The notes under the pieces were generated by a model that saw only the letters and a list, made by a program, of their open reading frames with translations, was not told the origin of the DNA and did no database searches. A program made the translations under genes and the position numbers. 64,000 nt of DNA from Sphingobacterium sp. ML3W. Lineage in GTDB: Bacteria > Bacteroidota > Bacteroidia > Sphingobacteriales > Sphingobacteriaceae. Location of the stretch: NCBI RefSeq assembly GCF_029542085.1, contig NZ_CP107036.1:248001-312000 (forward strand). Reading direction: 5' to 3'. This document shows, one piece after another, positions 1 to 64,000 of the stretch. Position 1 is the stretch's first letter; each line of letters begins with the position of its first letter.

Positions 1-967
1 GATACCTGCCGACCAAGCCGCTGCTGTTACCAACACCACCGGGATGTGCTTTAGATTTTGAATTTAACATAATCCGGGCGCTTTCACAGGCACTGGCGCC
101 AAGAATTACAGTTTTTCCTTTTACCGTATATTCCTGTAAATCTTTTGTGTCAACATAGGAGACACCGATAGCCAATCCTTCGTCGTTGGTCAATACTTCT
201 CGTACCATTGCATTGTCGATTACCTTTAAATTCCCGGTTTTCATTGCGGGAATGACCAAGCACGATGAGGATGAGAAATCGCCATATACTTTACATGCGC
301 GACCACATTGGCCACAGTAGAAACAAGTGCCTCGGTCTTTAATATCTTTGGATACTTCGGTTAGCACGGCACCCCGTCCCGGAATGACTGGTACACCAGC
401 TTTCTTGGCGCCTTTTGCAATATATAGTTCATTAAGACGAGGCTTAGGAGGTTTCATAAAAATACCATCAGGTTCGTTATGTATACCTTCGGCTGTACCA
501 TAAATACCGATCATACGGTCTACGCGATCATAAAATGGTTTGACTTCATCATAAGTGATAGGCCATTCATCGGTGATACCATCTTTCGGTTTGAAATCAT
601 CGGGCCCCATACGCAATGAAATACGGCCCCAGTGATTGGTTCTACCTCCGAGCATCCTTGCTCTGAACCATTCGAATTCGGTTCCACTAACTTTACTGTA
701 AGGTTCTCCTTCGATTTGCCAGCCACCAAAGGCCGCATCGAAATCGCCAAAAGGTCGTGTCGTACCAGCTCCTCTCCGGGGTGATTCCCAGGGCCAACGT
801 AACTGCAACGAATCTTTCGCGGGATCGTAAAATGGGCCAGCTTCCAGCATCAATACTTTGAGACCCGCATGTGCGAGGATATATCCGGCCATACCTCCAC
901 CTGCACCTGAGCCTACGACGATAGCGTCAAACAATTCGGGATTCTCTTTAATTTGATAATTTGACAT
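1..967 (-). CDS. GMC-family FAD oxidoreductase (partial, C-terminus outside window)
   Basis: Reading the minus strand from the ATG at 965-967 gives an open frame of about 322 codons that runs off the left edge. The N-terminus (MSNYQIKENPELFDAIVVG) leads straight into a dinucleotide-binding GSGAGGG motif near residues 19-25 and an LMLEAG strand end, typical of FAD Rossmann folds. Around residue 220 there is a Cys-rich stretch CFYCGQCGRAC, seen in GMC/gluconate dehydrogenase-like members, and GGRTNHWGR near residue 103 fits the GMC signature region. Family members oxidise alcohols or sugars using FAD; they are about 550-570 residues long, so roughly 40 percent is missing here. There is no signal peptide. 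The substrate cannot be told from the sequence. Confidence 0.85.
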   Translation of the reverse strand, partial: MSNYQIKENPELFDAIVVGSGAGGGMAGYILAHAGLKVLMLEAGPFYDPAKDSLQLRWPWESPRRGAGTTRPFGDFDAAFGGWQIEGEPYSKVSGTEFEWFRARMLGGRTNHWGRISLRMGPDDFKPKDGITDEWPITYDEVKPFYDRVDRMIGIYGTAEGIHNEPDGIFMKPPKPRLNELYIAKGAKKAGVPVIPGRGAVLTEVSKDIKDRGTCFYCGQCGRACKVYGDFSSSSCLVIPAMKTGNLKVIDNAMVREVLTNDEGLAIGVSYVDTKDLQEYTVKGKTVILGASACESARIMLNSKSKAHPGGVGNSSGLVGRY

Positions 968-1228
968 AATTAAATTGAGTAATTAATTGAAAAGCCTCCG
1001 AGAAACATTTTTTTATGAAATTCTATCTCTGCAGGAAGGTTCAACTAATTGATGGTTATTGTTTCATGTTTAAAATCATCGTGAATATATTGATAAAATT
1101 TTATTTTTTTTCAATTTAATTTATCGTTTTAGCATTATTCTAAATAAAGAATAGGAGATTGTTACAAAATAAGGTGTAGTTTGCTGGAATGAACCCCGAT
1201 TGGTCAAGTACGCTGAGATAAAAAATTA
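968..1228. other. Intergenic gap between GMC gene start and ABC-F terminator
   Basis: AT-rich non-coding DNA upstream of the GMC oxidoreductase. It must hold that gene's promoter, but I see no clear TAnnTTTG box on the minus strand and no conserved structure. Confidence 0.5.
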
Positions 1229-1259
1229 AGCCGATATCAAGGTATCAGAAATATCGGCT
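1229..1259 (-). terminator. Hairpin terminator after the ABC-F gene
   Basis: Nine-base arms AGCCGATAT (1229-1237) and ATATCGGCT (1251-1259) enclose a 13-base loop. On the minus strand the stem is followed closely by a T-rich run (ttaatttttt), 14 bases past the ABC-F stop codon. T-rich sequence lies on the other side too, so it may work in both directions. Confidence 0.65.
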
Positions 1260-1272
1260 GTTTTTATTGTAC

Positions 1273-2865
1273 CTAATTTTTTAAACTGATCGTTCTGTCT
1301 ATGCCGATATCATCTTGAAACATTTCATCATGGGAGATGACAAGGAGTGTACCTTTATAGTGTTGAATCGCTCGGGTAAGGATGCGAATGTTTTGAATAT
1401 CCAGATTATTGGTAGGTTCATCTAACACAATGAGATCCGGAGCCTGTTGTCTAATTGTTAAGCAGCATAGAATCAGGCGCATTTTTTCGCCGCCACTTAA
1501 AAGCCGACAAGGCTTGTCCCAGTCATCCTTCCCAAATAAAAAGCGGTTGAGTCTGATTTTGATATCATGTTCGGGTAGCGATTCACTGTTATAATATTGA
1601 GCCTGCTCATAAACACTCAACCGAAGATCAATAAGTGAATACTCCTGGTCGAGATAGATAGCGCTAAAGCGCTGTCGTTCGACCTGACCTTGAGCGGGGC
1701 TGAGCTGACCTAAAAGGATTTTGATCAATGTGGTTTTACCGGAACCATTTTTTCCCTGTAAGATGATACGCTCCCCGCTGAATATTTGCAGATCAATATT
1801 TTCCTGCCAAAGTTCAGTTGTATTGTATTTGAAGTTAATTTTGGTCGCTTTTATCATACTTTTTCCCTGGGGGAAGTCACTGTTTCCTAAATCAATTTTC
1901 ATTTCATCTAAGACCGCTTTCGTGCCTCTAAGTTCTTGCAGATTGGATTTCATGTCTCCAATTTTGTCCTGATGGACACTTTTGATTTTGGCTGTACTTT
2001 TTTCGGCATTATTCCGTAGTGTATTCATCATAATGCGGGCTACACCTGCTTTTTCTTGTTTTTTTTGACCACGATTGTTTAATCTGTTTTGCCGTTCAAT
2101 CGTTTCTCTTTCTTTCTCTTTGGCTGTTCTGATCGCTTTTTCCTGATGATGGATATCCTGTTCTAGCGCATTGCGTTCTATTTCTTTTTGAGATTCGTAA
2201 AATGCATAGTTTCCACCATATCGTTTTATGCCTCTCGGCGTCATTTCTAGTGTGTCCTCCAATAGATTGAGCAGTGTTCGGTCATGGCTGACAACAACAA
2301 TGGTCTGTTTTGAAGACTGTATCCATTGATAAAGCAGCTTTTTACTGTCAATATCCAGGTGATTGCTGGGCTCATCCAACAGGATAAGCTCACATTTATG
2401 AATCTGGATCCCTGCCAACAAAACTTTTGCCTTTTGGCCACCACTGAGATCCGACATTTTCTGCGTCAAATGAATTTCGGGCAAATTCCAATAGCTAAAG
2501 GCTTCTTGGCAGCGTTCTTCCAGCGTCCAGTCATCTTGAAGGATATTAAAATTTTCCTCCGAGGCGTTGCCAGCTAAGATGGCATAAAAAGCATTCAGCT
2601 TTTTGTCAATGCCAAGAGCCTGTGCGATTGTTAAATCATCGTATTGTCCGGTGATTTGTGGCACATAAAAGGGGCGGGTATCACTATGCATACCGCCTGT
2701 TGTGGGCAATAGATCTCCGGCGATAAGACGCAATAATGTTGATTTACCAACGCCGTTGTTGCCAATTAATGCTATTTTCTCGTGTGAGTTGATTGTTAGA
2801 CTTATGTTTTCAAACAATAAATCTTTATTCGGATGTATATAGGATATCTGTTGTAATGAAATCAT
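1273..2865 (-). CDS. ABC-F family ATPase (duplicated ATPase, no membrane domain)
   Basis: 530 residues with two complete ABC ATPase domains and no transmembrane segment, the ABC-F layout. First domain: Walker A GNNGVGKST (35-43), signature LSGGQ (140-144), Walker B LLDEPSNHLD (162-171). A long charged, probably helical linker (about 225-335) follows. Second domain: GKNGSGKTT (371-379), LSGGE (456-460), LDEPTNNLD (481-489). ABC-F proteins act on the ribosome, either as translation factors or as antibiotic target-protection proteins. The linker is not long enough for me to assign a resistance subclass. It is transcribed alone, with its own terminator downstream and a palindrome in its upstream region. 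Confidence 0.9.
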   Translation of the reverse strand: MISLQQISYIHPNKDLLFENISLTINSHEKIALIGNNGVGKSTLLRLIAGDLLPTTGGMHSDTRPFYVPQITGQYDDLTIAQALGIDKKLNAFYAILAGNASEENFNILQDDWTLEERCQEAFSYWNLPEIHLTQKMSDLSGGQKAKVLLAGIQIHKCELILLDEPSNHLDIDSKKLLYQWIQSSKQTIVVVSHDRTLLNLLEDTLEMTPRGIKRYGGNYAFYESQKEIERNALEQDIHHQEKAIRTAKEKERETIERQNRLNNRGQKKQEKAGVARIMMNTLRNNAEKSTAKIKSVHQDKIGDMKSNLQELRGTKAVLDEMKIDLGNSDFPQGKSMIKATKINFKYNTTELWQENIDLQIFSGERIILQGKNGSGKTTLIKILLGQLSPAQGQVERQRFSAIYLDQEYSLIDLRLSVYEQAQYYNSESLPEHDIKIRLNRFLFGKDDWDKPCRLLSGGEKMRLILCCLTIRQQAPDLIVLDEPTNNLDIQNIRILTRAIQHYKGTLLVISHDEMFQDDIGIDRTISLKN

Positions 2866-2901
2866 GCTAAAATTCTTTATACTGTTAAAAACAGGCCACT
2901 T

Positions 2902-2918
2902 CGGTAAGTTATTTACCG
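2902..2918. promoter_or_regulatory. Small palindrome upstream of the ABC-F gene
   Basis: Arms CGGTAA (2902-2907) and TTACCG (2913-2918) around a five-base spacer lie 37 bases upstream of the ABC-F start. It could be an operator or a short leader hairpin. A six-base stem is weak evidence. Confidence 0.25.
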
Positions 2919-3139
2919 TTGGTATTTATTAATCTCTAAAGAATTTTAATCTTACATACAGTTTTTATTTGAGTTTAAGAGCTACAAATATACCAGTTTA
3001 TTTCTAATCTCAAAACAGCTGTTTTTATCTATAGTCAAATTCCTTAATGTTTAACTACAAAATTGTATAATAGTGTGCCAAATTTCGAATGTAAATTATT
3101 GCTATTTGCATGGAACAAATCGTAATTTTGAAAAAAAAC

Positions 3140-4480
3140 ATGGTGAATAAAATACTTCTTATAGATGACGAAGAGAAGCTTCGTAAACTGCTTGCTAAGA
3201 TCATCAGCTTGGAGGGCTTTGAGGTAATTGAAGCTGATGATATCAAATCTGGCTTGAAAAAGCTTGATATTTTCGACATCGATGTCGTATTATGCGATGT
3301 TAAGTTGCCTGATGGTAATGGTGTGGAGACTGCGAAATTGATTAAGGAACGCTATCCAATTGTTGAAATCATATTATTGACCGCCTATGGTAATATCCCG
3401 GATGGAGTTCAGGCGATTAAAAATGGTGCTTTTGAATACATTACCAAAGGTGATGACAATAACCGGATTATTCCTTTACTCTATAAAGCCTGTGAGAAAG
3501 TAGCATTGGCGCGCAGAGTAAGACAGTTGGAGAAACAATTGGGTAATAGGCTTTCATTTGACAAAATTATAGGGAGTTCTGTAGCGATTAAATCAGCCAT
3601 TGCGCTTGCGCAAAAAGTATCTGGAACAAGTACGACTGTTCTGCTAACCGGAGAAACGGGAACTGGTAAAGAGGTATTTGCACAGGCGATACATCAGGCC
3701 AGCCCACGCAAGGAACGCAGTTTTGTCGCTATTAATTGCGCCGCTTTCACAAAAGATCTGCTGGAAAATGAACTGTTTGGACATAAAGCGGGGGCTTTTA
3801 CAGGAGCGACAAAGGATCAGCGTGGTCTATTCGAAGAGGCTCATTTGGGAACTATTTTTTTGGATGAGATCGGTGAGATGGCGATTGAACTTCAAGCCAA
3901 AATTCTGCGTGTATTGGAGACTGGTGAATTTTTAAAAGTAGGTGATTCCAAGCCGACGAAAGTGGATGTCCGTATTATCGCTGCAACAAATCGCGACCTT
4001 GAAGCCGAAATCGATTCAGAACATTTTAGAAGCGATTTATTTTATAGATTGTCAGTATTTACAATTCAACTACCACCCTTACGAGAGCGTATTGAGGATA
4101 TTCGATTGCTGGCTCAATATTATGTAGATATTTTTGCGTTAAAATCGAATCTCAAACCGCTAAAAATGACTGCTGAATTTGTTGCTGCTCTTGAACGAAA
4201 TCCTTGGCGGGGAAATATCCGTGAATTGAAAAATGTAATTGAACGTAGTGTCATACTGAGTGAGGATGGACTGCTTGATCTGAGCAGTCTTCCTTTTGGA
4301 ATGAATAGTTTGAAATCGGAGCAAGCATTATCTTCCGGTTTCTCCATGGCAAATATAGAACGTCAACACATTCAACGTGTATTGCAACATACAAATGGGA
4401 ATAAAGCTGAAGCTGCACGATTGCTGGAGATCGGTGTAGCGACACTATACCGGAAAATTGAGGAGTATAAAATGCAATGA
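3140..4480 (+). CDS. NtrC-type sigma-54-dependent response regulator
   Basis: 446 residues from the ATG at 3140 (MVNKILLIDDE). An upstream in-frame ATG at 3110 would add ten residues that family members lack. Domains in order: a receiver with the acidic pair at 9-10, phospho-acceptor Asp53 (CDVKLPDGNG) and Lys103; an AAA+ sigma-54 interaction domain with Walker A GETGTGKE (171-178), the sigma-54 contact loop GAFTGA (218-223) and Walker B FLDEIGEM; and a C-terminal Fis-type helix-turn-helix ending NKAEAARLLEIGVATLYRKI. It would activate sigma-54 promoters when phosphorylated. No histidine kinase lies beside it, so its partner is elsewhere. A TAATTTTG box at 3123-3130 is unusually close to this start, which leaves some doubt about the 5' end. 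Confidence 0.93.
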   Translation: MVNKILLIDDEEKLRKLLAKIISLEGFEVIEADDIKSGLKKLDIFDIDVVLCDVKLPDGNGVETAKLIKERYPIVEIILLTAYGNIPDGVQAIKNGAFEYITKGDDNNRIIPLLYKACEKVALARRVRQLEKQLGNRLSFDKIIGSSVAIKSAIALAQKVSGTSTTVLLTGETGTGKEVFAQAIHQASPRKERSFVAINCAAFTKDLLENELFGHKAGAFTGATKDQRGLFEEAHLGTIFLDEIGEMAIELQAKILRVLETGEFLKVGDSKPTKVDVRIIAATNRDLEAEIDSEHFRSDLFYRLSVFTIQLPPLRERIEDIRLLAQYYVDIFALKSNLKPLKMTAEFVAALERNPWRGNIRELKNVIERSVILSEDGLLDLSSLPFGMNSLKSEQALSSGFSMANIERQHIQRVLQHTNGNKAEAARLLEIGVATLYRKIEEYKMQ

Positions 4481-4489
4481 CCTACAATA

Positions 4490-4524
4490 GATCCTGCGGC
4501 ATGTCAGCCAGCGGCCGCAGGATC
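4490..4524. terminator. Hairpin between convergent genes
   Basis: Perfect ten-base arms GATCCTGCGG (4490-4499) and CCGCAGGATC (4515-4524) lie between the response regulator stop and the YiaA-like stop. There is no strong T-run on either side, so it is a probable bidirectional terminator or an RNA-stabilising stem. Confidence 0.55.
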
Positions 4525-4533
4525 GGCAAACCG

Positions 4534-5001
4534 CTAAAGTTTTATCTCGTTATCATCAATAAGTTTAGCATCCCGAGTATTTTTCTGAACTGCGATCGCA
4601 GAAAATATACTTAGAGAAAAAGACATAGCGTAGAATCCTTTTTCGCTCAGTAGCAGGTCAGCATTCCATAATCCGATAATCAATAAGACTACCGCAGCAA
4701 TTGTTGCAAACCAACTTAGACCATAGTAAAGTTCGGTTACAGCAAGTCCTTCAGCTTTATCTCTGACACTTTTTTGAACAGAAATAACAGCAAATAGAGC
4801 AAATAATAGGATGGTAAAATAATATCCCTTTTCATTGAGTGCCATAGTCGCATTCCATAATCCGACACAGTAACCAATAGTTCCTACCAATAGAGCTGTC
4901 CACGATGCGCCAATGAAGGCTCCTGTAGGTTTGAAAGGATTTCTTGTGTTCGAATCCTTTTTTGAAATTTTTTCTTCAATCATGTTTTTTAGCGGTTCCA
5001 T
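4534..5001 (-). CDS. yiaA: YiaA/YiaB-type inner membrane protein
   Basis: 155 residues, with four hydrophobic helices arranged as two similar halves. Each half carries the pattern GLWNA....(N/S)EKG followed by a second helix and VQK(S/N)(V/T)RD. This repeat is the two-helix YiaA/YiaB domain, found twice here as in Escherichia coli YiaA. The protein is a cytoplasmic-membrane protein of unknown function. The first 25 residues are charged and probably cytoplasmic; Met7 is an alternative start. Both neighbours are on the plus strand, so it is transcribed alone. Confidence 0.8.
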   Translation of the reverse strand: MEPLKNMIEEKISKKDSNTRNPFKPTGAFIGASWTALLVGTIGYCVGLWNATMALNEKGYYFTILLFALFAVISVQKSVRDKAEGLAVTELYYGLSWFATIAAVVLLIIGLWNADLLLSEKGFYAMSFSLSIFSAIAVQKNTRDAKLIDDNEIKL

Positions 5002-5142
5002 AATTTTAATTTTTTATTGTTGTTTTTGTTATTTGTTGATTCAAATATCAGGAGTATTCAATAGGATATAAAATCAATTTTTTGAAAATACTGATGATAT
5101 ATTTTTATTTATTAAATTTGATTTTCGGCTAAATTTGACGAT

Positions 5143-6651
5143 ATGGATACAATTGTAGAGCTTATTAGTGTATTAGGTAATGATGATATAAAGGACTTTA
5201 AAAGCTTCTTAAAGAAGAAAAATAAGCGGAATGATGTCAAGAATATCAGGTTGATTGAAATTTTAGAAACTGATGATATAAATAGGTTAAAAAAACTCTA
5301 TGCATCTTCAAAAAATAAGGACGCTTATCATGCATTAAGGAAAAGATTACATGATAGCCTACTCTTGTTTATTTCAAATAAAACATTTGAACGAGATAAC
5401 AGTGAGGCGCATGAAGCCTTGAGACTGCTTATTGTTGGACGTTTTCTGTTGGAGAATGATCTGATAAAACCTGGATTTAAATGCCTTCAACGGGCTGAAC
5501 AAAAAGCTTTACTTCTGGAGCAGTTTAGCTTGCTCAACGAAATCCTGCAACTGAGGCTGCAATATGCATATTTGGAATCCAAACCCAATTTAGAACTGCT
5601 GATCGATCGTTTGGTGGCAAATCAACATAAAATGCAGCAAGAGGTAAAATTCCAAATTGCCTATGCATTTCTAAGGGTCGAATTGCAAGATATCCATTTG
5701 AAGGGGAAGATCGTTGATCTAAATCGTTTGGTGATCGATACAATTGGCAAGTATGATATTTCTTTGCGGCAACTGTTGTCTTTTAAGTCGCTATATCAGC
5801 TATTGTTTATCGCCAATGAATATGCTACGATACATCAGAATTATGCCTTAGTTCGGTCTTTTTTGAAAACAAGTGATGAATTTATAACAAAGCAAAAGGT
5901 AAATTCGGGACATCACTTGTTTTACTATCTCCATATTCTCTATTACCTCGCTAATTTCAATCTGCGGAATGGATTATTCCACGAAAGTTTAGCGTATTTA
6001 GAGCAGCTGATTGCTGGTTGTTCTCCGGGGAGTGTTCTTCGGGTTCAGTTTCATTTACGTTATTATTTGCTCAAGGCGCTAAATTACCATTACATGGGAG
6101 AGGGGGTAAAGGCACTCGCTATTTTACGTTTAGGGATCCAGCAATCGACATTGAAGTCCAACGAGACTGATATTGCGGACCTGCAATTATGCCTGGTTAT
6201 GTTTCTGACACAATTTCAAGATAAACTTGCATTGACAGAATTAAGAAAGTTGATTCGAACGGATGCTTGGTATGAGAAGAAAATGGGCATGTTATGGACG
6301 ATTCGTAAGAGCTTGTTGGAGATATTGATCCATATTCAGTTTGAGGATATTGATCTGGCAATTTCACGGGTGAAAAGCTTTAGACGTCGGTACAAACAAT
6401 ATCTGGAAACCGTGCGGGAAGGTCGGGTTGTTAATTTTTTAAGACTGGTTGAAAAGTACCTGCAAAATCCATCGATCGTAAAAAATAATGTTTTTATGGC
6501 CGATATAGAGGCGATGACCGATCGCGCAGAAAATCAGGATTTGTTTGTGTTGGGGTTCATTGCTTGGTTAAAATCCTTAGTCACATCGGAAAGCCCTTAT
6601 CAGGCTTTATTGAGCTTGGTTAAGAAATTGGAGCTGAAAAAGGATCAATAA
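5143..6651 (+). CDS. Large all-helical protein of unknown function
   Basis: 502 residues, no signal peptide, no transmembrane helix and no catalytic motif that I recognise. The whole chain reads as amphipathic helices rich in Leu and Lys, with helix-pair spacing similar to TPR proteins (for example residues 95-125 and 255-330), so a solenoid scaffold is plausible. Two copies of the -7 type box TAAATTTG lie at 5113-5120 and 5130-5137 just before the start. Its last seven bases overlap the 3' end of the convergent transpeptidase gene. Proteins of this look occur in Bacteroidota, but I know no function. Confidence 0.7.
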   Translation: MDTIVELISVLGNDDIKDFKSFLKKKNKRNDVKNIRLIEILETDDINRLKKLYASSKNKDAYHALRKRLHDSLLLFISNKTFERDNSEAHEALRLLIVGRFLLENDLIKPGFKCLQRAEQKALLLEQFSLLNEILQLRLQYAYLESKPNLELLIDRLVANQHKMQQEVKFQIAYAFLRVELQDIHLKGKIVDLNRLVIDTIGKYDISLRQLLSFKSLYQLLFIANEYATIHQNYALVRSFLKTSDEFITKQKVNSGHHLFYYLHILYYLANFNLRNGLFHESLAYLEQLIAGCSPGSVLRVQFHLRYYLLKALNYHYMGEGVKALAILRLGIQQSTLKSNETDIADLQLCLVMFLTQFQDKLALTELRKLIRTDAWYEKKMGMLWTIRKSLLEILIHIQFEDIDLAISRVKSFRRRYKQYLETVREGRVVNFLRLVEKYLQNPSIVKNNVFMADIEAMTDRAENQDLFVLGFIAWLKSLVTSESPYQALLSLVKKLELKKDQ

Positions 6652-7265
6652 TAGATATTTAAGATAATTTGTTTTTGAGAGGAGTCAATAATAGGCTGCA
6701 GTCTTTCGTAGAATTTTACGCTTACCATTGGGCACCCCTGGCTTAAACATATTGGAGCAATCTGTTCATCATAGGGCATGCTATCGTATTTATGTAAAAC
6801 AATGTTTCTGCTGTAGGCGTTGCTATTGGAATTTTCAAGCCCATATAACTTATAAGCTTTTCCGAAACGACCGTTATAAGATGTACCGATCGAGTACATG
6901 CCTAATGAGGTCGCATAGGAGTTGTCCTGATTGCTGAATTTTAATCTGCCGGCTTTTCCGGTTTCCGAACCTGAACCATGGGCTACTAAACCTTGATCCA
7001 GGATCCGGTTCTTTTGGATATCAACAACAAAAAAGCGATTCCTTCCCGAAAGCTTCTTCATGTCGAGAAGAAAAGCGATGTTTTTATTGTATTTTTTATC
7101 CTTTTTAACGACGCCTTTGACCCGGTCAAAGGCGTCAATATACCGTGCTGAGTCTGATGCCGCAGTATTTTCGGTGTTGTTTGCAGCAAATGTGTGCTTT
7201 CGGGAAACTTTGAAAGCGATCAAACTGATCCCGATCGCGATAATGAGCAGAATGAACTTATTCAT
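6645..7265 (-). CDS. L,D-transpeptidase-like (murein L,D-transpeptidase catalytic domain) protein
   Basis: 206 residues with an N-terminal membrane anchor or signal (MNKFILLIIAIGISLIAF). The core matches the YkuD-like family: a VAHGSGSETG motif near 93-102, LGMYSIGTSYNGRFGKAYKLYGL, a conserved HKY, and the active-site stretch CLSQGCPMVS with the probable nucleophile Cys (residues about 173-182). These enzymes make or exchange L,D-crosslinks in peptidoglycan in the periplasm. The 3' end overlaps the convergent helical-protein gene by seven bases. It lies 63 bases downstream of the DUF695 gene on the same strand and may share its transcript. Confidence 0.8.
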   Translation of the reverse strand: MNKFILLIIAIGISLIAFKVSRKHTFAANNTENTAASDSARYIDAFDRVKGVVKKDKKYNKNIAFLLDMKKLSGRNRFFVVDIQKNRILDQGLVAHGSGSETGKAGRLKFSNQDNSYATSLGMYSIGTSYNGRFGKAYKLYGLENSNSNAYSRNIVLHKYDSMPYDEQIAPICLSQGCPMVSVKFYERLQPIIDSSQKQIILNIYY

Positions 7266-7328
7266 TTATTAGGTTGGCTTTTTTGTTCAACAAAGTGTGC
7301 ACATTTATTTTTCAATAGCCTATTGTTG

Positions 7329-8432
7329 TTATTCTATTGTTTTATTAAATCGTGCAAAGGATTTCCAATATTTATCTTTATAGATAGCATAGTCGATTTC
7401 AAGCCTATTTTGATATTGCGCAATTAGCTGATCTATTATTTGGGATGATTTCCTGAATTCTGTACAGGCCAGGTAAACTTCCCGTATGTTGTCCGCAGTT
7501 TCACGTCCAATATTGAGATAACCGATATCATGTGGAAGGCCAGCCATTAAGTCGTCTTCGAATTTATCCATTAAATCGTATGTCGTCTGGTCAGGCATAC
7601 CATTGGTCGAAGTTCCATCGTAATTGATCCGCAATGTTACGATCCAGGGGTGTGATACCTTTCCGTCCCAGTCTAAAAGTGTTGTATTTATTATGGCCAA
7701 AATAGGCAGATCGTTTTGCATCATGCCCTCAAAAGCGGTGTAGGAATCATTTTCGGTTTCATGCCTGACATCCGTATATTTTTCGACAAATTCTTTTTCC
7801 CGCCATATTAAATAGTCTTTTAATTTGATCAATGGAATGAGTTCTCCCGCTGTCAGGTCGCTGGAGGTAATGTTTAAATTGTCAATGGTGATGATCGAGT
7901 TTAGTTCGCCGATATAATTATCTAAGAATATTTCAACCCCATGAGCGATGTTGGCTTTGTTTTCTTCCGTGTAATTGGGGTGCACAATAACAATATCGAC
8001 ATCATCTGGACGGTATTTGTGTTCAATGGGGTAAAAATACATGTCATTAATGTCAAAGGAAAAACCGTACATCGTTATTTTGAATTTTTCCATGTCTTCG
8101 ATAGCCGGTTTTAAGGCGGTAAATTTCCAATTTGGGAGCATAGGAGCTGAGCCGATCAAGGCCTCGACGAACGCGATATTTTTCACAACCCCATCGGGAG
8201 TAATAACAAGCTCAGCAATATCATCACTGTACATTCCAGTTAAAAAATAGAGTTCTTTTCGAAGCGCGTCAATTTTTGGGGAGAGTTTGCTGAAAAAATT
8301 CTGATCAATCTGATCCCCATTTTTTACAATTTGAAAAAATGTTTGTTCATTTTTTGCAAACCAATTCCAAAATTCCTGTATGCTATCTTTTTTGTTTTCT
8401 TTCTTTCCAAAAATATTATTAAAAAACCCCAT
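7329..8432 (-). CDS. DUF695-family protein
   Basis: 367 residues, soluble, no signal peptide. The C-terminal part (LPILAIINTTLLDWDGKVSHPWIVTLRINYDG, then GMPDQTTYDLMDKFEDDLMA, given here as separate blocks) resembles the DUF695 domain, whose function is unknown. The N-terminal 200 residues are acidic and aromatic-rich (DVDIVIVHPNYTEE) and look like a second alpha/beta domain. The start MGFFNNIFGKK is supported by the absence of an earlier in-frame Met near the promoter region. It may be cotranscribed with the L,D-transpeptidase-like gene. Confidence 0.65.
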   Translation of the reverse strand: MGFFNNIFGKKENKKDSIQEFWNWFAKNEQTFFQIVKNGDQIDQNFFSKLSPKIDALRKELYFLTGMYSDDIAELVITPDGVVKNIAFVEALIGSAPMLPNWKFTALKPAIEDMEKFKITMYGFSFDINDMYFYPIEHKYRPDDVDIVIVHPNYTEENKANIAHGVEIFLDNYIGELNSIITIDNLNITSSDLTAGELIPLIKLKDYLIWREKEFVEKYTDVRHETENDSYTAFEGMMQNDLPILAIINTTLLDWDGKVSHPWIVTLRINYDGTSTNGMPDQTTYDLMDKFEDDLMAGLPHDIGYLNIGRETADNIREVYLACTEFRKSSQIIDQLIAQYQNRLEIDYAIYKDKYWKSFARFNKTIE

Positions 8433-8802
8433 AGTTACTATTTATTCAATTGGAACCCGATATCGTATGTAAGACCTGTTAGACCTTTGCTTTTAAAATT
8501 AATGATATAATTATGATCCAACAAGTGATTTGCTGTTTAAAAATTATGTGACAAACAATTGGTCAAGCAGTTTGTTAAGGATAGTATTGGAAAAATATAA
8601 ATTAAGATGGAGTAGCTGAAATACCTATGATTGGGGTACAGATAGATGTGTGAAAATATTTGGCATATTTCATTTGACATTTTAAAAAAACAAACCGAGT
8701 GTATCGCGTCCGGATATAGCAATGATATAAGACGATTATACCGCCGAAAGCTCGTGAATACTTTAAACAGAAAATAATTGATGAACAAATAATTATTTAA
8801 AT
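8433..8802. other. 370-bp intergenic region between divergent genes
   Basis: AT-rich DNA between the DUF695 gene (minus) and the BON lipoprotein (plus). It should hold both promoters. I see no clear TTG-N19-TAnnTTTG pair, no stable hairpin and no credible ORF. Confidence 0.45.
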
Positions 8803-9309
8803 ATGAAATTTAACAAATTAACATTTTGCCTTATGGCAACATCTGCAGTACTTTCTTTTTCTGCATGTAAATCGGGGTTATCGGATGATAAATTAGAGGA
8901 GAAGATCGAAAATGCACTTACGGGACGTAAAACTGTTGATGTTGAGGTCGAAAAAGGAAAAGTAATCCTTAGCGGCACCGTAGCGTCGGAGGAAGAAAAA
9001 CAACAAATTGAATCGATCGCAAAAACAGCAGGGGATAAGGATGTCAAATCTATTCAAAATGATATCGTTGTGAGTGCACCTGTTGCAACAACACCGGCAC
9101 CGATTACAGTATCGAATAATGATGCTACACTCGGCGCAGCTGTAAATACGTTTATGAAAGATTTTCCATCCGTCCAGGCGAGTGTTAAAGACGGAATTAT
9201 TTCGGTAACAGGAACGTTGGAACAGGCAAAGATTGTTACATTGAAACAAGGTTTGGATAATCTAAATCCAAAAAAAGTAGATTTGAGTGGTATTGTTGTC
9301 AAAAAATAA
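8803..9309 (+). CDS. BON-domain lipoprotein
   Basis: 168 residues. A lipoprotein signal ends in the lipobox FSAC (Cys22). BON-like repeats follow: residues about 30-88 (LEEKIENALTGRKTVDVEVEKGKVILSG...) and a second, weaker half at about 105-166 (VNTFMKDFPSVQASVKDGIISVTGTLEQ). BON domains are thought to bind phospholipid and protect the envelope, often under osmotic stress. The SH3-domain gene begins 13 bases after its stop, so the two form an operon that ends at the hairpin at 9768. Confidence 0.8.
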   Translation: MKFNKLTFCLMATSAVLSFSACKSGLSDDKLEEKIENALTGRKTVDVEVEKGKVILSGTVASEEEKQQIESIAKTAGDKDVKSIQNDIVVSAPVATTPAPITVSNNDATLGAAVNTFMKDFPSVQASVKDGIISVTGTLEQAKIVTLKQGLDNLNPKKVDLSGIVVKK

Positions 9310-9322
9310 AATAGTAAAAATT

Positions 9323-9742
9323 ATGTCATTACAAGAAAAATATAAAGTTCTTTTGGATACTGCGCAATCTTCAGGAGTTAACGATCTGAATTACGCTGAA
9401 ATGGATGGTGTGCTTCAGATTAGGGGTACTGCGCCTACCGCTGATGTGAAAAATAAACTGTGGGAAATTTATGGAAATATAGATCCAAACTTCCAGACCG
9501 GTGATGTCGTCTTAAATGTTGATGTGGCTACAGAGGTGCCCGGAAGCCAGGTAAAGGTAATCACAGAGAATAGCAACTTAAATATTCGAAAAGGCCCCGG
9601 AACTGACCAGCCTATTGTAGGAAAAGCTGCAAAGGGCGAAATTATCACATTGATCAGCAAGGCAAATGAGCAATGGTGGTTAGTGCGGACCAACGATAAC
9701 GAAGAAGGGTACTGCTATGCGCAATACCTTGAGTCTGTCTAA
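9323..9742 (+). CDS. SH3-domain protein with BON-like N-terminus
   Basis: 139 residues from the ATG at 9323 (MSLQEKYKVLLDTAQ). An in-frame start at 9287 would overlap the upstream gene and adds nothing family-like. The N-terminal 65 residues resemble half a BON domain (MDGVLQIRGTAPTADVKNKL). Residues about 75-138 form a bacterial SH3 domain (VITENSNLNIRKGPGTDQ...WWLVRTNDNEEGYCYAQYL). No signal peptide is visible, which is odd for an envelope SH3 protein. It is the second gene of the BON operon and is followed by a strong terminator. Confidence 0.75.
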   Translation: MSLQEKYKVLLDTAQSSGVNDLNYAEMDGVLQIRGTAPTADVKNKLWEIYGNIDPNFQTGDVVLNVDVATEVPGSQVKVITENSNLNIRKGPGTDQPIVGKAAKGEIITLISKANEQWWLVRTNDNEEGYCYAQYLESV

Positions 9743-9767
9743 TACGATCAGTCCCTAAATAAAATAT

Positions 9768-9803
9768 AAGGAGATCTATCTTAAGGATATTTCTCCTTTT
9801 TTT
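9768..9803 (+). terminator. Rho-independent terminator after the BON/SH3 operon
   Basis: Arms AAGGAGA (9768-9774) and TCTCCTT (9792-9798) with a T7 run starting at the end of the stem. Confidence 0.7.
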
Positions 9804-9919
9804 ATCTGTATGCTGTTGTTTTGGCGTTTTATATTCCCTATTTGAATTTAGTTTCATCTAGACTTGCGGTTTTTGGTGTAATAATTGTAATGTATCCTTT
9901 GCAACAAACTTATTACAAT

Positions 9920-10789
9920 ATGTCGAAATTGAAATTTTTCTTGTTCCCATGTATTGCTTTGTTGGGACAAATAGCCGTAGCTCAGGAGTATGTTCGTTTG
10001 GATAAAAACAGGTATCAGTTACATTTATCAGAATCTCCAAAAGATACTATTAACATCGTTGAAAAAGGACAAGTCACTAAATTGAAGCAAGGAAAATATA
10101 TTGTGCAGCAAAATCAATTTTTGGGCCCCTCTAATGCCTTTATTGCGGTCAACAAAGACGGTTTAGTAGATGGAAATTTTAAGATTGAAAAGGAAGGAAA
10201 GCGTGCTGTGGTCCAGGTCAGGCATGGTGTGATGCAGCAAATGGACGTGCAGACTGACGCGACTTTGGATTTTCAGTATACGATTACGGATACTTCAAGT
10301 GTACAGCGCGATTTTCGAAACGGTAAAATCAGTCAGGAAAAGATAGTGATTTATCAACCTAATATAGGAAAGAAGAAAGTATTAAAGACTTTTTATGACA
10401 GCTACTATATCGTTGAAAACGAGTTTGACCACAGTAAATCGGAGTATGGCCTGGATAACAAGTTACTTTATAAAGCGAAGTTGGATTGTGTCGGTCAGGT
10501 CGTCGAATCGAAGTCGTTCAACAGGGACGGCCAACTACTTAAACATACCTATAAAAAAGATAAAGTCAATTATACCGACTTATATCAGCATAATAATCTT
10601 GTCGAGAGACTGTACAAATTCAATGGTTCGAGTTATAGGGAATATTTTAAGAACCAATTATTATTGAAGAAAATTGTTGAGAAAAAACGAAATGGTCGAG
10701 TTGAGAGATATGTATATAATGCCGAGGGTAAATTGCTGGAGAAACGGAATGATAGTGGATCGAACAAGGGAGATGAGAATAACGTGTAG
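9920..10789 (+). CDS. Secreted protein of unknown function
   Basis: 289 residues from the ATG at 9920. A clear signal peptide (MSKLKFFLFPCIALLGQIAVAQ) fixes this start; the longer frame opening at 9821 would put 33 unlikely residues before it. The mature protein is basic and beta-rich. Its C-terminal third contains repeated tyrosine/charged strand motifs (DLYQHNNLVERLYKFNGSSY, then RVERYVYNAEGKLLEK) that resemble the short beta-hairpin repeats of YwqK/MORN-like proteins. This is a resemblance only. It is probably periplasmic or outer-membrane associated. Confidence 0.6.
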   Translation: MSKLKFFLFPCIALLGQIAVAQEYVRLDKNRYQLHLSESPKDTINIVEKGQVTKLKQGKYIVQQNQFLGPSNAFIAVNKDGLVDGNFKIEKEGKRAVVQVRHGVMQQMDVQTDATLDFQYTITDTSSVQRDFRNGKISQEKIVIYQPNIGKKKVLKTFYDSYYIVENEFDHSKSEYGLDNKLLYKAKLDCVGQVVESKSFNRDGQLLKHTYKKDKVNYTDLYQHNNLVERLYKFNGSSYREYFKNQLLLKKIVEKKRNGRVERYVYNAEGKLLEKRNDSGSNKGDENNV

Positions 10790-10907
10790 TTGAGTTTTTG
10801 ATAAGAGGGAATAAGGTGTAATTAGGCGCCTGATAAGAGCTGATTGGAGTCAGATGTCGTGTGGTATTGAATAAGAGGGGATGGTATTACTATATTATTA
10901 TGGCTTT

Positions 10908-10938
10908 TTTGATTTTTGGAAATATAGCGTTAACTTTG
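10908..10938 (+). promoter_or_regulatory. Bacteroidota-type promoter for the tyrS leader
   Basis: TTTG at 10908-10911, exactly 19 bases, then TAACTTTG at 10931-10938: a consensus match for the primary sigma factor of Bacteroidota. The predicted start of transcription falls at about 10943-10946, immediately before the leader-peptide ORF. Confidence 0.7.
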
Positions 10939-10946
10939 TTAAGGCA

Positions 10947-11033
10947 ATGAAGAAAATGAACAACATATTACGTCTTCCATTTTTCTTTAATTATTATCTC
11001 CCGATAGTAGTTCGGGAACCTTATGCCTATTAA
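10947..11033 (+). CDS. tyrS leader peptide (28 codons, Phe/Tyr-rich)
   Basis: A 28-codon ORF starting a few bases after the predicted transcription start and ending 73 bases before tyrS. Its C-terminal 18 residues are PFFFNYYLPIVVREPYAY: three consecutive Phe codons, a Tyr-Tyr pair at 10992-10997, and a Tyr-Ala-Tyr end. A second in-frame ATG at 10956 may be the real start (25 codons). The Tyr-Tyr pair lies directly before the first arm of a set of alternative RNA structures leading to a terminator. This is the arrangement of an attenuation leader such as pheM or trpL. It was too short to appear among long ORFs. Confidence 0.7.
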   Translation: MKKMNNILRLPFFFNYYLPIVVREPYAY

Positions 11034-11095
11034 AATTTAGAAAATTTAATTATTTATATAGCTAAGCCCGAACATAACGTTCGGGCTTTTTTGTT
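10998..11095 (+). promoter_or_regulatory. Transcription attenuator of tyrS (alternative hairpins and terminator)
   Basis: Four segments can pair in two exclusive ways. Segment 1 (TCCCGA, 10999-11004) pairs with segment 2 (TTCGGGA, 11011-11017). Segment 2 extended (GTTCGGG, 11010-11016) pairs perfectly over seven bases with segment 3 (CCCGAAC, 11067-11073). Segment 3 extended (AAGCCCGAAC, 11064-11073) pairs over ten bases with segment 4 (GTTCGGGCTT, 11079-11088), followed by a T-run: an intrinsic terminator ending about ten bases before the tyrS ATG. A ribosome waiting at the Tyr-Tyr codons would cover segment 1, let 2:3 form and prevent termination. Completing the peptide would cover segment 2 and allow 3:4. 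Confidence 0.7.
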
Positions 11096-11106
11096 TTTAT
11101 AGCATT

Positions 11107-12309
11107 ATGTTAACAGATTTAGAAGAAAACATTGAAATTATGTTGCCAAAGGATGGGCTGAGGTCCAAATTGCAACAATCTAAAGAAACTGGACGTCCGC
11201 TGATTATTAAACTCGGGTTTGATCCTACGGCTCCAGACCTTCATTTGGGGCATGCTGTGGTGTTGAAAAAGCTTAAGCAATTTCAGGAATTGGGCCATCA
11301 AATCGTCGTTTTGGTTGGGAGTTTTACTGCGCGGATAGGAGATCCAACTGGCAAAAATAAAGCGCGTAAACCTTTGAATCAGGAAAAAATAGCTGAGAAT
11401 GCTGCAACCTATATCGCACAATTAGCTAAAATCATTGATATGTCAAAGACAAAAGTTGTCTTTAATGGTGATTGGTTGGATAACTTGGATTTTGCGGAGG
11501 TTATTCAGCTTGTTTCAAAAGTGACGGTTGCGCAGCTTATGCAACGGCATGATTTTCACAAACGTTTCACGGACAATCAACCGATCGCCATGCATGAACT
11601 TATCTATCCTATATTGCAGGGTTTTGATTCCGTACATATCAAAAGCGATATTGAAATGGGTGGGACAGACCAATTGTTTAATTGTACAATGGGACGCCAG
11701 CTTCAAGAATCTTTTAATCTCGATCCTCAGCTTGTCTTATGTATGCCACTGCTCAGAGGATTGGACGGTAAAGAGAAAATGAGCAAATCGCTGTACAATA
11801 CCATTGGTCTGTTGGATGAACCGAATGAAATGTTTGGCAAAGCGATGTCTATTCCCGACAGTTTAATTCCAGATTATATTGATCTAACGACAGACTTTAC
11901 TCCAACGGAAAAGAAGATGTTAAAATCCCGGCTGGAAATTGGCGAAAATCCGATGGAAGTCAAAAAGCTTATTGCGCATAATCTCGTGGCCCAATACCAC
12001 GCTCCGCAGGCAGCTGCGGATGCATTGGATTTTTTTGCTAAACAGTTCCAGCAAAAATCATTCGATAATAAAAGTTTTGAAGAGGTCTCGTTGCAACATG
12101 TTAATGCGCAATTGGGTTCTGTTGCAAAGCTCGTCGACCTTTGTCACTTTTTAAAGAAAGATCTGAGTAAGTCCGCTATTCGAAGACTCATTGCTGAAGG
12201 GGCAGTACAGATTGATTCGAACAAATGTCTGGATCCTGATCTGCCCGTTGATCTGGAAACTGGTTTTAGAATTAAATTAGGAAAAAGAAGTTTTTTTAGA
12301 TTTGTTTAG
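11107..12309 (+). CDS. tyrS: Tyrosine--tRNA ligase
   Basis: 400 residues. The class I signature is GFDPTAPDLHLGH (HLGH at 46-49) and the second ATP-binding motif is KMSKS (224-228), preceded by the GTDQ region typical of TyrRS. An S4 RNA-binding domain covers the last 65 residues (LSKSAIRRLIAEGAVQID...). The form with GFDPTAPDLHLGH and a 400-residue length matches the TyrRS subgroup often named TyrZ-like. It charges tRNA-Tyr in the cytoplasm. It lies behind the leader-peptide attenuator, so expression probably rises when charged tRNA-Tyr is scarce. The next gene uses or makes tyrosine too. Confidence 0.95.
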   Translation: MLTDLEENIEIMLPKDGLRSKLQQSKETGRPLIIKLGFDPTAPDLHLGHAVVLKKLKQFQELGHQIVVLVGSFTARIGDPTGKNKARKPLNQEKIAENAATYIAQLAKIIDMSKTKVVFNGDWLDNLDFAEVIQLVSKVTVAQLMQRHDFHKRFTDNQPIAMHELIYPILQGFDSVHIKSDIEMGGTDQLFNCTMGRQLQESFNLDPQLVLCMPLLRGLDGKEKMSKSLYNTIGLLDEPNEMFGKAMSIPDSLIPDYIDLTTDFTPTEKKMLKSRLEIGENPMEVKKLIAHNLVAQYHAPQAAADALDFFAKQFQQKSFDNKSFEEVSLQHVNAQLGSVAKLVDLCHFLKKDLSKSAIRRLIAEGAVQIDSNKCLDPDLPVDLETGFRIKLGKRSFFRFV

Positions 12310-12441
12310 GAAGGTTTTATGAGTCACACCTTTGATATATTTTGTAAAAAAGCACGAGAATGTAAGGTTGCCCTTTCGGAAACAATAAATATTTTCTACC
12401 TTCATACAAAGTCTCACACTTTATTTTGATACCGATTATAA

Positions 12442-14199
12442 ATGGAAACATATAATAATGTTGTTTTGGAGCAGCTGCCCAAACATTTAAAGCGCTATGT
12501 AGTCGCCCAGCAATACGAACGTTATACGGCTTTGGATCAAGCCTTGTGGCGCTATGTCATGCGTCAGAATTATTCCTTTTTAAAAGATGTCGCTTATTAC
12601 CCATACATACCAGGATTGAAGAAAGCGGGGCTTTCCATTTCGCACATACCGGATCTGCAACAAATGAACGATAGTTTGAAATTAATTGGTTGGGGAGCTG
12701 TAACGGTCGATGGATTTATACCACCGGCAGCTTTTATGGAATTTCAGGCACATCGGGTATTGGTTATAGCCGCAGATATCCGACAATTGGAACATATTGA
12801 ATATACCCCTGCACCAGATATCATTCATGAATCTTCTGGCCATGCACCGATCATAGGTGAGCCCGATTATGCGGTGTATTTGCAGTACTTTGGTGAAATT
12901 GGAACAAAAGCATTGTCGTCCCGGAAGGATTTCGAACTGTATGAGGCTATTCGCCATTTATCAATTTTAAAAGAGCACGCGGGTACAACCGAAACCGAAT
13001 TGGTGGAAGCTGAAAACAAGTTGAAGACCGTTCAGGACAATATGGGCGAACCTTCGGAAATGGCTTTGTTGAGTAGGTTGCATTGGTGGACTGTGGAGTA
13101 TGGTCTGATCGGTAGCCTTGATGATCCCAAGATTTATGGCGCAGGTCTACTGTCTTCCATTGGCGAAAGTGCCAGTTGTATGCAAAAATCGGTACCAAAG
13201 CTACCTTATGATTTAAATACTGTAGCATATACCTATGATATTACTAAGCCACAGCCACAATTGTTTGTCACACCCGATTTTGAACATTTAATGGATGTCC
13301 TGAATCAGTTTGCAGATACTATGGCCTTCCGGGTTGGCGGAAAACAAAGTTTGGAAAAAGCGATTGACTGTCAGGCTGTATGCACGATTGTTTATAGTTC
13401 TGGATTGCAGGTGTCAGGTATTTTTAAGGCGGCGAATGCAGATCAGTCTATTTCCTATATACAAACAGTAGGCCCCACTGCATTGGCGTGTTCTGGGAAG
13501 CAATTAGAAGGACACGGGATAAATTATCATCGGGAGGGCTATGGTTCTCCGGTCGGTCTTCTCGCAGATAGCAATAAAGATTTGGCGGATTTCTCAGACG
13601 AAGAATTGACCACTTATGGTATTAGTCAAGGAAAGCGATGTTCTTTGTGTTTTTCTTCAGGGGTTGAAGTTGAGGGCGTTGTTTTGAAGGTTGTACGTCA
13701 GGCGGGTAAAGTTGTGTTGATTTCATTTGATGACTGTGAAGTCTACCGAAATGACCGGAGGGAAGTTTATTTTAAACCTGAATGGGGAGTTTACGACATG
13801 GCTGTAGGGACCGAGATTATTTCAGTATTTGCGGGGGCTGCCGACAAAGATGCTTATGAGTCTATTGAGGAAGGGACGGAGAAGTCATCCGTTTTATCGT
13901 ATACGCAGATTGAAGACTCAAAATTGCTTGTCTTGCATGCACAGATCGGAGCACTGCGGTCAGGATCATTTGCTACGGAGCGTTGGACGGATATCTTTGA
14001 TCAGTTGTCTGCTGAAATAACAGATAACTGGCTCGCGCTGGTAGAACTTTATGAAATCGCCTGGGCGAATTATGCCTACGACTTAACTGAAAGTGTACAA
14101 GGTAAGCTTAAAGCTATTATTACAATTCGACCCAGCTTGAAAAAACTGATAGATGATGGTATACGGGTAGCGAAAGAAGAACCCTTAAATAATCATTGA
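12442..14199 (+). CDS. Aromatic amino acid hydroxylase (phenylalanine 4-monooxygenase type), long form
   Basis: 585 residues. The N-terminal 285 carry the pterin-dependent hydroxylase fold with iron ligands His129 and His134 (HESSGHAP) and Glu219 (HWWTVEYGL). The reaction expected is phenylalanine to tyrosine with tetrahydrobiopterin and oxygen. Typical bacterial enzymes have only about 260-300 residues. Here about 300 more follow, containing two similar modules (IVYSSGLQVSGIFK near 317-330 and LCFSSGVEVEGVVLK near 400-414) that look like duplicated small beta-barrels, then a helical tail. It lies between tyrS and the polyamine operon and upstream of a tyrosine degradation cluster. Confidence 0.85.
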   Translation: METYNNVVLEQLPKHLKRYVVAQQYERYTALDQALWRYVMRQNYSFLKDVAYYPYIPGLKKAGLSISHIPDLQQMNDSLKLIGWGAVTVDGFIPPAAFMEFQAHRVLVIAADIRQLEHIEYTPAPDIIHESSGHAPIIGEPDYAVYLQYFGEIGTKALSSRKDFELYEAIRHLSILKEHAGTTETELVEAENKLKTVQDNMGEPSEMALLSRLHWWTVEYGLIGSLDDPKIYGAGLLSSIGESASCMQKSVPKLPYDLNTVAYTYDITKPQPQLFVTPDFEHLMDVLNQFADTMAFRVGGKQSLEKAIDCQAVCTIVYSSGLQVSGIFKAANADQSISYIQTVGPTALACSGKQLEGHGINYHREGYGSPVGLLADSNKDLADFSDEELTTYGISQGKRCSLCFSSGVEVEGVVLKVVRQAGKVVLISFDDCEVYRNDRREVYFKPEWGVYDMAVGTEIISVFAGAADKDAYESIEEGTEKSSVLSYTQIEDSKLLVLHAQIGALRSGSFATERWTDIFDQLSAEITDNWLALVELYEIAWANYAYDLTESVQGKLKAIITIRPSLKKLIDDGIRVAKEEPLNNH

Positions 14200-14280
14200 G
14201 TGAAATGATTGATTCCCATAGTATAAAAATCTGGTAAAACTTTTTATATTTGGAACGTTTAATTTATCCAGTTATTTCTG

Positions 14281-14640
14281 ATGAACGAAAAGTATACTCC
14301 CGGAAAACACCTGTTGATGACATTGCAGGTAGAGGAGGTATCGTTATTGACAACCATAGATGCTTTTTTGGAATTTACCAAAAAGCAGATGAATGTCCAT
14401 AATTTGCAAATTGTAGGTATTTCCACCCATTCTTTTGAGGGCGGTGGATTTACCGCTGCTATTTGTTTAATGGAATCCCATATCTGTATCCATACCTGGC
14501 CGGAATTTGGACAATTGACATTAGATGTTTATCTCTGTAATTATCTAAAAGATAACAGTGAAAAAGTTTTGCATTTGGGTAAGCTCTTCAAAACTTATTT
14601 TAATGCGATAGTTATTAACGAAACTGTGGTTAATCGGTAG
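14281..14640 (+). CDS. speD: S-adenosylmethionine decarboxylase proenzyme
   Basis: 119 residues, the size of the short bacterial SpeD/SpeH type. It contains the self-cleavage motif MESHICIHTWPE with the future pyruvoyl Ser66 and His71, and the catalytic Cys86 in LDVYLCN. It makes decarboxylated S-adenosylmethionine, the aminopropyl donor. A TATATTTG box at 14245-14252 sits 29 bases upstream of the start, so an operon promoter probably begins here. The next ORF starts four bases after its stop. Confidence 0.9.
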   Translation: MNEKYTPGKHLLMTLQVEEVSLLTTIDAFLEFTKKQMNVHNLQIVGISTHSFEGGGFTAAICLMESHICIHTWPEFGQLTLDVYLCNYLKDNSEKVLHLGKLFKTYFNAIVINETVVNR

Positions 14641-14643
14641 TTT

Positions 14644-16080
14644 ATGGATGTAATATGTAAAAAATGTGGCCATGCACACCGATTTAAGATCGAGGTAACC
14701 GACTTTTCAGGTTTCGTTTGTGCAAAATGCCATAGTTATTTTAAAGGTAAGACAGTTGAAACCTTAACGTATGTGAAGGAATTTTCGGCCCCTTTAGCCA
14801 TGCAATGGGCTACGTTAGGTGAATCCGTTCAATTCAAGAGAAATAGCTATTATATTATCTCCAAGATACAGCGCTTTACAAAAAGTGGCGAATATGGAAA
14901 TGAGTTTGTGGGGTTAAACGCGAATCAAGACGATATTTATTTCAGCGATGGCGTAGACTATGCTTGTGCCTTACATACCATTGATCGAGAGCAGGTGACG
15001 CTTTTACCGAAAGGTAACACCTGTAAGTTTGGTAATAGACACTATGATCTGGAGTATACCGAGGAGCAAACTGTTGTCTATGCGGAGGGCTTTGTATTTG
15101 AAGATCTGGAATCGATGTCAACGACCCTTACCTATATTCAAACAGTTAATGAAGATCGTTTTATTTCTCAGGAATTTATTGATAACGATGTACAGTATTA
15201 TCAGGGAATTTACCTGGAGGATGAGAGCTATTATAAAATTTTTGACACCTATAACGATTATATTGCCAAAAAGGAGATTGTAGGGACGAAGCTGAGAAAT
15301 ATTGGTGTCTTTGCTGTTCTGCTGTTGGCAGCTCTATTCTGGGTTTTAAACTGGGGACAGATCGGTAAGGATACTTATAAGTTTGATGAAAAATTCCCCG
15401 GAAAAAAGGCAAACTCGGAATTTGTCGGCGCCTCTTTCGAATTAAAAGGCGATAAACCCAAAAAGCTGGTCCTGGAGGGAATATCGGAATCTAAAAGCCA
15501 TCCCATCCAGCTGATGATCAAATTGGTCAATGAAAAGACAAATGAGATTATTGAGTCTGGTACAGCTGTCCACGAGAACAATGACGTTAATTATGCCAGT
15601 GGATTGACCGTCGATTTTTGTCGTATACAACCGGGGATTTATCACCTTGTTTTTGTCACCTCTTCAACCAATGGTGCCGCTGATATGGATGTTAATTTTG
15701 AACTCACAGAGGACTATAAATTAACATACGGAGGTACCAGTTATACCTTTTTGATTCTTTGTTTGGTGGGTATTGTTGTTCTTGTGGGGATTTTTAGACA
15801 TAATATTCTGGCGATTAAAAATAAAGATTTTGTTGCTCGGGCTGAAGGTTTAGGTTATTTCGATATCTTAAAATTTGATCGGCTGGGTGTAGCTTTAGTT
15901 GCTTTTTTTGTCTTTTTTGTTGCTGTTAACCTATTTGTAAATTCCTCTACAGATTGTAAGACTACAATGCGGACGAGCACCTTGGAAGACCATACTTATA
16001 CAGGATCAAGATCACATTATCGTCGATCCTTTTATGGTAGCGGAGGTAGTTATAGTGGATATGGTTCAGGTCATAAATAA
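14644..16080 (+). CDS. DUF4178-like membrane protein with N-terminal zinc ribbon
   Basis: 478 residues. The N-terminus has a zinc-ribbon pattern CKKCGHAHRF...CAKC (Cys5, 8, 27, 30). Residues about 50-200 contain a two-fold beta-rich region (LGESVQFKRNSYYIISKIQRFT) typical of DUF4178. Transmembrane helices lie near 222-238, 367-383 and 417-435, and the end is Gly/Ser/Tyr-rich. Function is unknown. It stands between speD and DUF350, and the same association with aminopropyltransferases recurs in other bacteria as I remember it. A membrane role next to polyamine chemistry is inferred. Confidence 0.65.
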   Translation: MDVICKKCGHAHRFKIEVTDFSGFVCAKCHSYFKGKTVETLTYVKEFSAPLAMQWATLGESVQFKRNSYYIISKIQRFTKSGEYGNEFVGLNANQDDIYFSDGVDYACALHTIDREQVTLLPKGNTCKFGNRHYDLEYTEEQTVVYAEGFVFEDLESMSTTLTYIQTVNEDRFISQEFIDNDVQYYQGIYLEDESYYKIFDTYNDYIAKKEIVGTKLRNIGVFAVLLLAALFWVLNWGQIGKDTYKFDEKFPGKKANSEFVGASFELKGDKPKKLVLEGISESKSHPIQLMIKLVNEKTNEIIESGTAVHENNDVNYASGLTVDFCRIQPGIYHLVFVTSSTNGAADMDVNFELTEDYKLTYGGTSYTFLILCLVGIVVLVGIFRHNILAIKNKDFVARAEGLGYFDILKFDRLGVALVAFFVFFVAVNLFVNSSTDCKTTMRTSTLEDHTYTGSRSHYRRSFYGSGGSYSGYGSGHK

Positions 16081-16094
16081 AAATTAATATAAAA

Positions 16095-16313
16095 ATGAAT
16101 TACGAATTGTTTTATAAAGGAATTGCAGCATCATTGATTTATTCGCTTATTGGCATTGCTGTATTGTTATTGGCCTATTGGCTTATCGAGCGATTGACGC
16201 CGGAACAATCTTGGCAGGAGATCGTAAAGAACAAGAATATGGCTTTAGCGATTGTTTTTGCGGCTTTTATATTAGGCATATCGATTATAATAGCTGCGGC
16301 AATACATGGGTAA
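16095..16313 (+). CDS. DUF350-family (YjfL-like) small membrane protein
   Basis: 72 residues with two long hydrophobic helices (YKGIAASLIYSLIGIAVLLLA and MALAIVFAAFILGISIIIAAA, joined by the charged loop ERLTPEQSWQEIVKNKN). This is one DUF350 hairpin unit. Its stop overlaps the next start by eight bases, indicating translational coupling. DUF350 proteins are found with polyamine and glutathionylspermidine-type genes in Proteobacteria (YjfL). The function is unknown. Confidence 0.8.
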   Translation: MNYELFYKGIAASLIYSLIGIAVLLLAYWLIERLTPEQSWQEIVKNKNMALAIVFAAFILGISIIIAAAIHG

Positions 16314-17820
16314 AAAGAGCAATCTGCCCATTTTTCTCTTATTTGCGGTATTTGTCATTGCAACTTGCGGGCTTATTTACGAGCTGGTTGCGGGTGCATT
16401 GGCGAGCTATTTATTGGGAGATTCAGTCAAGCAGTTTTCATTTATTATCGGTACCTACCTGTTCTCGATGGGGGTGGGATCTTTTTTAGCGAAGTACATC
16501 ACCAAAAACCTTTTTGACCGATTTATTGATATTGAACTGTTGATCGGCGTCATTGGCGGTTGCAGTTCTGTCGTTTTATTTTTACTGTTTCAGCAGGTCG
16601 AACACTTTCAATTTGTACTCTATTTCTTTGTTTTTCTGACAGGCTGTCTCTGCGGTATGGAGATCCCCTTATTGATGAATATTCTAAAAGATAGGGTTCA
16701 GTTTAGGGACTTGGTTTCCAATGTATTTGCTTTTGATTATATCGGCGCATTGATCGCTTCGGTGCTGTTTCCTATCCTGCTGATTCCGCGGTTGGGCGTG
16801 ATGGGAACATCACTGTTTTTTGGGATCATCAATATTTTGGTAGGCGTCTTTCTATCATTCTATCTCGCTAAAAGACTTAAAAATCCCAACTGGATTAAAG
16901 CCAAGTCAATAGTTTGTCTGGTATTGCTTTCGGTTGTGTTTTTTTATTCCGATGATTTGCTTAAATATTCCGAAAGTCAATTATATGGGAATAATATTGT
17001 CTATAAACATTCTACACCCTATCAACGTATTGTTCTGACGGAGAGCAAGGGTGAATATCAATTGTTTCTGAACAATAATTTACAGTTCAACACCAAAGAT
17101 GAATATCGGTATCATGAGGTTTTGGTACATCCGGCGATGTCTATGGCCAAAGATGTATCGCATGTATTGGTGTTTGGCGGTGGAGACGGGCTTGCTGTCC
17201 GGGAGGTTCTTAAATATCCAGGTGTAAAAAAGGTTACATTGGTGGATTTGGACGAGGGTATGACCAAATTGTTCCAGACAAATGAATTACTAGTCAGTCA
17301 CAACAAGGGCTCGCTGAATGACCCGAGAGTAAAGGTGATCAATCAGGATGCATTTATCTGGGCAAAATCTGCAAAGGAAAAATACGATGTCATGATTATA
17401 GATTTTCCGGATCCGTCAAACTATAGTCTTGGAAAATTATATACGACAAGTTTTTATCAAAGTCTACAACCTCTCATGACACCCTATACCATGGTGTCGG
17501 TACAGACAACTTCGCCTTATTTTGCACCCAAATCTTACTGGTGTATCCATGAGACAATCAGCACGGTTTTTCCAAATACTGTCGCCTATCATACCTATGT
17601 GCCATCCTTTGGCGAATGGGGATTCTGTCTATTTTCAGCAGATATGATACAACAATTTAAGCATGTTGCCCGACGGGTGGATAAGCTGCGGTATTACAAT
17701 TATCATTTTAGAGAACTGACTGAGTTTCCGACCGACATGCGTGCGGATCATGTAGAAATAAACCGTTTGGACAATCAGATTTTAGTGCGGTATTTTGATG
17801 AAGAATGGAGTAAGATTTAA
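16306..17820 (+). CDS. Membrane-anchored aminopropyltransferase (spermidine synthase-like)
   Basis: 504 residues in two parts. Residues 1-215 contain about seven transmembrane helices. Residues 230-470 are a spermidine synthase fold: FGGGDGLAVRE (GGGDG at 291-295) binds the decarboxylated AdoMet, VTLVDLDE follows, and IIDFPDPSNYSLGKLYTTSFY carries the catalytic DxxDP (366-370). With SpeD in the same operon, it most likely transfers an aminopropyl group to an amine at the membrane. The acceptor is unknown. It overlaps DUF350 by eight bases and the flavoprotein by 26 bases. Confidence 0.85.
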   Translation: MGKKSNLPIFLLFAVFVIATCGLIYELVAGALASYLLGDSVKQFSFIIGTYLFSMGVGSFLAKYITKNLFDRFIDIELLIGVIGGCSSVVLFLLFQQVEHFQFVLYFFVFLTGCLCGMEIPLLMNILKDRVQFRDLVSNVFAFDYIGALIASVLFPILLIPRLGVMGTSLFFGIINILVGVFLSFYLAKRLKNPNWIKAKSIVCLVLLSVVFFYSDDLLKYSESQLYGNNIVYKHSTPYQRIVLTESKGEYQLFLNNNLQFNTKDEYRYHEVLVHPAMSMAKDVSHVLVFGGGDGLAVREVLKYPGVKKVTLVDLDEGMTKLFQTNELLVSHNKGSLNDPRVKVINQDAFIWAKSAKEKYDVMIIDFPDPSNYSLGKLYTTSFYQSLQPLMTPYTMVSVQTTSPYFAPKSYWCIHETISTVFPNTVAYHTYVPSFGEWGFCLFSADMIQQFKHVARRVDKLRYYNYHFRELTEFPTDMRADHVEINRLDNQILVRYFDEEWSKI

Positions 17821-19426
17821 TCCCTCGCGGCGTGGTTTTCTCAAGCTCGCATTCTTGGGGGCAATCGGCCTGCAGTTTGCTCAGGCCTGTAAGAAAAAGG
17901 TGAACCGTATTTTTTTGCGCCTGACGGGGACAGACCATATTTTGGGGCATCGTCTGCGATTCCAGGATTTCCCCAAATCTACAGCAGTGGTTGAAATACC
18001 CATTCTGATTCTTGGTGGTGGCGTAAGCGGACTATCAGCTGCCTATCGTTTGCAACAAAAGGGAATGAACGATTTTCTGCTTTTGGATATGGAGTCTGAA
18101 GTAGGGGGTAATGCGCGTCATGGCGAGAATGATTATAGCCGTTATCCGTTAGGAGCACATTATCTTCCTATTCCGAATGCTTCCAATAGGGAGCTGCTGC
18201 AGTTTTTGGAGGAATCGAAAATTATCATCGGCTGGACGAATGAAGGTGTTCCATTATTTGATGAGGAACAATTGTCCTTTGCTCCGCAGGAACGACTTTT
18301 TATCCATAACATCTGGCAGGGGGGTATTGTTCCCAGTTATGGGTTATCCCAACAGGAGACGACTGAAATAGATCGTTTTATGACACAGATGGGTCGGTTT
18401 AAGCAATTGAAAGGTAGCGATGGAAAGTACGTCTTTGATATCCCGATGCGCAATGCTTCGCAGTCGGCCGATCTCAAAAGATTAGATGTCCTGACGATGC
18501 GTTCATGGATGGAATCAGAGGGGTATAAGACGGAACCTGTGTTTAGTTATGTGAACTACTGTTGCCGTGACGACTATGGAACGGGTATCGCGGCCACTTC
18601 TGCTTTTGCTGCTATACATTACTTTGCGAGCCGAAAGCACGATTGGTCTGCCTACCAGGATCTGGTGCTCACCTGGCAGGAAGGGAATGGGCGATTGGTC
18701 AGCCATTTGAAGAAATATGCGGATGGTAGGGTATTGAATCAACATCTGGCTTATCAGATACATGTAGGGCAAGATGCTGTGGAAGTGTCCGTCTTCGATG
18801 ATAAAACGAAATTGTCAAAGACCATTAAAACCCAGAAGGTGATCAATTGCTGCCCACAATTTGTCAATCAGTATCTGTTGCCAAACCGTACGGCATTGAC
18901 GAAAAAATTTCATTATGCACCTTGGATCGTAGCGACGATTGTATTGCATCGTTTCCCTTTTGCAGATGGTGCGACACTTTCCTGGGAAAATATTATTTAT
19001 AACGGAAAGGGATTGGGTTATGTGTATGATCAACACCAGAACCTAAATCAGTTGCAAAGCCCTTTTGTGATTACCTATTATCATAGTCTGGGAGATGGGG
19101 ACCTCAATGGAAACCGGAAACAGCTATATCAGTGGACAGACCAGCAATGGAAAGAGTTTATTTTGGAAGATCTAGAGAAGGCGCATTATGGAATAGAAAA
19201 TGAAGTCATTAGTATAGAAGTCTTTCGACACGGACATGGCATGATAAGCCCTGTCAGTGGTTTTCTATCAGACGAAGCGCGTACCGAACTGACAAGACCT
19301 ATTGCTGATAAAGTCTATTTTGCACATTCTGATTTAAGTGGTATATCTATTTTTGAGGAAGCCTTTTATCAGGGAATCACCGTAGCCGATCAGGTTTTCG
19401 CTGACCTTGGTCAAAAAGAAGCATAG
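17795..19426 (+). CDS. Tat-type FAD-dependent amine oxidase-like flavoprotein
   Basis: 543 residues. The N-terminus has a twin-arginine motif SRRGFLK (11-17), a hydrophobic stretch and a Cys in AQAC (Cys32) that could be a lipidation site, so export of a folded flavoprotein is likely. FAD binding is shown by LILGGGVSGLSAAYRL (GGGVSG 74-79) and GGNARHG. The body resembles the protoporphyrinogen oxidase/flavin amine oxidase family. As the last gene of the speD operon, overlapping the aminopropyltransferase by 26 bases, it may oxidise the polyamine product; this is inference. Confidence 0.8.
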   Translation: MMKNGVRFNPSRRGFLKLAFLGAIGLQFAQACKKKVNRIFLRLTGTDHILGHRLRFQDFPKSTAVVEIPILILGGGVSGLSAAYRLQQKGMNDFLLLDMESEVGGNARHGENDYSRYPLGAHYLPIPNASNRELLQFLEESKIIIGWTNEGVPLFDEEQLSFAPQERLFIHNIWQGGIVPSYGLSQQETTEIDRFMTQMGRFKQLKGSDGKYVFDIPMRNASQSADLKRLDVLTMRSWMESEGYKTEPVFSYVNYCCRDDYGTGIAATSAFAAIHYFASRKHDWSAYQDLVLTWQEGNGRLVSHLKKYADGRVLNQHLAYQIHVGQDAVEVSVFDDKTKLSKTIKTQKVINCCPQFVNQYLLPNRTALTKKFHYAPWIVATIVLHRFPFADGATLSWENIIYNGKGLGYVYDQHQNLNQLQSPFVITYYHSLGDGDLNGNRKQLYQWTDQQWKEFILEDLEKAHYGIENEVISIEVFRHGHGMISPVSGFLSDEARTELTRPIADKVYFAHSDLSGISIFEEAFYQGITVADQVFADLGQKEA

Positions 19427-19443
19427 CTGTCGGTCTATGCTTC
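19418..19443. terminator. Hairpin at the end of the polyamine operon
   Basis: Nine-base arms GAAGCATAG (19418-19426, containing the stop codon) and CTATGCTTC (19435-19443). There is no strong T-run. It sits between convergent genes. Confidence 0.5.
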
Positions 19444-19527
19444 CGGATTTCTGTCGGGCTGCTATAGGTATTGCGTAGCCGATATTTTTATAGGTTGCTT
19501 ATTTGTAGTATTATGCAACGAAACTTT

Positions 19528-20430
19528 TTATAGGCTTAATAGTACCTGCCATGCTTTGTCTAATTGCTCCGTATCCAATAATTGCGCAGCGTAAGCATGT
19601 ACTTTTTGTGTTAATTGCGGTGAACCTTGTTGAAAATTCAGCCGGAGGTAGTTTAAATATTTATCCTCTTGGGTGGCTTGCTCTAGAACTGGTAAGGATT
19701 CGACATTAGCCAATAATCCGAGATGGTTTCCGGTAAGTACTTTGGAAAGGCGAATACTTTCGGGCAGCTGATCTACGCCAATACCCAGACTGCGGAGTGG
19801 TTTAGGAACAATAAAGAGATTTTCATTGGTTACACGGCAGTACCAGTCGCCGCCGAGACGAGCGACCAGATCTAGTTCCTCTTGTTTTATCGTATTGTTT
19901 TTGTGCAAGAGTTCTTTGTGCACATGCATATAGAGTACTTCTGCAATAACGAGATTTCCTGCGCCGGGTTCGTCGCTCAGGGCGATCACTTCTCTTACAC
20001 GACATTCCAGTTGAACCGGAGATTCCGAGACCCGCGGTGGGCGAACATGTAATGATGGGATTGGTGTAAACCCAGATTTGTCAAATTCATTTACCTCCTT
20101 GCTGTACTCTGTACTGGCCAGTGACTGTTGCTGTACCATCGCATAGTTTACGATGTTGATGACGACCTCATTGACTTCCTGAATATTGTCCAGTGTATGC
20201 TTGGTACTGCCATCACGCATGCGACGCAAGGGTGAGAATACACATATTGGTGGTTGGTGTGACATCAGGTTGAAGTAGCTGAAAGGACTCAGGTTGACAT
20301 TGCCCGCCACATCGATGGTACTCGCAAAACAGATGGGACGAGGTGCAATGGCATATTTGATTAAATTATCAATGATGGCTTTATCAGCAGAGGACTCAAA
20401 AGTGACTGTATCGAAAGAAGAAGAATTCAT
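19528..20430 (-). CDS. Flavin reductase-like (FMN-binding split barrel) protein
   Basis: 300 residues. Residues 15-190 form the flavin reductase-like domain: IAPRPICFASTIDVAGNVNLSPFSYFN (shown in part) and PPICVFSP, followed by KHTLDNIQE. The last 100 residues are helical. Proteins of this type bind FMN and often work with aromatic-degrading oxygenases or as oxidoreductases. It lies 13 bases downstream of the FAH-family gene on the same strand, so both form one operon opposite hmgA. Confidence 0.8.
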   Translation of the reverse strand: MNSSSFDTVTFESSADKAIIDNLIKYAIAPRPICFASTIDVAGNVNLSPFSYFNLMSHQPPICVFSPLRRMRDGSTKHTLDNIQEVNEVVINIVNYAMVQQQSLASTEYSKEVNEFDKSGFTPIPSLHVRPPRVSESPVQLECRVREVIALSDEPGAGNLVIAEVLYMHVHKELLHKNNTIKQEELDLVARLGGDWYCRVTNENLFIVPKPLRSLGIGVDQLPESIRLSKVLTGNHLGLLANVESLPVLEQATQEDKYLNYLRLNFQQGSPQLTQKVHAYAAQLLDTEQLDKAWQVLLSL

Positions 20431-20443
20431 TTTTTGAATAGAT

Positions 20444-21418
20444 TTATTGTTGGTATAATACTACGGAATTGGAAAGTTTGCCCAAGCCAGTTATTTCTAG
20501 CTCGACCTGATCGCCTACCTGTAGCCATTGATCCTGATGAGCGGGATTCTCCATGCGCCCAGTGCCGTTGAGTTCTAAAAAACATCCCGTTCCAACTGTT
20601 CCCGAACCGATCACATCACCCGGAAAGAGACGTACACCATAGGAAACGCGCTCGATAATTTCGGCAAATGTCCAGTGCATCGTAGCAAAATTACCGGAAG
20701 AAACCTGTTGACCATTCACTCGGCATGACATCTCGAGATTATATCGGTCACCAATATGATCTCCTGAAGAATTAATTTTATAAGGTTCCAATTCGTCCTT
20801 GGTGACTAACCATGGACCAATTGCCGTAGCAAAATCCTTTCCTTTGGCGGGCCCCAAGCTTAATTTCATCTCGTCCATCTGGAGTTTTCGTGCGCTAAAA
20901 TCATTCATGATCATGTATCCGGCAATATATTTATCAGCCTCTGAGGCAGGGATATTTATACCTGTTTTATTGATTACGATGGCCACTTCAAGTTCAAAAT
21001 CCAGTTGCTCAAGATGCAGTGGCATACATTGTATCGGGCCGGGACCTTGTATGGCCTGATGATTGGAGAAGTAAAAAACGGGAAATTCATCGAATTCCGG
21101 AATCATATCCAGTCCGCGGTTTCTTCTTGACGTCGCTACGTGCTGCCGAAAAGCATAGGCATCACGCACTGATGTCGGATGAGGTATCGGTGCAACAAGC
21201 TGACTATCTTGCAATAACTGGTAAGGTCTGGACATACGTCCCTCCAGCAATGCACTGTGATAATACACTAAATCGTTTATGGCTTCATCTCCACGGATCA
21301 AAAAATCAGCCATATCGGTCGGAAGGGAAAGGGCTATCTCCGAGCAGGTGTATACCCGGTCATTGATTATAATGCCTAATTCATGTTGGCCATTTTTCGT
21401 GCACGTAACAATTCTCAT
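20444..21418 (-). CDS. Fumarylacetoacetate hydrolase family protein
   Basis: 324 residues with the FAH fold: FELEVAIVINKTG with metal-binding acidic residues, YMIMNDFSARKLQMDEM, GPAKGKDFATAIGPWLVT, and the end-piece FPGDVIGSGTVGTGC. The expected role is cleavage of fumarylacetoacetate (or an equivalent) to fumarate and acetoacetate, the last step of tyrosine degradation. Its location, divergent from hmgA and hpd, supports that. A TATATTTG box on the minus strand (21460-21467) could be its -7 element. No maleylacetoacetate isomerase is in the window. Confidence 0.88.
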   Translation of the reverse strand: MRIVTCTKNGQHELGIIINDRVYTCSEIALSLPTDMADFLIRGDEAINDLVYYHSALLEGRMSRPYQLLQDSQLVAPIPHPTSVRDAYAFRQHVATSRRNRGLDMIPEFDEFPVFYFSNHQAIQGPGPIQCMPLHLEQLDFELEVAIVINKTGINIPASEADKYIAGYMIMNDFSARKLQMDEMKLSLGPAKGKDFATAIGPWLVTKDELEPYKINSSGDHIGDRYNLEMSCRVNGQQVSSGNFATMHWTFAEIIERVSYGVRLFPGDVIGSGTVGTGCFLELNGTGRMENPAHQDQWLQVGDQVELEITGLGKLSNSVVLYQQ

Positions 21419-21552
21419 ATCGGAATATTCTATTGGTTATTCAATCTTTGAATGCGACACAAATATATCGTATAAGTTTTGAAAAAAATATTTCTTCGCT
21501 TGAAAACAGAAAAATATTCTTACCTTTATTATAACATTATAAACTAGTAAAA

Positions 21553-21648
21553 ATGATCAATCGTGGAATACATCGCTTTGCGTCATCCATACCCTATATT
21601 GCTTTTAATAGAGCAATTATAGCTGATATCATTTTTGCCCAATACTAA
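21553..21648 (+). CDS. Possible 31-codon upstream ORF before hmgA
   Basis: ATG at 21553 to TAA at 21646-21648. It contains two Tyr codons (the last sense codon is Tyr) and three Phe codons. It follows a plausible promoter (TTG at 21500-21502, 18 bases, TACCTTTA at 21521-21528) and precedes the palindrome at 21663. It could be a regulatory leader for the tyrosine-degradation operon or simply a chance ORF. No clear terminator follows. Confidence 0.25.
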   Translation: MINRGIHRFASSIPYIAFNRAIIADIIFAQY

Positions 21649-21662
21649 TCCCCTCGAATTTT

Positions 21663-21685
21663 TTGCCAATCGATGCTATTGGCAA
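21663..21685. promoter_or_regulatory. Palindrome upstream of hmgA (candidate operator)
   Basis: Perfect eight-base arms TTGCCAAT (21663-21670) and ATTGGCAA (21678-21685) around seven bases, 47 bases before the hmgA start. A similar half-site, TTGCCCAATA, lies about 30 bases upstream. The symmetry fits a dimeric repressor or activator site; a hairpin role in RNA is also possible. Confidence 0.45.
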
Positions 21686-21731
21686 CGTTGATATTCATTT
21701 ATTTTTTATAACCGTTTTAAATCGTAGAATT

Positions 21732-22889
21732 ATGCCATTTTATGTTAAACAAGGGCAAATTCCAACACAGCGACATACTGTCTTTAGAAAGCCCGATCAT
21801 ACGCTCTATGCTGAAGAATTGGTTTCTACCCATGGCTTTTCCAGTCTTTATTCGCTCGTGTATCATTGCCACCCGCCTACGTTGGTCAAACAGATCCGTG
21901 AACCCTATGATGTTACTCCAAAGATTGCCTGTGAAAAACATCTTAAACATACCAGTTTAAAAGGATTTCAGGTTAAGGCCAAAGATGATTATCTGGAAAG
22001 CCGCACACCTGTTCTGGTCAACCAGGATCTACACATTTCGCTGGCTGCCCCCCGTCAGTCCATGACGGATTATTTTTATAAAAATAGCCAGGCCGATGAG
22101 ATTATTTTCGTGCACCATGGAACAGGGAAACTCAAGACAGGATACGGAAATATTTCTTTTCAGTATGGTGATTATCTGGTTGTCCCAAGGGGTACAATTT
22201 ACCAGATGGAATTTGATCAGACTGACAACCGATTATTTATTGTTGAATCGTTTTCCCCGGTACGTACGCCAAAGCGGTATCGGAATGAATTTGGTCAGCT
22301 GATGGAGCATGCTCCCTTTTTTGAACGGGATATCCGTGTACCACAGGATCTGGAAACTTTTGACCAGCTTGGTGATTTTGAGGTGAAAATCAAGAAACAG
22401 GGATTGATTTATCCTTACATCTATGGAAGCCACCCTTTTGATTTTATTGGTTGGGATGGCTATCATTTCCCTTGGGCATTTTCCATTCATGACTTTATGC
22501 CAATTACCGGGAAATTGCATCAGCCACCACCTGTTCATCAGACTTTTGAGACCGATACCTTTGTGTTGTGTAGTTTTTGTCCACGTCTGTATGACTATCA
22601 TCCAAAAGCTGTACCTGCGCCTTATAACCACAGCAATGTAGACTCGGATGAAGTGCTGTATTACGTGGATGGTGATTTTATGAGCCGGAAATCGGTTGAA
22701 AAAGGACAGATTACATTACACCCGGGCGGTATTCCGCATGGACCACACCCCGGTACGGTCGAAAAAAGTATTGGACAAGTTAAAACCGAGGAACTAGCGG
22801 TCATGATCGATCCTTTCCGTCCCCTGATGCTGACCGAAGAAGCGTTAAAAATTGAAGATCCCGATTACTTTAAATCCTGGATGAGTTAA
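21732..22889 (+). CDS. hmgA: Homogentisate 1,2-dioxygenase
   Basis: 385 residues from the ATG at 21732 (MPFYVKQGQIPTQRHTVFRK). The frame opens at 21663, but those extra residues overlap the palindrome and are not family-like. Cupin-fold features include DEIIFVHHGTGKLKTGYG, YGDYLVVPRGTIYQME and the C-terminal metal region around HPGGIPHGPHPG. It opens the ring of homogentisate to maleylacetoacetate with iron and oxygen. The protein is shorter than the human enzyme but similar to Bacteroidota homologues. hpd follows 29 bases later. Confidence 0.93.
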   Translation: MPFYVKQGQIPTQRHTVFRKPDHTLYAEELVSTHGFSSLYSLVYHCHPPTLVKQIREPYDVTPKIACEKHLKHTSLKGFQVKAKDDYLESRTPVLVNQDLHISLAAPRQSMTDYFYKNSQADEIIFVHHGTGKLKTGYGNISFQYGDYLVVPRGTIYQMEFDQTDNRLFIVESFSPVRTPKRYRNEFGQLMEHAPFFERDIRVPQDLETFDQLGDFEVKIKKQGLIYPYIYGSHPFDFIGWDGYHFPWAFSIHDFMPITGKLHQPPPVHQTFETDTFVLCSFCPRLYDYHPKAVPAPYNHSNVDSDEVLYYVDGDFMSRKSVEKGQITLHPGGIPHGPHPGTVEKSIGQVKTEELAVMIDPFRPLMLTEEALKIEDPDYFKSWMS

Positions 22890-22918
22890 ATTAAATACGA
22901 ATAACCTTTATATAAATT

Positions 22919-24046
22919 ATGGCAAATACATTTGCAGAGAAGATTGCCCAAGCGCAAGATTTTCTACCTATTAATGGAACCGATTACATTGAATTTTATG
23001 TGGGGAATGCGAAGCAGGCCGCACATTATTACAAAACTGCCTTTGGTTTTCAGTCGGAGGCTTATGCAGGGCCAGAGACCGGTATTAGAGACCGTGCATC
23101 TTATGTCTTAAAGCAAGATAAAATACGGCTGGTACTGACCACAGCCCTTAAATCAGACCATCCTATTGCTGAGCATGTTAAAAAACATGGCGACGGTGTT
23201 AAAATATTGGCTTTATGGGTTGATGATGCCCGCAAATCATTTGAGGAGACGACCAAAAGGGGAGCAAAGGTTTATCAAGAACCGCAACTTCTCAAAGATG
23301 AACAAGGGGAGGTCTGGATTGCAGGGATATACACTTATGGAGAAACGGTGCACCTTTTTGTGGAGCGAAAGAACTACAATGGTTTATTTATGCCCGGATA
23401 TGAAAAATGGGAAAGCGACTATAATCCAGCAGAGACCGGTTTGCTCTATGTAGATCATTGCGTAGGCAATGTAGGCTGGAATAAAATGAATGAAACAGTT
23501 CAATGGTATCAGGATGTGATGGGTTTTGTCAACATCCTGTCCTTTGATGATAAGCAGATCAATACCGAATATTCGGCATTGATGAGTAAGGTGATGAGTA
23601 ATGGCAATGGCTATGTAAAATTTCCGATCAATGAACCGGCTGAGGGAAAAAAGAAATCTCAAATTGAGGAATATCTTGAATTCTATGAGGGCGAAGGTGT
23701 ACAGCATGCGGCATTGGCAACAAAGGATATTGTAAGTACGGTGCGGGAACTTAAATCCAGAGGGGTTGAATTTCTAGGAGCTCCTCCCGAAGCATATTAT
23801 GATATGCTACCAGAAAGGGTTGGAGCAATAGATGAGGAAATCCGGATTATCCAAGAACTGGGTATTTTGGTGGATCGTGACGAAGAGGGGTATCTTCTAC
23901 AGATTTTTACCAAACCTGTAGAAGATAGACCTACCTTATTCTATGAGATTATTCAGCGAAAAGGTGCACAGAGTTTTGGCGCCGGCAATTTTAAGGCGCT
24001 TTTTGAAGCAATCGAACGTGAACAGGAACGCAGAGGTAATCTATAA
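22919..24046 (+). CDS. hpd: 4-hydroxyphenylpyruvate dioxygenase
   Basis: 375 residues with two glyoxalase-like halves. The iron ligands are recognisable: His180 (YVDHCVGNV), His263 (VQHAALAT) and Glu343 (LFYEIIQR), with the typical C-terminal GAGNFKALFEAIEREQ. It converts 4-hydroxyphenylpyruvate to homogentisate. It is the middle gene of the hmgA-hpd-dehydrogenase operon; the next gene begins four bases past its stop. Confidence 0.95.
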   Translation: MANTFAEKIAQAQDFLPINGTDYIEFYVGNAKQAAHYYKTAFGFQSEAYAGPETGIRDRASYVLKQDKIRLVLTTALKSDHPIAEHVKKHGDGVKILALWVDDARKSFEETTKRGAKVYQEPQLLKDEQGEVWIAGIYTYGETVHLFVERKNYNGLFMPGYEKWESDYNPAETGLLYVDHCVGNVGWNKMNETVQWYQDVMGFVNILSFDDKQINTEYSALMSKVMSNGNGYVKFPINEPAEGKKKSQIEEYLEFYEGEGVQHAALATKDIVSTVRELKSRGVEFLGAPPEAYYDMLPERVGAIDEEIRIIQELGILVDRDEEGYLLQIFTKPVEDRPTLFYEIIQRKGAQSFGAGNFKALFEAIEREQERRGNL

Positions 24047-24050
24047 GGAT

Positions 24051-25286
24051 ATGTTGGGTATGAAAGAATTATTGCGCGCATTTGAGCACAGAAGTCCAGA
24101 AATAGTATTTGAGTGGAAAGACAGTGAAACTGATGCCAAAGGATGGATTGTTATCAATTCGTTGCGGGGCGGTGCAGCGGGTGGAGGCACACGGATGCGT
24201 GCAGGCCTGGATCGGCATGAAGTAGAGTCCCTTGCCAAAACAATGGAAGTAAAGTTCACGGTTTCAGGCCCCGCTATTGGTGGTGCCAAATCTGGTATTG
24301 ACTTTGATCCACATGACCCACGCAAAAATGAGGTTTTAGACCGTTGGTTTAAAGTGGTAACGCCGCTATTAAAAAATTACTATGGGACAGGAGGGGATCT
24401 TAATATCGATGAAATCCATGATGTCATTCCATTGACCGAAGAATATGGTCTATGGCATCCGCAGGAAGGCATCTTGAATGGACATTTTAAGGTAAATGAG
24501 AGCAACCGTATCCACCAAATAGGACAGTTGCGCTATGGAGTGTCCAAAGTGTTGGAAGATAATACCTACAGTCCGGATTTAAAGCGTAAATATAAGGTTG
24601 CAGATATGATAACAGGCTATGGGGTCGCCGAATCCATCCGTCATTATTATCATCTTTTTGGAAGCGACTGTATAGGAAAACGTGCAGTCATCCAAGGATG
24701 GGGGAATGTCGCAGCCGCAGCGGCTTTCTACCTCTCTAAGCTGGGGGTGAAAATTGTTGGAATTATTGATCGGGCTGGTGGTTTGATCAATCGTGAAGGT
24801 TTTAGCGAAGCAGAAATTACACAATTATTCCTGGATCGAAAGGGAAATGAGCTCAATTCACCGGATTTGATGTCATTTGAGCAGATTCAGAAGGAAATAT
24901 GGAGGCTGAGGACGGATATCTTTGTCCCGGCAGCTGCATCACGTTTGGTTTCAAAAGATCAGATCCAACAGCTCATGGAAAACGGGCTTGAAGTCATTGC
25001 TTCTGGCGCAAATGTACCTTTTGCTGATCAGGAAATATTCTATGGTCCAGTGATGGAGTTTGCTGATCAGCATGTTGCGGTGATACCTGATTTTATCGCT
25101 AATTGTGGTATGGCAAGGGTATTTGCTTATCTAATGCAGCGAAATATAGAAATGAGTGATGATGCGATCTTTTCTGACGTTTCAAAGGTGATTTTTGAGG
25201 CTTTGAAAAAAATAAGGGATTCTTCCGCAGATCGTACACAGATATCTTCGAGAGCGTATGAAATCGCATTGAAACAATTGGTCTGA
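24051..25286 (+). CDS. Glu/Leu/Phe/Val dehydrogenase family protein
   Basis: About 411 residues from the ATG at 24051; ATG 24060 (MKELLRAFEHRSPEIVFEW) is equally possible. An upstream frame at 23943 lies wholly inside hpd and is rejected. Substrate-binding GGAAGGGTRMR and the catalytic Lys region AIGGAKSGIDFDPHDPRK are present. The NAD(P) site is GWGNVAAAAAFYLSKLGVKIVGI. The family oxidatively deaminates amino acids to 2-oxo acids. In the same operon as hpd, the likely substrate is tyrosine or phenylalanine, giving 4-hydroxyphenylpyruvate or phenylpyruvate. This is inference from context. Confidence 0.85.
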   Translation: MLGMKELLRAFEHRSPEIVFEWKDSETDAKGWIVINSLRGGAAGGGTRMRAGLDRHEVESLAKTMEVKFTVSGPAIGGAKSGIDFDPHDPRKNEVLDRWFKVVTPLLKNYYGTGGDLNIDEIHDVIPLTEEYGLWHPQEGILNGHFKVNESNRIHQIGQLRYGVSKVLEDNTYSPDLKRKYKVADMITGYGVAESIRHYYHLFGSDCIGKRAVIQGWGNVAAAAAFYLSKLGVKIVGIIDRAGGLINREGFSEAEITQLFLDRKGNELNSPDLMSFEQIQKEIWRLRTDIFVPAAASRLVSKDQIQQLMENGLEVIASGANVPFADQEIFYGPVMEFADQHVAVIPDFIANCGMARVFAYLMQRNIEMSDDAIFSDVSKVIFEALKKIRDSSADRTQISSRAYEIALKQLV

Positions 25287-25311
25287 TTCTTTTACGGGAG
25301 TCGTTAAACGA

Positions 25312-25375
25312 AAAACACTTGAAGCGGGGAACTTCAAGTGTTTTAACTAACCAATTATTAACCTAAATTTATGAA
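25312..25375 (+). repeat. Structured RNA-like repeat, copy 1 (also terminates the hmgA operon)
   Basis: A 13-bp stem (AAAACACTTGAAG / CTTCAAGTGTTTT, 25312-25324 and 25332-25344) closes the loop CGGGGAA. A conserved single-stranded block containing ATTATTAACCTAAATT follows, then TATGAA. The ATG opens only a three-codon ORF. It is the first of three tandem copies; stems differ between copies but keep pairing. It also acts as a plausible terminator 25 bases after the dehydrogenase stop. Confidence 0.8.
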
Positions 25376-25603
25376 TGCTTAAAACAGTACAATACCTGTG
25401 CCAAAACTTATTTACCTAAGATGAATAAATTGTCATTTTTTTGTTAACTTATAATTTCGCTCTTATTTTGGATAAATCGCTGAAGTCGTTAATTCTAAAA
25501 AGCTAATGCTCGATTGAATCCATCCTGGGTGGTGGATGTGTTAAAGGATGCAGATATACCAAGGGTTATTACCGTTTTATTTTTATAAACTGTTGATAAA
25601 CAG

Positions 25604-25665
25604 AAACTCCTGAAGCGGGGAGCAACAGGAGTTTTCCTAACCAATTATTAACCTAAATTTATGAA
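25604..25665 (+). repeat. Structured RNA-like repeat, copy 2
   Basis: Stem AAACTCCTG / CAGGAGTTT (25604-25612 and 25626-25634), inner GC pairs and loop GGGGA, then the same conserved block and ATGAA. The ATG opens a seven-codon ORF. A candidate promoter lies upstream: TTTG at 25440-25443, 20 bases, TATTTTG at 25464-25470. Confidence 0.8.
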
Positions 25666-25804
25666 AAGTACAAGTATAACGTGATGAGAATATAAAATGT
25701 TTCAACTATATTCACTTTTTTAGATTTTTTAACATTTTTTAGTATTTCTATATTGATTTTCAGTAAAATATTCTAATATTTATATTCTTTTCGTATTAGA
25801 AAAT

Positions 25805-25872
25805 AAAAAACCTGTTAGCGGGGACTAACAGGTTTTTTATAAACTAACTAATTATTAACCTAAATTTATGAA
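25805..25872 (+). repeat. Structured RNA-like repeat, copy 3
   Basis: A 14-bp stem (AAAAAACCTGTTAG / CTAACAGGTTTTTT, 25805-25818 and 25825-25838) with loop CGGGGA. The conserved block and ATGAA follow, and the ATG opens an eight-codon ORF. Its stem sequence is different from copies 1 and 2 yet perfectly paired. Confidence 0.8.
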
Positions 25873-26075
25873 ACTAGTAAACAACTTTCAATAAGAATGC
25901 CAGGGCATAAACCAATCAGTCGGTTTAACGATTTTTAACGCTTTCTATGGCTAACACGTCGGTACTTCCTTGTACCGAGGCTTTAGTATTTTATTTTTCA
26001 AACCTTTTATCGCTTGTAAGCGTTTACTTATTCAGAGTAAGCAAATAATCATTAAAACTGTTTAATATAAAATAC
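25873..26075. other. Spacer after repeat copy 3 with several small palindromes
   Basis: No gene. Short inverted repeats are visible: CGGTAC/GTACCG (25960-25977), CGCTT-GT-AAGCG (26011-26022), and TTACT/AGTAA just after. They may be weak hairpins in the leader of the downstream operon. The promoter of that operon should be here, but I cannot name it. Confidence 0.4.
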
Positions 26076-26855
26076 ATGTCCTTATCCTATCTATATCAAT
26101 TCGAAAATCAGAGAAGCCCTTTTTGGGCTTTTGCTATCCACGATGGTCATCATATCGATTCGGATTTAGAACCGTATTTGCATATTTCTCCCGAAGATCG
26201 CTTACGTGAGGAGGATCCATATACGGCAATTTTGGCAGAATTGCCCTTTAACCGCTTTGTTTGTGGCACATCGAGGTTTCAATTGGATTTAAATAGGAAT
26301 AAGGAGGGAGCCATCTATCTGACGCCCGAACAGTCCTGGGGAATTCAGGTCTGGAGGACAGATTTACCACAACATATAAAAGATCAACTGTACGAATCTT
26401 ATGACATGTTGTACCGCAAAATAACGCAGCAGATTCAAAACACCATTGACCGCTATGGTTATTTTGTTGTTTATGATATTCATAGTTATAATGCATTCCG
26501 AGATGGACCGTCGACTATGATCGACAAAGTAAACAATCCACAGATTAATATTGGAACAGCAAACAACCACAGCAAATGGCAGGAATTGACAAGCTCATTT
26601 ATGGATGTACTTCGTACTGGTAATGATGGGCAGGCTTATGATGTACGTGAGAATGTTAAATTTAAGGGCGGCTTTTTGTCATCTTATTTAAATGAGCAAT
26701 TCGGCGATAAGGGTTGTGTTTTCTCTATTGAGTTTCGCAAGGACTTTATGAATGAATGGACAGGAGAGGTCTACCCTCAAAAGTTACAGGAATATAAGCA
26801 ACTTTTAATGCAAAGCATTGAGACCCTCGAATCTTATTTTGCCTATGAAAGATAA
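26076..26855 (+). CDS. N-formylglutamate amidohydrolase-like protein
   Basis: 259 residues. Motifs of the FGase (HutG-like) family are present: FAIHDGHHID (about 18-27), the SRFQLDLNR segment near 86-94, VVYDIHSYN near 132-140, and a late Glu in SIEFRKDFM. These metal-dependent hydrolases remove N-formyl or similar acyl groups from acidic amino acids. No histidine-degradation gene is nearby. Its partners are a DUF1704 peptidase (11-base overlap) and an ATP-grasp ligase, which points to modification of a peptide or peptide-like metabolite. Confidence 0.8.
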   Translation: MSLSYLYQFENQRSPFWAFAIHDGHHIDSDLEPYLHISPEDRLREEDPYTAILAELPFNRFVCGTSRFQLDLNRNKEGAIYLTPEQSWGIQVWRTDLPQHIKDQLYESYDMLYRKITQQIQNTIDRYGYFVVYDIHSYNAFRDGPSTMIDKVNNPQINIGTANNHSKWQELTSSFMDVLRTGNDGQAYDVRENVKFKGGFLSSYLNEQFGDKGCVFSIEFRKDFMNEWTGEVYPQKLQEYKQLLMQSIETLESYFAYER

Positions 26856-28677
26856 TGCGAAGCAGCTAGCGGGTATTCTAAAAAAAATCAAGAATAAGGA
26901 GGTTTTTCATATTCAGATACCACCAAAAAATAAAATGGTATTCAATCAGGTGGTACCTTATTTATTTTTGTATCGACAGTTTTTTAGTCCAGATCCGATG
27001 CTAGCGGAATTGGTAAAATCCGAACCTGCATATTTTAAGGTGAAAGATCCGGAAATGAATGTATCGGACTGGATCGCACCAATACTTAATCAGTTCGTCG
27101 AAGAATTTGGTGCCTGTCTTATCATAGAAGCTTGGACCGCAAGCCAGGGACAAGAGGAAGATATTCAGATTCATATTGCCCGGAAAAATGTACAATCCAT
27201 TGCACAATATCTCGGAAAGCAATTGGAGACGGAGGAATCTATTGCTAAAGTCGAAATTGTGACCGACTCAAAAACCAATGCGACACAGAGTCTCTCTCCG
27301 GCGAGCATACAATTGGATAAATTAAATAGCAATATCTTGTATATGGGATTAGAAATCAAACCGAAGTATCTGCTGGGGGCCAACCAGCAAATACTTCCCA
27401 TTGATCTTCGCCATTTTCGTGAGGCTATATCCCGAAGTTTATCTAAAACATTTTTTGAGTTTATTCGCATACATACCTTGTCAAAACCAACATCATTTAA
27501 AATTAGTCATCCCAAAAAGATGCTCCCTTTGGCCTGGGAAATTGACCAGAAATTGGCACGCGAAAGTCAACGGTTTGATTTTCTGCTGTTGGTGACACCG
27601 ACAAATTCCTACGACGCCTGGCTACAATTCAAAAAGGGGAATTATCGTAAGGTTCCTGTTTTTCATTATAGGCCCATGCCGATTGATCCCGATATTATTA
27701 AACGCAATCTCTATAATTTACATATTGAAGACCTTTATGACCCTTCCATCGCTTATTTGTTTCGGGATAAACGCAAAGAGCTTGATCAGATGATGAGCAT
27801 GCTGAGCGAACGGGGAAAAGAGGGATTTTTACTCGGCAGCATGCAGGTGTTTGGTACCGTCAACGAAAAGCTGTTGGAAAAAGCGCAAGCCATATTAACA
27901 ATTACAGCGACGGACAGAGAACATCGTACAAAGGAAGAGGATATCGTCTATGCAGAAGAGTTTGCGAAACTAGCACAGGAAGAACTGGATTATTTAAAAA
28001 GCCAGGATCCTAATTTTGGTACGACTGTACGGCTTCGGGATGATATCTATGGAGTGATGGTGAATCAAGGGGTCTTAAATATCAGTAAACAATATAGTCT
28101 ACCCCGACATCGGGTACAGGCATTGATCCAGCATGAAGTTGGGACACATATCGTTACCTACTATAATGGCAAACAACAGCCCTTCAGTCTTTTTAGGTTA
28201 GGAGTTCCAGGGTATGAGAAGCTTCAGGAGGGGTTGGCTGTACTCGCCGAGTACTTGGTTGGTGGCTTGACGAATAATCGATTACGCATATTAGCCGGTA
28301 GGGTGGTAGCGGTATATCACATGCAACAGGGAAACACTTTTTTAGATACATTCGCGCTGTTGGTAGATAAATATCAGTTTCTGCCAGAAACGGCTTTTCA
28401 GATGACCATGCGTGTTTTTAGAAGCGGAGGGCTTACGAAAGATGCCTTATACCTCAGTGGTTTGATCGAATTGATAAATTATATAAAAAGTGGTCGGGAT
28501 CTCACCTTGCTGACTATGGGCAAGATCAGGGAAGATTATATCCCAATAGTCGAAGAATTAATGCTTAAGGGTGTATTGAATGCACCGGTGTTAACACCCA
28601 AATACTTGACCTCACCCTATAAAGATGTATTAACCAACCTCAAGAAAAGTAAAGGAATATTTCAGATGATACAATAA
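26845..28677 (+). CDS. DUF1704 (QEGLA-motif) metallopeptidase-like protein
   Basis: 610 residues from the ATG at 26845; the frame opens nine codons earlier, inside the upstream gene. The zinc-peptidase-like core is QHEVGTHIVTYYNG (His430, Glu431, His435) followed by the family signature QEGLAVLAEYL (461-471). DUF1704 proteins are sometimes called flavohemoglobin expression-modulating QEGLA motif proteins. The same domain includes the eukaryotic tubulin detyrosinase MATCAP, so carboxypeptidase activity is likely. It overlaps the FGase-like gene by 11 bases, and the ATP-grasp gene starts 13 bases after it. Confidence 0.85.
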   Translation: MKDNAKQLAGILKKIKNKEVFHIQIPPKNKMVFNQVVPYLFLYRQFFSPDPMLAELVKSEPAYFKVKDPEMNVSDWIAPILNQFVEEFGACLIIEAWTASQGQEEDIQIHIARKNVQSIAQYLGKQLETEESIAKVEIVTDSKTNATQSLSPASIQLDKLNSNILYMGLEIKPKYLLGANQQILPIDLRHFREAISRSLSKTFFEFIRIHTLSKPTSFKISHPKKMLPLAWEIDQKLARESQRFDFLLLVTPTNSYDAWLQFKKGNYRKVPVFHYRPMPIDPDIIKRNLYNLHIEDLYDPSIAYLFRDKRKELDQMMSMLSERGKEGFLLGSMQVFGTVNEKLLEKAQAILTITATDREHRTKEEDIVYAEEFAKLAQEELDYLKSQDPNFGTTVRLRDDIYGVMVNQGVLNISKQYSLPRHRVQALIQHEVGTHIVTYYNGKQQPFSLFRLGVPGYEKLQEGLAVLAEYLVGGLTNNRLRILAGRVVAVYHMQQGNTFLDTFALLVDKYQFLPETAFQMTMRVFRSGGLTKDALYLSGLIELINYIKSGRDLTLLTMGKIREDYIPIVEELMLKGVLNAPVLTPKYLTSPYKDVLTNLKKSKGIFQMIQ

Positions 28678-28690
28678 TTAACGACACTAT

Positions 28691-29704
28691 ATGAAGATAG
28701 CATTTGTTATTAATCAGACACATAAAGAAACTGAACGTTTCACAACAACCCTGCTCGCATTGAAGGCACATCAGCTAGGGCATGCAATTTATTACATCGG
28801 ACTGGCCGATTTTTATTATGAATCTGCCCATATTGCCGCCCATGTGCGTGAGGTACTTCCTACACAACAGATTACCTCTGCAAAACAGTTGATGGAGGTG
28901 TTGAGAGCTACAGCAAAGACAAAAATGGAATTGGAGAAGATGGATGTGATTTGGCTTAGATTCGATCCTGTTTTGGATATGGTGAATAGACCCTGGGCAG
29001 CTTCATCCGCGCTGCAGTTCGCCTCCTTATTAAAAGAAAAAGGTGTACAGGTCATTAACGATCCAGATAGTTTGGGCCGGGCAAGTAATAAATTGTATCT
29101 CGAGGGGTTTGACGAGTCTATCCGACCCAAAACAATTGTAACCAGAAATTATGCTGATGTTGTCGAGTTTTTTGAGCAGCAAAATAAACTGATTATTTTA
29201 AAACCTTTAAAGGGGTCTGGTGGGAAAAATGTGTTTTTGATTAATAAAGATAATCAACAGAATCTAAAGCAAACGGTGGAGGCGATTGCCAGGGATGGCT
29301 ATGTGATTGGACAGGAGTATCTGCCCGAAGCAGCTGCCGGTGATATCCGTTTTTTTCTGTTGAATGGTGAACCCGTCTCCATCAATGGAAAATATGCTGC
29401 TGTTCATCGTGTTCAGCAGGGGAATGAGATCCGGAGCAATGTACATCAAGGGGCAAAAACTCAAGCCGCGATAATCTCGCCGGAGCTGCTACTTATGGTT
29501 GATAAAATCAAAGACAAATTGATACAGGATGGAATGTATTTTGTTGGTTTGGATATCGTGGGCGATCGTATTATGGAAATTAATGTTTTTAGTCCGGGAG
29601 CTTTATGCCAAACAGAAGAGATTGTAAAAGAAGACTTTTCCGCATTGATTATCAAAAATCTTGAAGAAAAAATAGGATCTGCTAGAAATTCATCGGGTGT
29701 ATAG
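28691..29704 (+). CDS. ATP-grasp ligase, glutathione synthase-like
   Basis: 337 residues. An N-terminal GshB-like domain (MKIAFVINQTHKETERFTTT) and a linker with the DPDSLGRASNKLYLEGF region lead into the ATP-grasp fold: IILKPLKGSGGKNVFLI, a Glu/Arg-rich metal site around GQEYLPEAAAGDIRFFLLNG, and EINVFSPG near the end. It would join an amino acid or peptide to an amine using ATP. With the FGase-like hydrolase and DUF1704 peptidase it completes an operon predicted to make and trim a small peptide. It is probably not a true glutathione synthase, as no gshA is nearby. Confidence 0.82.
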   Translation: MKIAFVINQTHKETERFTTTLLALKAHQLGHAIYYIGLADFYYESAHIAAHVREVLPTQQITSAKQLMEVLRATAKTKMELEKMDVIWLRFDPVLDMVNRPWAASSALQFASLLKEKGVQVINDPDSLGRASNKLYLEGFDESIRPKTIVTRNYADVVEFFEQQNKLIILKPLKGSGGKNVFLINKDNQQNLKQTVEAIARDGYVIGQEYLPEAAAGDIRFFLLNGEPVSINGKYAAVHRVQQGNEIRSNVHQGAKTQAAIISPELLLMVDKIKDKLIQDGMYFVGLDIVGDRIMEINVFSPGALCQTEEIVKEDFSALIIKNLEEKIGSARNSSGV

Positions 29705-29947
29705 TAAGGCGGTTATATGTAATTGGTTTTATAATAAGGGGGCAAAGATCAATAATTGAATGGGCTGTCTAAAAGCATTCATAATCCTGAAAACTATGTT
29801 GTTTTTAGCGTCATTTGAAATCTCTTGGCGGTAATTAGGATTGTTGTAATAGGAAACTGACAAAACGCGGGATTGATGAAAATTATGAGTTTGAGATGAA
29901 TCAAGGCATTTAAATTCTTGTTAATTTTAAGAAAATATAAAAATACG

Positions 29948-30931
29948 ATGTTTATTATTGATTCGCCTTCACATGATGCCTATTTCAATATTGCTTCTGA
30001 GGAATACCTGCTCACGAAATATCCTAAAGAACCCATTTTCTTATTGTACATGAATGATCCGTCAATTATTATCGGTAAATTTCAGAATACTTTGGCTGAA
30101 ATTAACCTTGATTATGTAAATGATAATAAGATTAAGGTCGTTAGGAGAATGTCTGGCGGTGGTGCCGTATATCATGATTTAGGGAATCTCAATTTCTCCT
30201 TCCACACCCTATTGGGAAATCTCGATTTTATGGATTTTTCTACTTTCACGCAACCCATTGTTTCTGTTTTGAACAAATTGAATATTCCGGCAAAACTGGA
30301 GGGAAGAAATGACCTGTTGGTGGATGGAAAGAAGTTTAGTGGAAATGCTAAGCTCGCAAAAAATGGTAAAATGGTTCAGCACGGTACTATTTTAATTGAT
30401 TCACAGATGCAGATTTTGAGTGATGCATTGAAGGTAAACCCGCTTAAATTTGTCGATAAAGCTGTCAAGTCCAACCGTGCCAGAGTAACAAATCTGATCG
30501 GTTATCTACCTCAGGGTTTTACAACGGTAAAATTTAAGGAACTCTTGATCGCAGAGATGCAGCGTGAAAATCCGGATGCGAAGGTCATTCATTTCTCTGC
30601 AACTGATATCCAGAATATCGAACATCTGGTGAAGGAAAAATATGAAACCTGGGACTGGAATTTCGGTTTCTCTCCGAATTATAATTTTAAAAAGGCAATC
30701 AAGATACCCGCCGGTTTTATAGAATTACATTTAGATGTACATAAAGGTTATATTGAGCATGCCAAGATTTTCGGGGATTTTTTTGCTTCTGAATCTATTC
30801 ATGAACTGGAGCAACTATTGGTTGGAAAAAAACATCAATTGGAAGAAATCAGGCTGCTGTTGGAAGCCATAGATCTAACTTCGTATTTTGGAAAAGTTGA
30901 TGTTGCTGAAATTTTGGAGCTATTTAAATAA
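29948..30931 (+). CDS. lplA: Lipoate--protein ligase
   Basis: 327 residues from the ATG at 29948 (MFIIDSPSHDAYFNIASEEY); an earlier in-frame ATG at 29918 adds ten unlikely residues. Family motifs: RRMSGGGAVYHDLGNLNFSF (substrate loop) and DGKKFSGNAKLAKNGKMVQHGTIL (the catalytic Lys region). The C-terminal accessory domain is present. It attaches scavenged lipoate to E2 subunits of 2-oxoacid dehydrogenases and to GcvH. The methyltransferase gene follows 42 bases later. Confidence 0.92.
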   Translation: MFIIDSPSHDAYFNIASEEYLLTKYPKEPIFLLYMNDPSIIIGKFQNTLAEINLDYVNDNKIKVVRRMSGGGAVYHDLGNLNFSFHTLLGNLDFMDFSTFTQPIVSVLNKLNIPAKLEGRNDLLVDGKKFSGNAKLAKNGKMVQHGTILIDSQMQILSDALKVNPLKFVDKAVKSNRARVTNLIGYLPQGFTTVKFKELLIAEMQRENPDAKVIHFSATDIQNIEHLVKEKYETWDWNFGFSPNYNFKKAIKIPAGFIELHLDVHKGYIEHAKIFGDFFASESIHELEQLLVGKKHQLEEIRLLLEAIDLTSYFGKVDVAEILELFK

Positions 30932-30973
30932 CAAATGTTCTATTATCCCATTGGGATTTAAATAAAAAATATT

Positions 30974-31741
30974 ATGCCTTGGAATCCAGTTGTATATAAT
31001 CAGTTTAAAGACATTCGTTTCAAACCCTTTTTTGATCTATCTGAATTAATAGCTTCTGAAGCAATGATGAAAGCAGTGGATCTCGGATGTGGAACCGGTG
31101 AGCAAACAGCTATTTTGAGCGATAAATTTCCACAAGCTACATTTCTCGGAATAGATGCATCTCCGGAAATGCTATCGATGAGTCGTAAACTTGAACATGA
31201 ACACCTGAAATTTGAAAATAGTAGTGTTGAAAAATTTCTGAAGACAGCGGGTTCATGGGATTTGATATTCAGTAATGCGGCATTGCAATGGCTGGATGAT
31301 CACCAAATGCTTTTTCCGCATCTCATTTCCAAATTGAGTAGCGGCGGACAATTGGCAATTCAGATGCCTTACCAGCCAGAAAATGTCTTAAATAAATTGC
31401 TATTTGAGCTGGCTGGTGAAGAACCTTACCGAAGTTATTTGGATGGTTGGAATAGGGCTTCATCGGTGCTAAGTATAGATGACTATGCACAGATTTTATT
31501 TCATGCAGGCTTGGAGGAATTGGATCTTTCGCTTCGTATATACCCAATTATTGCCGCGGAAGTGGATGTACTTTATAACTTTATTTCCGGATCGGCATTG
31601 ATCCCTTATATTGAGCGATTGGACGAAGATAAAAGACCTGCTTTCATTGAGGCTTTTAAGATACGTATTAAACAGTATTTTTCCAGATTCCCCGCGATAT
31701 ATCCGTTTAAACGTATTTTGTTGTATGGACGAAAGAGCTGA
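30974..31741 (+). CDS. tam: Trans-aconitate 2-methyltransferase-like SAM methyltransferase
   Basis: 255 residues. It starts MPWNPVVYNQFKDIRFKPFFDL, which matches the YxxFxxxRxxPxxDL opening of Tam. The SAM site is AVDLGCGTGEQTAILSDKF with LGIDASPEML, and SNAALQWLDDH follows. Tam methylates trans-aconitate, an inhibitor of aconitase. The assignment to trans-aconitate is by overall resemblance; a different small acid is possible. Confidence 0.75.
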   Translation: MPWNPVVYNQFKDIRFKPFFDLSELIASEAMMKAVDLGCGTGEQTAILSDKFPQATFLGIDASPEMLSMSRKLEHEHLKFENSSVEKFLKTAGSWDLIFSNAALQWLDDHQMLFPHLISKLSSGGQLAIQMPYQPENVLNKLLFELAGEEPYRSYLDGWNRASSVLSIDDYAQILFHAGLEELDLSLRIYPIIAAEVDVLYNFISGSALIPYIERLDEDKRPAFIEAFKIRIKQYFSRFPAIYPFKRILLYGRKS

Positions 31742-31762
31742 CATCGAGCGAGGATGTTTGTG

Positions 31763-32239
31763 TTAAATGCTGATCAAATCTGACCAGATCGCTTTGGTCA
31801 TCGTTGCTAAATCGTTGGGATTTAATATCATTTGAAGGCCTCGTTTTCCCGCGCTCACAGAAATTTCTGTTTCCAATTGAGCTGCTTCCTCAATAAATGT
31901 TGGAAATAGTTTTTTCATGCCAATAGGTGAGCAGCCACCGCGGATATAGCCCGTTACAGCTAGGAGATCCTTCATAGGGAGCATTTCACAATTTTTATTA
32001 CCTGATGCTTTAGCGATCTTTTTTAAGTCAAGTTGGGCATTTCCGGGAATTACAGCAACAATGTAAGGGTCTATATTTCCTTTCAATACTAAAGTCTTAT
32101 AAAGTGTTTCAGGTAATAGACCCAATGACAAGGCAACATGTTCGGCACTGACATCATGATCATCCACCTCGTATTCTCTTAATTCATAGTTTACTTTTGC
32201 CGTATCCAACAAGCGGACTGCATTGGTTTTATGCGACAT
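31763..32239 (-). CDS. ybaK: Cys-tRNA(Pro)/Cys-tRNA(Cys) deacylase
   Basis: 158 residues of the YbaK/EbsC family: SLGLLPETLYKTLVLKG, the conserved Lys in PGNAQLDLKKIAK, and the GYIRGGCSPIGMKK loop. It hydrolyses mischarged Cys-tRNA(Pro) in trans. It lies 11 bases downstream of polX on the same strand and is likely cotranscribed. Confidence 0.9.
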   Translation of the reverse strand: MSHKTNAVRLLDTAKVNYELREYEVDDHDVSAEHVALSLGLLPETLYKTLVLKGNIDPYIVAVIPGNAQLDLKKIAKASGNKNCEMLPMKDLLAVTGYIRGGCSPIGMKKLFPTFIEEAAQLETEISVSAGKRGLQMILNPNDLATMTKAIWSDLISI

Positions 32240-32250
32240 AATAAGCTTTA

Positions 32251-33912
32251 TTAAGATCTACGATTGGAAAAATAGTTTGTAATATCTGTCAAGGAGTATG
32301 TATTCAGACAATTTTTTGCTTCCAGGCCACCTTTCTGTGCAACAAAAATACCATACTGCATGTCCAGTAGACCCTCAGTGCGATGCGCATCGGGGTTAAT
32401 GGATAACAATACACCTTTTTCCACAGCATAGCGATGCCATCTCCAATCTAAATCTAGCCTTAAAGGATTTGCATTAATTTCAATGACGACCTTATTCGCG
32501 GCGCAGGCATCAATTATTTTTTTAAAGTCGAGTGGATAGCCCGATCTACTTAATAAAAGACGGCCCGTTGGATGTCCCAAAATTGTTGTATATGGGTTTT
32601 CAATTGCTTTAATCAATCTGGCGGTTGCTTTTTCCTCATCCATCTTTAAGTTGGAGTGAACAGAGGCGACAACAAAGTCAAATTGTGCTAGTACCTCATC
32701 GGGGTAGTCCAGTGATCCGTCGCTTAGAATATCGGATTCTATCCCTTTAAAGATTTTAAAAGGTGCTAGTTTTTCATTTAAGCTGGCAATTTCTTTCCAT
32801 TGCTCTTCCAATCTTTCGATGGAAAGACCATTTGCATAAACAGCCGTTCTGGAGTGATCACATATTCCGAGATATTCGAGACCTAATGCATCTTTACAAT
32901 AAAGAGCCATTTGCTCCAAGGTATGCACACCATCACTATAAGTTGAGTGGTTGTGCAATGTCCCTTTGAGATCTTTAAATTGGATTAATTGAGTTAAAGT
33001 ATGGTTCTGGGCGCGTTCAATTTCGTCAAGACCCTCGCGCAATTCAGGTTCAATATAATCAAGCCTTAAGTTACGATAGATAGCTTCTTCACTGGAAAGT
33101 GAAGGTAAGTCAGGAAGAATATTGAATAAGAGATCCAAGTGTGCGGTCGATCCTGTACTGAGAATAAGGTCTCGATAAAAATCATTGATATTCGTACTGA
33201 AAACCTTGAATGTAAAACCTAATTCATCGGTAATTTCCAGTGAATTCTCTGTTTTCTCCACCAATGTATAATCACCTAGGAATTTCTCCACCGCTTCTAT
33301 ACTTTCGGAAATGAGTAGATCTACTGTGCTTAACACCTCGCATTTTCTTCTAAAATCTCCGGTAAAGGATAGGAGAGACGAGGGGAAATGTGTTTTTAAA
33401 ATAGCGTAAAATGTATCAGCTTGGGACAATACTTTGGCGTATAGGAACCACCCCTGATTGGATATCGAAAATTCGATGGACTTCTTTATTTCTTCCTGCG
33501 TTTTTAAGCCAAATCCTTTAGCTTCAACTAGACGGTTTTCATTGCAGGCATACAGTAGTTCGCCTACACTTTCAATCCCAAGTTCTTGCCAGATAATCTG
33601 AACCTTTTTTGGACCAAGACCCTTTATGGTTAACATTTCAACAACTCCTGATGGAGTATTCGCCAATAGGACCTGGAGTTCCTTAAACGTTCCGGTTTGT
33701 GCGACCTCTTTCGCTTTTTCGGCGGTACTTTTTCCCATGCCTGGCTGTGCGCTCAATTCTTCAAGCGAGGCGTCATCGATACGAAAGGGCAATTTGTCCA
33801 ATTTAAAAGATGCACTAGCCATAGCCTTTGTTCGGAATGGATTTTCGTTGTGAAGTTCCATTAATTGGCTACACAATTTAAAAATTTTAGAGATCGCTTT
33901 ATTGTCCATCAT
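32251..33912 (-). CDS. polX: PolX-family protein with PHP domain; polymerase site altered
   Basis: 553 residues in the usual PolX order: helix-hairpin-helix repeats (45-145, including PGMGKSTAEKA and IKGLGPKKVQIIWQELGI), a family X nucleotidyltransferase domain (150-300), and a C-terminal PHP nuclease domain. The PHP metal ligands look intact (His320, His322, Asp327, DHS at 352-354, VASVHSN, GHPTGR, PDAH). In the polymerase domain the expected DxD after the GS(F/Y)RR motif reads TVD (Thr196, Asp198), and GS is GD. One catalytic Asp is missing, while Asp260 (HLD) is kept. The polymerase activity may be weak or lost, with nuclease activity retained. Confidence 0.85.
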   Translation of the reverse strand: MMDNKAISKIFKLCSQLMELHNENPFRTKAMASASFKLDKLPFRIDDASLEELSAQPGMGKSTAEKAKEVAQTGTFKELQVLLANTPSGVVEMLTIKGLGPKKVQIIWQELGIESVGELLYACNENRLVEAKGFGLKTQEEIKKSIEFSISNQGWFLYAKVLSQADTFYAILKTHFPSSLLSFTGDFRRKCEVLSTVDLLISESIEAVEKFLGDYTLVEKTENSLEITDELGFTFKVFSTNINDFYRDLILSTGSTAHLDLLFNILPDLPSLSSEEAIYRNLRLDYIEPELREGLDEIERAQNHTLTQLIQFKDLKGTLHNHSTYSDGVHTLEQMALYCKDALGLEYLGICDHSRTAVYANGLSIERLEEQWKEIASLNEKLAPFKIFKGIESDILSDGSLDYPDEVLAQFDFVVASVHSNLKMDEEKATARLIKAIENPYTTILGHPTGRLLLSRSGYPLDFKKIIDACAANKVVIEINANPLRLDLDWRWHRYAVEKGVLLSINPDAHRTEGLLDMQYGIFVAQKGGLEAKNCLNTYSLTDITNYFSNRRS

Positions 33913-34168
33913 TGTCGGTGAGTTGTTAGGCTACAAATATCCTAAATTTTGAGCCAAAATACCAACCAAGTCGATAATATAATGCCGTTAAATAATGTGA
34001 AAAAGATGATTTTTGTCGAAATCATTCACTGTTTTTTATAATTAACAACAAAGTGACAAATGACAGCCCGCGTAACCGGGTATTTTGGCTAAGTTTGCCG
34101 TTTTTGGGTGTTGAAATCGATAAGGTTTATCGTGTTTTCTGAAAATATCCGACAACAATAGGAATGTT

Positions 34169-35293
34169 ATGATAGCAGATATAAATGACAAAGAAGTAAG
34201 TGGTCTCTACAAGACAGGTATTATTCAACAGACGGCCTATTGGTCTGCTGTGAAAAAGATGCAGGGGATAGAATCGAAGGCTTTTAATTTCAAATCGAAG
34301 CACTCTGATCTTTATATCGGAGTGGAAGACGATACCTATTTTGTAGGGGATCTATTGATTATTATTCAGGCAGTGGATCATGAGCATAGCATCGCGTATG
34401 TACCATATGGTCCTGAAATAGAACCATCAGAAGAAAATCAAGGGTCGTTTTTAGAGCAGCTTTCGGAGAGTTTACGTTCTTACTTGCCGCCCAATTGTAT
34501 TATGATACGATATGATCTGTCCTGGGAATCCCATTGGGCAAAAGATGATGACTGTTATGACCTCTACGGCAATTGGTTAGGCGTTCCTGAAAAACGTATT
34601 CAGGAAATGCGCTTTAATTTTAATACTGAAAATTGGAATTTTCATAAAGCGAATACAGATATTCTTCCCTCTAATACCATTTTTATGAACCTTAGAAAAG
34701 AGAAAGATCTTCTGTTGGCCAATATGAAATCAAAGACGCGTTACAATATTCATTTGGCTGAAAGGAAAGGCGTAAAGGTTCGTTCTCTTGGTTTAGAGAG
34801 CCTGGAGATCTGGTATGAGTTATATCGGCAGACTGCGCTTCGTAATAATTTTTTCTTGCATGATATCAACTATTTCAAGATTGTACTATCTGCCAAGGCA
34901 AATGATACTTTGTCTCCAGCAGATGTTTACTTACTGGTTGCCGAGGTGGACAATCAACCTTTGGCTGCAATGTTTCTAGTAATTGCTGCAAATCGGGGAA
35001 CCTATCTTTATGGTGCTTCTGCTTCCGAGAATCGCAATTATATGGCTACTTATGCCTTGCAATGGCGTGCCATGCAGATAGCAAAGGAGAAAGGCTGTGC
35101 GGAATATGATTTCTTTGGCGTATCACCCCAGGCAGATCCTTCACATCCATTATACGGACTTTATAGATTTAAAACGGGTTTTGGTGGTGAGATCTATCAT
35201 CGAATGGGCTGTTGGGATTATCCATTAGATAATGAGAAGTATCGGTATTATGCCTCCATGGAGTTTAAAAATCAAAGTTATCATTTGAGTTAA
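34169..35293 (+). CDS. FemAB/FemX-like peptidyltransferase
   Basis: 374 residues with the double GNAT-like fold of FemABX proteins. QQTAYWSAVKK lies near the start, AYVPYGPEIEP, then NTIFMNLRKEKDLLLANMKSKTRYNI (shown in part) and the end YGLYRFKTGFGGE are diagnostic. These enzymes use aminoacyl-tRNA to add residues to the peptidoglycan stem or similar acceptors. A TAAGTTTG box at 34090-34097 is a possible -7 element. The stop is only three bases from the stop of the convergent barrel gene. Confidence 0.85.
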   Translation: MIADINDKEVSGLYKTGIIQQTAYWSAVKKMQGIESKAFNFKSKHSDLYIGVEDDTYFVGDLLIIIQAVDHEHSIAYVPYGPEIEPSEENQGSFLEQLSESLRSYLPPNCIMIRYDLSWESHWAKDDDCYDLYGNWLGVPEKRIQEMRFNFNTENWNFHKANTDILPSNTIFMNLRKEKDLLLANMKSKTRYNIHLAERKGVKVRSLGLESLEIWYELYRQTALRNNFFLHDINYFKIVLSAKANDTLSPADVYLLVAEVDNQPLAAMFLVIAANRGTYLYGASASENRNYMATYALQWRAMQIAKEKGCAEYDFFGVSPQADPSHPLYGLYRFKTGFGGEIYHRMGCWDYPLDNEKYRYYASMEFKNQSYHLS

Positions 35294-35296
35294 GTG

Positions 35297-36565
35297 TTAA
35301 AATACTTCACCCAGGGTCAATCTTACCCCACGGTGATTGGTGCTGACACCATAATCTATGCCGATGTTGGTGCCCGAGTTCTTGTTAAATTTAATTCTGG
35401 CGCCAGCACCAGTACCGATGTTCCAGTCTGCAAACATGCTATTTTTTGGTCCGTTGACGGTTGTGAAATTTATAAAAGCCACAAAACCGAATAAACCATC
35501 GCTGCTGATGTCACAGCGGTACTCTGTTTCCAGATAATACAACGATTTGCCACGGAACCGACTTACGGGAAACCCTCTTCCGGAACTATTGTAAGGATCC
35601 CAACCCAAATTAGGTAAATCGAGGTAAGGTGCTTTGCTATTGAATACAGTCCAGAAAAAGCTACGCACAGCAATCATATTCTGCTTATTCGGATCCTGGG
35701 TCAAGCGATGGTATCTCCTGATTTCAAGGAATAAGGACTTCCAATTTTGATCGCTTCCCATGAAAACAGGGTTAAGGCGGAATTGTAGATTGGCATAGTT
35801 GCCAGACCAGGTATTAATAGAATTCGCACGTGTATCATAAATGAGATTGAGACTAAGGCCCGAAGAAACAGTATGATCTTTTAAATCCGTGCCATAAGGG
35901 TAGGAGGTATACTCGTCAAGTGGGATCGCACTCGTGGATTTGATATTCATGCGGTAATCCAGATCATAGCCAATGCCCATAAACAGTCCGCCGTGGATTC
36001 TTTTTAGCGCATGTTGATATAGTCTAAAATAAGTATAATCCAAATTGATCTGTTGGTCGCCGTGATGCTCTTTGCCTATTCCCCAAGTCTCATGTGGGTA
36101 TTTTAATAGCCTGATATCACCATCGATAACCCAAGTATTATCTTTTAACCAGACATAGGAGCGGATGGGGAGGCCGAATCGCTTTCCAAAATTGGTGTAT
36201 GGAGTGAAAGTAACTTTAGACATATAGGTACTTTTACGCTCACCAAGATAAAACCCTGCTGTGGTACTCGTAATTAAAGCGTGTCCTCCTCCTGGTACAT
36301 TTGTCGAAAATGGCAGAAATGAAAAGTAAAACTTTTTTCCGGTACTATCGACAGATTGTGGTGGCTTAATCTTGAGAATATCTTTTCCGATATCGATCAT
36401 GTCCCTTTGTTTACTTGTATCTGCGATATGCTCAGTGATTTCTATTTCATTGACAGGGCGCTGTGCATAGAGCTCAGATTGAAATATCACCAATAAAAAT
36501 GTTAAAGTAGCAAGCTGATATAAAAAAAGATGCTGTCTGTCGTAGTGTGTCATGAACGCATGCAA
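35297..36565 (-). CDS. Outer-membrane beta-barrel protein (surface-antigen/BamA C-terminal type)
   Basis: 422 residues with a signal peptide ending ELYAQ (start at 36565, or Met5 at 36553). The mature part alternates beta strands and ends in RLTLGEVF, a C-terminal aromatic typical of outer-membrane barrels. The last region (FNKNSGTNIGIDYGVSTNHRG) matches the bacterial surface antigen (D15) domain. No POTRA domains are visible, so this is a short barrel rather than BamA itself. Its role is unknown; lipid or protein transport is possible. Confidence 0.75.
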   Translation of the reverse strand: MHAFMTHYDRQHLFLYQLATLTFLLVIFQSELYAQRPVNEIEITEHIADTSKQRDMIDIGKDILKIKPPQSVDSTGKKFYFSFLPFSTNVPGGGHALITSTTAGFYLGERKSTYMSKVTFTPYTNFGKRFGLPIRSYVWLKDNTWVIDGDIRLLKYPHETWGIGKEHHGDQQINLDYTYFRLYQHALKRIHGGLFMGIGYDLDYRMNIKSTSAIPLDEYTSYPYGTDLKDHTVSSGLSLNLIYDTRANSINTWSGNYANLQFRLNPVFMGSDQNWKSLFLEIRRYHRLTQDPNKQNMIAVRSFFWTVFNSKAPYLDLPNLGWDPYNSSGRGFPVSRFRGKSLYYLETEYRCDISSDGLFGFVAFINFTTVNGPKNSMFADWNIGTGAGARIKFNKNSGTNIGIDYGVSTNHRGVRLTLGEVF

Positions 36566-36842
36566 TCTAAGAGGAATTGTACAGAATTACAATATTGTAA
36601 AGAATATTTTATCTATTCTGTCGCGTTTTGGCTATAAAGGGAATAAGTTCAAATTTCATTCACCTAGAAAAAAATAGCGTTTACCGATTTTAATGTAATG
36701 TTAATCTAAATGTAATAGAATCAACACATCAGTTGTCTTAAATTTGAATCAGAAAATAAATAAGAAAAAAGTGCAACAAATTTAGATTGTCTTCGACAAT
36801 AGGATAAGAAAATATACTAATACATTATAAAATAGAAAAGAT

Positions 36843-37271
36843 ATGAAAACTTTAGTTAAAACATTTGTAGCGGCAGCAATGATAGCAATCTCTACCTGTT
36901 CAATGGCTTCGGTTAAACCAGAAGAACGTAATTTAATTACAGCTGATTTGGCAATTGATGAATATGTTGGCGCAATGACCGAAGGTCAGGTAGCGAATTT
37001 AGATAAGCTATTCACTTCTGATTTTAATCAGAAAATCTGTGGTAAACAAGATTTAAATCACAGCCGATCGGAGATGATCGAGTTCTTGAAAAAACAAAAA
37101 GGAATAAAAATGAACTGTAAAACAACAACGCAGATCGTTGAAGAATTACCAGATTATGCTATTGCAAAAGTAACCATGCAATTTGATGGTTTCTCTAAGA
37201 CCGATTTGATCACACTTGTGAAGGAAAACGGTGCATGGAAAGTTTCTAAATCAGTTAATTCTTACAAATAG
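36843..37271 (+). CDS. Secreted NTF2-like (putative lumazine-binding) protein
   Basis: 142 residues. A signal peptide (MKTLVKTFVAAAMIAISTCSMAS) is followed by a small NTF2-like fold: AIDEYVGAMTEGQVANLDKLF at the start and the closing strands DLITLVKENGAWKVSKSV. This domain group is often annotated as putative lumazine-binding or DUF4440-like. A TAAATTTG box at 36739-36746 lies about 100 bases upstream. It is followed by a strong hairpin terminator. Confidence 0.75.
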   Translation: MKTLVKTFVAAAMIAISTCSMASVKPEERNLITADLAIDEYVGAMTEGQVANLDKLFTSDFNQKICGKQDLNHSRSEMIEFLKKQKGIKMNCKTTTQIVEELPDYAIAKVTMQFDGFSKTDLITLVKENGAWKVSKSVNSYK

Positions 37272-37327
37272 GAATTACTGCCGCAAATTGAAATGATGTT
37301 TCGGGAAACTGAGCAATGTATAAAAAC

Positions 37328-37360
37328 AAAAGAGGCTACTTGTGAAAAGTAGCCTCTTTT
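37328..37360. terminator. Strong bidirectional terminator between NTF2-like gene and tRNA-Ala
   Basis: Perfect 14-bp arms AAAAGAGGCTACTT (37328-37341) and AAGTAGCCTCTTTT (37347-37360) with a five-base loop. The A/T-rich flanks suit both strands. Confidence 0.8.
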
Positions 37361-37365
37361 GTTTG

Positions 37366-37439
37366 TGGAGCATATCAGGATCGAACTGATCACCTCTTCA
37401 CTGCCAGCGAAGCGCTCTAGCCGGATGAGCTAATGCCCC
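37366..37439 (-). tRNA. tRNA-Ala (anticodon GGC)
   Basis: On the minus strand the cloverleaf folds as acceptor GGGGCAT/ATGCTCC (one G-U pair), D-arm GCTC...GAGC with GG in the loop, anticodon stem CTTCG/TGAAG with loop CTGGCAG (anticodon GGC), T-arm ATCAG-TTCGATC-CTGAT, and discriminator A. The CCA end is not encoded. Length is 74 bases. It is transcribed alone, followed by the bidirectional terminator. Confidence 0.93.
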
Positions 37440-37517
37440 CTTTGTTTTTTCTGTCGCTAAGATAATACCTTTTTTGTAAAAACAAAATTGCTTTTTTATT
37501 TTTTTAAGTATTATTAT

Positions 37518-38267
37518 TTATTGCTTCTCGGTAAGTAATTCTTCTGTACGTTGTATCTGCTGATTATCCTTCCATCCATCATGTCCAGGAATAACCATCT
37601 TTATATGGGGATACTTCGCTAATAATCTGGCTAATGCAGGCTTCCAGGCTTTGACGTCGCCATCAACAATATTACCTAAATTTTTTGCCTCCGAGCTTTT
37701 GATAAAGCAACCCCCATCCAGAATTTGATAGTCCGGAAACCAGACAACGACATTATCCAAAGAATGCCCGGCTCCAAAAAAGTTCAAAACGAAGGACTGA
37801 CCACCGACTTTATAGGTCTTGTTGATTTTGACGAGATGCGTAGCTTGGGCTTTATGATTTGCCTTAAGCAGGTCGTTGGTCATTTTTGTCGCATAAGTTG
37901 GAATGCCGATACGATTATAATATGCAAACCCTCCCGCGCGATCCTCATGCCAATGTGTGGCATATACCGCAATGACAGGTAGTTGATGCTTTTGTTTAAT
38001 ACTGTCCAAAAGCGGTTGATATTGTGTCGAGTCCCAAGGCGTATCAAATAGAATAACACCCTTCTTGGTGATTAGATAGACCGCATTAGCGGCATATTTG
38101 GTGCCCTCAAAGGTATTGTAAGTCGTATAAAGATATAGCTGTGAATTGATCTTTTCAATTGATAATGGTTTTTCCTGTGCGCGCAAAGATGACAATACAC
38201 AGCAAGAAAGACCGAAAAGTAGCGTAGCTACTTTTGCGGAGAAGAGCGAAATAATATTTTTGAACAT
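37518..38267 (-). CDS. Subclass B1 metallo-beta-lactamase
   Basis: 249 residues with a signal peptide (cleavage likely after LRAQ, residue 31). All zinc ligands of subclass B1 are present: His105, His107 and Asp109 (HWHEDRAGG), His168 (GAGHSLDN), Cys187 (DGGCFIKS) and His229 (PGHDGW). The context SSEAKNLGNIVDGD is also B1-like. It would hydrolyse penicillins, cephalosporins and carbapenems in the periplasm, like the chromosomal B1 enzymes of environmental Bacteroidota. No mobile element flanks it, so it is probably intrinsic. Confidence 0.9.
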   Translation of the reverse strand: MFKNIISLFSAKVATLLFGLSCCVLSSLRAQEKPLSIEKINSQLYLYTTYNTFEGTKYAANAVYLITKKGVILFDTPWDSTQYQPLLDSIKQKHQLPVIAVYATHWHEDRAGGFAYYNRIGIPTYATKMTNDLLKANHKAQATHLVKINKTYKVGGQSFVLNFFGAGHSLDNVVVWFPDYQILDGGCFIKSSEAKNLGNIVDGDVKAWKPALARLLAKYPHIKMVIPGHDGWKDNQQIQRTEELLTEKQ

Positions 38268-38333
38268 AAGTAAATAAACGATTGTTCGGAACGAATATTG
38301 TTGAGTTGGACCTGTTAAATTCCTTTTTTTTGG

Positions 38334-38672
38334 CTACAACGATGTAACGAAATCTTCCCGATGTGGAGTGAAAGAATCTATCAATTCGCCTTCTTCAAGA
38401 CATTCACAGCCGTGGATTAAATTTGGGTAAATGATACAGGAATCACCTACGGTTAAAATTTCATCTGTACCATCAATGTGGTACCTGAACTTTCCGGCGC
38501 TGACATAAGATATTTGTGTATGTGGGTGTTGATGTGGGGCACCGATTGCACCTTTTTGAAAACGTACTTTCATTAACATCAATTCATCGTTATAGACTAA
38601 TATTTTACGTTTTACGCCATCGCCTAGATCCGTCCAGCTCTGCGCTTTATCGTGTAGGAATATCTCACTCAT
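38334..38672 (-). CDS. Cupin-domain protein
   Basis: 112 residues from Met at 38672 (MSEIFLHDKAQSW); a start three codons earlier is possible. A single small cupin: GAIGAPHQHPHTQISYVSAG carries the metal-binding His and Glu-position residues, and LIHGCECLEEGEL is the second motif. The function could be pectin-degradation-like (KdgF-type) or a sugar/small-molecule binding role; the sequence does not decide. It is a single gene. Confidence 0.82.
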   Translation of the reverse strand: MSEIFLHDKAQSWTDLGDGVKRKILVYNDELMLMKVRFQKGAIGAPHQHPHTQISYVSAGKFRYHIDGTDEILTVGDSCIIYPNLIHGCECLEEGELIDSFTPHREDFVTSL

Positions 38673-38898
38673 TTTAATCACTTTTATTTTGAAAAATTAA
38701 TCAACAAATCTTTATTACCAATGATAGGAAATAAATACGACTTTTGTAGCTCAGCTTGAGAAGTTCTTTATAAGTGTACAGCGTTGGTGAGAAAATATCC
38801 CGATTTTCTTAGGGAAAATAGAAGAACATGGATGAACTGATCGGTAAAGTATTTGAAAAAACTGTTACTTTGTGTCTGATCAAAGCGAATGTACTGAT

Positions 38899-40812
38899 AT
38901 GAATTATTTCGACGAACTTATTACGTTATTACATGGAGAACAGCAATATGATAAGATGCAGCATGAAGCATTATTATTGAAAAGCAGTTTAAATGAAAGA
39001 AGAATGCAGGGGGTGACCTGGTTTCCTATTCAGATCACGGATAGCGAACTAGGGCGGGGAGATTATCTGTCAGTTAGTTTAAAAAAAACAAATCACCTCG
39101 ATGTAGATCATCGGTTTCGTTTTGGGATGCCTGTTTCTCTATTTTCAAACCATGACCCAAATGTGGACAGAATAGATGGCATTATATCTTCAGTTAATAA
39201 GGAAAGTATGAGGATTTCATTTCGTGTAGATGAGCTGCCGGATTGGAGTAGAAGAGGGAAACTTGGTGTGGACTTATTATTTGACGAGCACTCATACCGT
39301 GAAATGGCGAATGCATTGCGGCAGGCAAAGGAGCTCGCGACTGATCCGCGACAAGGTACATTGATCAGAAAGCTTATTGGTGGGGAACAATTATATATCG
39401 GAAAAAAAGATACATTTTTTGAGTATCCAGATCTCAATGCCAGCCAAAATAGTGCTGTTCAAGAGGTCTTAGCTACAACAGATATCGCACTTTTACATGG
39501 CCCTCCGGGGACTGGGAAAACGACAACATTGATCAAGGCAATAGCCGCTTTGTTAAAGAGCAATAACAAGCAGATATTAGTCGTGGCCCCGAGCAATACT
39601 GCAGTTGATTTATTGACTGAGCGTTTAGATGCTGCAGGAATATCTGTCACTCGGATAGGTAATCCGGTTAAAGTATCTGAACATCTACAGGAGTTGACCC
39701 TTGATAGCAGAATAGATCGCCATAGCGCGAATAAGGATATAAAGGCCTTGCAAAAGCAAGTTCGAACCTATACGGATATGGCCCAGAAATATAAACGCAA
39801 TTTTGGCAAGGCCGAGCGCGAACAAAGGAAAGCATTGTTCGACGAAGCTTACAGAATTCGAAAAGATGTTGATAAGATTCAGGATTTTATCGTAGCGGAT
39901 ATTCTCGATTGCTCTCAGGTGATAACCGCGACGCTAGTAGGAGCAAATCAAGATGTTATACGAAACCGAAGATATGAGACGGTTGTTATTGACGAGGCTG
40001 CTCAAGCACTGGAGCCTGCCTGTTGGATTCCGATATTAAAGGCAGACAAATTGGTATTGGCTGGGGATCATTGTCAACTCTCACCAACAGTGAAATCAAA
40101 TAAAGGTATATACAATAAACTTAGTAATACGCTGTTTGAAAAACTCATCGATCTTTATCCCGAAGCGGTTTCGTTGCTTGATATCCAATATCGAATGAAC
40201 GAACAGATTATGAATTATCCTTCCTCAGCTTTATATGGAGGTCTCTTGAAAGCTGATCGTTCTGTTGCGCATTGGACAATAGCAAACGATACGGAACCGA
40301 TTGTATATATTGACACAGCTGGGGCAGGTTTTGAGGAAACCGAAAGTGATGGTGCGATCTATAATCTCGGGGAGGCCAGTTTTCTGAAATCTCATTTAAA
40401 GACAGCCATCGCAACTTGGGTACGATCTTCTCCAATCGAACAATGGCCTAGTATTGGGATAATAGCACCTTACCGTAAACAAGTGTCTGTATTAAAGGAA
40501 ATGTTGGAGCAGGATGAGGAATTACGGCCGTATGCTGCTATTATCAAAGTACAAACCATTGATAGTTTTCAGGGGCAGGAGAAAGATATTATTTATATCA
40601 GTTTGACGCGAAGTAATAACGAACAACAGATTGGGTTTTTATCCGATGTGCGACGGATGAATGTCGCCATGACAAGGGCCAAAAAGAAGTTGGTCGTCAT
40701 TGGTGATAGTGCAACGATAGGGATTCATTCATTCTACCAGAAATTTATTGTTTACGCAGAAAATCTTGGTCACTACCATAGTGTTTGGGAATGGGATATT
40801 GCGGAGATGTAA
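38899..40812 (+). CDS. Superfamily 1 DNA/RNA helicase (Upf1/IGHMBP2-like)
   Basis: 637 residues from the ATG at 38899 (MNYFDELITLLHGEQQYDKM); a GTG nine codons upstream is an alternative. Helicase motifs in order: HGPPGTGKTTTL (I), VVIDEAAQALEP (II), LAGDHCQLSPT (III), DIQYRMNEQI (IV), VQTIDSFQGQEKDII (V) and NVAMTRAKKKLVVIGD (VI). The N-terminal 160 residues form the beta-barrel domain of the Upf1-like branch. It probably unwinds RNA or DNA 5' to 3'. A bidirectional terminator follows. Confidence 0.92.
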   Translation: MNYFDELITLLHGEQQYDKMQHEALLLKSSLNERRMQGVTWFPIQITDSELGRGDYLSVSLKKTNHLDVDHRFRFGMPVSLFSNHDPNVDRIDGIISSVNKESMRISFRVDELPDWSRRGKLGVDLLFDEHSYREMANALRQAKELATDPRQGTLIRKLIGGEQLYIGKKDTFFEYPDLNASQNSAVQEVLATTDIALLHGPPGTGKTTTLIKAIAALLKSNNKQILVVAPSNTAVDLLTERLDAAGISVTRIGNPVKVSEHLQELTLDSRIDRHSANKDIKALQKQVRTYTDMAQKYKRNFGKAEREQRKALFDEAYRIRKDVDKIQDFIVADILDCSQVITATLVGANQDVIRNRRYETVVIDEAAQALEPACWIPILKADKLVLAGDHCQLSPTVKSNKGIYNKLSNTLFEKLIDLYPEAVSLLDIQYRMNEQIMNYPSSALYGGLLKADRSVAHWTIANDTEPIVYIDTAGAGFEETESDGAIYNLGEASFLKSHLKTAIATWVRSSPIEQWPSIGIIAPYRKQVSVLKEMLEQDEELRPYAAIIKVQTIDSFQGQEKDIIYISLTRSNNEQQIGFLSDVRRMNVAMTRAKKKLVVIGDSATIGIHSFYQKFIVYAENLGHYHSVWEWDIAEM

Positions 40813-40820
40813 TCGGAAAA

Positions 40821-40851
40821 GGGACTGCGATGAAGTTCTTTACGCAGTCCC
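40821..40851. terminator. Bidirectional terminator between helicase and acyl-CoA dehydrogenase
   Basis: Nine-base perfect arms GGGACTGCG (40821-40829) and CGCAGTCCC (40843-40851) followed by a T-rich stretch on the plus strand. Confidence 0.7.
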
Positions 40852-40860
40852 TCTCAATTT

Positions 40861-42384
40861 TTATAAAGAGGTGAAATTCATCCAATCGGCCTTTTCGTCA
40901 TAGTGCATAAGCGGTTCGGCATTATTGTTATTGGAGAGTTGACCGACCAACATGTACAGATCCATACTAACATGCTGACGGGCAATTTCTGTCATTTTAT
41001 TATTAAAACCAGCATTATTGATTTGAAGGACATATTGGAAGCAAACAACACGTGCAATTATTTTCCCTAAAGTGACCATCTCGCGTTGCTTAGGTTGAAG
41101 CGGGAAGTCGAAATTCAAAATAGAAGAGAAAAATGGAGCCGCAAGTTCGGTTGCCGGATTTATTTTCAGGAATGAAAGCAGATTGCTTTCTTTGCTTTTG
41201 CGCATCAGTTTAGCAATTGCCTCTGCTACTTGTGAATAGAGCATCTCGTTTGACCCTTCAAAAATTTGGAAGGGTCTACTATCTACTAAACCACGACCAG
41301 CAACATGATCCAATCTATAACCATTTGCTCCAGATAATTGTACGCAGATCTGTGCAGATTCATGCATCAGGTCAGTCACGAGTGCCTTGACACTATTGGC
41401 ATCTACACTGTGGCCAGAAAGATCATTTTGAATTGAGCTGATTGAACTACTGTACGCACACATCGCTGAACATATCGTAAAAGCAGCCTGCAAACGCGAT
41501 AACTGAAACTTAACCGAATCGAGTTCGTTTAATGGAATTCCACTAACACGTCTTTCGGTACAATGCTTCATGGCTTCATCCAACATACGTTTTATGAATC
41601 CCATTCCCATGCCCGGAAACTGAAGTCTGCTCCGGTGTAAGGTATCCAACATCAGTTTTATACCAGTGCTCTCTGGTGTTAACCTATTGTCAATGGGTAC
41701 TTCGATGTCTATTTTATTGATACCATAAGGAATCGCATATAATCCTAAGCTATTGTATTTTTTTGTTACTTCAATCTTTTGTTCTTCGATGGAATTGTCA
41801 GTAACAAAGAAATCAATATCACGCACAAGTTCACCATTCTCATTTTTCTTTCGCGCAGTAACGAGCCAAAAGTCAGCAGCACCTGTTAAACCTTGCCAAT
41901 GTTTTTCTCCGTTAATACGGTATTTATCTCCATCTTGTTGGTAGGAGGTACGCATATTGAGGGCATCACTACCATAGGCCTGCTCGGTAATCATCAGCCC
42001 ACCCATGGCTTTATTTTCTAGAAATTGGTGGAAAACTTTTTCCTGAAGTAAGGTATTGCCGTATTTAGCAAAAGGCTCCAAGAATAAAGCGATATTGATC
42101 CCGAAGATCAAAGACAGTGACAGTGATTCATAAGATGCCGCGGCAAGCACTCCTAAACATTCTTTTACATGTAGGCCACGGCCACCGTGATGCTCGGGAA
42201 TAGCAACAGACAATGGTCTCATTGCCATGATTTCGCTTAAAAACTGAGGGGGCAAACCACGTGTTAAACTCAGGTTATTATAGTCATATTCCGTATGGAA
42301 TAAATTTGACAATCGCTCTTTGAATTTTCCGATATATAAATCGAAATCTTCGATCTGTTTTTTTTGTCCTAAAACGTTAGACAT
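40861..42384 (-). CDS. Acyl-CoA dehydrogenase family protein
   Basis: 507 residues. The acyl-CoA dehydrogenase core is clear: GGLMITEQAYGSDALNMRT, GEKHWQGLTGAADFWLVTARK, RRVSGIPLNELDSVKFQL and the catalytic-Glu segment QIFEGSNEMLYSQ. About 130 residues follow the core, with helices of the ACAD C-terminal type. It oxidises an acyl-CoA with FAD; the chain type is not predictable. An AraC-type regulator lies 183 bases upstream on the same strand, with two exact direct repeats between them, so regulated expression is likely. Confidence 0.88.
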   Translation of the reverse strand: MSNVLGQKKQIEDFDLYIGKFKERLSNLFHTEYDYNNLSLTRGLPPQFLSEIMAMRPLSVAIPEHHGGRGLHVKECLGVLAAASYESLSLSLIFGINIALFLEPFAKYGNTLLQEKVFHQFLENKAMGGLMITEQAYGSDALNMRTSYQQDGDKYRINGEKHWQGLTGAADFWLVTARKKNENGELVRDIDFFVTDNSIEEQKIEVTKKYNSLGLYAIPYGINKIDIEVPIDNRLTPESTGIKLMLDTLHRSRLQFPGMGMGFIKRMLDEAMKHCTERRVSGIPLNELDSVKFQLSRLQAAFTICSAMCAYSSSISSIQNDLSGHSVDANSVKALVTDLMHESAQICVQLSGANGYRLDHVAGRGLVDSRPFQIFEGSNEMLYSQVAEAIAKLMRKSKESNLLSFLKINPATELAAPFFSSILNFDFPLQPKQREMVTLGKIIARVVCFQYVLQINNAGFNNKMTEIARQHVSMDLYMLVGQLSNNNNAEPLMHYDEKADWMNFTSL

Positions 42385-42452
42385 CGCTAGATATTGATTA
42401 AATGATAAAACATTTGCAATAGTAGATGTATACGATATATCCCTTATTTAAG

Positions 42453-42514
42453 ATAGCTGTGATTTACTCCTAACATCCCATCGCTATACAAAAATAATTC
42501 ATATAGCTGTGATT
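42453..42514. promoter_or_regulatory. Pair of exact 12-base direct repeats between AraC-type gene and acyl-CoA dehydrogenase
   Basis: ATAGCTGTGATT occurs at 42453-42464 and again at 42503-42514, exactly 50 bases apart, which is close to five helical turns. AraC-family activators bind direct repeats upstream of target promoters, and these sit 69-130 bases before the acyl-CoA dehydrogenase start. They are candidate binding sites for the adjacent regulator. Confidence 0.5.
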
Positions 42515-42567
42515 ATTCTGTCCACTTCTGTATAAAAGATAGGACAAATCGTGCATGTCTGAAAATA

Positions 42568-43434
42568 TTAAGTTGCCTTGTTTCGATAAGAAGTAGGGGA
42601 AATTCCTACGATTTTTTTGAATAAACGGGAGAAATAGGAAGGATCAGAAAAATCCAGCTCATAACAGATATCGGCAATACTTTTATTTGATTCAAAAAGA
42701 AGAAATTGACTATGCATGATAAGTACTTCTAATATTAGTTCTTTGGAAGACTTTTTGAACACCGAAAATACGCAGCGGTTTAGGTAATTGGTTGACACCG
42801 CGAGCCGGTCAGCATAAAAGCCGATATGTTTTTGTTTTTTGAAGTTTTTGTGCACAAGCTGTTTGAACATCATTGCAATTTCCTGCCTTCGGTTGAGTGC
42901 TTGATTGGAAGATGATAGTTTGATAATCTTTAGTAAGAGGGATTTTAGTAAACTTTCGAAGAGTTCTTTATAAGGTGATTCAGAAAGTAATTCATTGTAC
43001 AGCAATTTGAATAGCTCGTTAAGGTCGGTACTATCCTGTGAAGCTAAGTTGAGCAGCGGTGAAATGTTAAAGATATTCAGGATTTCCTGTTCCCGAAATA
43101 TCGAAGTCATCGCGTTATCGTTGATCAGTACACAATGTCCTTTTGCCGATTTGTCAACAGATTTGATCGTCGAAATATTACCATAGTTGCTAATCAGAAT
43201 CGCTGGTGCTTTTACCACATATTCTTTTGCACCGATCTTGTGTTTAAAATGGCCCTCTGTTATATGTACAAGGAGATTGTATCCCAAGAAAATGGGCGGT
43301 GTAGGGAATTTAATATATGGAGCGATTTCACTGAGCTGAAAGATCTTGACGGGAGATTGCTGGTACCTCAGGTGTTCCAGACTACCCGTCATAAATCGAT
43401 CTACAAATTCACCCGCATTTACCTGCTTTTCCAT
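42568..43434 (-). CDS. AraC-family transcriptional regulator
   Basis: 288 residues. The C-terminal 100 residues are two helix-turn-helix units of the AraC type (HIGFYADRLAVSTNYLNRCV and SIADICYELDFSDPSYFSRL followed by FKKIVGISPTSYR). The N-terminal 170 residues are a beta-rich sensing domain of the cupin-like kind. It has a good promoter of its own at 43533-43563 and is followed, on the same strand, by the acyl-CoA dehydrogenase it may control. Confidence 0.9.
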   Translation of the reverse strand: MEKQVNAGEFVDRFMTGSLEHLRYQQSPVKIFQLSEIAPYIKFPTPPIFLGYNLLVHITEGHFKHKIGAKEYVVKAPAILISNYGNISTIKSVDKSAKGHCVLINDNAMTSIFREQEILNIFNISPLLNLASQDSTDLNELFKLLYNELLSESPYKELFESLLKSLLLKIIKLSSSNQALNRRQEIAMMFKQLVHKNFKKQKHIGFYADRLAVSTNYLNRCVFSVFKKSSKELILEVLIMHSQFLLFESNKSIADICYELDFSDPSYFSRLFKKIVGISPTSYRNKAT

Positions 43435-43532
43435 TATTGTCCATTATGTTTTTGCAAAACATCAAATTCTCCTATTTTCCGATTAATACTACGCGTTGCA
43501 AACCGATTTAACGTAATATCAGGATAATATTT

Positions 43533-43563
43533 CAAAGGTAATGGGATAAAATAGCTTTGTCAA
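43533..43563 (-). promoter_or_regulatory. Promoter of the AraC-type regulator
   Basis: On the minus strand: TTG (43563-43561), 20 bases, TACCTTTG (43540-43533). This matches the Bacteroidota consensus. The predicted transcript starts about 90 bases before the regulator's ATG. Confidence 0.55.
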
Positions 43564-43812
43564 TATAAAATGTATGATGATTTTCAAAAATAGGTACGAT
43601 ATGCTGCCATTGTTGCCAATAGCTACACTCCATGATCATCTCTATGCAAGGGTAAAAAACTAATCGGATTTTCTAACCATTTAAGGCCTGGGCGATAGTT
43701 ATGATCGATAAAAAATGATTTTGGAAAACGAAGGTTTATCATTAGCTTTAATCTTTAGTAAAATCTGAATCGTTTGTTTCTCAACGACTTTTTTATTATA
43801 AACCGAGCGAGT
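43564..43812. other. Upstream region of namZ
   Basis: Non-coding DNA between the AraC promoter and NamZ. A TAGCTTTG box on the plus strand overlaps the AraC promoter (43552-43559) but lacks a -33 partner. I see nothing else of note. Confidence 0.4.
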
Positions 43813-45021
43813 ATGAAAATTGTATCTGTTTTTATTTTATTATTTTTTTCTTTTATAGCGGTATGGGCACAAGACCGGATAAAATACTGCAATGATTACA
43901 TCCAAACCGGTGCAGAGCGAACAGAGCAATATATACCTTACCTCAATGGTAAGCGTGTCGCTATTTTGGGTAATCCATCTACCGTGATCAAGAAAAAACA
44001 TCTTGTAGATAGTCTACTCGCCAGGGAAATTAAAATCGTAAAAATATTTGGACCTGAACATGGATTTCGCGGAAATGCCAGCAACGGAACGAAAGTGGGG
44101 GATGAAGTAGATCCAACAACCAAAATTCCGGTGATCTCACTCTATGGAAATAAAAAGAAGCCTTCGGCGAAAGATCTAAAAGATATTGATGTGTTTATCT
44201 TTGATGTGCAAGATATGGGGGTGAGGTTTTACACGAATATTAATACACTTCGGGACATCATGGAAGCCTGTGCCGAAAATGAGAAGGAACTCTTGATTTT
44301 AGATCGCCCAAATCCAAATGCGTATTTAGTTGATGGCCCTATATTGGATATGAAACATAAATCGGGTATTGGTCAGTTTCCGGTTCCGATTGCTCATGGG
44401 ATGACAATCGCTGAGTTTGCCCAGATGATTAACGGCGAGGGCTGGATGGCAACGACAAAAAAATGTAAGCTAAAGATCATACCCGTAGCGGGATATAATC
44501 ATCAAATGTTATACAAGCTTCCGGTTAATCCTTCTCCAAATTTAAACACCGAACAGAGTATTCTACTCTATCCAAGTACTTGTCTTTTTGAAGGTGTAAA
44601 GATCAATCATGGAAGGGGGACTGATTATCCCTTTACAGTTTTTGGGAGTCCAGTCTATAAAGGCGCATATCGTTTTTCGTTTACACCAGTGAGTAAAAAA
44701 GGAATGAGTGAAACACCACTTTTTATGGATGAAGAATGCTTTGGCTTAGATCTACGTGAATATGATTTGCAGAAGCTGGTGGACAGTAAGAAAATCAATC
44801 TCTCCTGGATGCAGGAGCTCTATCGGAATTCTCCTGAAAAAGATAAATTCTTTGATCAGTCATTTTCCAAGCAGATTGGCAGTATAGAAAAATTGGTTGG
44901 TGTTGATTCCTTTCGGCGACAGATAGCAGAAGGTATTTCAGAGGAAGAAATTCGAAAAAGCTGGGAGCCTGGATTAACGCATTATAAGGAAATGAGAAAG
45001 AAGTATCTTATTTATCCGTAA
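43813..45021 (+). CDS. namZ: Exo-beta-N-acetylmuramidase NamZ (DUF1343)
   Basis: 402 residues from the ATG at 43813, where a signal peptide begins (MKIVSVFILLFFSFIAVWAQ); the frame opens 13 codons earlier. DUF1343 motifs: VAILGNPSTV, KIFGPEHGFRG, FDVQDMGVRFYTNI, LLILDRPNPN and the C-terminal HGRGTDYPF. NamZ releases N-acetylmuramic acid from the non-reducing ends of peptidoglycan fragments in the periplasm. No MurNAc uptake genes are beside it. Confidence 0.88.
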   Translation: MKIVSVFILLFFSFIAVWAQDRIKYCNDYIQTGAERTEQYIPYLNGKRVAILGNPSTVIKKKHLVDSLLAREIKIVKIFGPEHGFRGNASNGTKVGDEVDPTTKIPVISLYGNKKKPSAKDLKDIDVFIFDVQDMGVRFYTNINTLRDIMEACAENEKELLILDRPNPNAYLVDGPILDMKHKSGIGQFPVPIAHGMTIAEFAQMINGEGWMATTKKCKLKIIPVAGYNHQMLYKLPVNPSPNLNTEQSILLYPSTCLFEGVKINHGRGTDYPFTVFGSPVYKGAYRFSFTPVSKKGMSETPLFMDEECFGLDLREYDLQKLVDSKKINLSWMQELYRNSPEKDKFFDQSFSKQIGSIEKLVGVDSFRRQIAEGISEEEIRKSWEPGLTHYKEMRKKYLIYP

Positions 45022-45131
45022 TCTATTTATCCGCACCGGAAGCAGTTGCATGGAATTGCGATTATTCTTACAAATGTGATAGTTGCCAATAACTAGTTTA
45101 TCGGAACCTTACTCTTTAACCTGAAAAGTAA

Positions 45132-45314
45132 ATGATGTCTGATCGAAAATATTATTGTTGTTATGTAGCTTTTTTATGGGGGCTCATCGCAAATCTAAAC
45201 CAACTCTATGGGCGACAGTTAGCGCGGAGCCCAGATCGACAGAATTATATCCCCGCTGCTGGTAGTATACTTTATTTTGGAGCTGCAGATGGCGCTGTTT
45301 ATGCCATTGAATAG
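45132..45314 (+). pseudogene. Small ORF, possible gene remnant ending like a PQQ-propeller repeat
   Basis: 60 codons. A hydrophobic N-terminal segment (CCYVAFLWGLIANL) is followed by AGSILYFGAADGAVYAIE, which looks like one PQQ/beta-propeller repeat (LYFGxxDGxVYAI). It then stops. It may be the broken start of an exported propeller protein, or a chance frame. Little else can be said of the 320-base gap it lies in. Confidence 0.3.
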
Positions 45315-45342
45315 CAGCTGTGGGCTTTATTCGAACGTTGAT

Positions 45343-45693
45343 TTATTTTCTTAAAATTTTTTCCATTGATTTGCCTTTCGCCAGTTCATCAATCAGTTTA
45401 TCTAAATAACGGACTTTTTGAACGAGAGGATCTTCAATATCTTCTATACGATAGCCGCAAATGACACCGGTAATCTTTGTTGCATTGGTGTTGAAATGCG
45501 GTGCCTGGCTGAAAAAATGTTCAAAATCGGTTTTGTCGGCGATGATCTGTTGCAGGTCCCGGGTATTATAACCTGTTAACCAAAATATGATTTCATTGAC
45601 TTCTTCTTTTGTGCGACCTTTTTTTTCTGCTTTTTGTATATAATGTGGATATACTCCAGCAAATGACATGCGATATATTCTAGTATTGTCCAT
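45343..45693 (-). CDS. DUF2200-family protein
   Basis: 116 residues, soluble. The sequence RIYRMSFAGVYPHYIQKAEKKGRT and the later FWLTGYNTRDLQQ and ITGVICGYRIEDIEDPLVQKVRYLDKLIDELAKGK (given in part) match DUF2200, a small widespread family of unknown function. Single gene. Confidence 0.82.
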   Translation of the reverse strand: MDNTRIYRMSFAGVYPHYIQKAEKKGRTKEEVNEIIFWLTGYNTRDLQQIIADKTDFEHFFSQAPHFNTNATKITGVICGYRIEDIEDPLVQKVRYLDKLIDELAKGKSMEKILRK

Positions 45694-45756
45694 TTTTCTA
45701 CTGATGATGGTTTGTGGTTTTTGCTAATTTACCATTTTTTTGAATGTAAAATTTCT

Positions 45757-46326
45757 TTACAATATCATTTTACCTGTTGTTTTATCAAAAGTAATGGTTT
45801 TGTTGGCACCTCCATAAAAGAGTGTAATGCGAAGCGTTTTATCCGTTTCCGAACTGAAAATGATGTCTTTTGCACTCCCTATTCTTATGGTTGTCCCGTC
45901 ATTATTTAATGCATTGTCGGTACAGCTAAAAACCCTTTTTTCAATTATTCCTTTTTTCTCAATTATTTCTAACCAAGGTGGGGATAAAACACTATATCCG
46001 ACGATTTGTGCACGATAATTTTCGTTTAAATCTTTCGTCATCCGTAGACCGAAAGAAGACATGGACAATACCAATGTGTAAAAGGGTAGCATCATTGGCA
46101 AGATGCTACAAATTAACCCCAATATTAATCCAGACAACATAATCTTTGCCAGGATCTTTTTCCAGAAGATTACGATTACAATTATAGTCAGTCCTAGCCA
46201 CATCCAGAAAAGTATGACGTCACTATAATAGCCGATTAAACTTATCTTTTCCAGGTAGTAAGCGAGCATATCTATACTCAGTAATAGCGTAATGATAATA
46301 TATAGTATTTGTATTTTACTTTTCAT
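45757..46326 (-). CDS. Small membrane protein of unknown function
   Basis: 189 residues from the Met at 46326 (MKSKIQILYII); the frame opens 31 codons earlier. Three or four transmembrane helices occupy the first 100 residues. The C-terminal 90 residues form a beta-rich soluble tail (TLRITLFYGGANKTITFDK). I know no family. It lies alone between DUF2200 and the ThiF gene. Confidence 0.55.
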   Translation of the reverse strand: MKSKIQILYIIITLLLSIDMLAYYLEKISLIGYYSDVILFWMWLGLTIIVIVIFWKKILAKIMLSGLILGLICSILPMMLPFYTLVLSMSSFGLRMTKDLNENYRAQIVGYSVLSPPWLEIIEKKGIIEKRVFSCTDNALNNDGTTIRIGSAKDIIFSSETDKTLRITLFYGGANKTITFDKTTGKMIL

Positions 46327-46553
46327 TGTAGTGATTTGTCGTTTAAAATAGGATTTTTTTTGCATAGATTTTAATGGGCTTGTCAAATGATACCATCCGA
46401 TTACGATACTAAATATCACAATCGGAGAGCTTATGGTCGCGCCTAGTTCTTGAACTGTTTTTGGACATAGTCTTTAAGATTAATCGGTAAAGACAACATA
46501 ATAATTTTAAAATTATAGCCTTACCTTTATAGGATACAAAATTGTCTTAAAAA

Positions 46554-47300
46554 ATGAGTTTGAGATACAAACGTAACATCATTCATGTAAAGGAAGAAGA
46601 GCAACAAGTTATAAAGGATTTTCCGATACTGATTGGGGGCTGCGGTATTGGTAGCTATATTGCTGAGTGTCTGTTGCGGATGGGATTTGAAAATTTGATC
46701 ATTATCGATGGTGATCTTGTGGAACTGACCAATCTTAATCGCCAGAATTATGTAGCGGGAGATATCGGTGTAAATAAAGCTATCGCTTTAAAAGAACGAT
46801 TGGTGGCCATTAATCCCGATGCAAAGATTACAGCTTATCCTGAATTTCTAAATAAGGGTAATTTGTATAGTCTTGATTTAAATTGTAAAGTGGCTATTAA
46901 CGCCCTGGATTTTTCCTCCGATATCCCTTTTTTATTTGATGAATACATGGCACAGAAAAATATCCCTGTTATTCATCCTTACAATTTGGGTTGGGCGGGG
47001 TTTTTAACTGTCATTACACCTGATAGTCGTAATTTACGATCTTTAAATGTTGAACATCAAGCGTTTGATGTGAACGTTGGGAAATATATTGTTGATAGAC
47101 TACAAGAAAAAAGTATTGATACAGAATGGCTTGAGGATTTTCTTTTAGAATATGGTAAAATAGCAATGGATTCGCCACCTCCACAGTTGTCATTGGGGTT
47201 ATATCTATTATCTGGAATGGTCTGCCATATTGTGTTTAACATCGCTACAGATAAAGTAATAAAAGTATTTCCTGAATCCTACTATTTGTCTCTAAAATAA
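46554..47300 (+). CDS. ThiF/MoeB-like (E1-type) adenylyltransferase
   Basis: 248 residues. The E1 fold is shown by LIGGCGIGSYIAECLLR (GxGxxG at 28-33), IIDGDLVELTNLNRQ (Asp52/Asp54, Asn62, Arg63, Gln64), a Lys at 75, and INALDFSSD with Asp119 in the MoeB Asp130 position. It lacks the CxxC zinc pairs of MoeB/ThiF, so it is a stripped-down adenylating enzyme. It would adenylate a carboxylate, often a peptide or ubiquitin-like C-terminus. No thiamin or molybdopterin genes are nearby. The partner is an acyltransferase 104 bases downstream. Confidence 0.85.
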   Translation: MSLRYKRNIIHVKEEEQQVIKDFPILIGGCGIGSYIAECLLRMGFENLIIIDGDLVELTNLNRQNYVAGDIGVNKAIALKERLVAINPDAKITAYPEFLNKGNLYSLDLNCKVAINALDFSSDIPFLFDEYMAQKNIPVIHPYNLGWAGFLTVITPDSRNLRSLNVEHQAFDVNVGKYIVDRLQEKSIDTEWLEDFLLEYGKIAMDSPPPQLSLGLYLLSGMVCHIVFNIATDKVIKVFPESYYLSLK

Positions 47301-47404
47301 TAACAGCAGACATATATAAATTCTTCTTATTTCACACTACATGTTGTTGATTTAATAATTTAAAATAAAAGTCCTTATTTTTATAATTCTTGATTTATAT
47401 CTAC

Positions 47405-48115
47405 ATGAATTGGACGTCTGAAGATTATTACTTTACTAAACTTGAGAAAAAAGAGCTTTCAGAGTTTATTCATTTTTATCTAAGTACGACAAGAGAATAC
47501 TTTAATCTGGATAGTTCTCCTGATGAAGAATACTTTCGCCAATATGAGAATCTGATTCGAGAAGACTTGATCTTTTTTGATAAATCAATTTATTACGTTT
47601 TACGCGACAAAGAAAAACATGCTATCCAAGCCTCCATTCGTATTACTTATTGGGATAGGGAAACTATATTGCCAATTCAACAGTTATTTGCAATAAAAAA
47701 AGAAGATCTATTGATTCCAGATATTGATCATTTTTGGCATATAGGTCGTTTCATTATTTCACAAAAAATTACTGGACAGCGCATCAGTGTGCTTAAAAAG
47801 ATGCTTTTTGATGCATTTTTCCCTCCATTTTACTTTGAAAATGGATTAATTATTGCAGAATGTGATAAGAAATTGGTTCGTACATTATTTAATTTAGGTA
47901 TACCTTCTTACCAACTAGGCATACCAATTATTTATTTATATTCGGAAACACTACCTATTTATATAAAAACAACATGGCTGGAGTCTTTTATAGAAAAGAA
48001 CAAATTGGCACAGTATTGTTTTAGTAATACGATAGACGCTCACAAAATCCTTGACACAGGGAAAAAAATACCTATACATAAGAATACTAAAGATGAAGAT
48101 ATAGAGTCTTATTAA
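47405..48115 (+). CDS. LuxI/FeeM-like acyltransferase (GNAT fold), putative
   Basis: 236 residues from the ATG at 47405 (MNWTSEDYYF). The layout resembles N-acyl amino acid or acyl-homoserine-lactone synthases: strands AIQASIRITYW (Arg79), then DIDHFWHIGRFII (Arg115-Phe116 in the place of the LuxI E-x-x-RF motif, but with His for Glu), VLKKMLFDAFFPPF, and ECDKKLVRTLFNLGIP. It is more AT-rich than its surroundings. It is convergent with a LuxR-type regulator, overlapping by four bases. The family assignment is by pattern and is not certain. Confidence 0.55.
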   Translation: MNWTSEDYYFTKLEKKELSEFIHFYLSTTREYFNLDSSPDEEYFRQYENLIREDLIFFDKSIYYVLRDKEKHAIQASIRITYWDRETILPIQQLFAIKKEDLLIPDIDHFWHIGRFIISQKITGQRISVLKKMLFDAFFPPFYFENGLIIAECDKKLVRTLFNLGIPSYQLGIPIIYLYSETLPIYIKTTWLESFIEKNKLAQYCFSNTIDAHKILDTGKKIPIHKNTKDEDIESY

Positions 48116-48873
48116 AATAAAGACTGCTCAATTGCTAAAGCTGTGGCCTCAGTGATACTTTTTACTTTTAGTTTGGAAAATATTTGTTTTTTGTGAAATT
48201 TTATCGTGTCTATAGAAACGTAAAGTTTATCTGCTATCTGATCCATAGTTAACCCTTGCGCAGAAAATAGAAGAATATCTTTTTCTCGGGGCTTAAGTTT
48301 AACATGCGGTGCTTCGACCCAACGATCTTTTTCCAAATTGTACTCAAATTGTTTTCCGTTCTCATCGGACTTGAATTTAATATTTCCTGCATTAGCGTGT
48401 GAAGAAATAGAAACAACACAAAGCGCTATCCAAGGATTTGAAGATTTATCTAAAAGTATTGGCTTAAGTTTGTGATTTATCAATAAGGGTTTTCCATTCG
48501 ATTGTTTCAAATGGAAATCGTAGGATATGGAATGTTTTAATCTCTCTTCTTTCGAAAGATTTTCAAAAAAATCGAATCCGACATCGTTTATTTTTTTTAA
48601 TAGATGTATGTCCTGTTCTGGTACATTATCAAAATAATGTTGATAACCTTTCTTTAAAACTTCGGCAGGGGAGTTTCCACATAGGAAGATGGGGTTGTCA
48701 GACACAAACAAAAAGCTCTTTTTAGAGTAGTCGATTAAATATATACTTTGATAGGTTAATCTGCTTAAAGATTTCGCGAAATTAATAAAAGCATCTATGA
48801 TCTCATAATCATCTTTGCTAAAGGTATCTTTAACGTGTACAGGCTTAAAAAAATCTTCAATCTCAATCTTCAT
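48112..48873 (-). CDS. LuxR-type HTH regulator with PAS-like N-terminus
   Basis: 253 residues. The C-terminal LuxR helix-turn-helix is clear: KLKPREKDILLFSAQGLTMD, then DTIKFHKKQIFSKLKVKS. The N-terminal 160 residues resemble the PAS-like sensing part of Bacteroidota regulators (SIYLIDYSKKSFLFVSDNP), not the autoinducer-binding domain of LuxR proper. A TATTTTTG box on the minus strand (48950-48957) may be its -7 element. Its 3' end overlaps the acyltransferase gene by four bases, which ties it to that locus. Confidence 0.85.
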   Translation of the reverse strand: MKIEIEDFFKPVHVKDTFSKDDYEIIDAFINFAKSLSRLTYQSIYLIDYSKKSFLFVSDNPIFLCGNSPAEVLKKGYQHYFDNVPEQDIHLLKKINDVGFDFFENLSKEERLKHSISYDFHLKQSNGKPLLINHKLKPILLDKSSNPWIALCVVSISSHANAGNIKFKSDENGKQFEYNLEKDRWVEAPHVKLKPREKDILLFSAQGLTMDQIADKLYVSIDTIKFHKKQIFSKLKVKSITEATALAIEQSLF

Positions 48874-49531
48874 AGTATTAATGGCAAAAATGATCTATTA
48901 TCGCTTTGAAATTTCCAATTAAACTAATATTATTTCTGCTCGCAAATTACAAAAATAACAATCCAGTCTAAAGTAATTAACGAAAAATAGGCTTTTCTGA
49001 CCTTTCTACGTCTATTTAGAACGTTGGTTAAAAGAGCATCTAATTTTTTCATTAAACCCTTATGACATAATGGGATAATATCCTACACAAATGGGTAGAA
49101 TATCATTCCCCTTGATAAAATGTAGTATTTTAGTTTCTATCTTTAATATTGTCAAAGCAATTTAAAATTATATAAATATAGTCTATTGGATTCAAAATAC
49201 CCAATGGTATGTCTTGCTTTATGTAGGATTTTAGTAAAGATCGTAATGCAATGACACCTTCGAAAAAAACTTATTCCTAATATCTCTCCTAATTATTTCA
49301 ATTTTTGATTCAACCTGACTGCGCTAAGTGATCCTTAATTCGATTGTGTTATGAAGTATTACAAATACTTTAAATAGAATTCTTGGGTATAATAATATGT
49401 ATGTACATTTATATTCTATTGCTTGGTATTTATTGTTTTTTATAGTAATATTGTATGCTTAATCTAATTTTTTGTGCTTTTACTTCTGTCTTTAAGCTGC
49501 TTTATTGTTTTTTTATAATGTATATACAATA
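48874..49531. other. Long AT-rich intergenic region
   Basis: About 660 bases with no credible ORF on either strand and many short AT-palindromes (for example GGATAATATCC at 49073-49083). It separates the LuxR gene from the GH92 cluster. It could hold a small RNA, an old insertion, or just long upstream regions. I see no strong terminator. Confidence 0.4.
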
Positions 49532-49561
49532 TTGCAATTATTGATAGTTTGAATAATTTTG
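49532..49561 (+). promoter_or_regulatory. Promoter of the first GH92 gene
   Basis: TTG (49532-49534), 19 bases, TAATTTTG (49554-49561), a consensus Bacteroidota promoter 120 bases before the GH92 start. Confidence 0.55.
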
Positions 49562-49680
49562 AGATGGTTTTTCTTTATGCATTTTAATTTGGATGTGGGA
49601 TGATAAATTTAAACATGTAAAAGAACTGAATACTTGGATAGGCATTTATAGCATACTTTTTATTATAAAATCCATCAATT

Positions 49681-52600
49681 ATGAAAATGCATTTCCCCAT
49701 TTCCGTTTTCACCAGCTTATTGCTAATGACAGGACAGCTTGTTTCGGGGCAAGAAAATACCATTTGGCAACTGGGCAGTTCCGATGGCTCCAACAGAGAA
49801 TTCGCCCTGGCTCCACATGATTACAAGAAATTTCTGGAACATGATTTTGGCTACGAAGACAATTACTTTGTAGTCGGGCAATCTTCGTTGTCAAGAGATT
49901 TGCCTTATGTGTTACCCGGACCTGCCAATGGATGGGGTGGGACTGGCGGAACCTCTGGCCTAAGAACCCATTTTTTGAATTTATACAGCGTATTAAGTGG
50001 TCAAGTTGAAAATGGGAAATGGGCTCTGGAAGTAAAATTAGCAAATAGTGATCCTCAAAATAAACCGACCTTACAAATCGCAATCAATGGTAGATCTTAT
50101 AATTACGAACTGAAGAATGGGGACGGATCCGTTGATCCTGTAGGTACAGGTTCAAAGTCTGGGGCTTCTACGATACGGATAACATTACCCGAACATGTTA
50201 TTGCAGAGGGGTTTAACCAGTTTACGCTTACTGTAATAAAGGGAGGGTGGGTTGAGTTTGACTCCTTTAAACTATTGGGTCCCCAACAGGTGAAATTGTT
50301 GAGAGATTACACTTCAATAATTAAAGGGGTACGGCAGTCGGATTTTGAATTGAAAAATGGAAACGAGCGCATACAGTATATGCTCGTTGATCTATTGAAA
50401 TTGAAAGATGATGAACGTATAAAAGTGTTGCTGGATGGAAGAAAAATCTATGATAAAACTCATGAGAAGGGCTTATCTCGACTTGAGATTCCAATGCCTT
50501 ATGCATCGAAAGAGGTACGGAGTAAATATGCAATATATATCAACGATAAACTAATTCAAACATCTTCTATAAAACGATCTCCAAAAAGATTGGGTGGGGT
50601 TTCGGATTATGTCAACACCATGATAGGGGCTGCGCATTCTAGATGGATGCTGGCACCGGGACCGTGGATGCCATTTGGAATGGTAAAGATTAGTCCCGAT
50701 AATCAGAATATTGGCTGGCAGGCTGGTTATGAACCTTCAATAGAATCTATTGGTACATTTAGCCATATACACGAATGGACAATGGCTGGACTGGGCACAT
50801 TTCCAACAGCAGGCCAATTGAAGACTAGTGTCGGAGACCAATATAGTACGCATTCAGGTTACCGTTCGGCAATAGATAAGGCAAGTGAACAGGCTCCATT
50901 GGGGTACTATTCCGTTCATCTTCTTGACCAGGATATTGACGCAAAGCTAACCGCAGGAACACGGTCCAGTTTCCAGAAATATACTTATCATAAATCAGAT
51001 ACTGGACGTATTATGATTGATCTTAAAGTGAACGGAGAATATGATTATAAGATCAAAGATCTCTCACTCAAAAAGGTCTCTGATTATAAGGTTATTGGCT
51101 ACAGTAACCAATTGTCCGAAAATGTCTGGTCTACCGATGCGAAACAAGATTATGTTGTCTATTTTGTCATGGAATTTGATAAGCCGATTATCAATTTCGG
51201 AACTTGGCATAATGGTCGCATAACAGATCAGTCTGATCTGGTTGCCGATAGTGCTCAATCCGCTGGTATGTATGTAGAATTCGATGTTCGTAAAAACAAG
51301 GAAGTGCAGCTGCGGACTGGGATTTCCTATGTCAGTATAGCCAATGCTGCAGAAAATTTGAAAACAGAACTTTCAGATCCATTTGGATGGTCTTTTGAAC
51401 GTGTGGTCGCCAACCAACATCGGGTGTGGAATGAATTATTGGGGCGCCTGGAGATAAAGAGTAATGACTATTTGGAAAAAGAGAAGTTTTATACAAATAT
51501 GTATCGTACCCTGGCCAGCCGTAATACTTTTAGCGACGTCAATGGGCAATGGCGGTCTTCTGATGAGACGATCAGAACGATGAAACATCCGGGGGACCTT
51601 GCCCTTGGCTGTGATGCATTTTGGAATACCTTCTGGAATTTAAATCAATTCTGGAATCTGGTTACACCGGAATGGTCGAATAAATGGGTGCGGTCGCAAT
51701 TGGCTATGTATGATGCCGACGGTTGGTTGGCAAAAGGTCCTGCTGGGATGGAATATATTCCAGTGATGGTTGCTGAACACGAGATTCCTTTGATTGTAGG
51801 GGCCTATCAGATGGGAATACGTGATTACGATGTCACAAAGGCATTTGAAGCGATCAAGAAAATGCAGACAACAAGTCCGCTGAAATTTGAAGGTGGCTTT
51901 GCCGGTAACCGGGATCTGGATGTTTATCTGAAGTATAAGTATGTGCCTTATGACCTTGGTCGTTTCTCAAATTCCCTGGAGTATAGTTTTGATGATTGGA
52001 CTGTAGGACAATTTGCAAAGTCCTTGGGAAAGGAAAAGGAATACAATTATTTTAATGATAGAGGTAGCTGGTGGAAGAATGCGATAGATGTTAAAAGTGG
52101 TTATGCGAGGATGAAAGATGCCAAGGGGGAATGGTACCGGGACTTTGATCCATTTAAATCTGGAGCCAATCATCATTATGTTGAAGGAAATGCATGGCAG
52201 TTGACATTCTTTGTACCTCAGGATATCCCAGCATTAGCTAAAATGATTGGTGAGGATGTGTTTCTAAAGCGTTTGGAATGGGGATTCGGAGAAAGTGAAA
52301 AATGGCGGTATAATGGACCAAATGATCAATACTGGGATTATCCGGTTGTTCAGGGAAATCAACAGTCTATGCATTTTGCTTATATTTTTAACTGGTTGAA
52401 CAAACCATGGCTTACACAAAAATGGAGCCGGTCTATCGGTGAACGCTATTACGGACAGGGTATTTCTAACGCTTACCTGGGTGATGAGGATCAAGGACAG
52501 ATGAGCGCTTGGTATATCATGAATGCAATAGGATTATTTCAGCTAGACGGAGGGACGCGAACAAAGCCAATTTATGAAATTGGTAGTCCATCTTTTGAAG

Positions 52601-52818
52601 AAATTAAAATTAAGTTGGGACGGCAATATGGTCGAGGAGATCAATTCACTATTAAAGCTAAAAATGCGAGCAAAAAGAATATGTATGTGCAGGGCGCAAC
52701 TTTAAACGGTAAACCTCTGCAGACATTCTATTTTGACGCTGCGGAATTGCTAAAAGGAGGTGAATTAGTTTTGGAAATGGGGGATAAGCCGAATATGCAA
52801 TGGGGCGTGTCGCATTAA
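49681..52818 (+). CDS. GH92 alpha-mannosidase with N-terminal rhamnogalacturonan lyase-like module
   Basis: 1045 residues with a signal peptide (ending LVSGQ). Residues about 27-200 (WQLGSSDGSNREFALAPHDY ... GWVEFDSFKLLG) resemble the accessory beta-sandwich of rhamnogalacturonate lyases. GH92 starts near 300: DYVNTMIGAAHSRWMLAPGP, PFGMVKISPDNQN, TFSHIHEWTMAG, the general-acid segment VEGNAWQLTFFVPQD and the base region GDEDQGQMSAWY (instead of the usual GNDDxGQMSAWY). GH92 enzymes are calcium-dependent exo-alpha-mannosidases on N-glycans or mannan. It is the first of three GH92 genes. Confidence 0.92.
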   Translation: MKMHFPISVFTSLLLMTGQLVSGQENTIWQLGSSDGSNREFALAPHDYKKFLEHDFGYEDNYFVVGQSSLSRDLPYVLPGPANGWGGTGGTSGLRTHFLNLYSVLSGQVENGKWALEVKLANSDPQNKPTLQIAINGRSYNYELKNGDGSVDPVGTGSKSGASTIRITLPEHVIAEGFNQFTLTVIKGGWVEFDSFKLLGPQQVKLLRDYTSIIKGVRQSDFELKNGNERIQYMLVDLLKLKDDERIKVLLDGRKIYDKTHEKGLSRLEIPMPYASKEVRSKYAIYINDKLIQTSSIKRSPKRLGGVSDYVNTMIGAAHSRWMLAPGPWMPFGMVKISPDNQNIGWQAGYEPSIESIGTFSHIHEWTMAGLGTFPTAGQLKTSVGDQYSTHSGYRSAIDKASEQAPLGYYSVHLLDQDIDAKLTAGTRSSFQKYTYHKSDTGRIMIDLKVNGEYDYKIKDLSLKKVSDYKVIGYSNQLSENVWSTDAKQDYVVYFVMEFDKPIINFGTWHNGRITDQSDLVADSAQSAGMYVEFDVRKNKEVQLRTGISYVSIANAAENLKTELSDPFGWSFERVVANQHRVWNELLGRLEIKSNDYLEKEKFYTNMYRTLASRNTFSDVNGQWRSSDETIRTMKHPGDLALGCDAFWNTFWNLNQFWNLVTPEWSNKWVRSQLAMYDADGWLAKGPAGMEYIPVMVAEHEIPLIVGAYQMGIRDYDVTKAFEAIKKMQTTSPLKFEGGFAGNRDLDVYLKYKYVPYDLGRFSNSLEYSFDDWTVGQFAKSLGKEKEYNYFNDRGSWWKNAIDVKSGYARMKDAKGEWYRDFDPFKSGANHHYVEGNAWQLTFFVPQDIPALAKMIGEDVFLKRLEWGFGESEKWRYNGPNDQYWDYPVVQGNQQSMHFAYIFNWLNKPWLTQKWSRSIGERYYGQGISNAYLGDEDQGQMSAWYIMNAIGLFQLDGGTRTKPIYEIGSPSFEEIKIKLGRQYGRGDQFTIKAKNASKKNMYVQGATLNGKPLQTFYFDAAELLKGGELVLEMGDKPNMQWGVSH

Positions 52819-52963
52819 TCATGTATCACTGAGATGGACTTTAATGGGATATGATATCTTCAGATTGCAGCTTTCCGCATCGAACAGTACTGTTTGTTAA
52901 AGTTTGGTTAAACATAGAAGGACAGAATAACAAAGCTCGGGGAATGGCGTTATCAATGTAGTT

Positions 52964-53030
52964 TTCATAATTTAGGTTAATAATTGGTTAGTTAGTAAAA
53001 ATCCTGAAGTTCCCCGCTTCAGGATTTTTT
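52964..53030 (-). repeat. Structured RNA-like repeat, copy 4 (minus strand)
   Basis: On the minus strand: stem AAAAATCCTGAAG / CTTCAGGATTTTT (plus-strand arms 52997-53009 and 53017-53029) with loop CGGGGAA, identical to copy 1. The conserved block with ATTATTAACCTAAATT follows, then ATGAA (one T fewer than the other copies). The ATG opens a 23-codon ORF (52968 to 52897), then nothing. It lies between two plus-strand GH92 genes, so it has no gene of its own. Confidence 0.8.
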
Positions 53031-53297
53031 GTTGAATGATCTTTCTTCTTGGATATAACAAGCATTAGCGGCTGTATTTTGATATTATTACCTTACTTTA
53101 AGATACCTAGGGGCCTGATGAATTTGCGTCTGTTTTTAGTCTTGCTAAATCCTATTAACATTGTAAAATGATAGATATAACTGCTGTCGATATTTGTAAA
53201 TCTTTGGTATTATCTGTAGTATTGTGACTACACTTAAAAATGTGCAATCTACTGCTCACTGTATCAGAAAAAAGTAGATTGTCTTTATCAAGATGAT
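53031..53297. other. Region upstream of the second GH92 gene
   Basis: AT-rich non-coding DNA. It should hold the promoter of the second GH92 gene. I cannot point to a consensus pair. Confidence 0.4.
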
Positions 53298-55547
53298 ATG
53301 ATCAAGTTTATCCGTTATTTTATTTTGGGATTATTTGTTTGGGAGCAAGCGTCTGCGCAAAAACTACCGACCGACTATGTCAATCCTTTTATTGGTACCA
53401 GTAACTATGGTACGACCAATCCCGGTGCTCAGGTACCCCATGGTTTAATGAATGTGTCTCCCTTTAATGTGATGGGGTCATCACTTAATGCCTTCGATAA
53501 GGATGCACGTTGGTGGTCTACACCTTACGAACATAGCAATAGCTATTTTACCGGTTTTTCACATGTCAATCTGAGTGGTGTGGGCTGTCCTGATATGGGA
53601 AGCTTGTTACTGATGCCAACCGCTGGGAAACTAGAAGTTGACTACCACCAATATGGAAGTACTTATACACAGGAAGAGGCTCATCCGGGTTATTATAGTA
53701 ATGTGTTAAAAAAATACGGTATCAAAACAGAGACATCCGCAACTGCTCGTGTGGGTGTATCTAAATTTACTTTCCCTAAAGGGCAGGCTAATATTCTACT
53801 CAATTTAGGCGAGGGGTTGACGAATGAAACTGGTGCCACAGTTCGTTATGTCAGTGATACGGAACTTGAAGGTTCGAAATTATTAGGTTCGTTCTGTTAT
53901 ACCAACAATCAGGCTGTATATCCGATTTTCTTCGTGATGCGAGTGAATAAAAAGCCCGCAAAGAAAGGTTATTGGAAATTTCAGCGTGCCGGTGAAAAAT
54001 GGGAGAATGATTGGAATAAAGATGCTGGCAAATACAAGATTTTTACCGATTATTCGAGCCAATTGTCTGGAGACGATCTTGGGGCATTCTTGAGTTTCGA
54101 CGTTCAGGAAAATGAGAGCTTAGAAGTACAGTTGGCGGTATCTTTCGTAAGCGTTGAAAATGCACGAAAAAATCTGGAGGCCGAGCAACCTAGTTTTGGA
54201 TTTGAGCGGATCAGAACGCAAGCTTCATCTTTGTGGAATAATGAATTATCAAGAATTCAGGTTGAAGGAGGTACCGAAGATCAAAAAACGGTATTTTATA
54301 CGGCTATGTATCATGCCATGATTCATCCAAATATTTTACAGGATGTTAACGGCGAATATCCGGCTATGGGAAATAGAAAGACCCTTGTCGCGGATCATAA
54401 TCGTTATACCGTATTCTCTTTATGGGATACGTACAGAAATGTACAGCCGCTCATGTCGTTGGTCTATCCAGATAAACAGATTGGAATGATTCGTTCCATG
54501 ATTGATATTTATAAAGAAAATGGATGGATGCCTAAGTGGGAGCTTTATAGCCGTGAAAGTTATACCATGGACGGTGATCCAGCAGTACCTGTGATCGTAG
54601 ATGCTTGGATGAAAGGCATTCGGGACTATGATATCAATACGGCTTATGAGGCTTTTTTGAAGTCGGCGACAACGACGGATTCTACGAATCGAATCCGTCC
54701 GGACAATGCCGATTATGTCAAGTACGGTTATGTTCCTCTTCGCGATTCTTTTGACAATTCAGTTTCCCATGCGATTGAGTACTATGTTGCTGATTGGAAT
54801 TTAGCGCAGTTGGCCAACTCGTTGGGAAAAACTAAAGATGCACAAACTTTTGGTAAGAGAGCACAAGGGTACAAGCATTATTATTCTCCAGAATATGGAA
54901 CATTTAGACCTATTCTTCCCAATGGATCGTTTTTGACACCTTTCAATCCATTGATGGGGGCTAATTTTGAACCTAACCATGGATTCCATGAAGGGAATGC
55001 CTGGAATTATAGTTTTGCGATACCATTTGATATCCCTGGTTTAGTTCAACTGATGGGCGGTAAGAAAAAATTTGTGGACAAATTGCAGGCCACCTTTGAT
55101 AAGGGTTATTTTGATGTTACCAACGAACCTGACATGCTTTATCCACATGTTTTTTCGGAAATAAAAGGTGAGGAATGGCGTACACAAAAATTGGTTAAGC
55201 AAATTCTGGATAAACATTTTACGAATAGTCCCGGTGGGATCCCAGGCAATGATGATACGGGAACAATGTCGACTTGGGCTTTAATGAATATGATGGGGAT
55301 TTATCCTTTTTGTCCCGGCAGACCAGATTATACGATCGTGACTCCGGTATTTGACAAGGTAACTATTCAACTTGATAAAAAGTATTATCCTAAGTCTGAT
55401 CGTGTGACCATTAGACGCCAAAAAGAGGGCAATGGAGAATTTATCAAAAAAATTATCGTCGATGGAAAGCCATTAGGAGGTTTTAAGATAAGCCATCAAG
55501 TTTTGGTCAATAGTAAAGATATACTGATTGTTACCGGAGACAGATAA
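53298..55547 (+). CDS. GH92 alpha-mannosidase
   Basis: 749 residues with a signal peptide (ending QASAQ). GH92 motifs: DYVNPFIGTSNYGTTNPGAQVPHG, FTGFSHVNLSGVGCPDMG, FSLWDTYRNVQP, the acid segment HEGNAWNYSFAIPFD and the base region GNDDTGTMSTWALMNMMGIYP. In most relatives the last is GNDDxGQMSAW, so the substrate site may differ. It is probably periplasmic or on the surface. Its 3' end is close to the third GH92 gene, and the two form an operon. Confidence 0.93.
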   Translation: MIKFIRYFILGLFVWEQASAQKLPTDYVNPFIGTSNYGTTNPGAQVPHGLMNVSPFNVMGSSLNAFDKDARWWSTPYEHSNSYFTGFSHVNLSGVGCPDMGSLLLMPTAGKLEVDYHQYGSTYTQEEAHPGYYSNVLKKYGIKTETSATARVGVSKFTFPKGQANILLNLGEGLTNETGATVRYVSDTELEGSKLLGSFCYTNNQAVYPIFFVMRVNKKPAKKGYWKFQRAGEKWENDWNKDAGKYKIFTDYSSQLSGDDLGAFLSFDVQENESLEVQLAVSFVSVENARKNLEAEQPSFGFERIRTQASSLWNNELSRIQVEGGTEDQKTVFYTAMYHAMIHPNILQDVNGEYPAMGNRKTLVADHNRYTVFSLWDTYRNVQPLMSLVYPDKQIGMIRSMIDIYKENGWMPKWELYSRESYTMDGDPAVPVIVDAWMKGIRDYDINTAYEAFLKSATTTDSTNRIRPDNADYVKYGYVPLRDSFDNSVSHAIEYYVADWNLAQLANSLGKTKDAQTFGKRAQGYKHYYSPEYGTFRPILPNGSFLTPFNPLMGANFEPNHGFHEGNAWNYSFAIPFDIPGLVQLMGGKKKFVDKLQATFDKGYFDVTNEPDMLYPHVFSEIKGEEWRTQKLVKQILDKHFTNSPGGIPGNDDTGTMSTWALMNMMGIYPFCPGRPDYTIVTPVFDKVTIQLDKKYYPKSDRVTIRRQKEGNGEFIKKIIVDGKPLGGFKISHQVLVNSKDILIVTGDR

Positions 55548-55578
55548 ATCACACAGATTAAAAGAAGCTATCTACACT

Positions 55579-57822
55579 ATGAAATATATGAAATACCTGG
55601 CATGCGCAGGTTTATTGGGAATACTGAGCTGTGCCTCACAGCAGGATTCGGCTGAAGGTTCCTATGCAAAATCGGTCAATCCTTTTATAGGGACAGATTT
55701 TACGGGTAACACCTATCCCGGAGCACAATCGCCCTTTGGTATGGTACAATTGAGTCCGGATAATGGATTGCCCGGTTGGGATCGTATTTCGGGTTATTTT
55801 TATCCCGATAGCACGATTTCGGGCTTTAGTCATACCCATTTAAGTGGGACGGGAGCTGGGGATCTATATGATATATCGTTTATGCCAGTTACATTGCCTT
55901 ATCATGAAGCCGCGGCACCTTTGGGTATTCATTCCAAGTTTTCGCATCAAAACGAACAGGCATATGCGGGGTACTATAAAGTAAAGCTGACAGACTATAA
56001 TATCGATGTAGAACTAACGGCAACCCCACGTTGTGGTATCCAACGTTATACATTCCCTGACGCTCAATCGGCTATTTTTTTGGATTTAAAAAAAGCAATG
56101 AACTGGGATGCCACGACAGATTCATACATCGAGGTGGTCGATTCAGTCACTGTACGCGGCTACCGGTTTTCAGAAGGTTGGGCCAGAGGGCAACGTGTCT
56201 ATTTTGAAACCCGATTTTCAAAGCCGTTTACTGCAGTTCATATAGACAGCTCGGCAATACAGTCAAGTGTTGATAGCATAACAAAAACGACCAAACGTAT
56301 TGGTACGGCTTTTAAAGCACGTTTTGATTTTAAAACATCTACTGGTGAACAAGTAACGCTCAGTACAGCCCTTTCGGGGGTAAGTATGGATGGCGCTTCC
56401 AAAAACCTGAAAGCTGAGGTGCCAACAGATGATTTTGATCACTATTTAAAACAAGCTGAAAGTAGCTGGAATAAAGAGCTTGGTAAGATTGCTATTCAGA
56501 CTGTAGATAAAGAAGCTAAAGTAAAGTTCTATACAGCATTGTACCATTCGATGTTGGCTCCAACTATATTTGGAGATGTAGATGGCGCTTATTTTGGCGC
56601 GGATAGAAAAATACATCAGGCCGAAGGTTGGACCAATTACAGTACTTTTTCGCTTTGGGATACCTACCGTGCTTCACATCCTCTATTTACTTATCTTGAT
56701 CCAAATCGGGTAAATGATATGGTGAAATCATTTATTGCATTTTACGAACAGCATGGTCGCTTGCCGGTATGGAATATCTATGGCAGTGAAACCGATATGA
56801 TGATTGGCAATCATGCAATCCCAGTTATTGTGGATGCTTATCTGAAAGGAATAGGTGATTTTGATGTCAATAAAGCACTGGAAGCTTGTGTAGCAACAGC
56901 AAACATAGACAACTACAGAGGTATTGGATTGTATAAAAAGCTGGGTTATGTACCTTATGATGTTGCGGATAAACACAATGCAGAGAACTGGTCTTTGTCA
57001 CGCACACTCGAATATGCATTTGATGATCATTGTATTGCGGTTATGGCGGATAAGATGGGGAACAAGGCGGTGGCAACTACGTTTTTTGCAAGAGCAAAAA
57101 ATTATAAAAATGTCTATAATTCCGCAACATCATTTATGCAACCCCGTGACAGTCATGGTGCTTTTGTAAAGCCATTTGATCCAGAAGAATACAGTGCACA
57201 TATCTGTGAAAGCAATGCTTGGCAATACTTCTGGTCTGTTCAACATGATATCCCGGGATTGATTGATCTCGTTGGCGGAAATGAGCGCTTTGGGCAGAAA
57301 TTGGATAGTATGTTTACCTTCCATCCATCAGACACCAGTAAACTGCCTATCTTCAGTACGGGCATGATCGGACAATATGCGCATGGAAATGAACCAAGTC
57401 ATCACGCTATATATTTGTTTAATGCGATTGGGCAACCATGGAAAACACAGCAATATGCTGCTGAAGTGATGGAAAAACTCTATCTAAATAATCCGTCAGG
57501 GTTAAGTGGGAATGACGATTGCGGACAGATGTCTGCTTGGTATGTATTCAGTGCGCTGGGTTTTTATCCAGTAGATCCAGTGAGCGGAAGGTATGAAATC
57601 GGTACACCATTGTTTGAACATAGCGAATTTAAACTTGCGAATGGGAAAAAATTTACTATTAAGGCAAATCACGTAAATAAAACCAATATTTACATACAGT
57701 CGGTTACTTTGGATGGAAAGCCTCTTGAAACAAGTTATATCACACATGAGCAGATCATGTCTGGAGCTACCCTTGTTTTCCAAATGGGAAGCAAACCTGG
57801 TCCGGTGTGGTACAAAAAATAG
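55579..57822 (+). CDS. GH92 alpha-mannosidase lipoprotein
   Basis: 747 residues from the ATG at 55579; the longer frame from 55528 overlaps the upstream gene. The lipoprotein signal ends GILSC. GH92 motifs: SVNPFIGTDFTGNTYPGAQSPFG, GFSHTHLSGTGAGD, SLWDTYRASHP, the acid segment CESNAWQYFWSVQHD and the base region GNDDCGQMSAWYVFSALGFYP. All expected catalytic carboxylates are in place. The three paralogues differ in these segments, which suggests different mannose linkages. A terminator follows. Confidence 0.94.
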   Translation: MKYMKYLACAGLLGILSCASQQDSAEGSYAKSVNPFIGTDFTGNTYPGAQSPFGMVQLSPDNGLPGWDRISGYFYPDSTISGFSHTHLSGTGAGDLYDISFMPVTLPYHEAAAPLGIHSKFSHQNEQAYAGYYKVKLTDYNIDVELTATPRCGIQRYTFPDAQSAIFLDLKKAMNWDATTDSYIEVVDSVTVRGYRFSEGWARGQRVYFETRFSKPFTAVHIDSSAIQSSVDSITKTTKRIGTAFKARFDFKTSTGEQVTLSTALSGVSMDGASKNLKAEVPTDDFDHYLKQAESSWNKELGKIAIQTVDKEAKVKFYTALYHSMLAPTIFGDVDGAYFGADRKIHQAEGWTNYSTFSLWDTYRASHPLFTYLDPNRVNDMVKSFIAFYEQHGRLPVWNIYGSETDMMIGNHAIPVIVDAYLKGIGDFDVNKALEACVATANIDNYRGIGLYKKLGYVPYDVADKHNAENWSLSRTLEYAFDDHCIAVMADKMGNKAVATTFFARAKNYKNVYNSATSFMQPRDSHGAFVKPFDPEEYSAHICESNAWQYFWSVQHDIPGLIDLVGGNERFGQKLDSMFTFHPSDTSKLPIFSTGMIGQYAHGNEPSHHAIYLFNAIGQPWKTQQYAAEVMEKLYLNNPSGLSGNDDCGQMSAWYVFSALGFYPVDPVSGRYEIGTPLFEHSEFKLANGKKFTIKANHVNKTNIYIQSVTLDGKPLETSYITHEQIMSGATLVFQMGSKPGPVWYKK

Positions 57823-57853
57823 TCAGAAGCGATATCATTGTTTTTGTCGAGAG

Positions 57854-57888
57854 AACCTCCAATAAGTTAACAGTTATTGGAGGTTTTT
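57854..57888 (+). terminator. Terminator after the GH92 genes
   Basis: Twelve-base arms AACCTCCAATAA (57854-57865) and TTATTGGAGGTT (57874-57885) with a T5 run at the end. Confidence 0.75.
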
Positions 57889-57902
57889 AGCGAATAGCAA
57901 TA

Positions 57903-58445
57903 CTATTCAAGGTTTTTATAAAAGTAGGTTGTACTACAGGGGGCACCATTAGGAAAAAGTGCATAATTTGGAATGTTTCCCACGACCTTCCAGCCACGTT
58001 TTAAATACAAAGCATAAGCAGGGCTATCTGTTACAGTATCTAACACCAGTAGTGATTTTCTCATTTTTTTCGCAATTAATTCAAGATGTTGCAATAGATT
58101 TTCCGCTATACCAAGACGTCGAAAAGCGGAATGCACCAACATTTTTGCCACGTCCGCCCGATGAGGCTGATTTTGTGGAAGGTCTATTTGTAATTGCACG
58201 GTTCCAACGATCTGGTCCGACGAGGCGTCTTTTGCAACAAGAAGCACTGTTTTTTCTTGCTGGACCTTTGCCAGGACATTGTTCCAGAATTCACTTGCTT
58301 TTTCTTCGCTTAAGGCCTGCATAAATCCCACTGAGGCCCCTCCTTGGACAACATCCAATGTTAATGCCACCAAGTCAGAAACGACTGTGTTATTTACTTC
58401 CTTTAATTCTTCAATGTGGATACTTCTCTTATCAGAGATATGCAT
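57903..58445 (-). CDS. GNAT-family N-acetyltransferase
   Basis: 180 residues. The GNAT acetyl-CoA site is visible in VAKMLVHSAFRRLGIAENLLQ followed by the LVLDTVTDSPAYALYLKRGW segment. The substrate is unknown. It resembles small stress or antibiotic-tolerance acetyltransferases in layout only. The DUF1877 gene lies 40 bases upstream on the same strand. Confidence 0.85.
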   Translation of the reverse strand: MHISDKRSIHIEELKEVNNTVVSDLVALTLDVVQGGASVGFMQALSEEKASEFWNNVLAKVQQEKTVLLVAKDASSDQIVGTVQLQIDLPQNQPHRADVAKMLVHSAFRRLGIAENLLQHLELIAKKMRKSLLVLDTVTDSPAYALYLKRGWKVVGNIPNYALFPNGAPCSTTYFYKNLE

Positions 58446-58485
58446 AGTTATTTTATGGTTTTTATTGGCGTGAAATAATTGCTTT

Positions 58486-58989
58486 TTAATTGAGAAATAG
58501 GATTACTGCTTCATGATGCAGGGCGGCCATCTGATAAAATGTTTTTAGGTCTTCGAAGTATTGAAGAAGATAATCTAATGCATTTTCATCATCCCAGATA
58601 TCTGGGTATATATCTTTTTCAAGCATGGTGGCCGAGTCAAAACGTTGCGTTAATTCATATATAGAAATTTCCTGTAACGCTAAATCAATCTGTCTAGTTT
58701 GTTCTATATCTGTATAGGTTGCTGGACCATATCCCATGTCCTGATTGCGATCGATGTCATTGGGACCAACTAATAGCCAGCATAACGGTGGAGCGGCTTG
58801 ATCGTATGTGCCGATTGATTCTCCTGTCAATAAAAAGAAAATACCTTCCCAAGCTTTATCAATATCTATTAAATTGTCCAAATGTATAGCTTCTTTGCTA
58901 TATACCATTTTTCTTAATGAATGACTATCAGTGAGAAAACTATTCAATGTTTCCAAATTGACCCGCAGGAAATTTTGTATCATGCTCAT
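58486..58989 (-). CDS. DUF1877 (YfbM-like) family protein
   Basis: 167 residues. The pattern LIDIDKAWEGIFFLLTG, GYGPATYTDIEQTRQI and FDSATMLEKDIYPDIWD matches DUF1877/YfbM, a soluble family of unknown function. It may be cotranscribed with the GNAT gene. Confidence 0.8.
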   Translation of the reverse strand: MSMIQNFLRVNLETLNSFLTDSHSLRKMVYSKEAIHLDNLIDIDKAWEGIFFLLTGESIGTYDQAAPPLCWLLVGPNDIDRNQDMGYGPATYTDIEQTRQIDLALQEISIYELTQRFDSATMLEKDIYPDIWDDENALDYLLQYFEDLKTFYQMAALHHEAVILFLN

Positions 58990-59082
58990 GATCTTTCGAT
59001 TTTGGTTGACTGCTTTTTATTTTCTGTTTTACAGAAGGATGTAACACTGTTGATTGTATTGAAAATATGACCTGGAGAAATA

Positions 59083-59316
59083 TTAATTATTGCTCCGTGT
59101 AAATGCAAAATAAATAACATATAGCCAGCCTAAGATGCCATGAATCAGCGCCCAGAGAATAGACTTGTTGCGATCCCAAGAAGTAACGACGGCAATTACA
59201 GAACCAAGTCCAATTCCGGATTGCGTAATTGTTTGGGTCGTTGAACGGCTAATTTCTTGTCCGAAAACCATGCTCGACATTCCGACGAACATGATCAATA
59301 AAGCTAGTTGTTTCAT
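59083..59316 (-). CDS. Small exported membrane protein
   Basis: 77 residues: a signal peptide (ending MVFGQ), a Ser/Thr-rich stretch, and two hydrophobic helices (IGLGSVIAVVTSW and ILWALIHGILGWLYVIYFAF). Similar short proteins occur in Bacteroidota, without known function. It lies alone between DUF1877 and a lipoprotein gene. Confidence 0.6.
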   Translation of the reverse strand: MKQLALLIMFVGMSSMVFGQEISRSTTQTITQSGIGLGSVIAVVTSWDRNKSILWALIHGILGWLYVIYFAFTRSNN

Positions 59317-59613
59317 AGTGTTTTATTCAGTTCTTTTCGTTTTTGATTCCTCATCGATTTTCTTGATTCGTCTAAAATTAACGGTCTTCTAATCTAGTCT
59401 ATATTCTTTTTCTAAGTTCCGTAATTCTTCCTTAAGAAACAAGCTGTTGCCCTTGACTAGTTTTACAGTATTTGCTAATCGGGTAATTATCGGTGCTATT
59501 GTTTGGGGTAAAATTGTACCCAAATGATAGCGAATCTTAAAAAACATGCAACGAATATTAACTGTCTTAAAGAGCCTGTTTTGAAAATACGTTATTTGTT
59601 AAAAAATAGAGAT

Positions 59614-60117
59614 ATGAGAATTATTATTTTGACATTAATCATCAGTACATTCGCATTGACATCCTGTGGTGGTAATTTGGACTTCGGATATAATGAGAAG
59701 ATTGCCGGTCTTTTCTATAGTTGTAAAGAAAAGTTGGATGAAAGCTACAATAAATTGTTGGAAGGAGAATATGATGCGGATAAAACGGATGAATTATCCT
59801 ACGAAATGAAGCTAAAAGAGGTACAGGCGCTGAGCAGCTATGTCAAAGGAATAAAGAGTGAAGTCAATGCATTAAAGCCTAGTGAAGCGGCTACAGGCTT
59901 CCATTTGACTACAATAGCTTACATGACGAGAATTGCGGATGGTTATGGTACGTTGTTGGTCAAATATGTGGATGAGCAGAAAAAAGGTGCTAGACAGGCC
60001 TTATTACGAGATATTACGGATGAAAAAGCTAAAATAGCAGTCTTGGCAGATACTTGTTTGGAGAAACAGGTTGAGTTTTTAAATAAGGTGGGGATAAAGG
60101 CTGCTGCTGCGCAATAA
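59614..60117 (+). CDS. Lipoprotein of unknown function
   Basis: 167 residues from the ATG at 59614, where a lipoprotein signal begins (MRIIILTLIISTFALTSCGG); the frame opens 30 codons earlier. The mature part is helical and charged (YSCKEKLDESYNKLLEGEYD). I do not recognise a family. The next lipoprotein gene follows 29 bases later, so both may form an operon. Confidence 0.6.
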   Translation: MRIIILTLIISTFALTSCGGNLDFGYNEKIAGLFYSCKEKLDESYNKLLEGEYDADKTDELSYEMKLKEVQALSSYVKGIKSEVNALKPSEAATGFHLTTIAYMTRIADGYGTLLVKYVDEQKKGARQALLRDITDEKAKIAVLADTCLEKQVEFLNKVGIKAAAAQ

Positions 60118-60146
60118 GATAATCAATGAAACATAATTTTTAGCCA

Positions 60147-61025
60147 ATGAGAACGTGCTTAACAATTGATAAGTTTTATTTAATGTTGGTTTTACTTTTA
60201 CTTGTTGTATCCTGTAAAAGTAAAGCCATAAAACAAGCTATCAAGCATCCCAATCAACAGGAAACTGTACGACCCGATTGGCTAGCGCATAAGTATGATC
60301 GAGTAATGAAGATTGAGGATCGTCAGGTGACACGATTAGAAGGCAATTATCTATTGGATCTGCCATTGCAGTTTAACGCAGATTCAATAGATGTGTTTTA
60401 TTTGAGCGCAAAGATCCCAATAGAACTTTTCAAGAAGTCTTCGGCGTTTTATCCTGAATTGCAAAAATTCATTCTTATTGTCCCTGATTGGAATTTTTAC
60501 AGTGAAGTCAGTAAAATGGCTTCAAAAAGTGGAATGTGCGTGGAAGCAGAAACGACAAATTTTTATTACTATATCAGACGGGAAGAGGATAATGTAAAAG
60601 TTGATAGCGTCCGGCTTGGGGGACTAGAAAATCCAACGATTGATTTTGCTAAACCTATAGTGCCTGAAAACCTATTAACAGTATATTGGAAGGAAAGCTA
60701 TGGTTCTGTCTGCTGCCCTCGTGATCCGATGTGGGATGTCGCCGATCAGGATAGCTCTTTTATCCGAGGTTTTGAGGAAAGAAATAAATTCAAGGTAACT
60801 ATAGGGCGATATATTCAAATGCAAGGAAAAGAGGGTGAAAATAGTATATATTATACATTGCCGGGATTGACAACAGCACAGCGATTGCAATTTTTGCTTG
60901 AGAAGCGTGCACAATGGAGATTAAATAGAGAAGCCAAGAAAATGCCACTTTCAACCAAATTGTTTACACCTCAATTGCAGCAGATGATAACAACAGGTTT
61001 TAACAAGCTTGAGGAAATGCCGTAG
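60147..61025 (+). CDS. Lipoprotein of unknown function
   Basis: 292 residues with a lipoprotein signal ending VVSC. The mature chain is mixed alpha/beta with a Cys-Cys-Pro pair (SVCCPRDPMWDV) and no motif I know. It is the second gene of a lipoprotein pair. Location in the inner or outer membrane cannot be told. Confidence 0.6.
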   Translation: MRTCLTIDKFYLMLVLLLLVVSCKSKAIKQAIKHPNQQETVRPDWLAHKYDRVMKIEDRQVTRLEGNYLLDLPLQFNADSIDVFYLSAKIPIELFKKSSAFYPELQKFILIVPDWNFYSEVSKMASKSGMCVEAETTNFYYYIRREEDNVKVDSVRLGGLENPTIDFAKPIVPENLLTVYWKESYGSVCCPRDPMWDVADQDSSFIRGFEERNKFKVTIGRYIQMQGKEGENSIYYTLPGLTTAQRLQFLLEKRAQWRLNREAKKMPLSTKLFTPQLQQMITTGFNKLEEMP

Positions 61026-61132
61026 CAGATAAGAAAATAATGTTGAGTCGAAGATTTCCGTTTTTAAAATGTATCTGTTCAAAGTATAGGGTTTATATAA
61101 CATTTGATAAATAAGCATAATTTTGAAATAGT

Positions 61133-61879
61133 ATGAGAATAAACAATCCATATAAAATTGTAGGCTTAGTGGCAACAATTGTACTTATAGGCGGCTCTTG
61201 TCAGGGACAGGAGGCAACCAAAGCTGCTAAAGGAGGTGTTGAAGACACTGTTTTACCTATCGGTCAATTACAGGGAAAGTATAATGCGATAGAAGACATT
61301 TGGGAAAATCCAGATACTGCTTACGAACAATTTATACGATTTGATGGCGAAATTCTTGCGACTTTCCATCGGACGGATGCTAATGGAGATTTAGGAACTA
61401 TTGGCATCATTGATAAGACAGGAAAGGTTATTGTACAACCCAACTATTTCAGTACTACAACAAAACCACATTTTGGCTTTTTTGAAGTACAAGATAGTAA
61501 ACAACGTGTAGGGTTGGTCAATGAGAAAGGTGTGGTGATCGTTTCGCCAGAATATGAGTCTATCTTTCTGGATGACACTCTTATGGCGATTGATAGTACG
61601 ATCATCAAAGTAGCGAAAGATGGAAAGCAAGGATTTATTGATTATAACGGCGCTATTGTGGTTCCTTTTAAATATCAGGTTTTGGATGTTGTGGGTAAAA
61701 ATAGAATCATGTATATGGAATCACCACAGCATTGGGGATTGATGGATTACAACAGCAAAATATTAACCGATCCTGTTTTTACCTTTAGTAATATTTTTGT
61801 CGACGGAAAAACGGTGTTGCCACAGGCCGATGGCGAAGAGTATACACTTTATGAAGATGGGAAAATCGTTAAGAAATAA
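61133..61879 (+). CDS. WG-repeat protein
   Basis: 248 residues with an N-terminal export signal (a Cys in GGSCQGQ could be a lipid site). Several WG-like repeats are visible: GIIDKTGKVIVQPNYFSTTT, VGLVNEKGVVIVSPEYESIF, GFIDYNGAIVVPFKYQVLD and GLMDYNSKILTDPVFTF. WG repeats form beta structures with poorly known binding roles. A TAATTTTG box (61118-61125) sits only seven bases before the start. A hairpin follows the stop. Confidence 0.8.
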   Translation: MRINNPYKIVGLVATIVLIGGSCQGQEATKAAKGGVEDTVLPIGQLQGKYNAIEDIWENPDTAYEQFIRFDGEILATFHRTDANGDLGTIGIIDKTGKVIVQPNYFSTTTKPHFGFFEVQDSKQRVGLVNEKGVVIVSPEYESIFLDDTLMAIDSTIIKVAKDGKQGFIDYNGAIVVPFKYQVLDVVGKNRIMYMESPQHWGLMDYNSKILTDPVFTFSNIFVDGKTVLPQADGEEYTLYEDGKIVKK

Positions 61880-61897
61880 TTGTTGTCCTGAAGTAAG

Positions 61898-61930
61898 AAA
61901 GTGCTATTTCCAGAGCGGGAATAGCACTTT
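61898..61930. terminator. Bidirectional hairpin between WG-repeat and glutaminyl cyclase genes
   Basis: Eleven-base arms AAAGTGCTATT (61898-61908) and AATAGCACTTT (61920-61930) between convergent genes. Confidence 0.65.
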
Positions 61931-61983
61931 AATGAATAAACTGTCTTTATGATTGTGTACATCATAAGCTAACGAGAGATTAA

Positions 61984-63084
61984 TTAATCCAGTAGCTGTA
62001 TTTCAAATATTTTGTCCCAATTTTTTCCTGTGAGAAAAAAGGTGTTTGATTTTTTATTGTAGGCAATTCCGTTTAATACATCCAGATCAACATGTTGTGT
62101 CACATTTTCTCGTAATTTGGAAAGATTTACTAACCCCTCTATAGCACCTGTTTTTGGGTCTATGATACCCATGACATCTTCCATAAAGAAATTAACATAA
62201 ATCTTTCCTTTTACCCATTCCATTTCGTTTATCTGGTTAACGATTTTCTCATTTGTGGCAACACGGATATAACCAATTTTGGAAAAATCATTAGGATTGA
62301 GTATATAGATATTTTCTGAACCATCTGACATATACAAATTTTTACCATCCGAGGTCAACCCCCATCCTTCCATGTTTTTGAAATATGGTAGTGTTTTTAT
62401 TGTCTTTAATGTTGCCACATCATAGACATAGGCAAGATTGCTTTTGTAGGTCAATTGATATAATTTCCCATTTAATATGGTGGCACCTTCGCCAAATATT
62501 GAATCGGCTAATTCGATCTTTTTGATTGGCTTTCCTGTGGTGGGATTGACAATGCGGATACTTGACTTACCTTTATTTCCACTTAACCCAACGCCATTGC
62601 CCGTACTTTCCATCAAGTTTTCTCCAAAGAACTCTAACCCTTGTGTGAAAGCTTTGATATCATGTGGGTAAGTATTAACAATTCGGTACTTTAAAATTCG
62701 AGGTGGGTTTGATGGCAAATAGTCTATGTTTACTGTGTTTTCTTCGGATTTTCCAGCATTAAATACAACCGCCTTAATGATTTGCTTGCCAAATTTCTCT
62801 CGTGATAATCTATATGTTACTTTATTGTTTTCTGTGACTTTAGCAATCGGGTAATCATTGATATAATAAAGGATGGAATCAATTTTTACATTAGGTGTAT
62901 TTGTAATCTGAAACGATAATTCTTCATTTGTTGTATAATCTTGTTTAATCCCCTCGAAGCTAAAGCTTGGATTATTTTTTGGTAAGTTATCTGGAGACGG
63001 CAATGTTGTTTTTTTACCGTTTTCTCCGCATCCTATAAAAAGAGATGCTACTGTTAGCAAAAATAGTGAAGAAGTTGTTTTCAT
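61984..63084 (-). CDS. Glutaminyl-peptide cyclotransferase (beta-propeller type)
   Basis: 366 residues. A lipoprotein signal ends FIGC. Residues 30-120 look like an Ig-like pre-domain. The rest matches the five-bladed propeller glutaminyl cyclase family: FTQGLEFFGENLMESTGNGV, ADSIFGEGATILNGKLYQLTYK, GWGLTSDGKNLYMSDGSENI and NEMEWVKGKIYVNFFMED, ending GIAYNKKSNTFFLTGKNWDKIFEI (given in part). These enzymes form N-terminal pyroglutamate on exported proteins, which is common after signal peptidase cleavage before Gln in Bacteroidota. Many exported proteins in this window do have Gln after the cleavage site. Confidence 0.88.
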   Translation of the reverse strand: MKTTSSLFLLTVASLFIGCGENGKKTTLPSPDNLPKNNPSFSFEGIKQDYTTNEELSFQITNTPNVKIDSILYYINDYPIAKVTENNKVTYRLSREKFGKQIIKAVVFNAGKSEENTVNIDYLPSNPPRILKYRIVNTYPHDIKAFTQGLEFFGENLMESTGNGVGLSGNKGKSSIRIVNPTTGKPIKKIELADSIFGEGATILNGKLYQLTYKSNLAYVYDVATLKTIKTLPYFKNMEGWGLTSDGKNLYMSDGSENIYILNPNDFSKIGYIRVATNEKIVNQINEMEWVKGKIYVNFFMEDVMGIIDPKTGAIEGLVNLSKLRENVTQHVDLDVLNGIAYNKKSNTFFLTGKNWDKIFEIQLLD

Positions 63085-63296
63085 TTTTGTAGAGCTTGAA
63101 GATAGTGGGATTTGTTTTATACTTAAAGAAAGATAAAAATAATTTCAAAAGAAACCTAAATCATTGCTGAAAAAGATTCATTGCGAAAAACAATTAAGCT
63201 GTTTTGCTCTAAAATAGTCTTGAAGACCTTGTTGCTGGAATTAGCTATACCAAATATGTGGGGAATAGAATCTGGAGCAGCAGTATTTTGGTAATT

Positions 63297-63336
63297 AGGT
63301 TTGAGCGACACGAAATTATTTCGTGTGCTCAAACCT
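63297..63336. terminator. Long hairpin downstream of the SusD-like gene
   Basis: Arms AGGTTTGAGC...ACACGAAA and TTTCGTGT...GCTCAAACCT pair over 18 bases with a single-base bulge and a three-base loop. It lies 13 bases past the SusD stop. A T-rich tail is stronger on the plus strand. Confidence 0.7.
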
Positions 63337-63348
63337 TTATTGTTGTTT

Positions 63349-64000
63349 TTATTGTTTTTTATCCCACCATACTTTGGACAAAAAGGAATCTCCGTTCTGC
63401 ATTCTAGAAACAGCGTCTTTGAGATTTGTTTGATTTAATTCAGCCTCCTCGCTGGAGTAAATAGCTCGACGCGGTATCTGTCCATTGGTGGATCCCGGAT
63501 TTGGACCAGGTGTCAATTTTGGATAACCAGTACGTCGCCATTCGGCAAATGCTTCCATATCTCTGCCAAATAAGCTAATCCATTTTTGAGTAGCGATTTT
63601 CTCCATCTTTTGTTCGTCTGTCAATCCATTTAGGTTGATGACATTTTGCTCATAAGATGAAGGGATGGAAGTTAAATTGTACGGAGGAAGGGCAAAGGCA
63701 GCTTTGACACCATCTGTAAAGAATGATTGCGCATTTGTACTTGTCGCACCCCAACCTAATAATGCTGCCTCGGCTTTGTAAAAACATATGTCTGAGTAGG
63801 TCATTGCATAACTTGGTATTGGAGCAAAATTCAAGCTAAACCATGTTGACTTGTTGGCCGTAGAGTAATTTGCTCTGATCAGTTGAGAAAGTTCGTTATC
63901 GGTTAATGCTACTCCAATTCCTTGGTAGGTGATAGCACCGCCTATAGTGACTGGTTCTGCAAGTAGACCTAAACGGGGATCATTATAATCCTTCAATTTA
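63349..64000 (-). CDS. SusD/RagB-like lipoprotein (partial, N-terminus outside window)
   Basis: The open frame runs to the right edge, giving about 217 C-terminal residues; the TTG at 63994-63996 is not a true start. SusD-family features: MTYSDICFYKAEAALLGW, the EKIATQKWISLFGRDMEAFAEWRRTGYP block (shown in part) and the end FLSKVWWDKKQ. It is the SusD-like_2 subtype. SusD proteins cap TonB-dependent SusC porins and bind glycans or peptides. The SusC partner should lie upstream, beyond the window. Downstream is a long hairpin, then glutaminyl cyclase. Confidence 0.85.
   Translation of the reverse strand, partial: KLKDYNDPRLGLLAEPVTIGGAITYQGIGVALTDNELSQLIRANYSTANKSTWFSLNFAPIPSYAMTYSDICFYKAEAALLGWGATSTNAQSFFTDGVKAAFALPPYNLTSIPSSYEQNVINLNGLTDEQKMEKIATQKWISLFGRDMEAFAEWRRTGYPKLTPGPNPGSTNGQIPRRAIYSSEEAELNQTNLKDAVSRMQNGDSFLSKVWWDKKQ

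Follow-up and report, generated by a model that had tools for sequence, protein, structure and literature searches.

A multicopy family of candidate small RNAs in Sphingobacterium with complementarity to SusC start regions

Three tandem copies of a structured element occupy positions 25312-25872 of the window, a stretch of 64,000 nucleotides from Sphingobacterium sp. ML3W. They almost certainly belong to a multicopy small RNA (sRNA) family whose genes, in this array, lie on the minus strand. The most probable function, with a probability of about 0.7, is repression of SusC translation by pairing. Its members would be trans-acting sRNAs about 70 nt long, read from the minus strand in the case of the tandem copies. 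Their single-stranded 5' arm would pair across the ribosome-loading region and the start codon of mRNAs for SusC-type transporters. This pairing would block translation of SusC.

SusC transporters determine the polysaccharide diet of Bacteroidota. If the proposal is true, all 56 SusC genes of this genome would come under one global control layer, an RNA switch common to them with 5-46 paralogues and two kinds of promoter. Our literature search found no relevant paper uniting Sphingobacterium, sRNA and SusC.

Strand, structure and covariation of the elements

The initial annotation described three tandem structured copies, and our analysis confirmed them, with spacings of 290 and 207 bases. In a 34-nt block the copies keep 91-100% identity to the reference copy, and their hairpins differ. 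A fourth copy lies on the strand opposite to the tandem ones (Table 1). Against a model made from the copies of this genome, the four window copies reach E = 2e-13 to 1.4e-9, being themselves among the sequences that built it. Copy 4 stands between two genes for GH92 glycoside hydrolases, encoded on the same strand as the copy (window 49681-55547).

Table 1. Predicted sRNA genes and promoters in the window (R1, covariance model of the family).
Feature	Position	Strand	Details
sRNA copy 1	25310..25377	-	5' end near 25377 and 3' end near 25310, both predicted; arm 25347-25375; terminator hairpin 25312-25344
Basis for copy 1	25303-25381	-	R1 match of 78 bits; inverted repeat of 13 bp, 100% complementary
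Copy 1 promoter, sigma54-type	25390..25403	-	TGGCA-N6-TTG; first G of GGCA 33 nt upstream of arm
sRNA copy 2	25599..25667	-	arm from 25659; hairpin 25604-25635; R1 match 25594-25671; without strict promoter motif
sRNA copy 3	25798..25876	-	arm from 25866; hairpin about 25805-25838; R1 match 25797-25878
Copy 3 promoter, sigma54-type	25889..25902	-	TGGCA-N6-TTG
sRNA copy 4	52962..53032	+	arm from 52969; hairpin about 52998-53029; R1 match 52957-53038; without strict promoter motif

On the minus strand, each element of the array has the order arm, hairpin and U-tract. It is a predicted sRNA gene of about 70 nt, with an unpaired and nearly invariant 5' arm followed by an intrinsic terminator with a C-rich loop. 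The arm, about 28 nt long (UUCAUAAUUUAGGUUWAUAAUUGGUUAG), is mostly unpaired in folding. Among 230 distinct copies, the 8 nt past the hairpin contain 5.2 U, versus 0.27 on the other strand. The stems of these copies have 124 G-U positions and 17 A-C positions. Because the U-tract, the G-U pairs and the promoters described below all lie there, we assign the RNA to the minus strand.

The covarying stems claimed earlier are borne out by an alignment of 106 distinct rows drawn from many genomes. In this alignment, 98.8% of the stem cells pair, compared with a shuffled mean of 71.5%, and all nine modelled pairs show changes on both sides. Together with the E-values of the window copies, this is well outside what chance would produce.

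The same features had been taken for a plus-strand leader, attenuator or mini-ORF element. The loop GCGGGGA and the ORFs of 3, 7 and 8 codons after ATGs are both present on the plus strand, which resembles a SusC leader and has ATGAA after the block. What stands of that proposal is a structured RNA family under selection. What falls is the plus-strand leader opening at an ATG: the terminator U-tract, the G-U pairs and the promoters are on the other strand, and the ORFs, of 3-46 codons, differ in sequence. We reject this model, and the chance that it is right seems negligible. The supposed leader ending in ATGAA is the reverse complement, an antisense image, of an arm able to pair with SusC start regions. 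So, the link to SusC leaders that the initial annotation suspected is a real resemblance, but an inverted one. The tiny plus-strand ORFs are by-products.

Promoter classes, distribution and mobile copies

One arm base divides the copies into two classes, W=A and W=T; the window copies are W=A. In the W=A class, the motif GGCA-N6-TTG, the sigma54 -24/-12 signature, precedes 79 of 158 copies, mostly at -32/-33 from the arm. The reverse strand holds 0 such motifs, and shuffled sequence averages 0.7. In the W=T class, TAnnTTTG is at -17 in 54 of 75 copies, and the spacer carries a GTGTA...TACA dyad in 32 of 75 (0.6 in shuffles). All these counts come from copies that share descent, so they are not independent. 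The dyad, GTGTA-N-TACAC, is operator-like and lies between the -33 and -7 boxes, upstream of the arm (L056-L063, L086-L093). Both classes of promoter give the same start, 5-8 nt upstream of AATTTAGG.

The genome encodes one RpoN. Half of the W=A copies have a -24/-12 site at the proper distance, as expected of a sigma54-dependent sRNA in a genome with RpoN. They include copies 1 and 3 of the window; copies 2 and 4 belong to the other half, without a strict match. Sigma54 -24/-12 sites have been mapped in Flavobacterium psychrophilum (PMC9723704). The copies may respond to different signals, the sigma54 class to one kind and the TAnnTTTG class, with its operator-like spacer dyad, to another.

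The covariance model R1 was built from 22 copies. It finds 27 copies in this genome (E < 1e-3) and 5-46 per genome in each of 61 Sphingobacterium genomes. The initial annotation would have counted a lack of further copies in related genomes against its proposal. Across the family, 125 of 151 genomes give R1 matches, and 23 of the 25 genera are represented. In a sample of the phylum, 15 of 296 genomes match at E up to 0.01; seven of these are inside the family, and a single genome outside it (G211) gives a convincing match. Among named records, the exact arm is nearly confined to Sphingobacterium.

The genome (6.55 Mb) contains the 15-mer TTATTAACCTAAATT, with at most one mismatch, 25 times and the reversed control 2 times; nearly all of the 25 adjoin a hairpin. 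Once the elements are removed, AACCTAAATTATGAA shows no excess over the reversed control. A third variant, CATAAAATAGGTTAATATATGGCTAA, is present in L079-L082. One copy of this variant (L081 1501-1574, genome 3207745-3207818) is followed on the same strand by a SusC gene, at a distance of a few hundred bases.

Viruses also carry the element. The exact arm is present in 30 viral contigs (L420-L449), with a terminator-like hairpin after nearly all. Several of the viral copies examined are near terminase, portal or head protease genes. All of them are W=T, 0 have a sigma54 site, and 27 have CTTTTCAT upstream of the arm. Six lie closely behind a tRNA T-arm. The RNAs of viral and tRNA-linked copies probably come from longer transcripts, and the mobile and phage copies, without a promoter of their own, would probably be cut from these.

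Some cellular copies in genus g15 begin a few bases past tRNA-like 3' ends and resemble tRNA trailers (L152, L153, L154, L158, L161). ARAGORN called a tRNA in L161 only. In the genome under study, one copy (L020 1436-1515) is beside a phage-type integrase (283-1458), and its hairpin and upstream sequence are the same as in viral contigs L429, L431, L433 and L447. A search of named phages and plasmids gave one weak phage match without a terminator, and the rest were at chance. This match, in Tenacibaculum phage JQ (MT002873.2; L450 2001-2029), covers 29 nt of the arm at 93% and lies between an HNH gene and the terminase. No terminator follows it, and it is probably not a member.

The viral copies raise the question of why phages carry members of this RNA family. 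Speculatively, and with more doubt than confidence, phages might use promoterless copies of a host RNA to silence SusC-type outer-membrane proteins while they infect the cell or persist as lysogens; one benefit could be the exclusion of rival phages that use these proteins as receptors.

Many copies, some of them in phages or beside an integrase, could also suggest a dispersed repeat that bears a terminator, or a mobile element, in either case one that regulates nothing by itself. The copies are frequently downstream of genes, and some follow tRNAs, as such a repeat could be. This explanation is improbable. The two promoter classes keep a fixed distance, the stems change in a compensatory way, and the unpaired arm is invariant. 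Moreover, other species have retained the tandem array at this locus, between the genes for glutamate dehydrogenase and N-formylglutamate amidohydrolase: L170 and L196 each carry three copies, and L256 carries two.

SusC leaders as predicted targets

The arm is complementary to the start regions of SusC genes. We computed duplex energies between the arm and leaders from -60 to +20. The mean is -12.9 kcal/mol for SusC leaders and -8.9 for 237 other leaders (p = 1e-15), with control genes drawn from 20 stretches of 20 kb and the window. With 100 shuffled arms, SusC leaders give -9.3 (sd 0.69), and 0 of 100 are as low as the real arm. When the SusC leaders themselves are shuffled, the value is -9.35 (sd 0.25); for AT-matched controls it is -8.95. 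The complementarity is strongest in windows between -45 and +30 relative to the ATG and is gone inside the gene. The signal at the start region was repeated in two more genomes, G004 and G134, of which one is a second Sphingobacterium genome and the other belongs to a second genus.

The usual pairing joins an upstream TAACCAA or TAAACC with AUGA at the start. TAACCAA is 38-fold enriched in SusC leaders. No SusC gene preceded by the full block was found in the genome; in this check, the matches to the 15-mer fall in the elements, bar a few chance ones.

If the RNAs are expressed and these duplexes form in the cell, the effect on SusC would most likely be repression. The pairing evidence by itself is silent on the sign, and the RNA might instead activate or stabilise the SusC messages. 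We regard this as very unlikely, since the start codon and the loading region both lie within the predicted duplex, and the precedent of FopS is repression (PMC11697453).

The arm and the C-rich loop are far more constant than simple pairing would require. This might suggest that the RNA is made but works mainly as a sponge: either the loop or the invariant arm would bind a protein or a second RNA, and the SusC match would be secondary. This is an unlikely alternative, as only the real arm sequence, and only at the gene start, gives the SusC match. The C-rich loop itself matches SusC leaders more weakly than it matches control genes.

SusC leaders of genomes without R1 matches also match the arm (G094, z -4.7; G220, z -4.2; G115, z -2.4, weak). 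The leader motif is therefore wider than the RNA family, and co-evolution of the two is not demonstrated. An AACC-type motif, complementary to the arm, is present in SusC leaders of a genus and of a Flavobacteriaceae genome without detected copies (L390-L419). A counterpart RNA family was not found in 1.2 Mb of G094.

Comparison with known small RNAs

Rfam models at the gathering cut-off find nothing in the window but a tRNA. The Qrr sRNAs of Vibrio are a small paralogue family of about five copies driven by sigma54. They depend on Hfq, have four stem-loops and act on quorum-sensing targets. The likeness to Qrr lies in the paralogous family and the use of sigma54. LhrC1-7 of Listeria is multicopy as well, with C-rich single-stranded parts that pair with Shine-Dalgarno sites and with surface proteins among its targets. 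To our knowledge, Shine-Dalgarno sites are absent from the mRNAs of Bacteroidota. The Rfam score for LhrC is at chance level (16 of 110 bits). Both Qrr and LhrC1-7 are named in the FopS study (PMC11697453).

GibS of Bacteroides has a long unpaired 5' seed that pairs over start codons (PMC7366714). The arm described here is similar in being long, AU-rich and unpaired, and it is predicted to pair over start codons. Unlike this family, GibS comes from one gene only, is 145 nt long, and has two seeds, extra hairpins and other targets (PMC7366714). We rejected Rfp18 of Flavobacterium (PMC9723704): its layout differs, it pairs via the third stem-loop, and its targets are proteases.

The closest known system is FopS, a paralogous sRNA family of Bacteroides that represses SusC translation and is antagonised by RbpB (PMC11697453; Rfam RF04319). 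When single copies were scanned, FopS gave the top bit score among 4227 Rfam families. The scores of three copies (21.0, 21.0 and 18.0 bits) are far below the gathering cut-off of 56. Group 1 arms give better alignments to the FopS consensus than shuffles do (p 0.007 to 0.03), and group 2 arms do not. We also tried the FopS consensus arm against the SusC leaders of this genome, and it was not specific.

The Hfq family (PF17209) has no match in this genome. An RbpB-type partner was sought with RRM_1 (PF00076), which has no match in this genome either; the Bacteroides control was positive. This raises the question of how such RNAs act without a recognisable Hfq or RRM protein in the genome.

The authors of the FopS study considered that different sigma factors might drive the paralogues, with no strong sign of sub-diversification in Bacteroides (PMC11697453). 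The two promoter classes described here would be a clear sequence case of this idea. FopS has a primary-sigma promoter (sigma ABfr-type). Here, TAnnTTTG is found in the W=T class only, and the W=A class is sigma54-like. A sigma54 class is, as far as reported, absent in FopS, and the C-rich loop is also a difference of the Sphingobacterium RNA. FopS and the Sphingobacterium RNA share an unpaired conserved 5' stretch followed by a Rho-independent terminator. Both have many paralogues per genome (27 here, 5-46 across the genus) and a seed complementary to SusC start regions. By analogy, the Sphingobacterium RNA probably works like FopS, but we do not file it as FopS.
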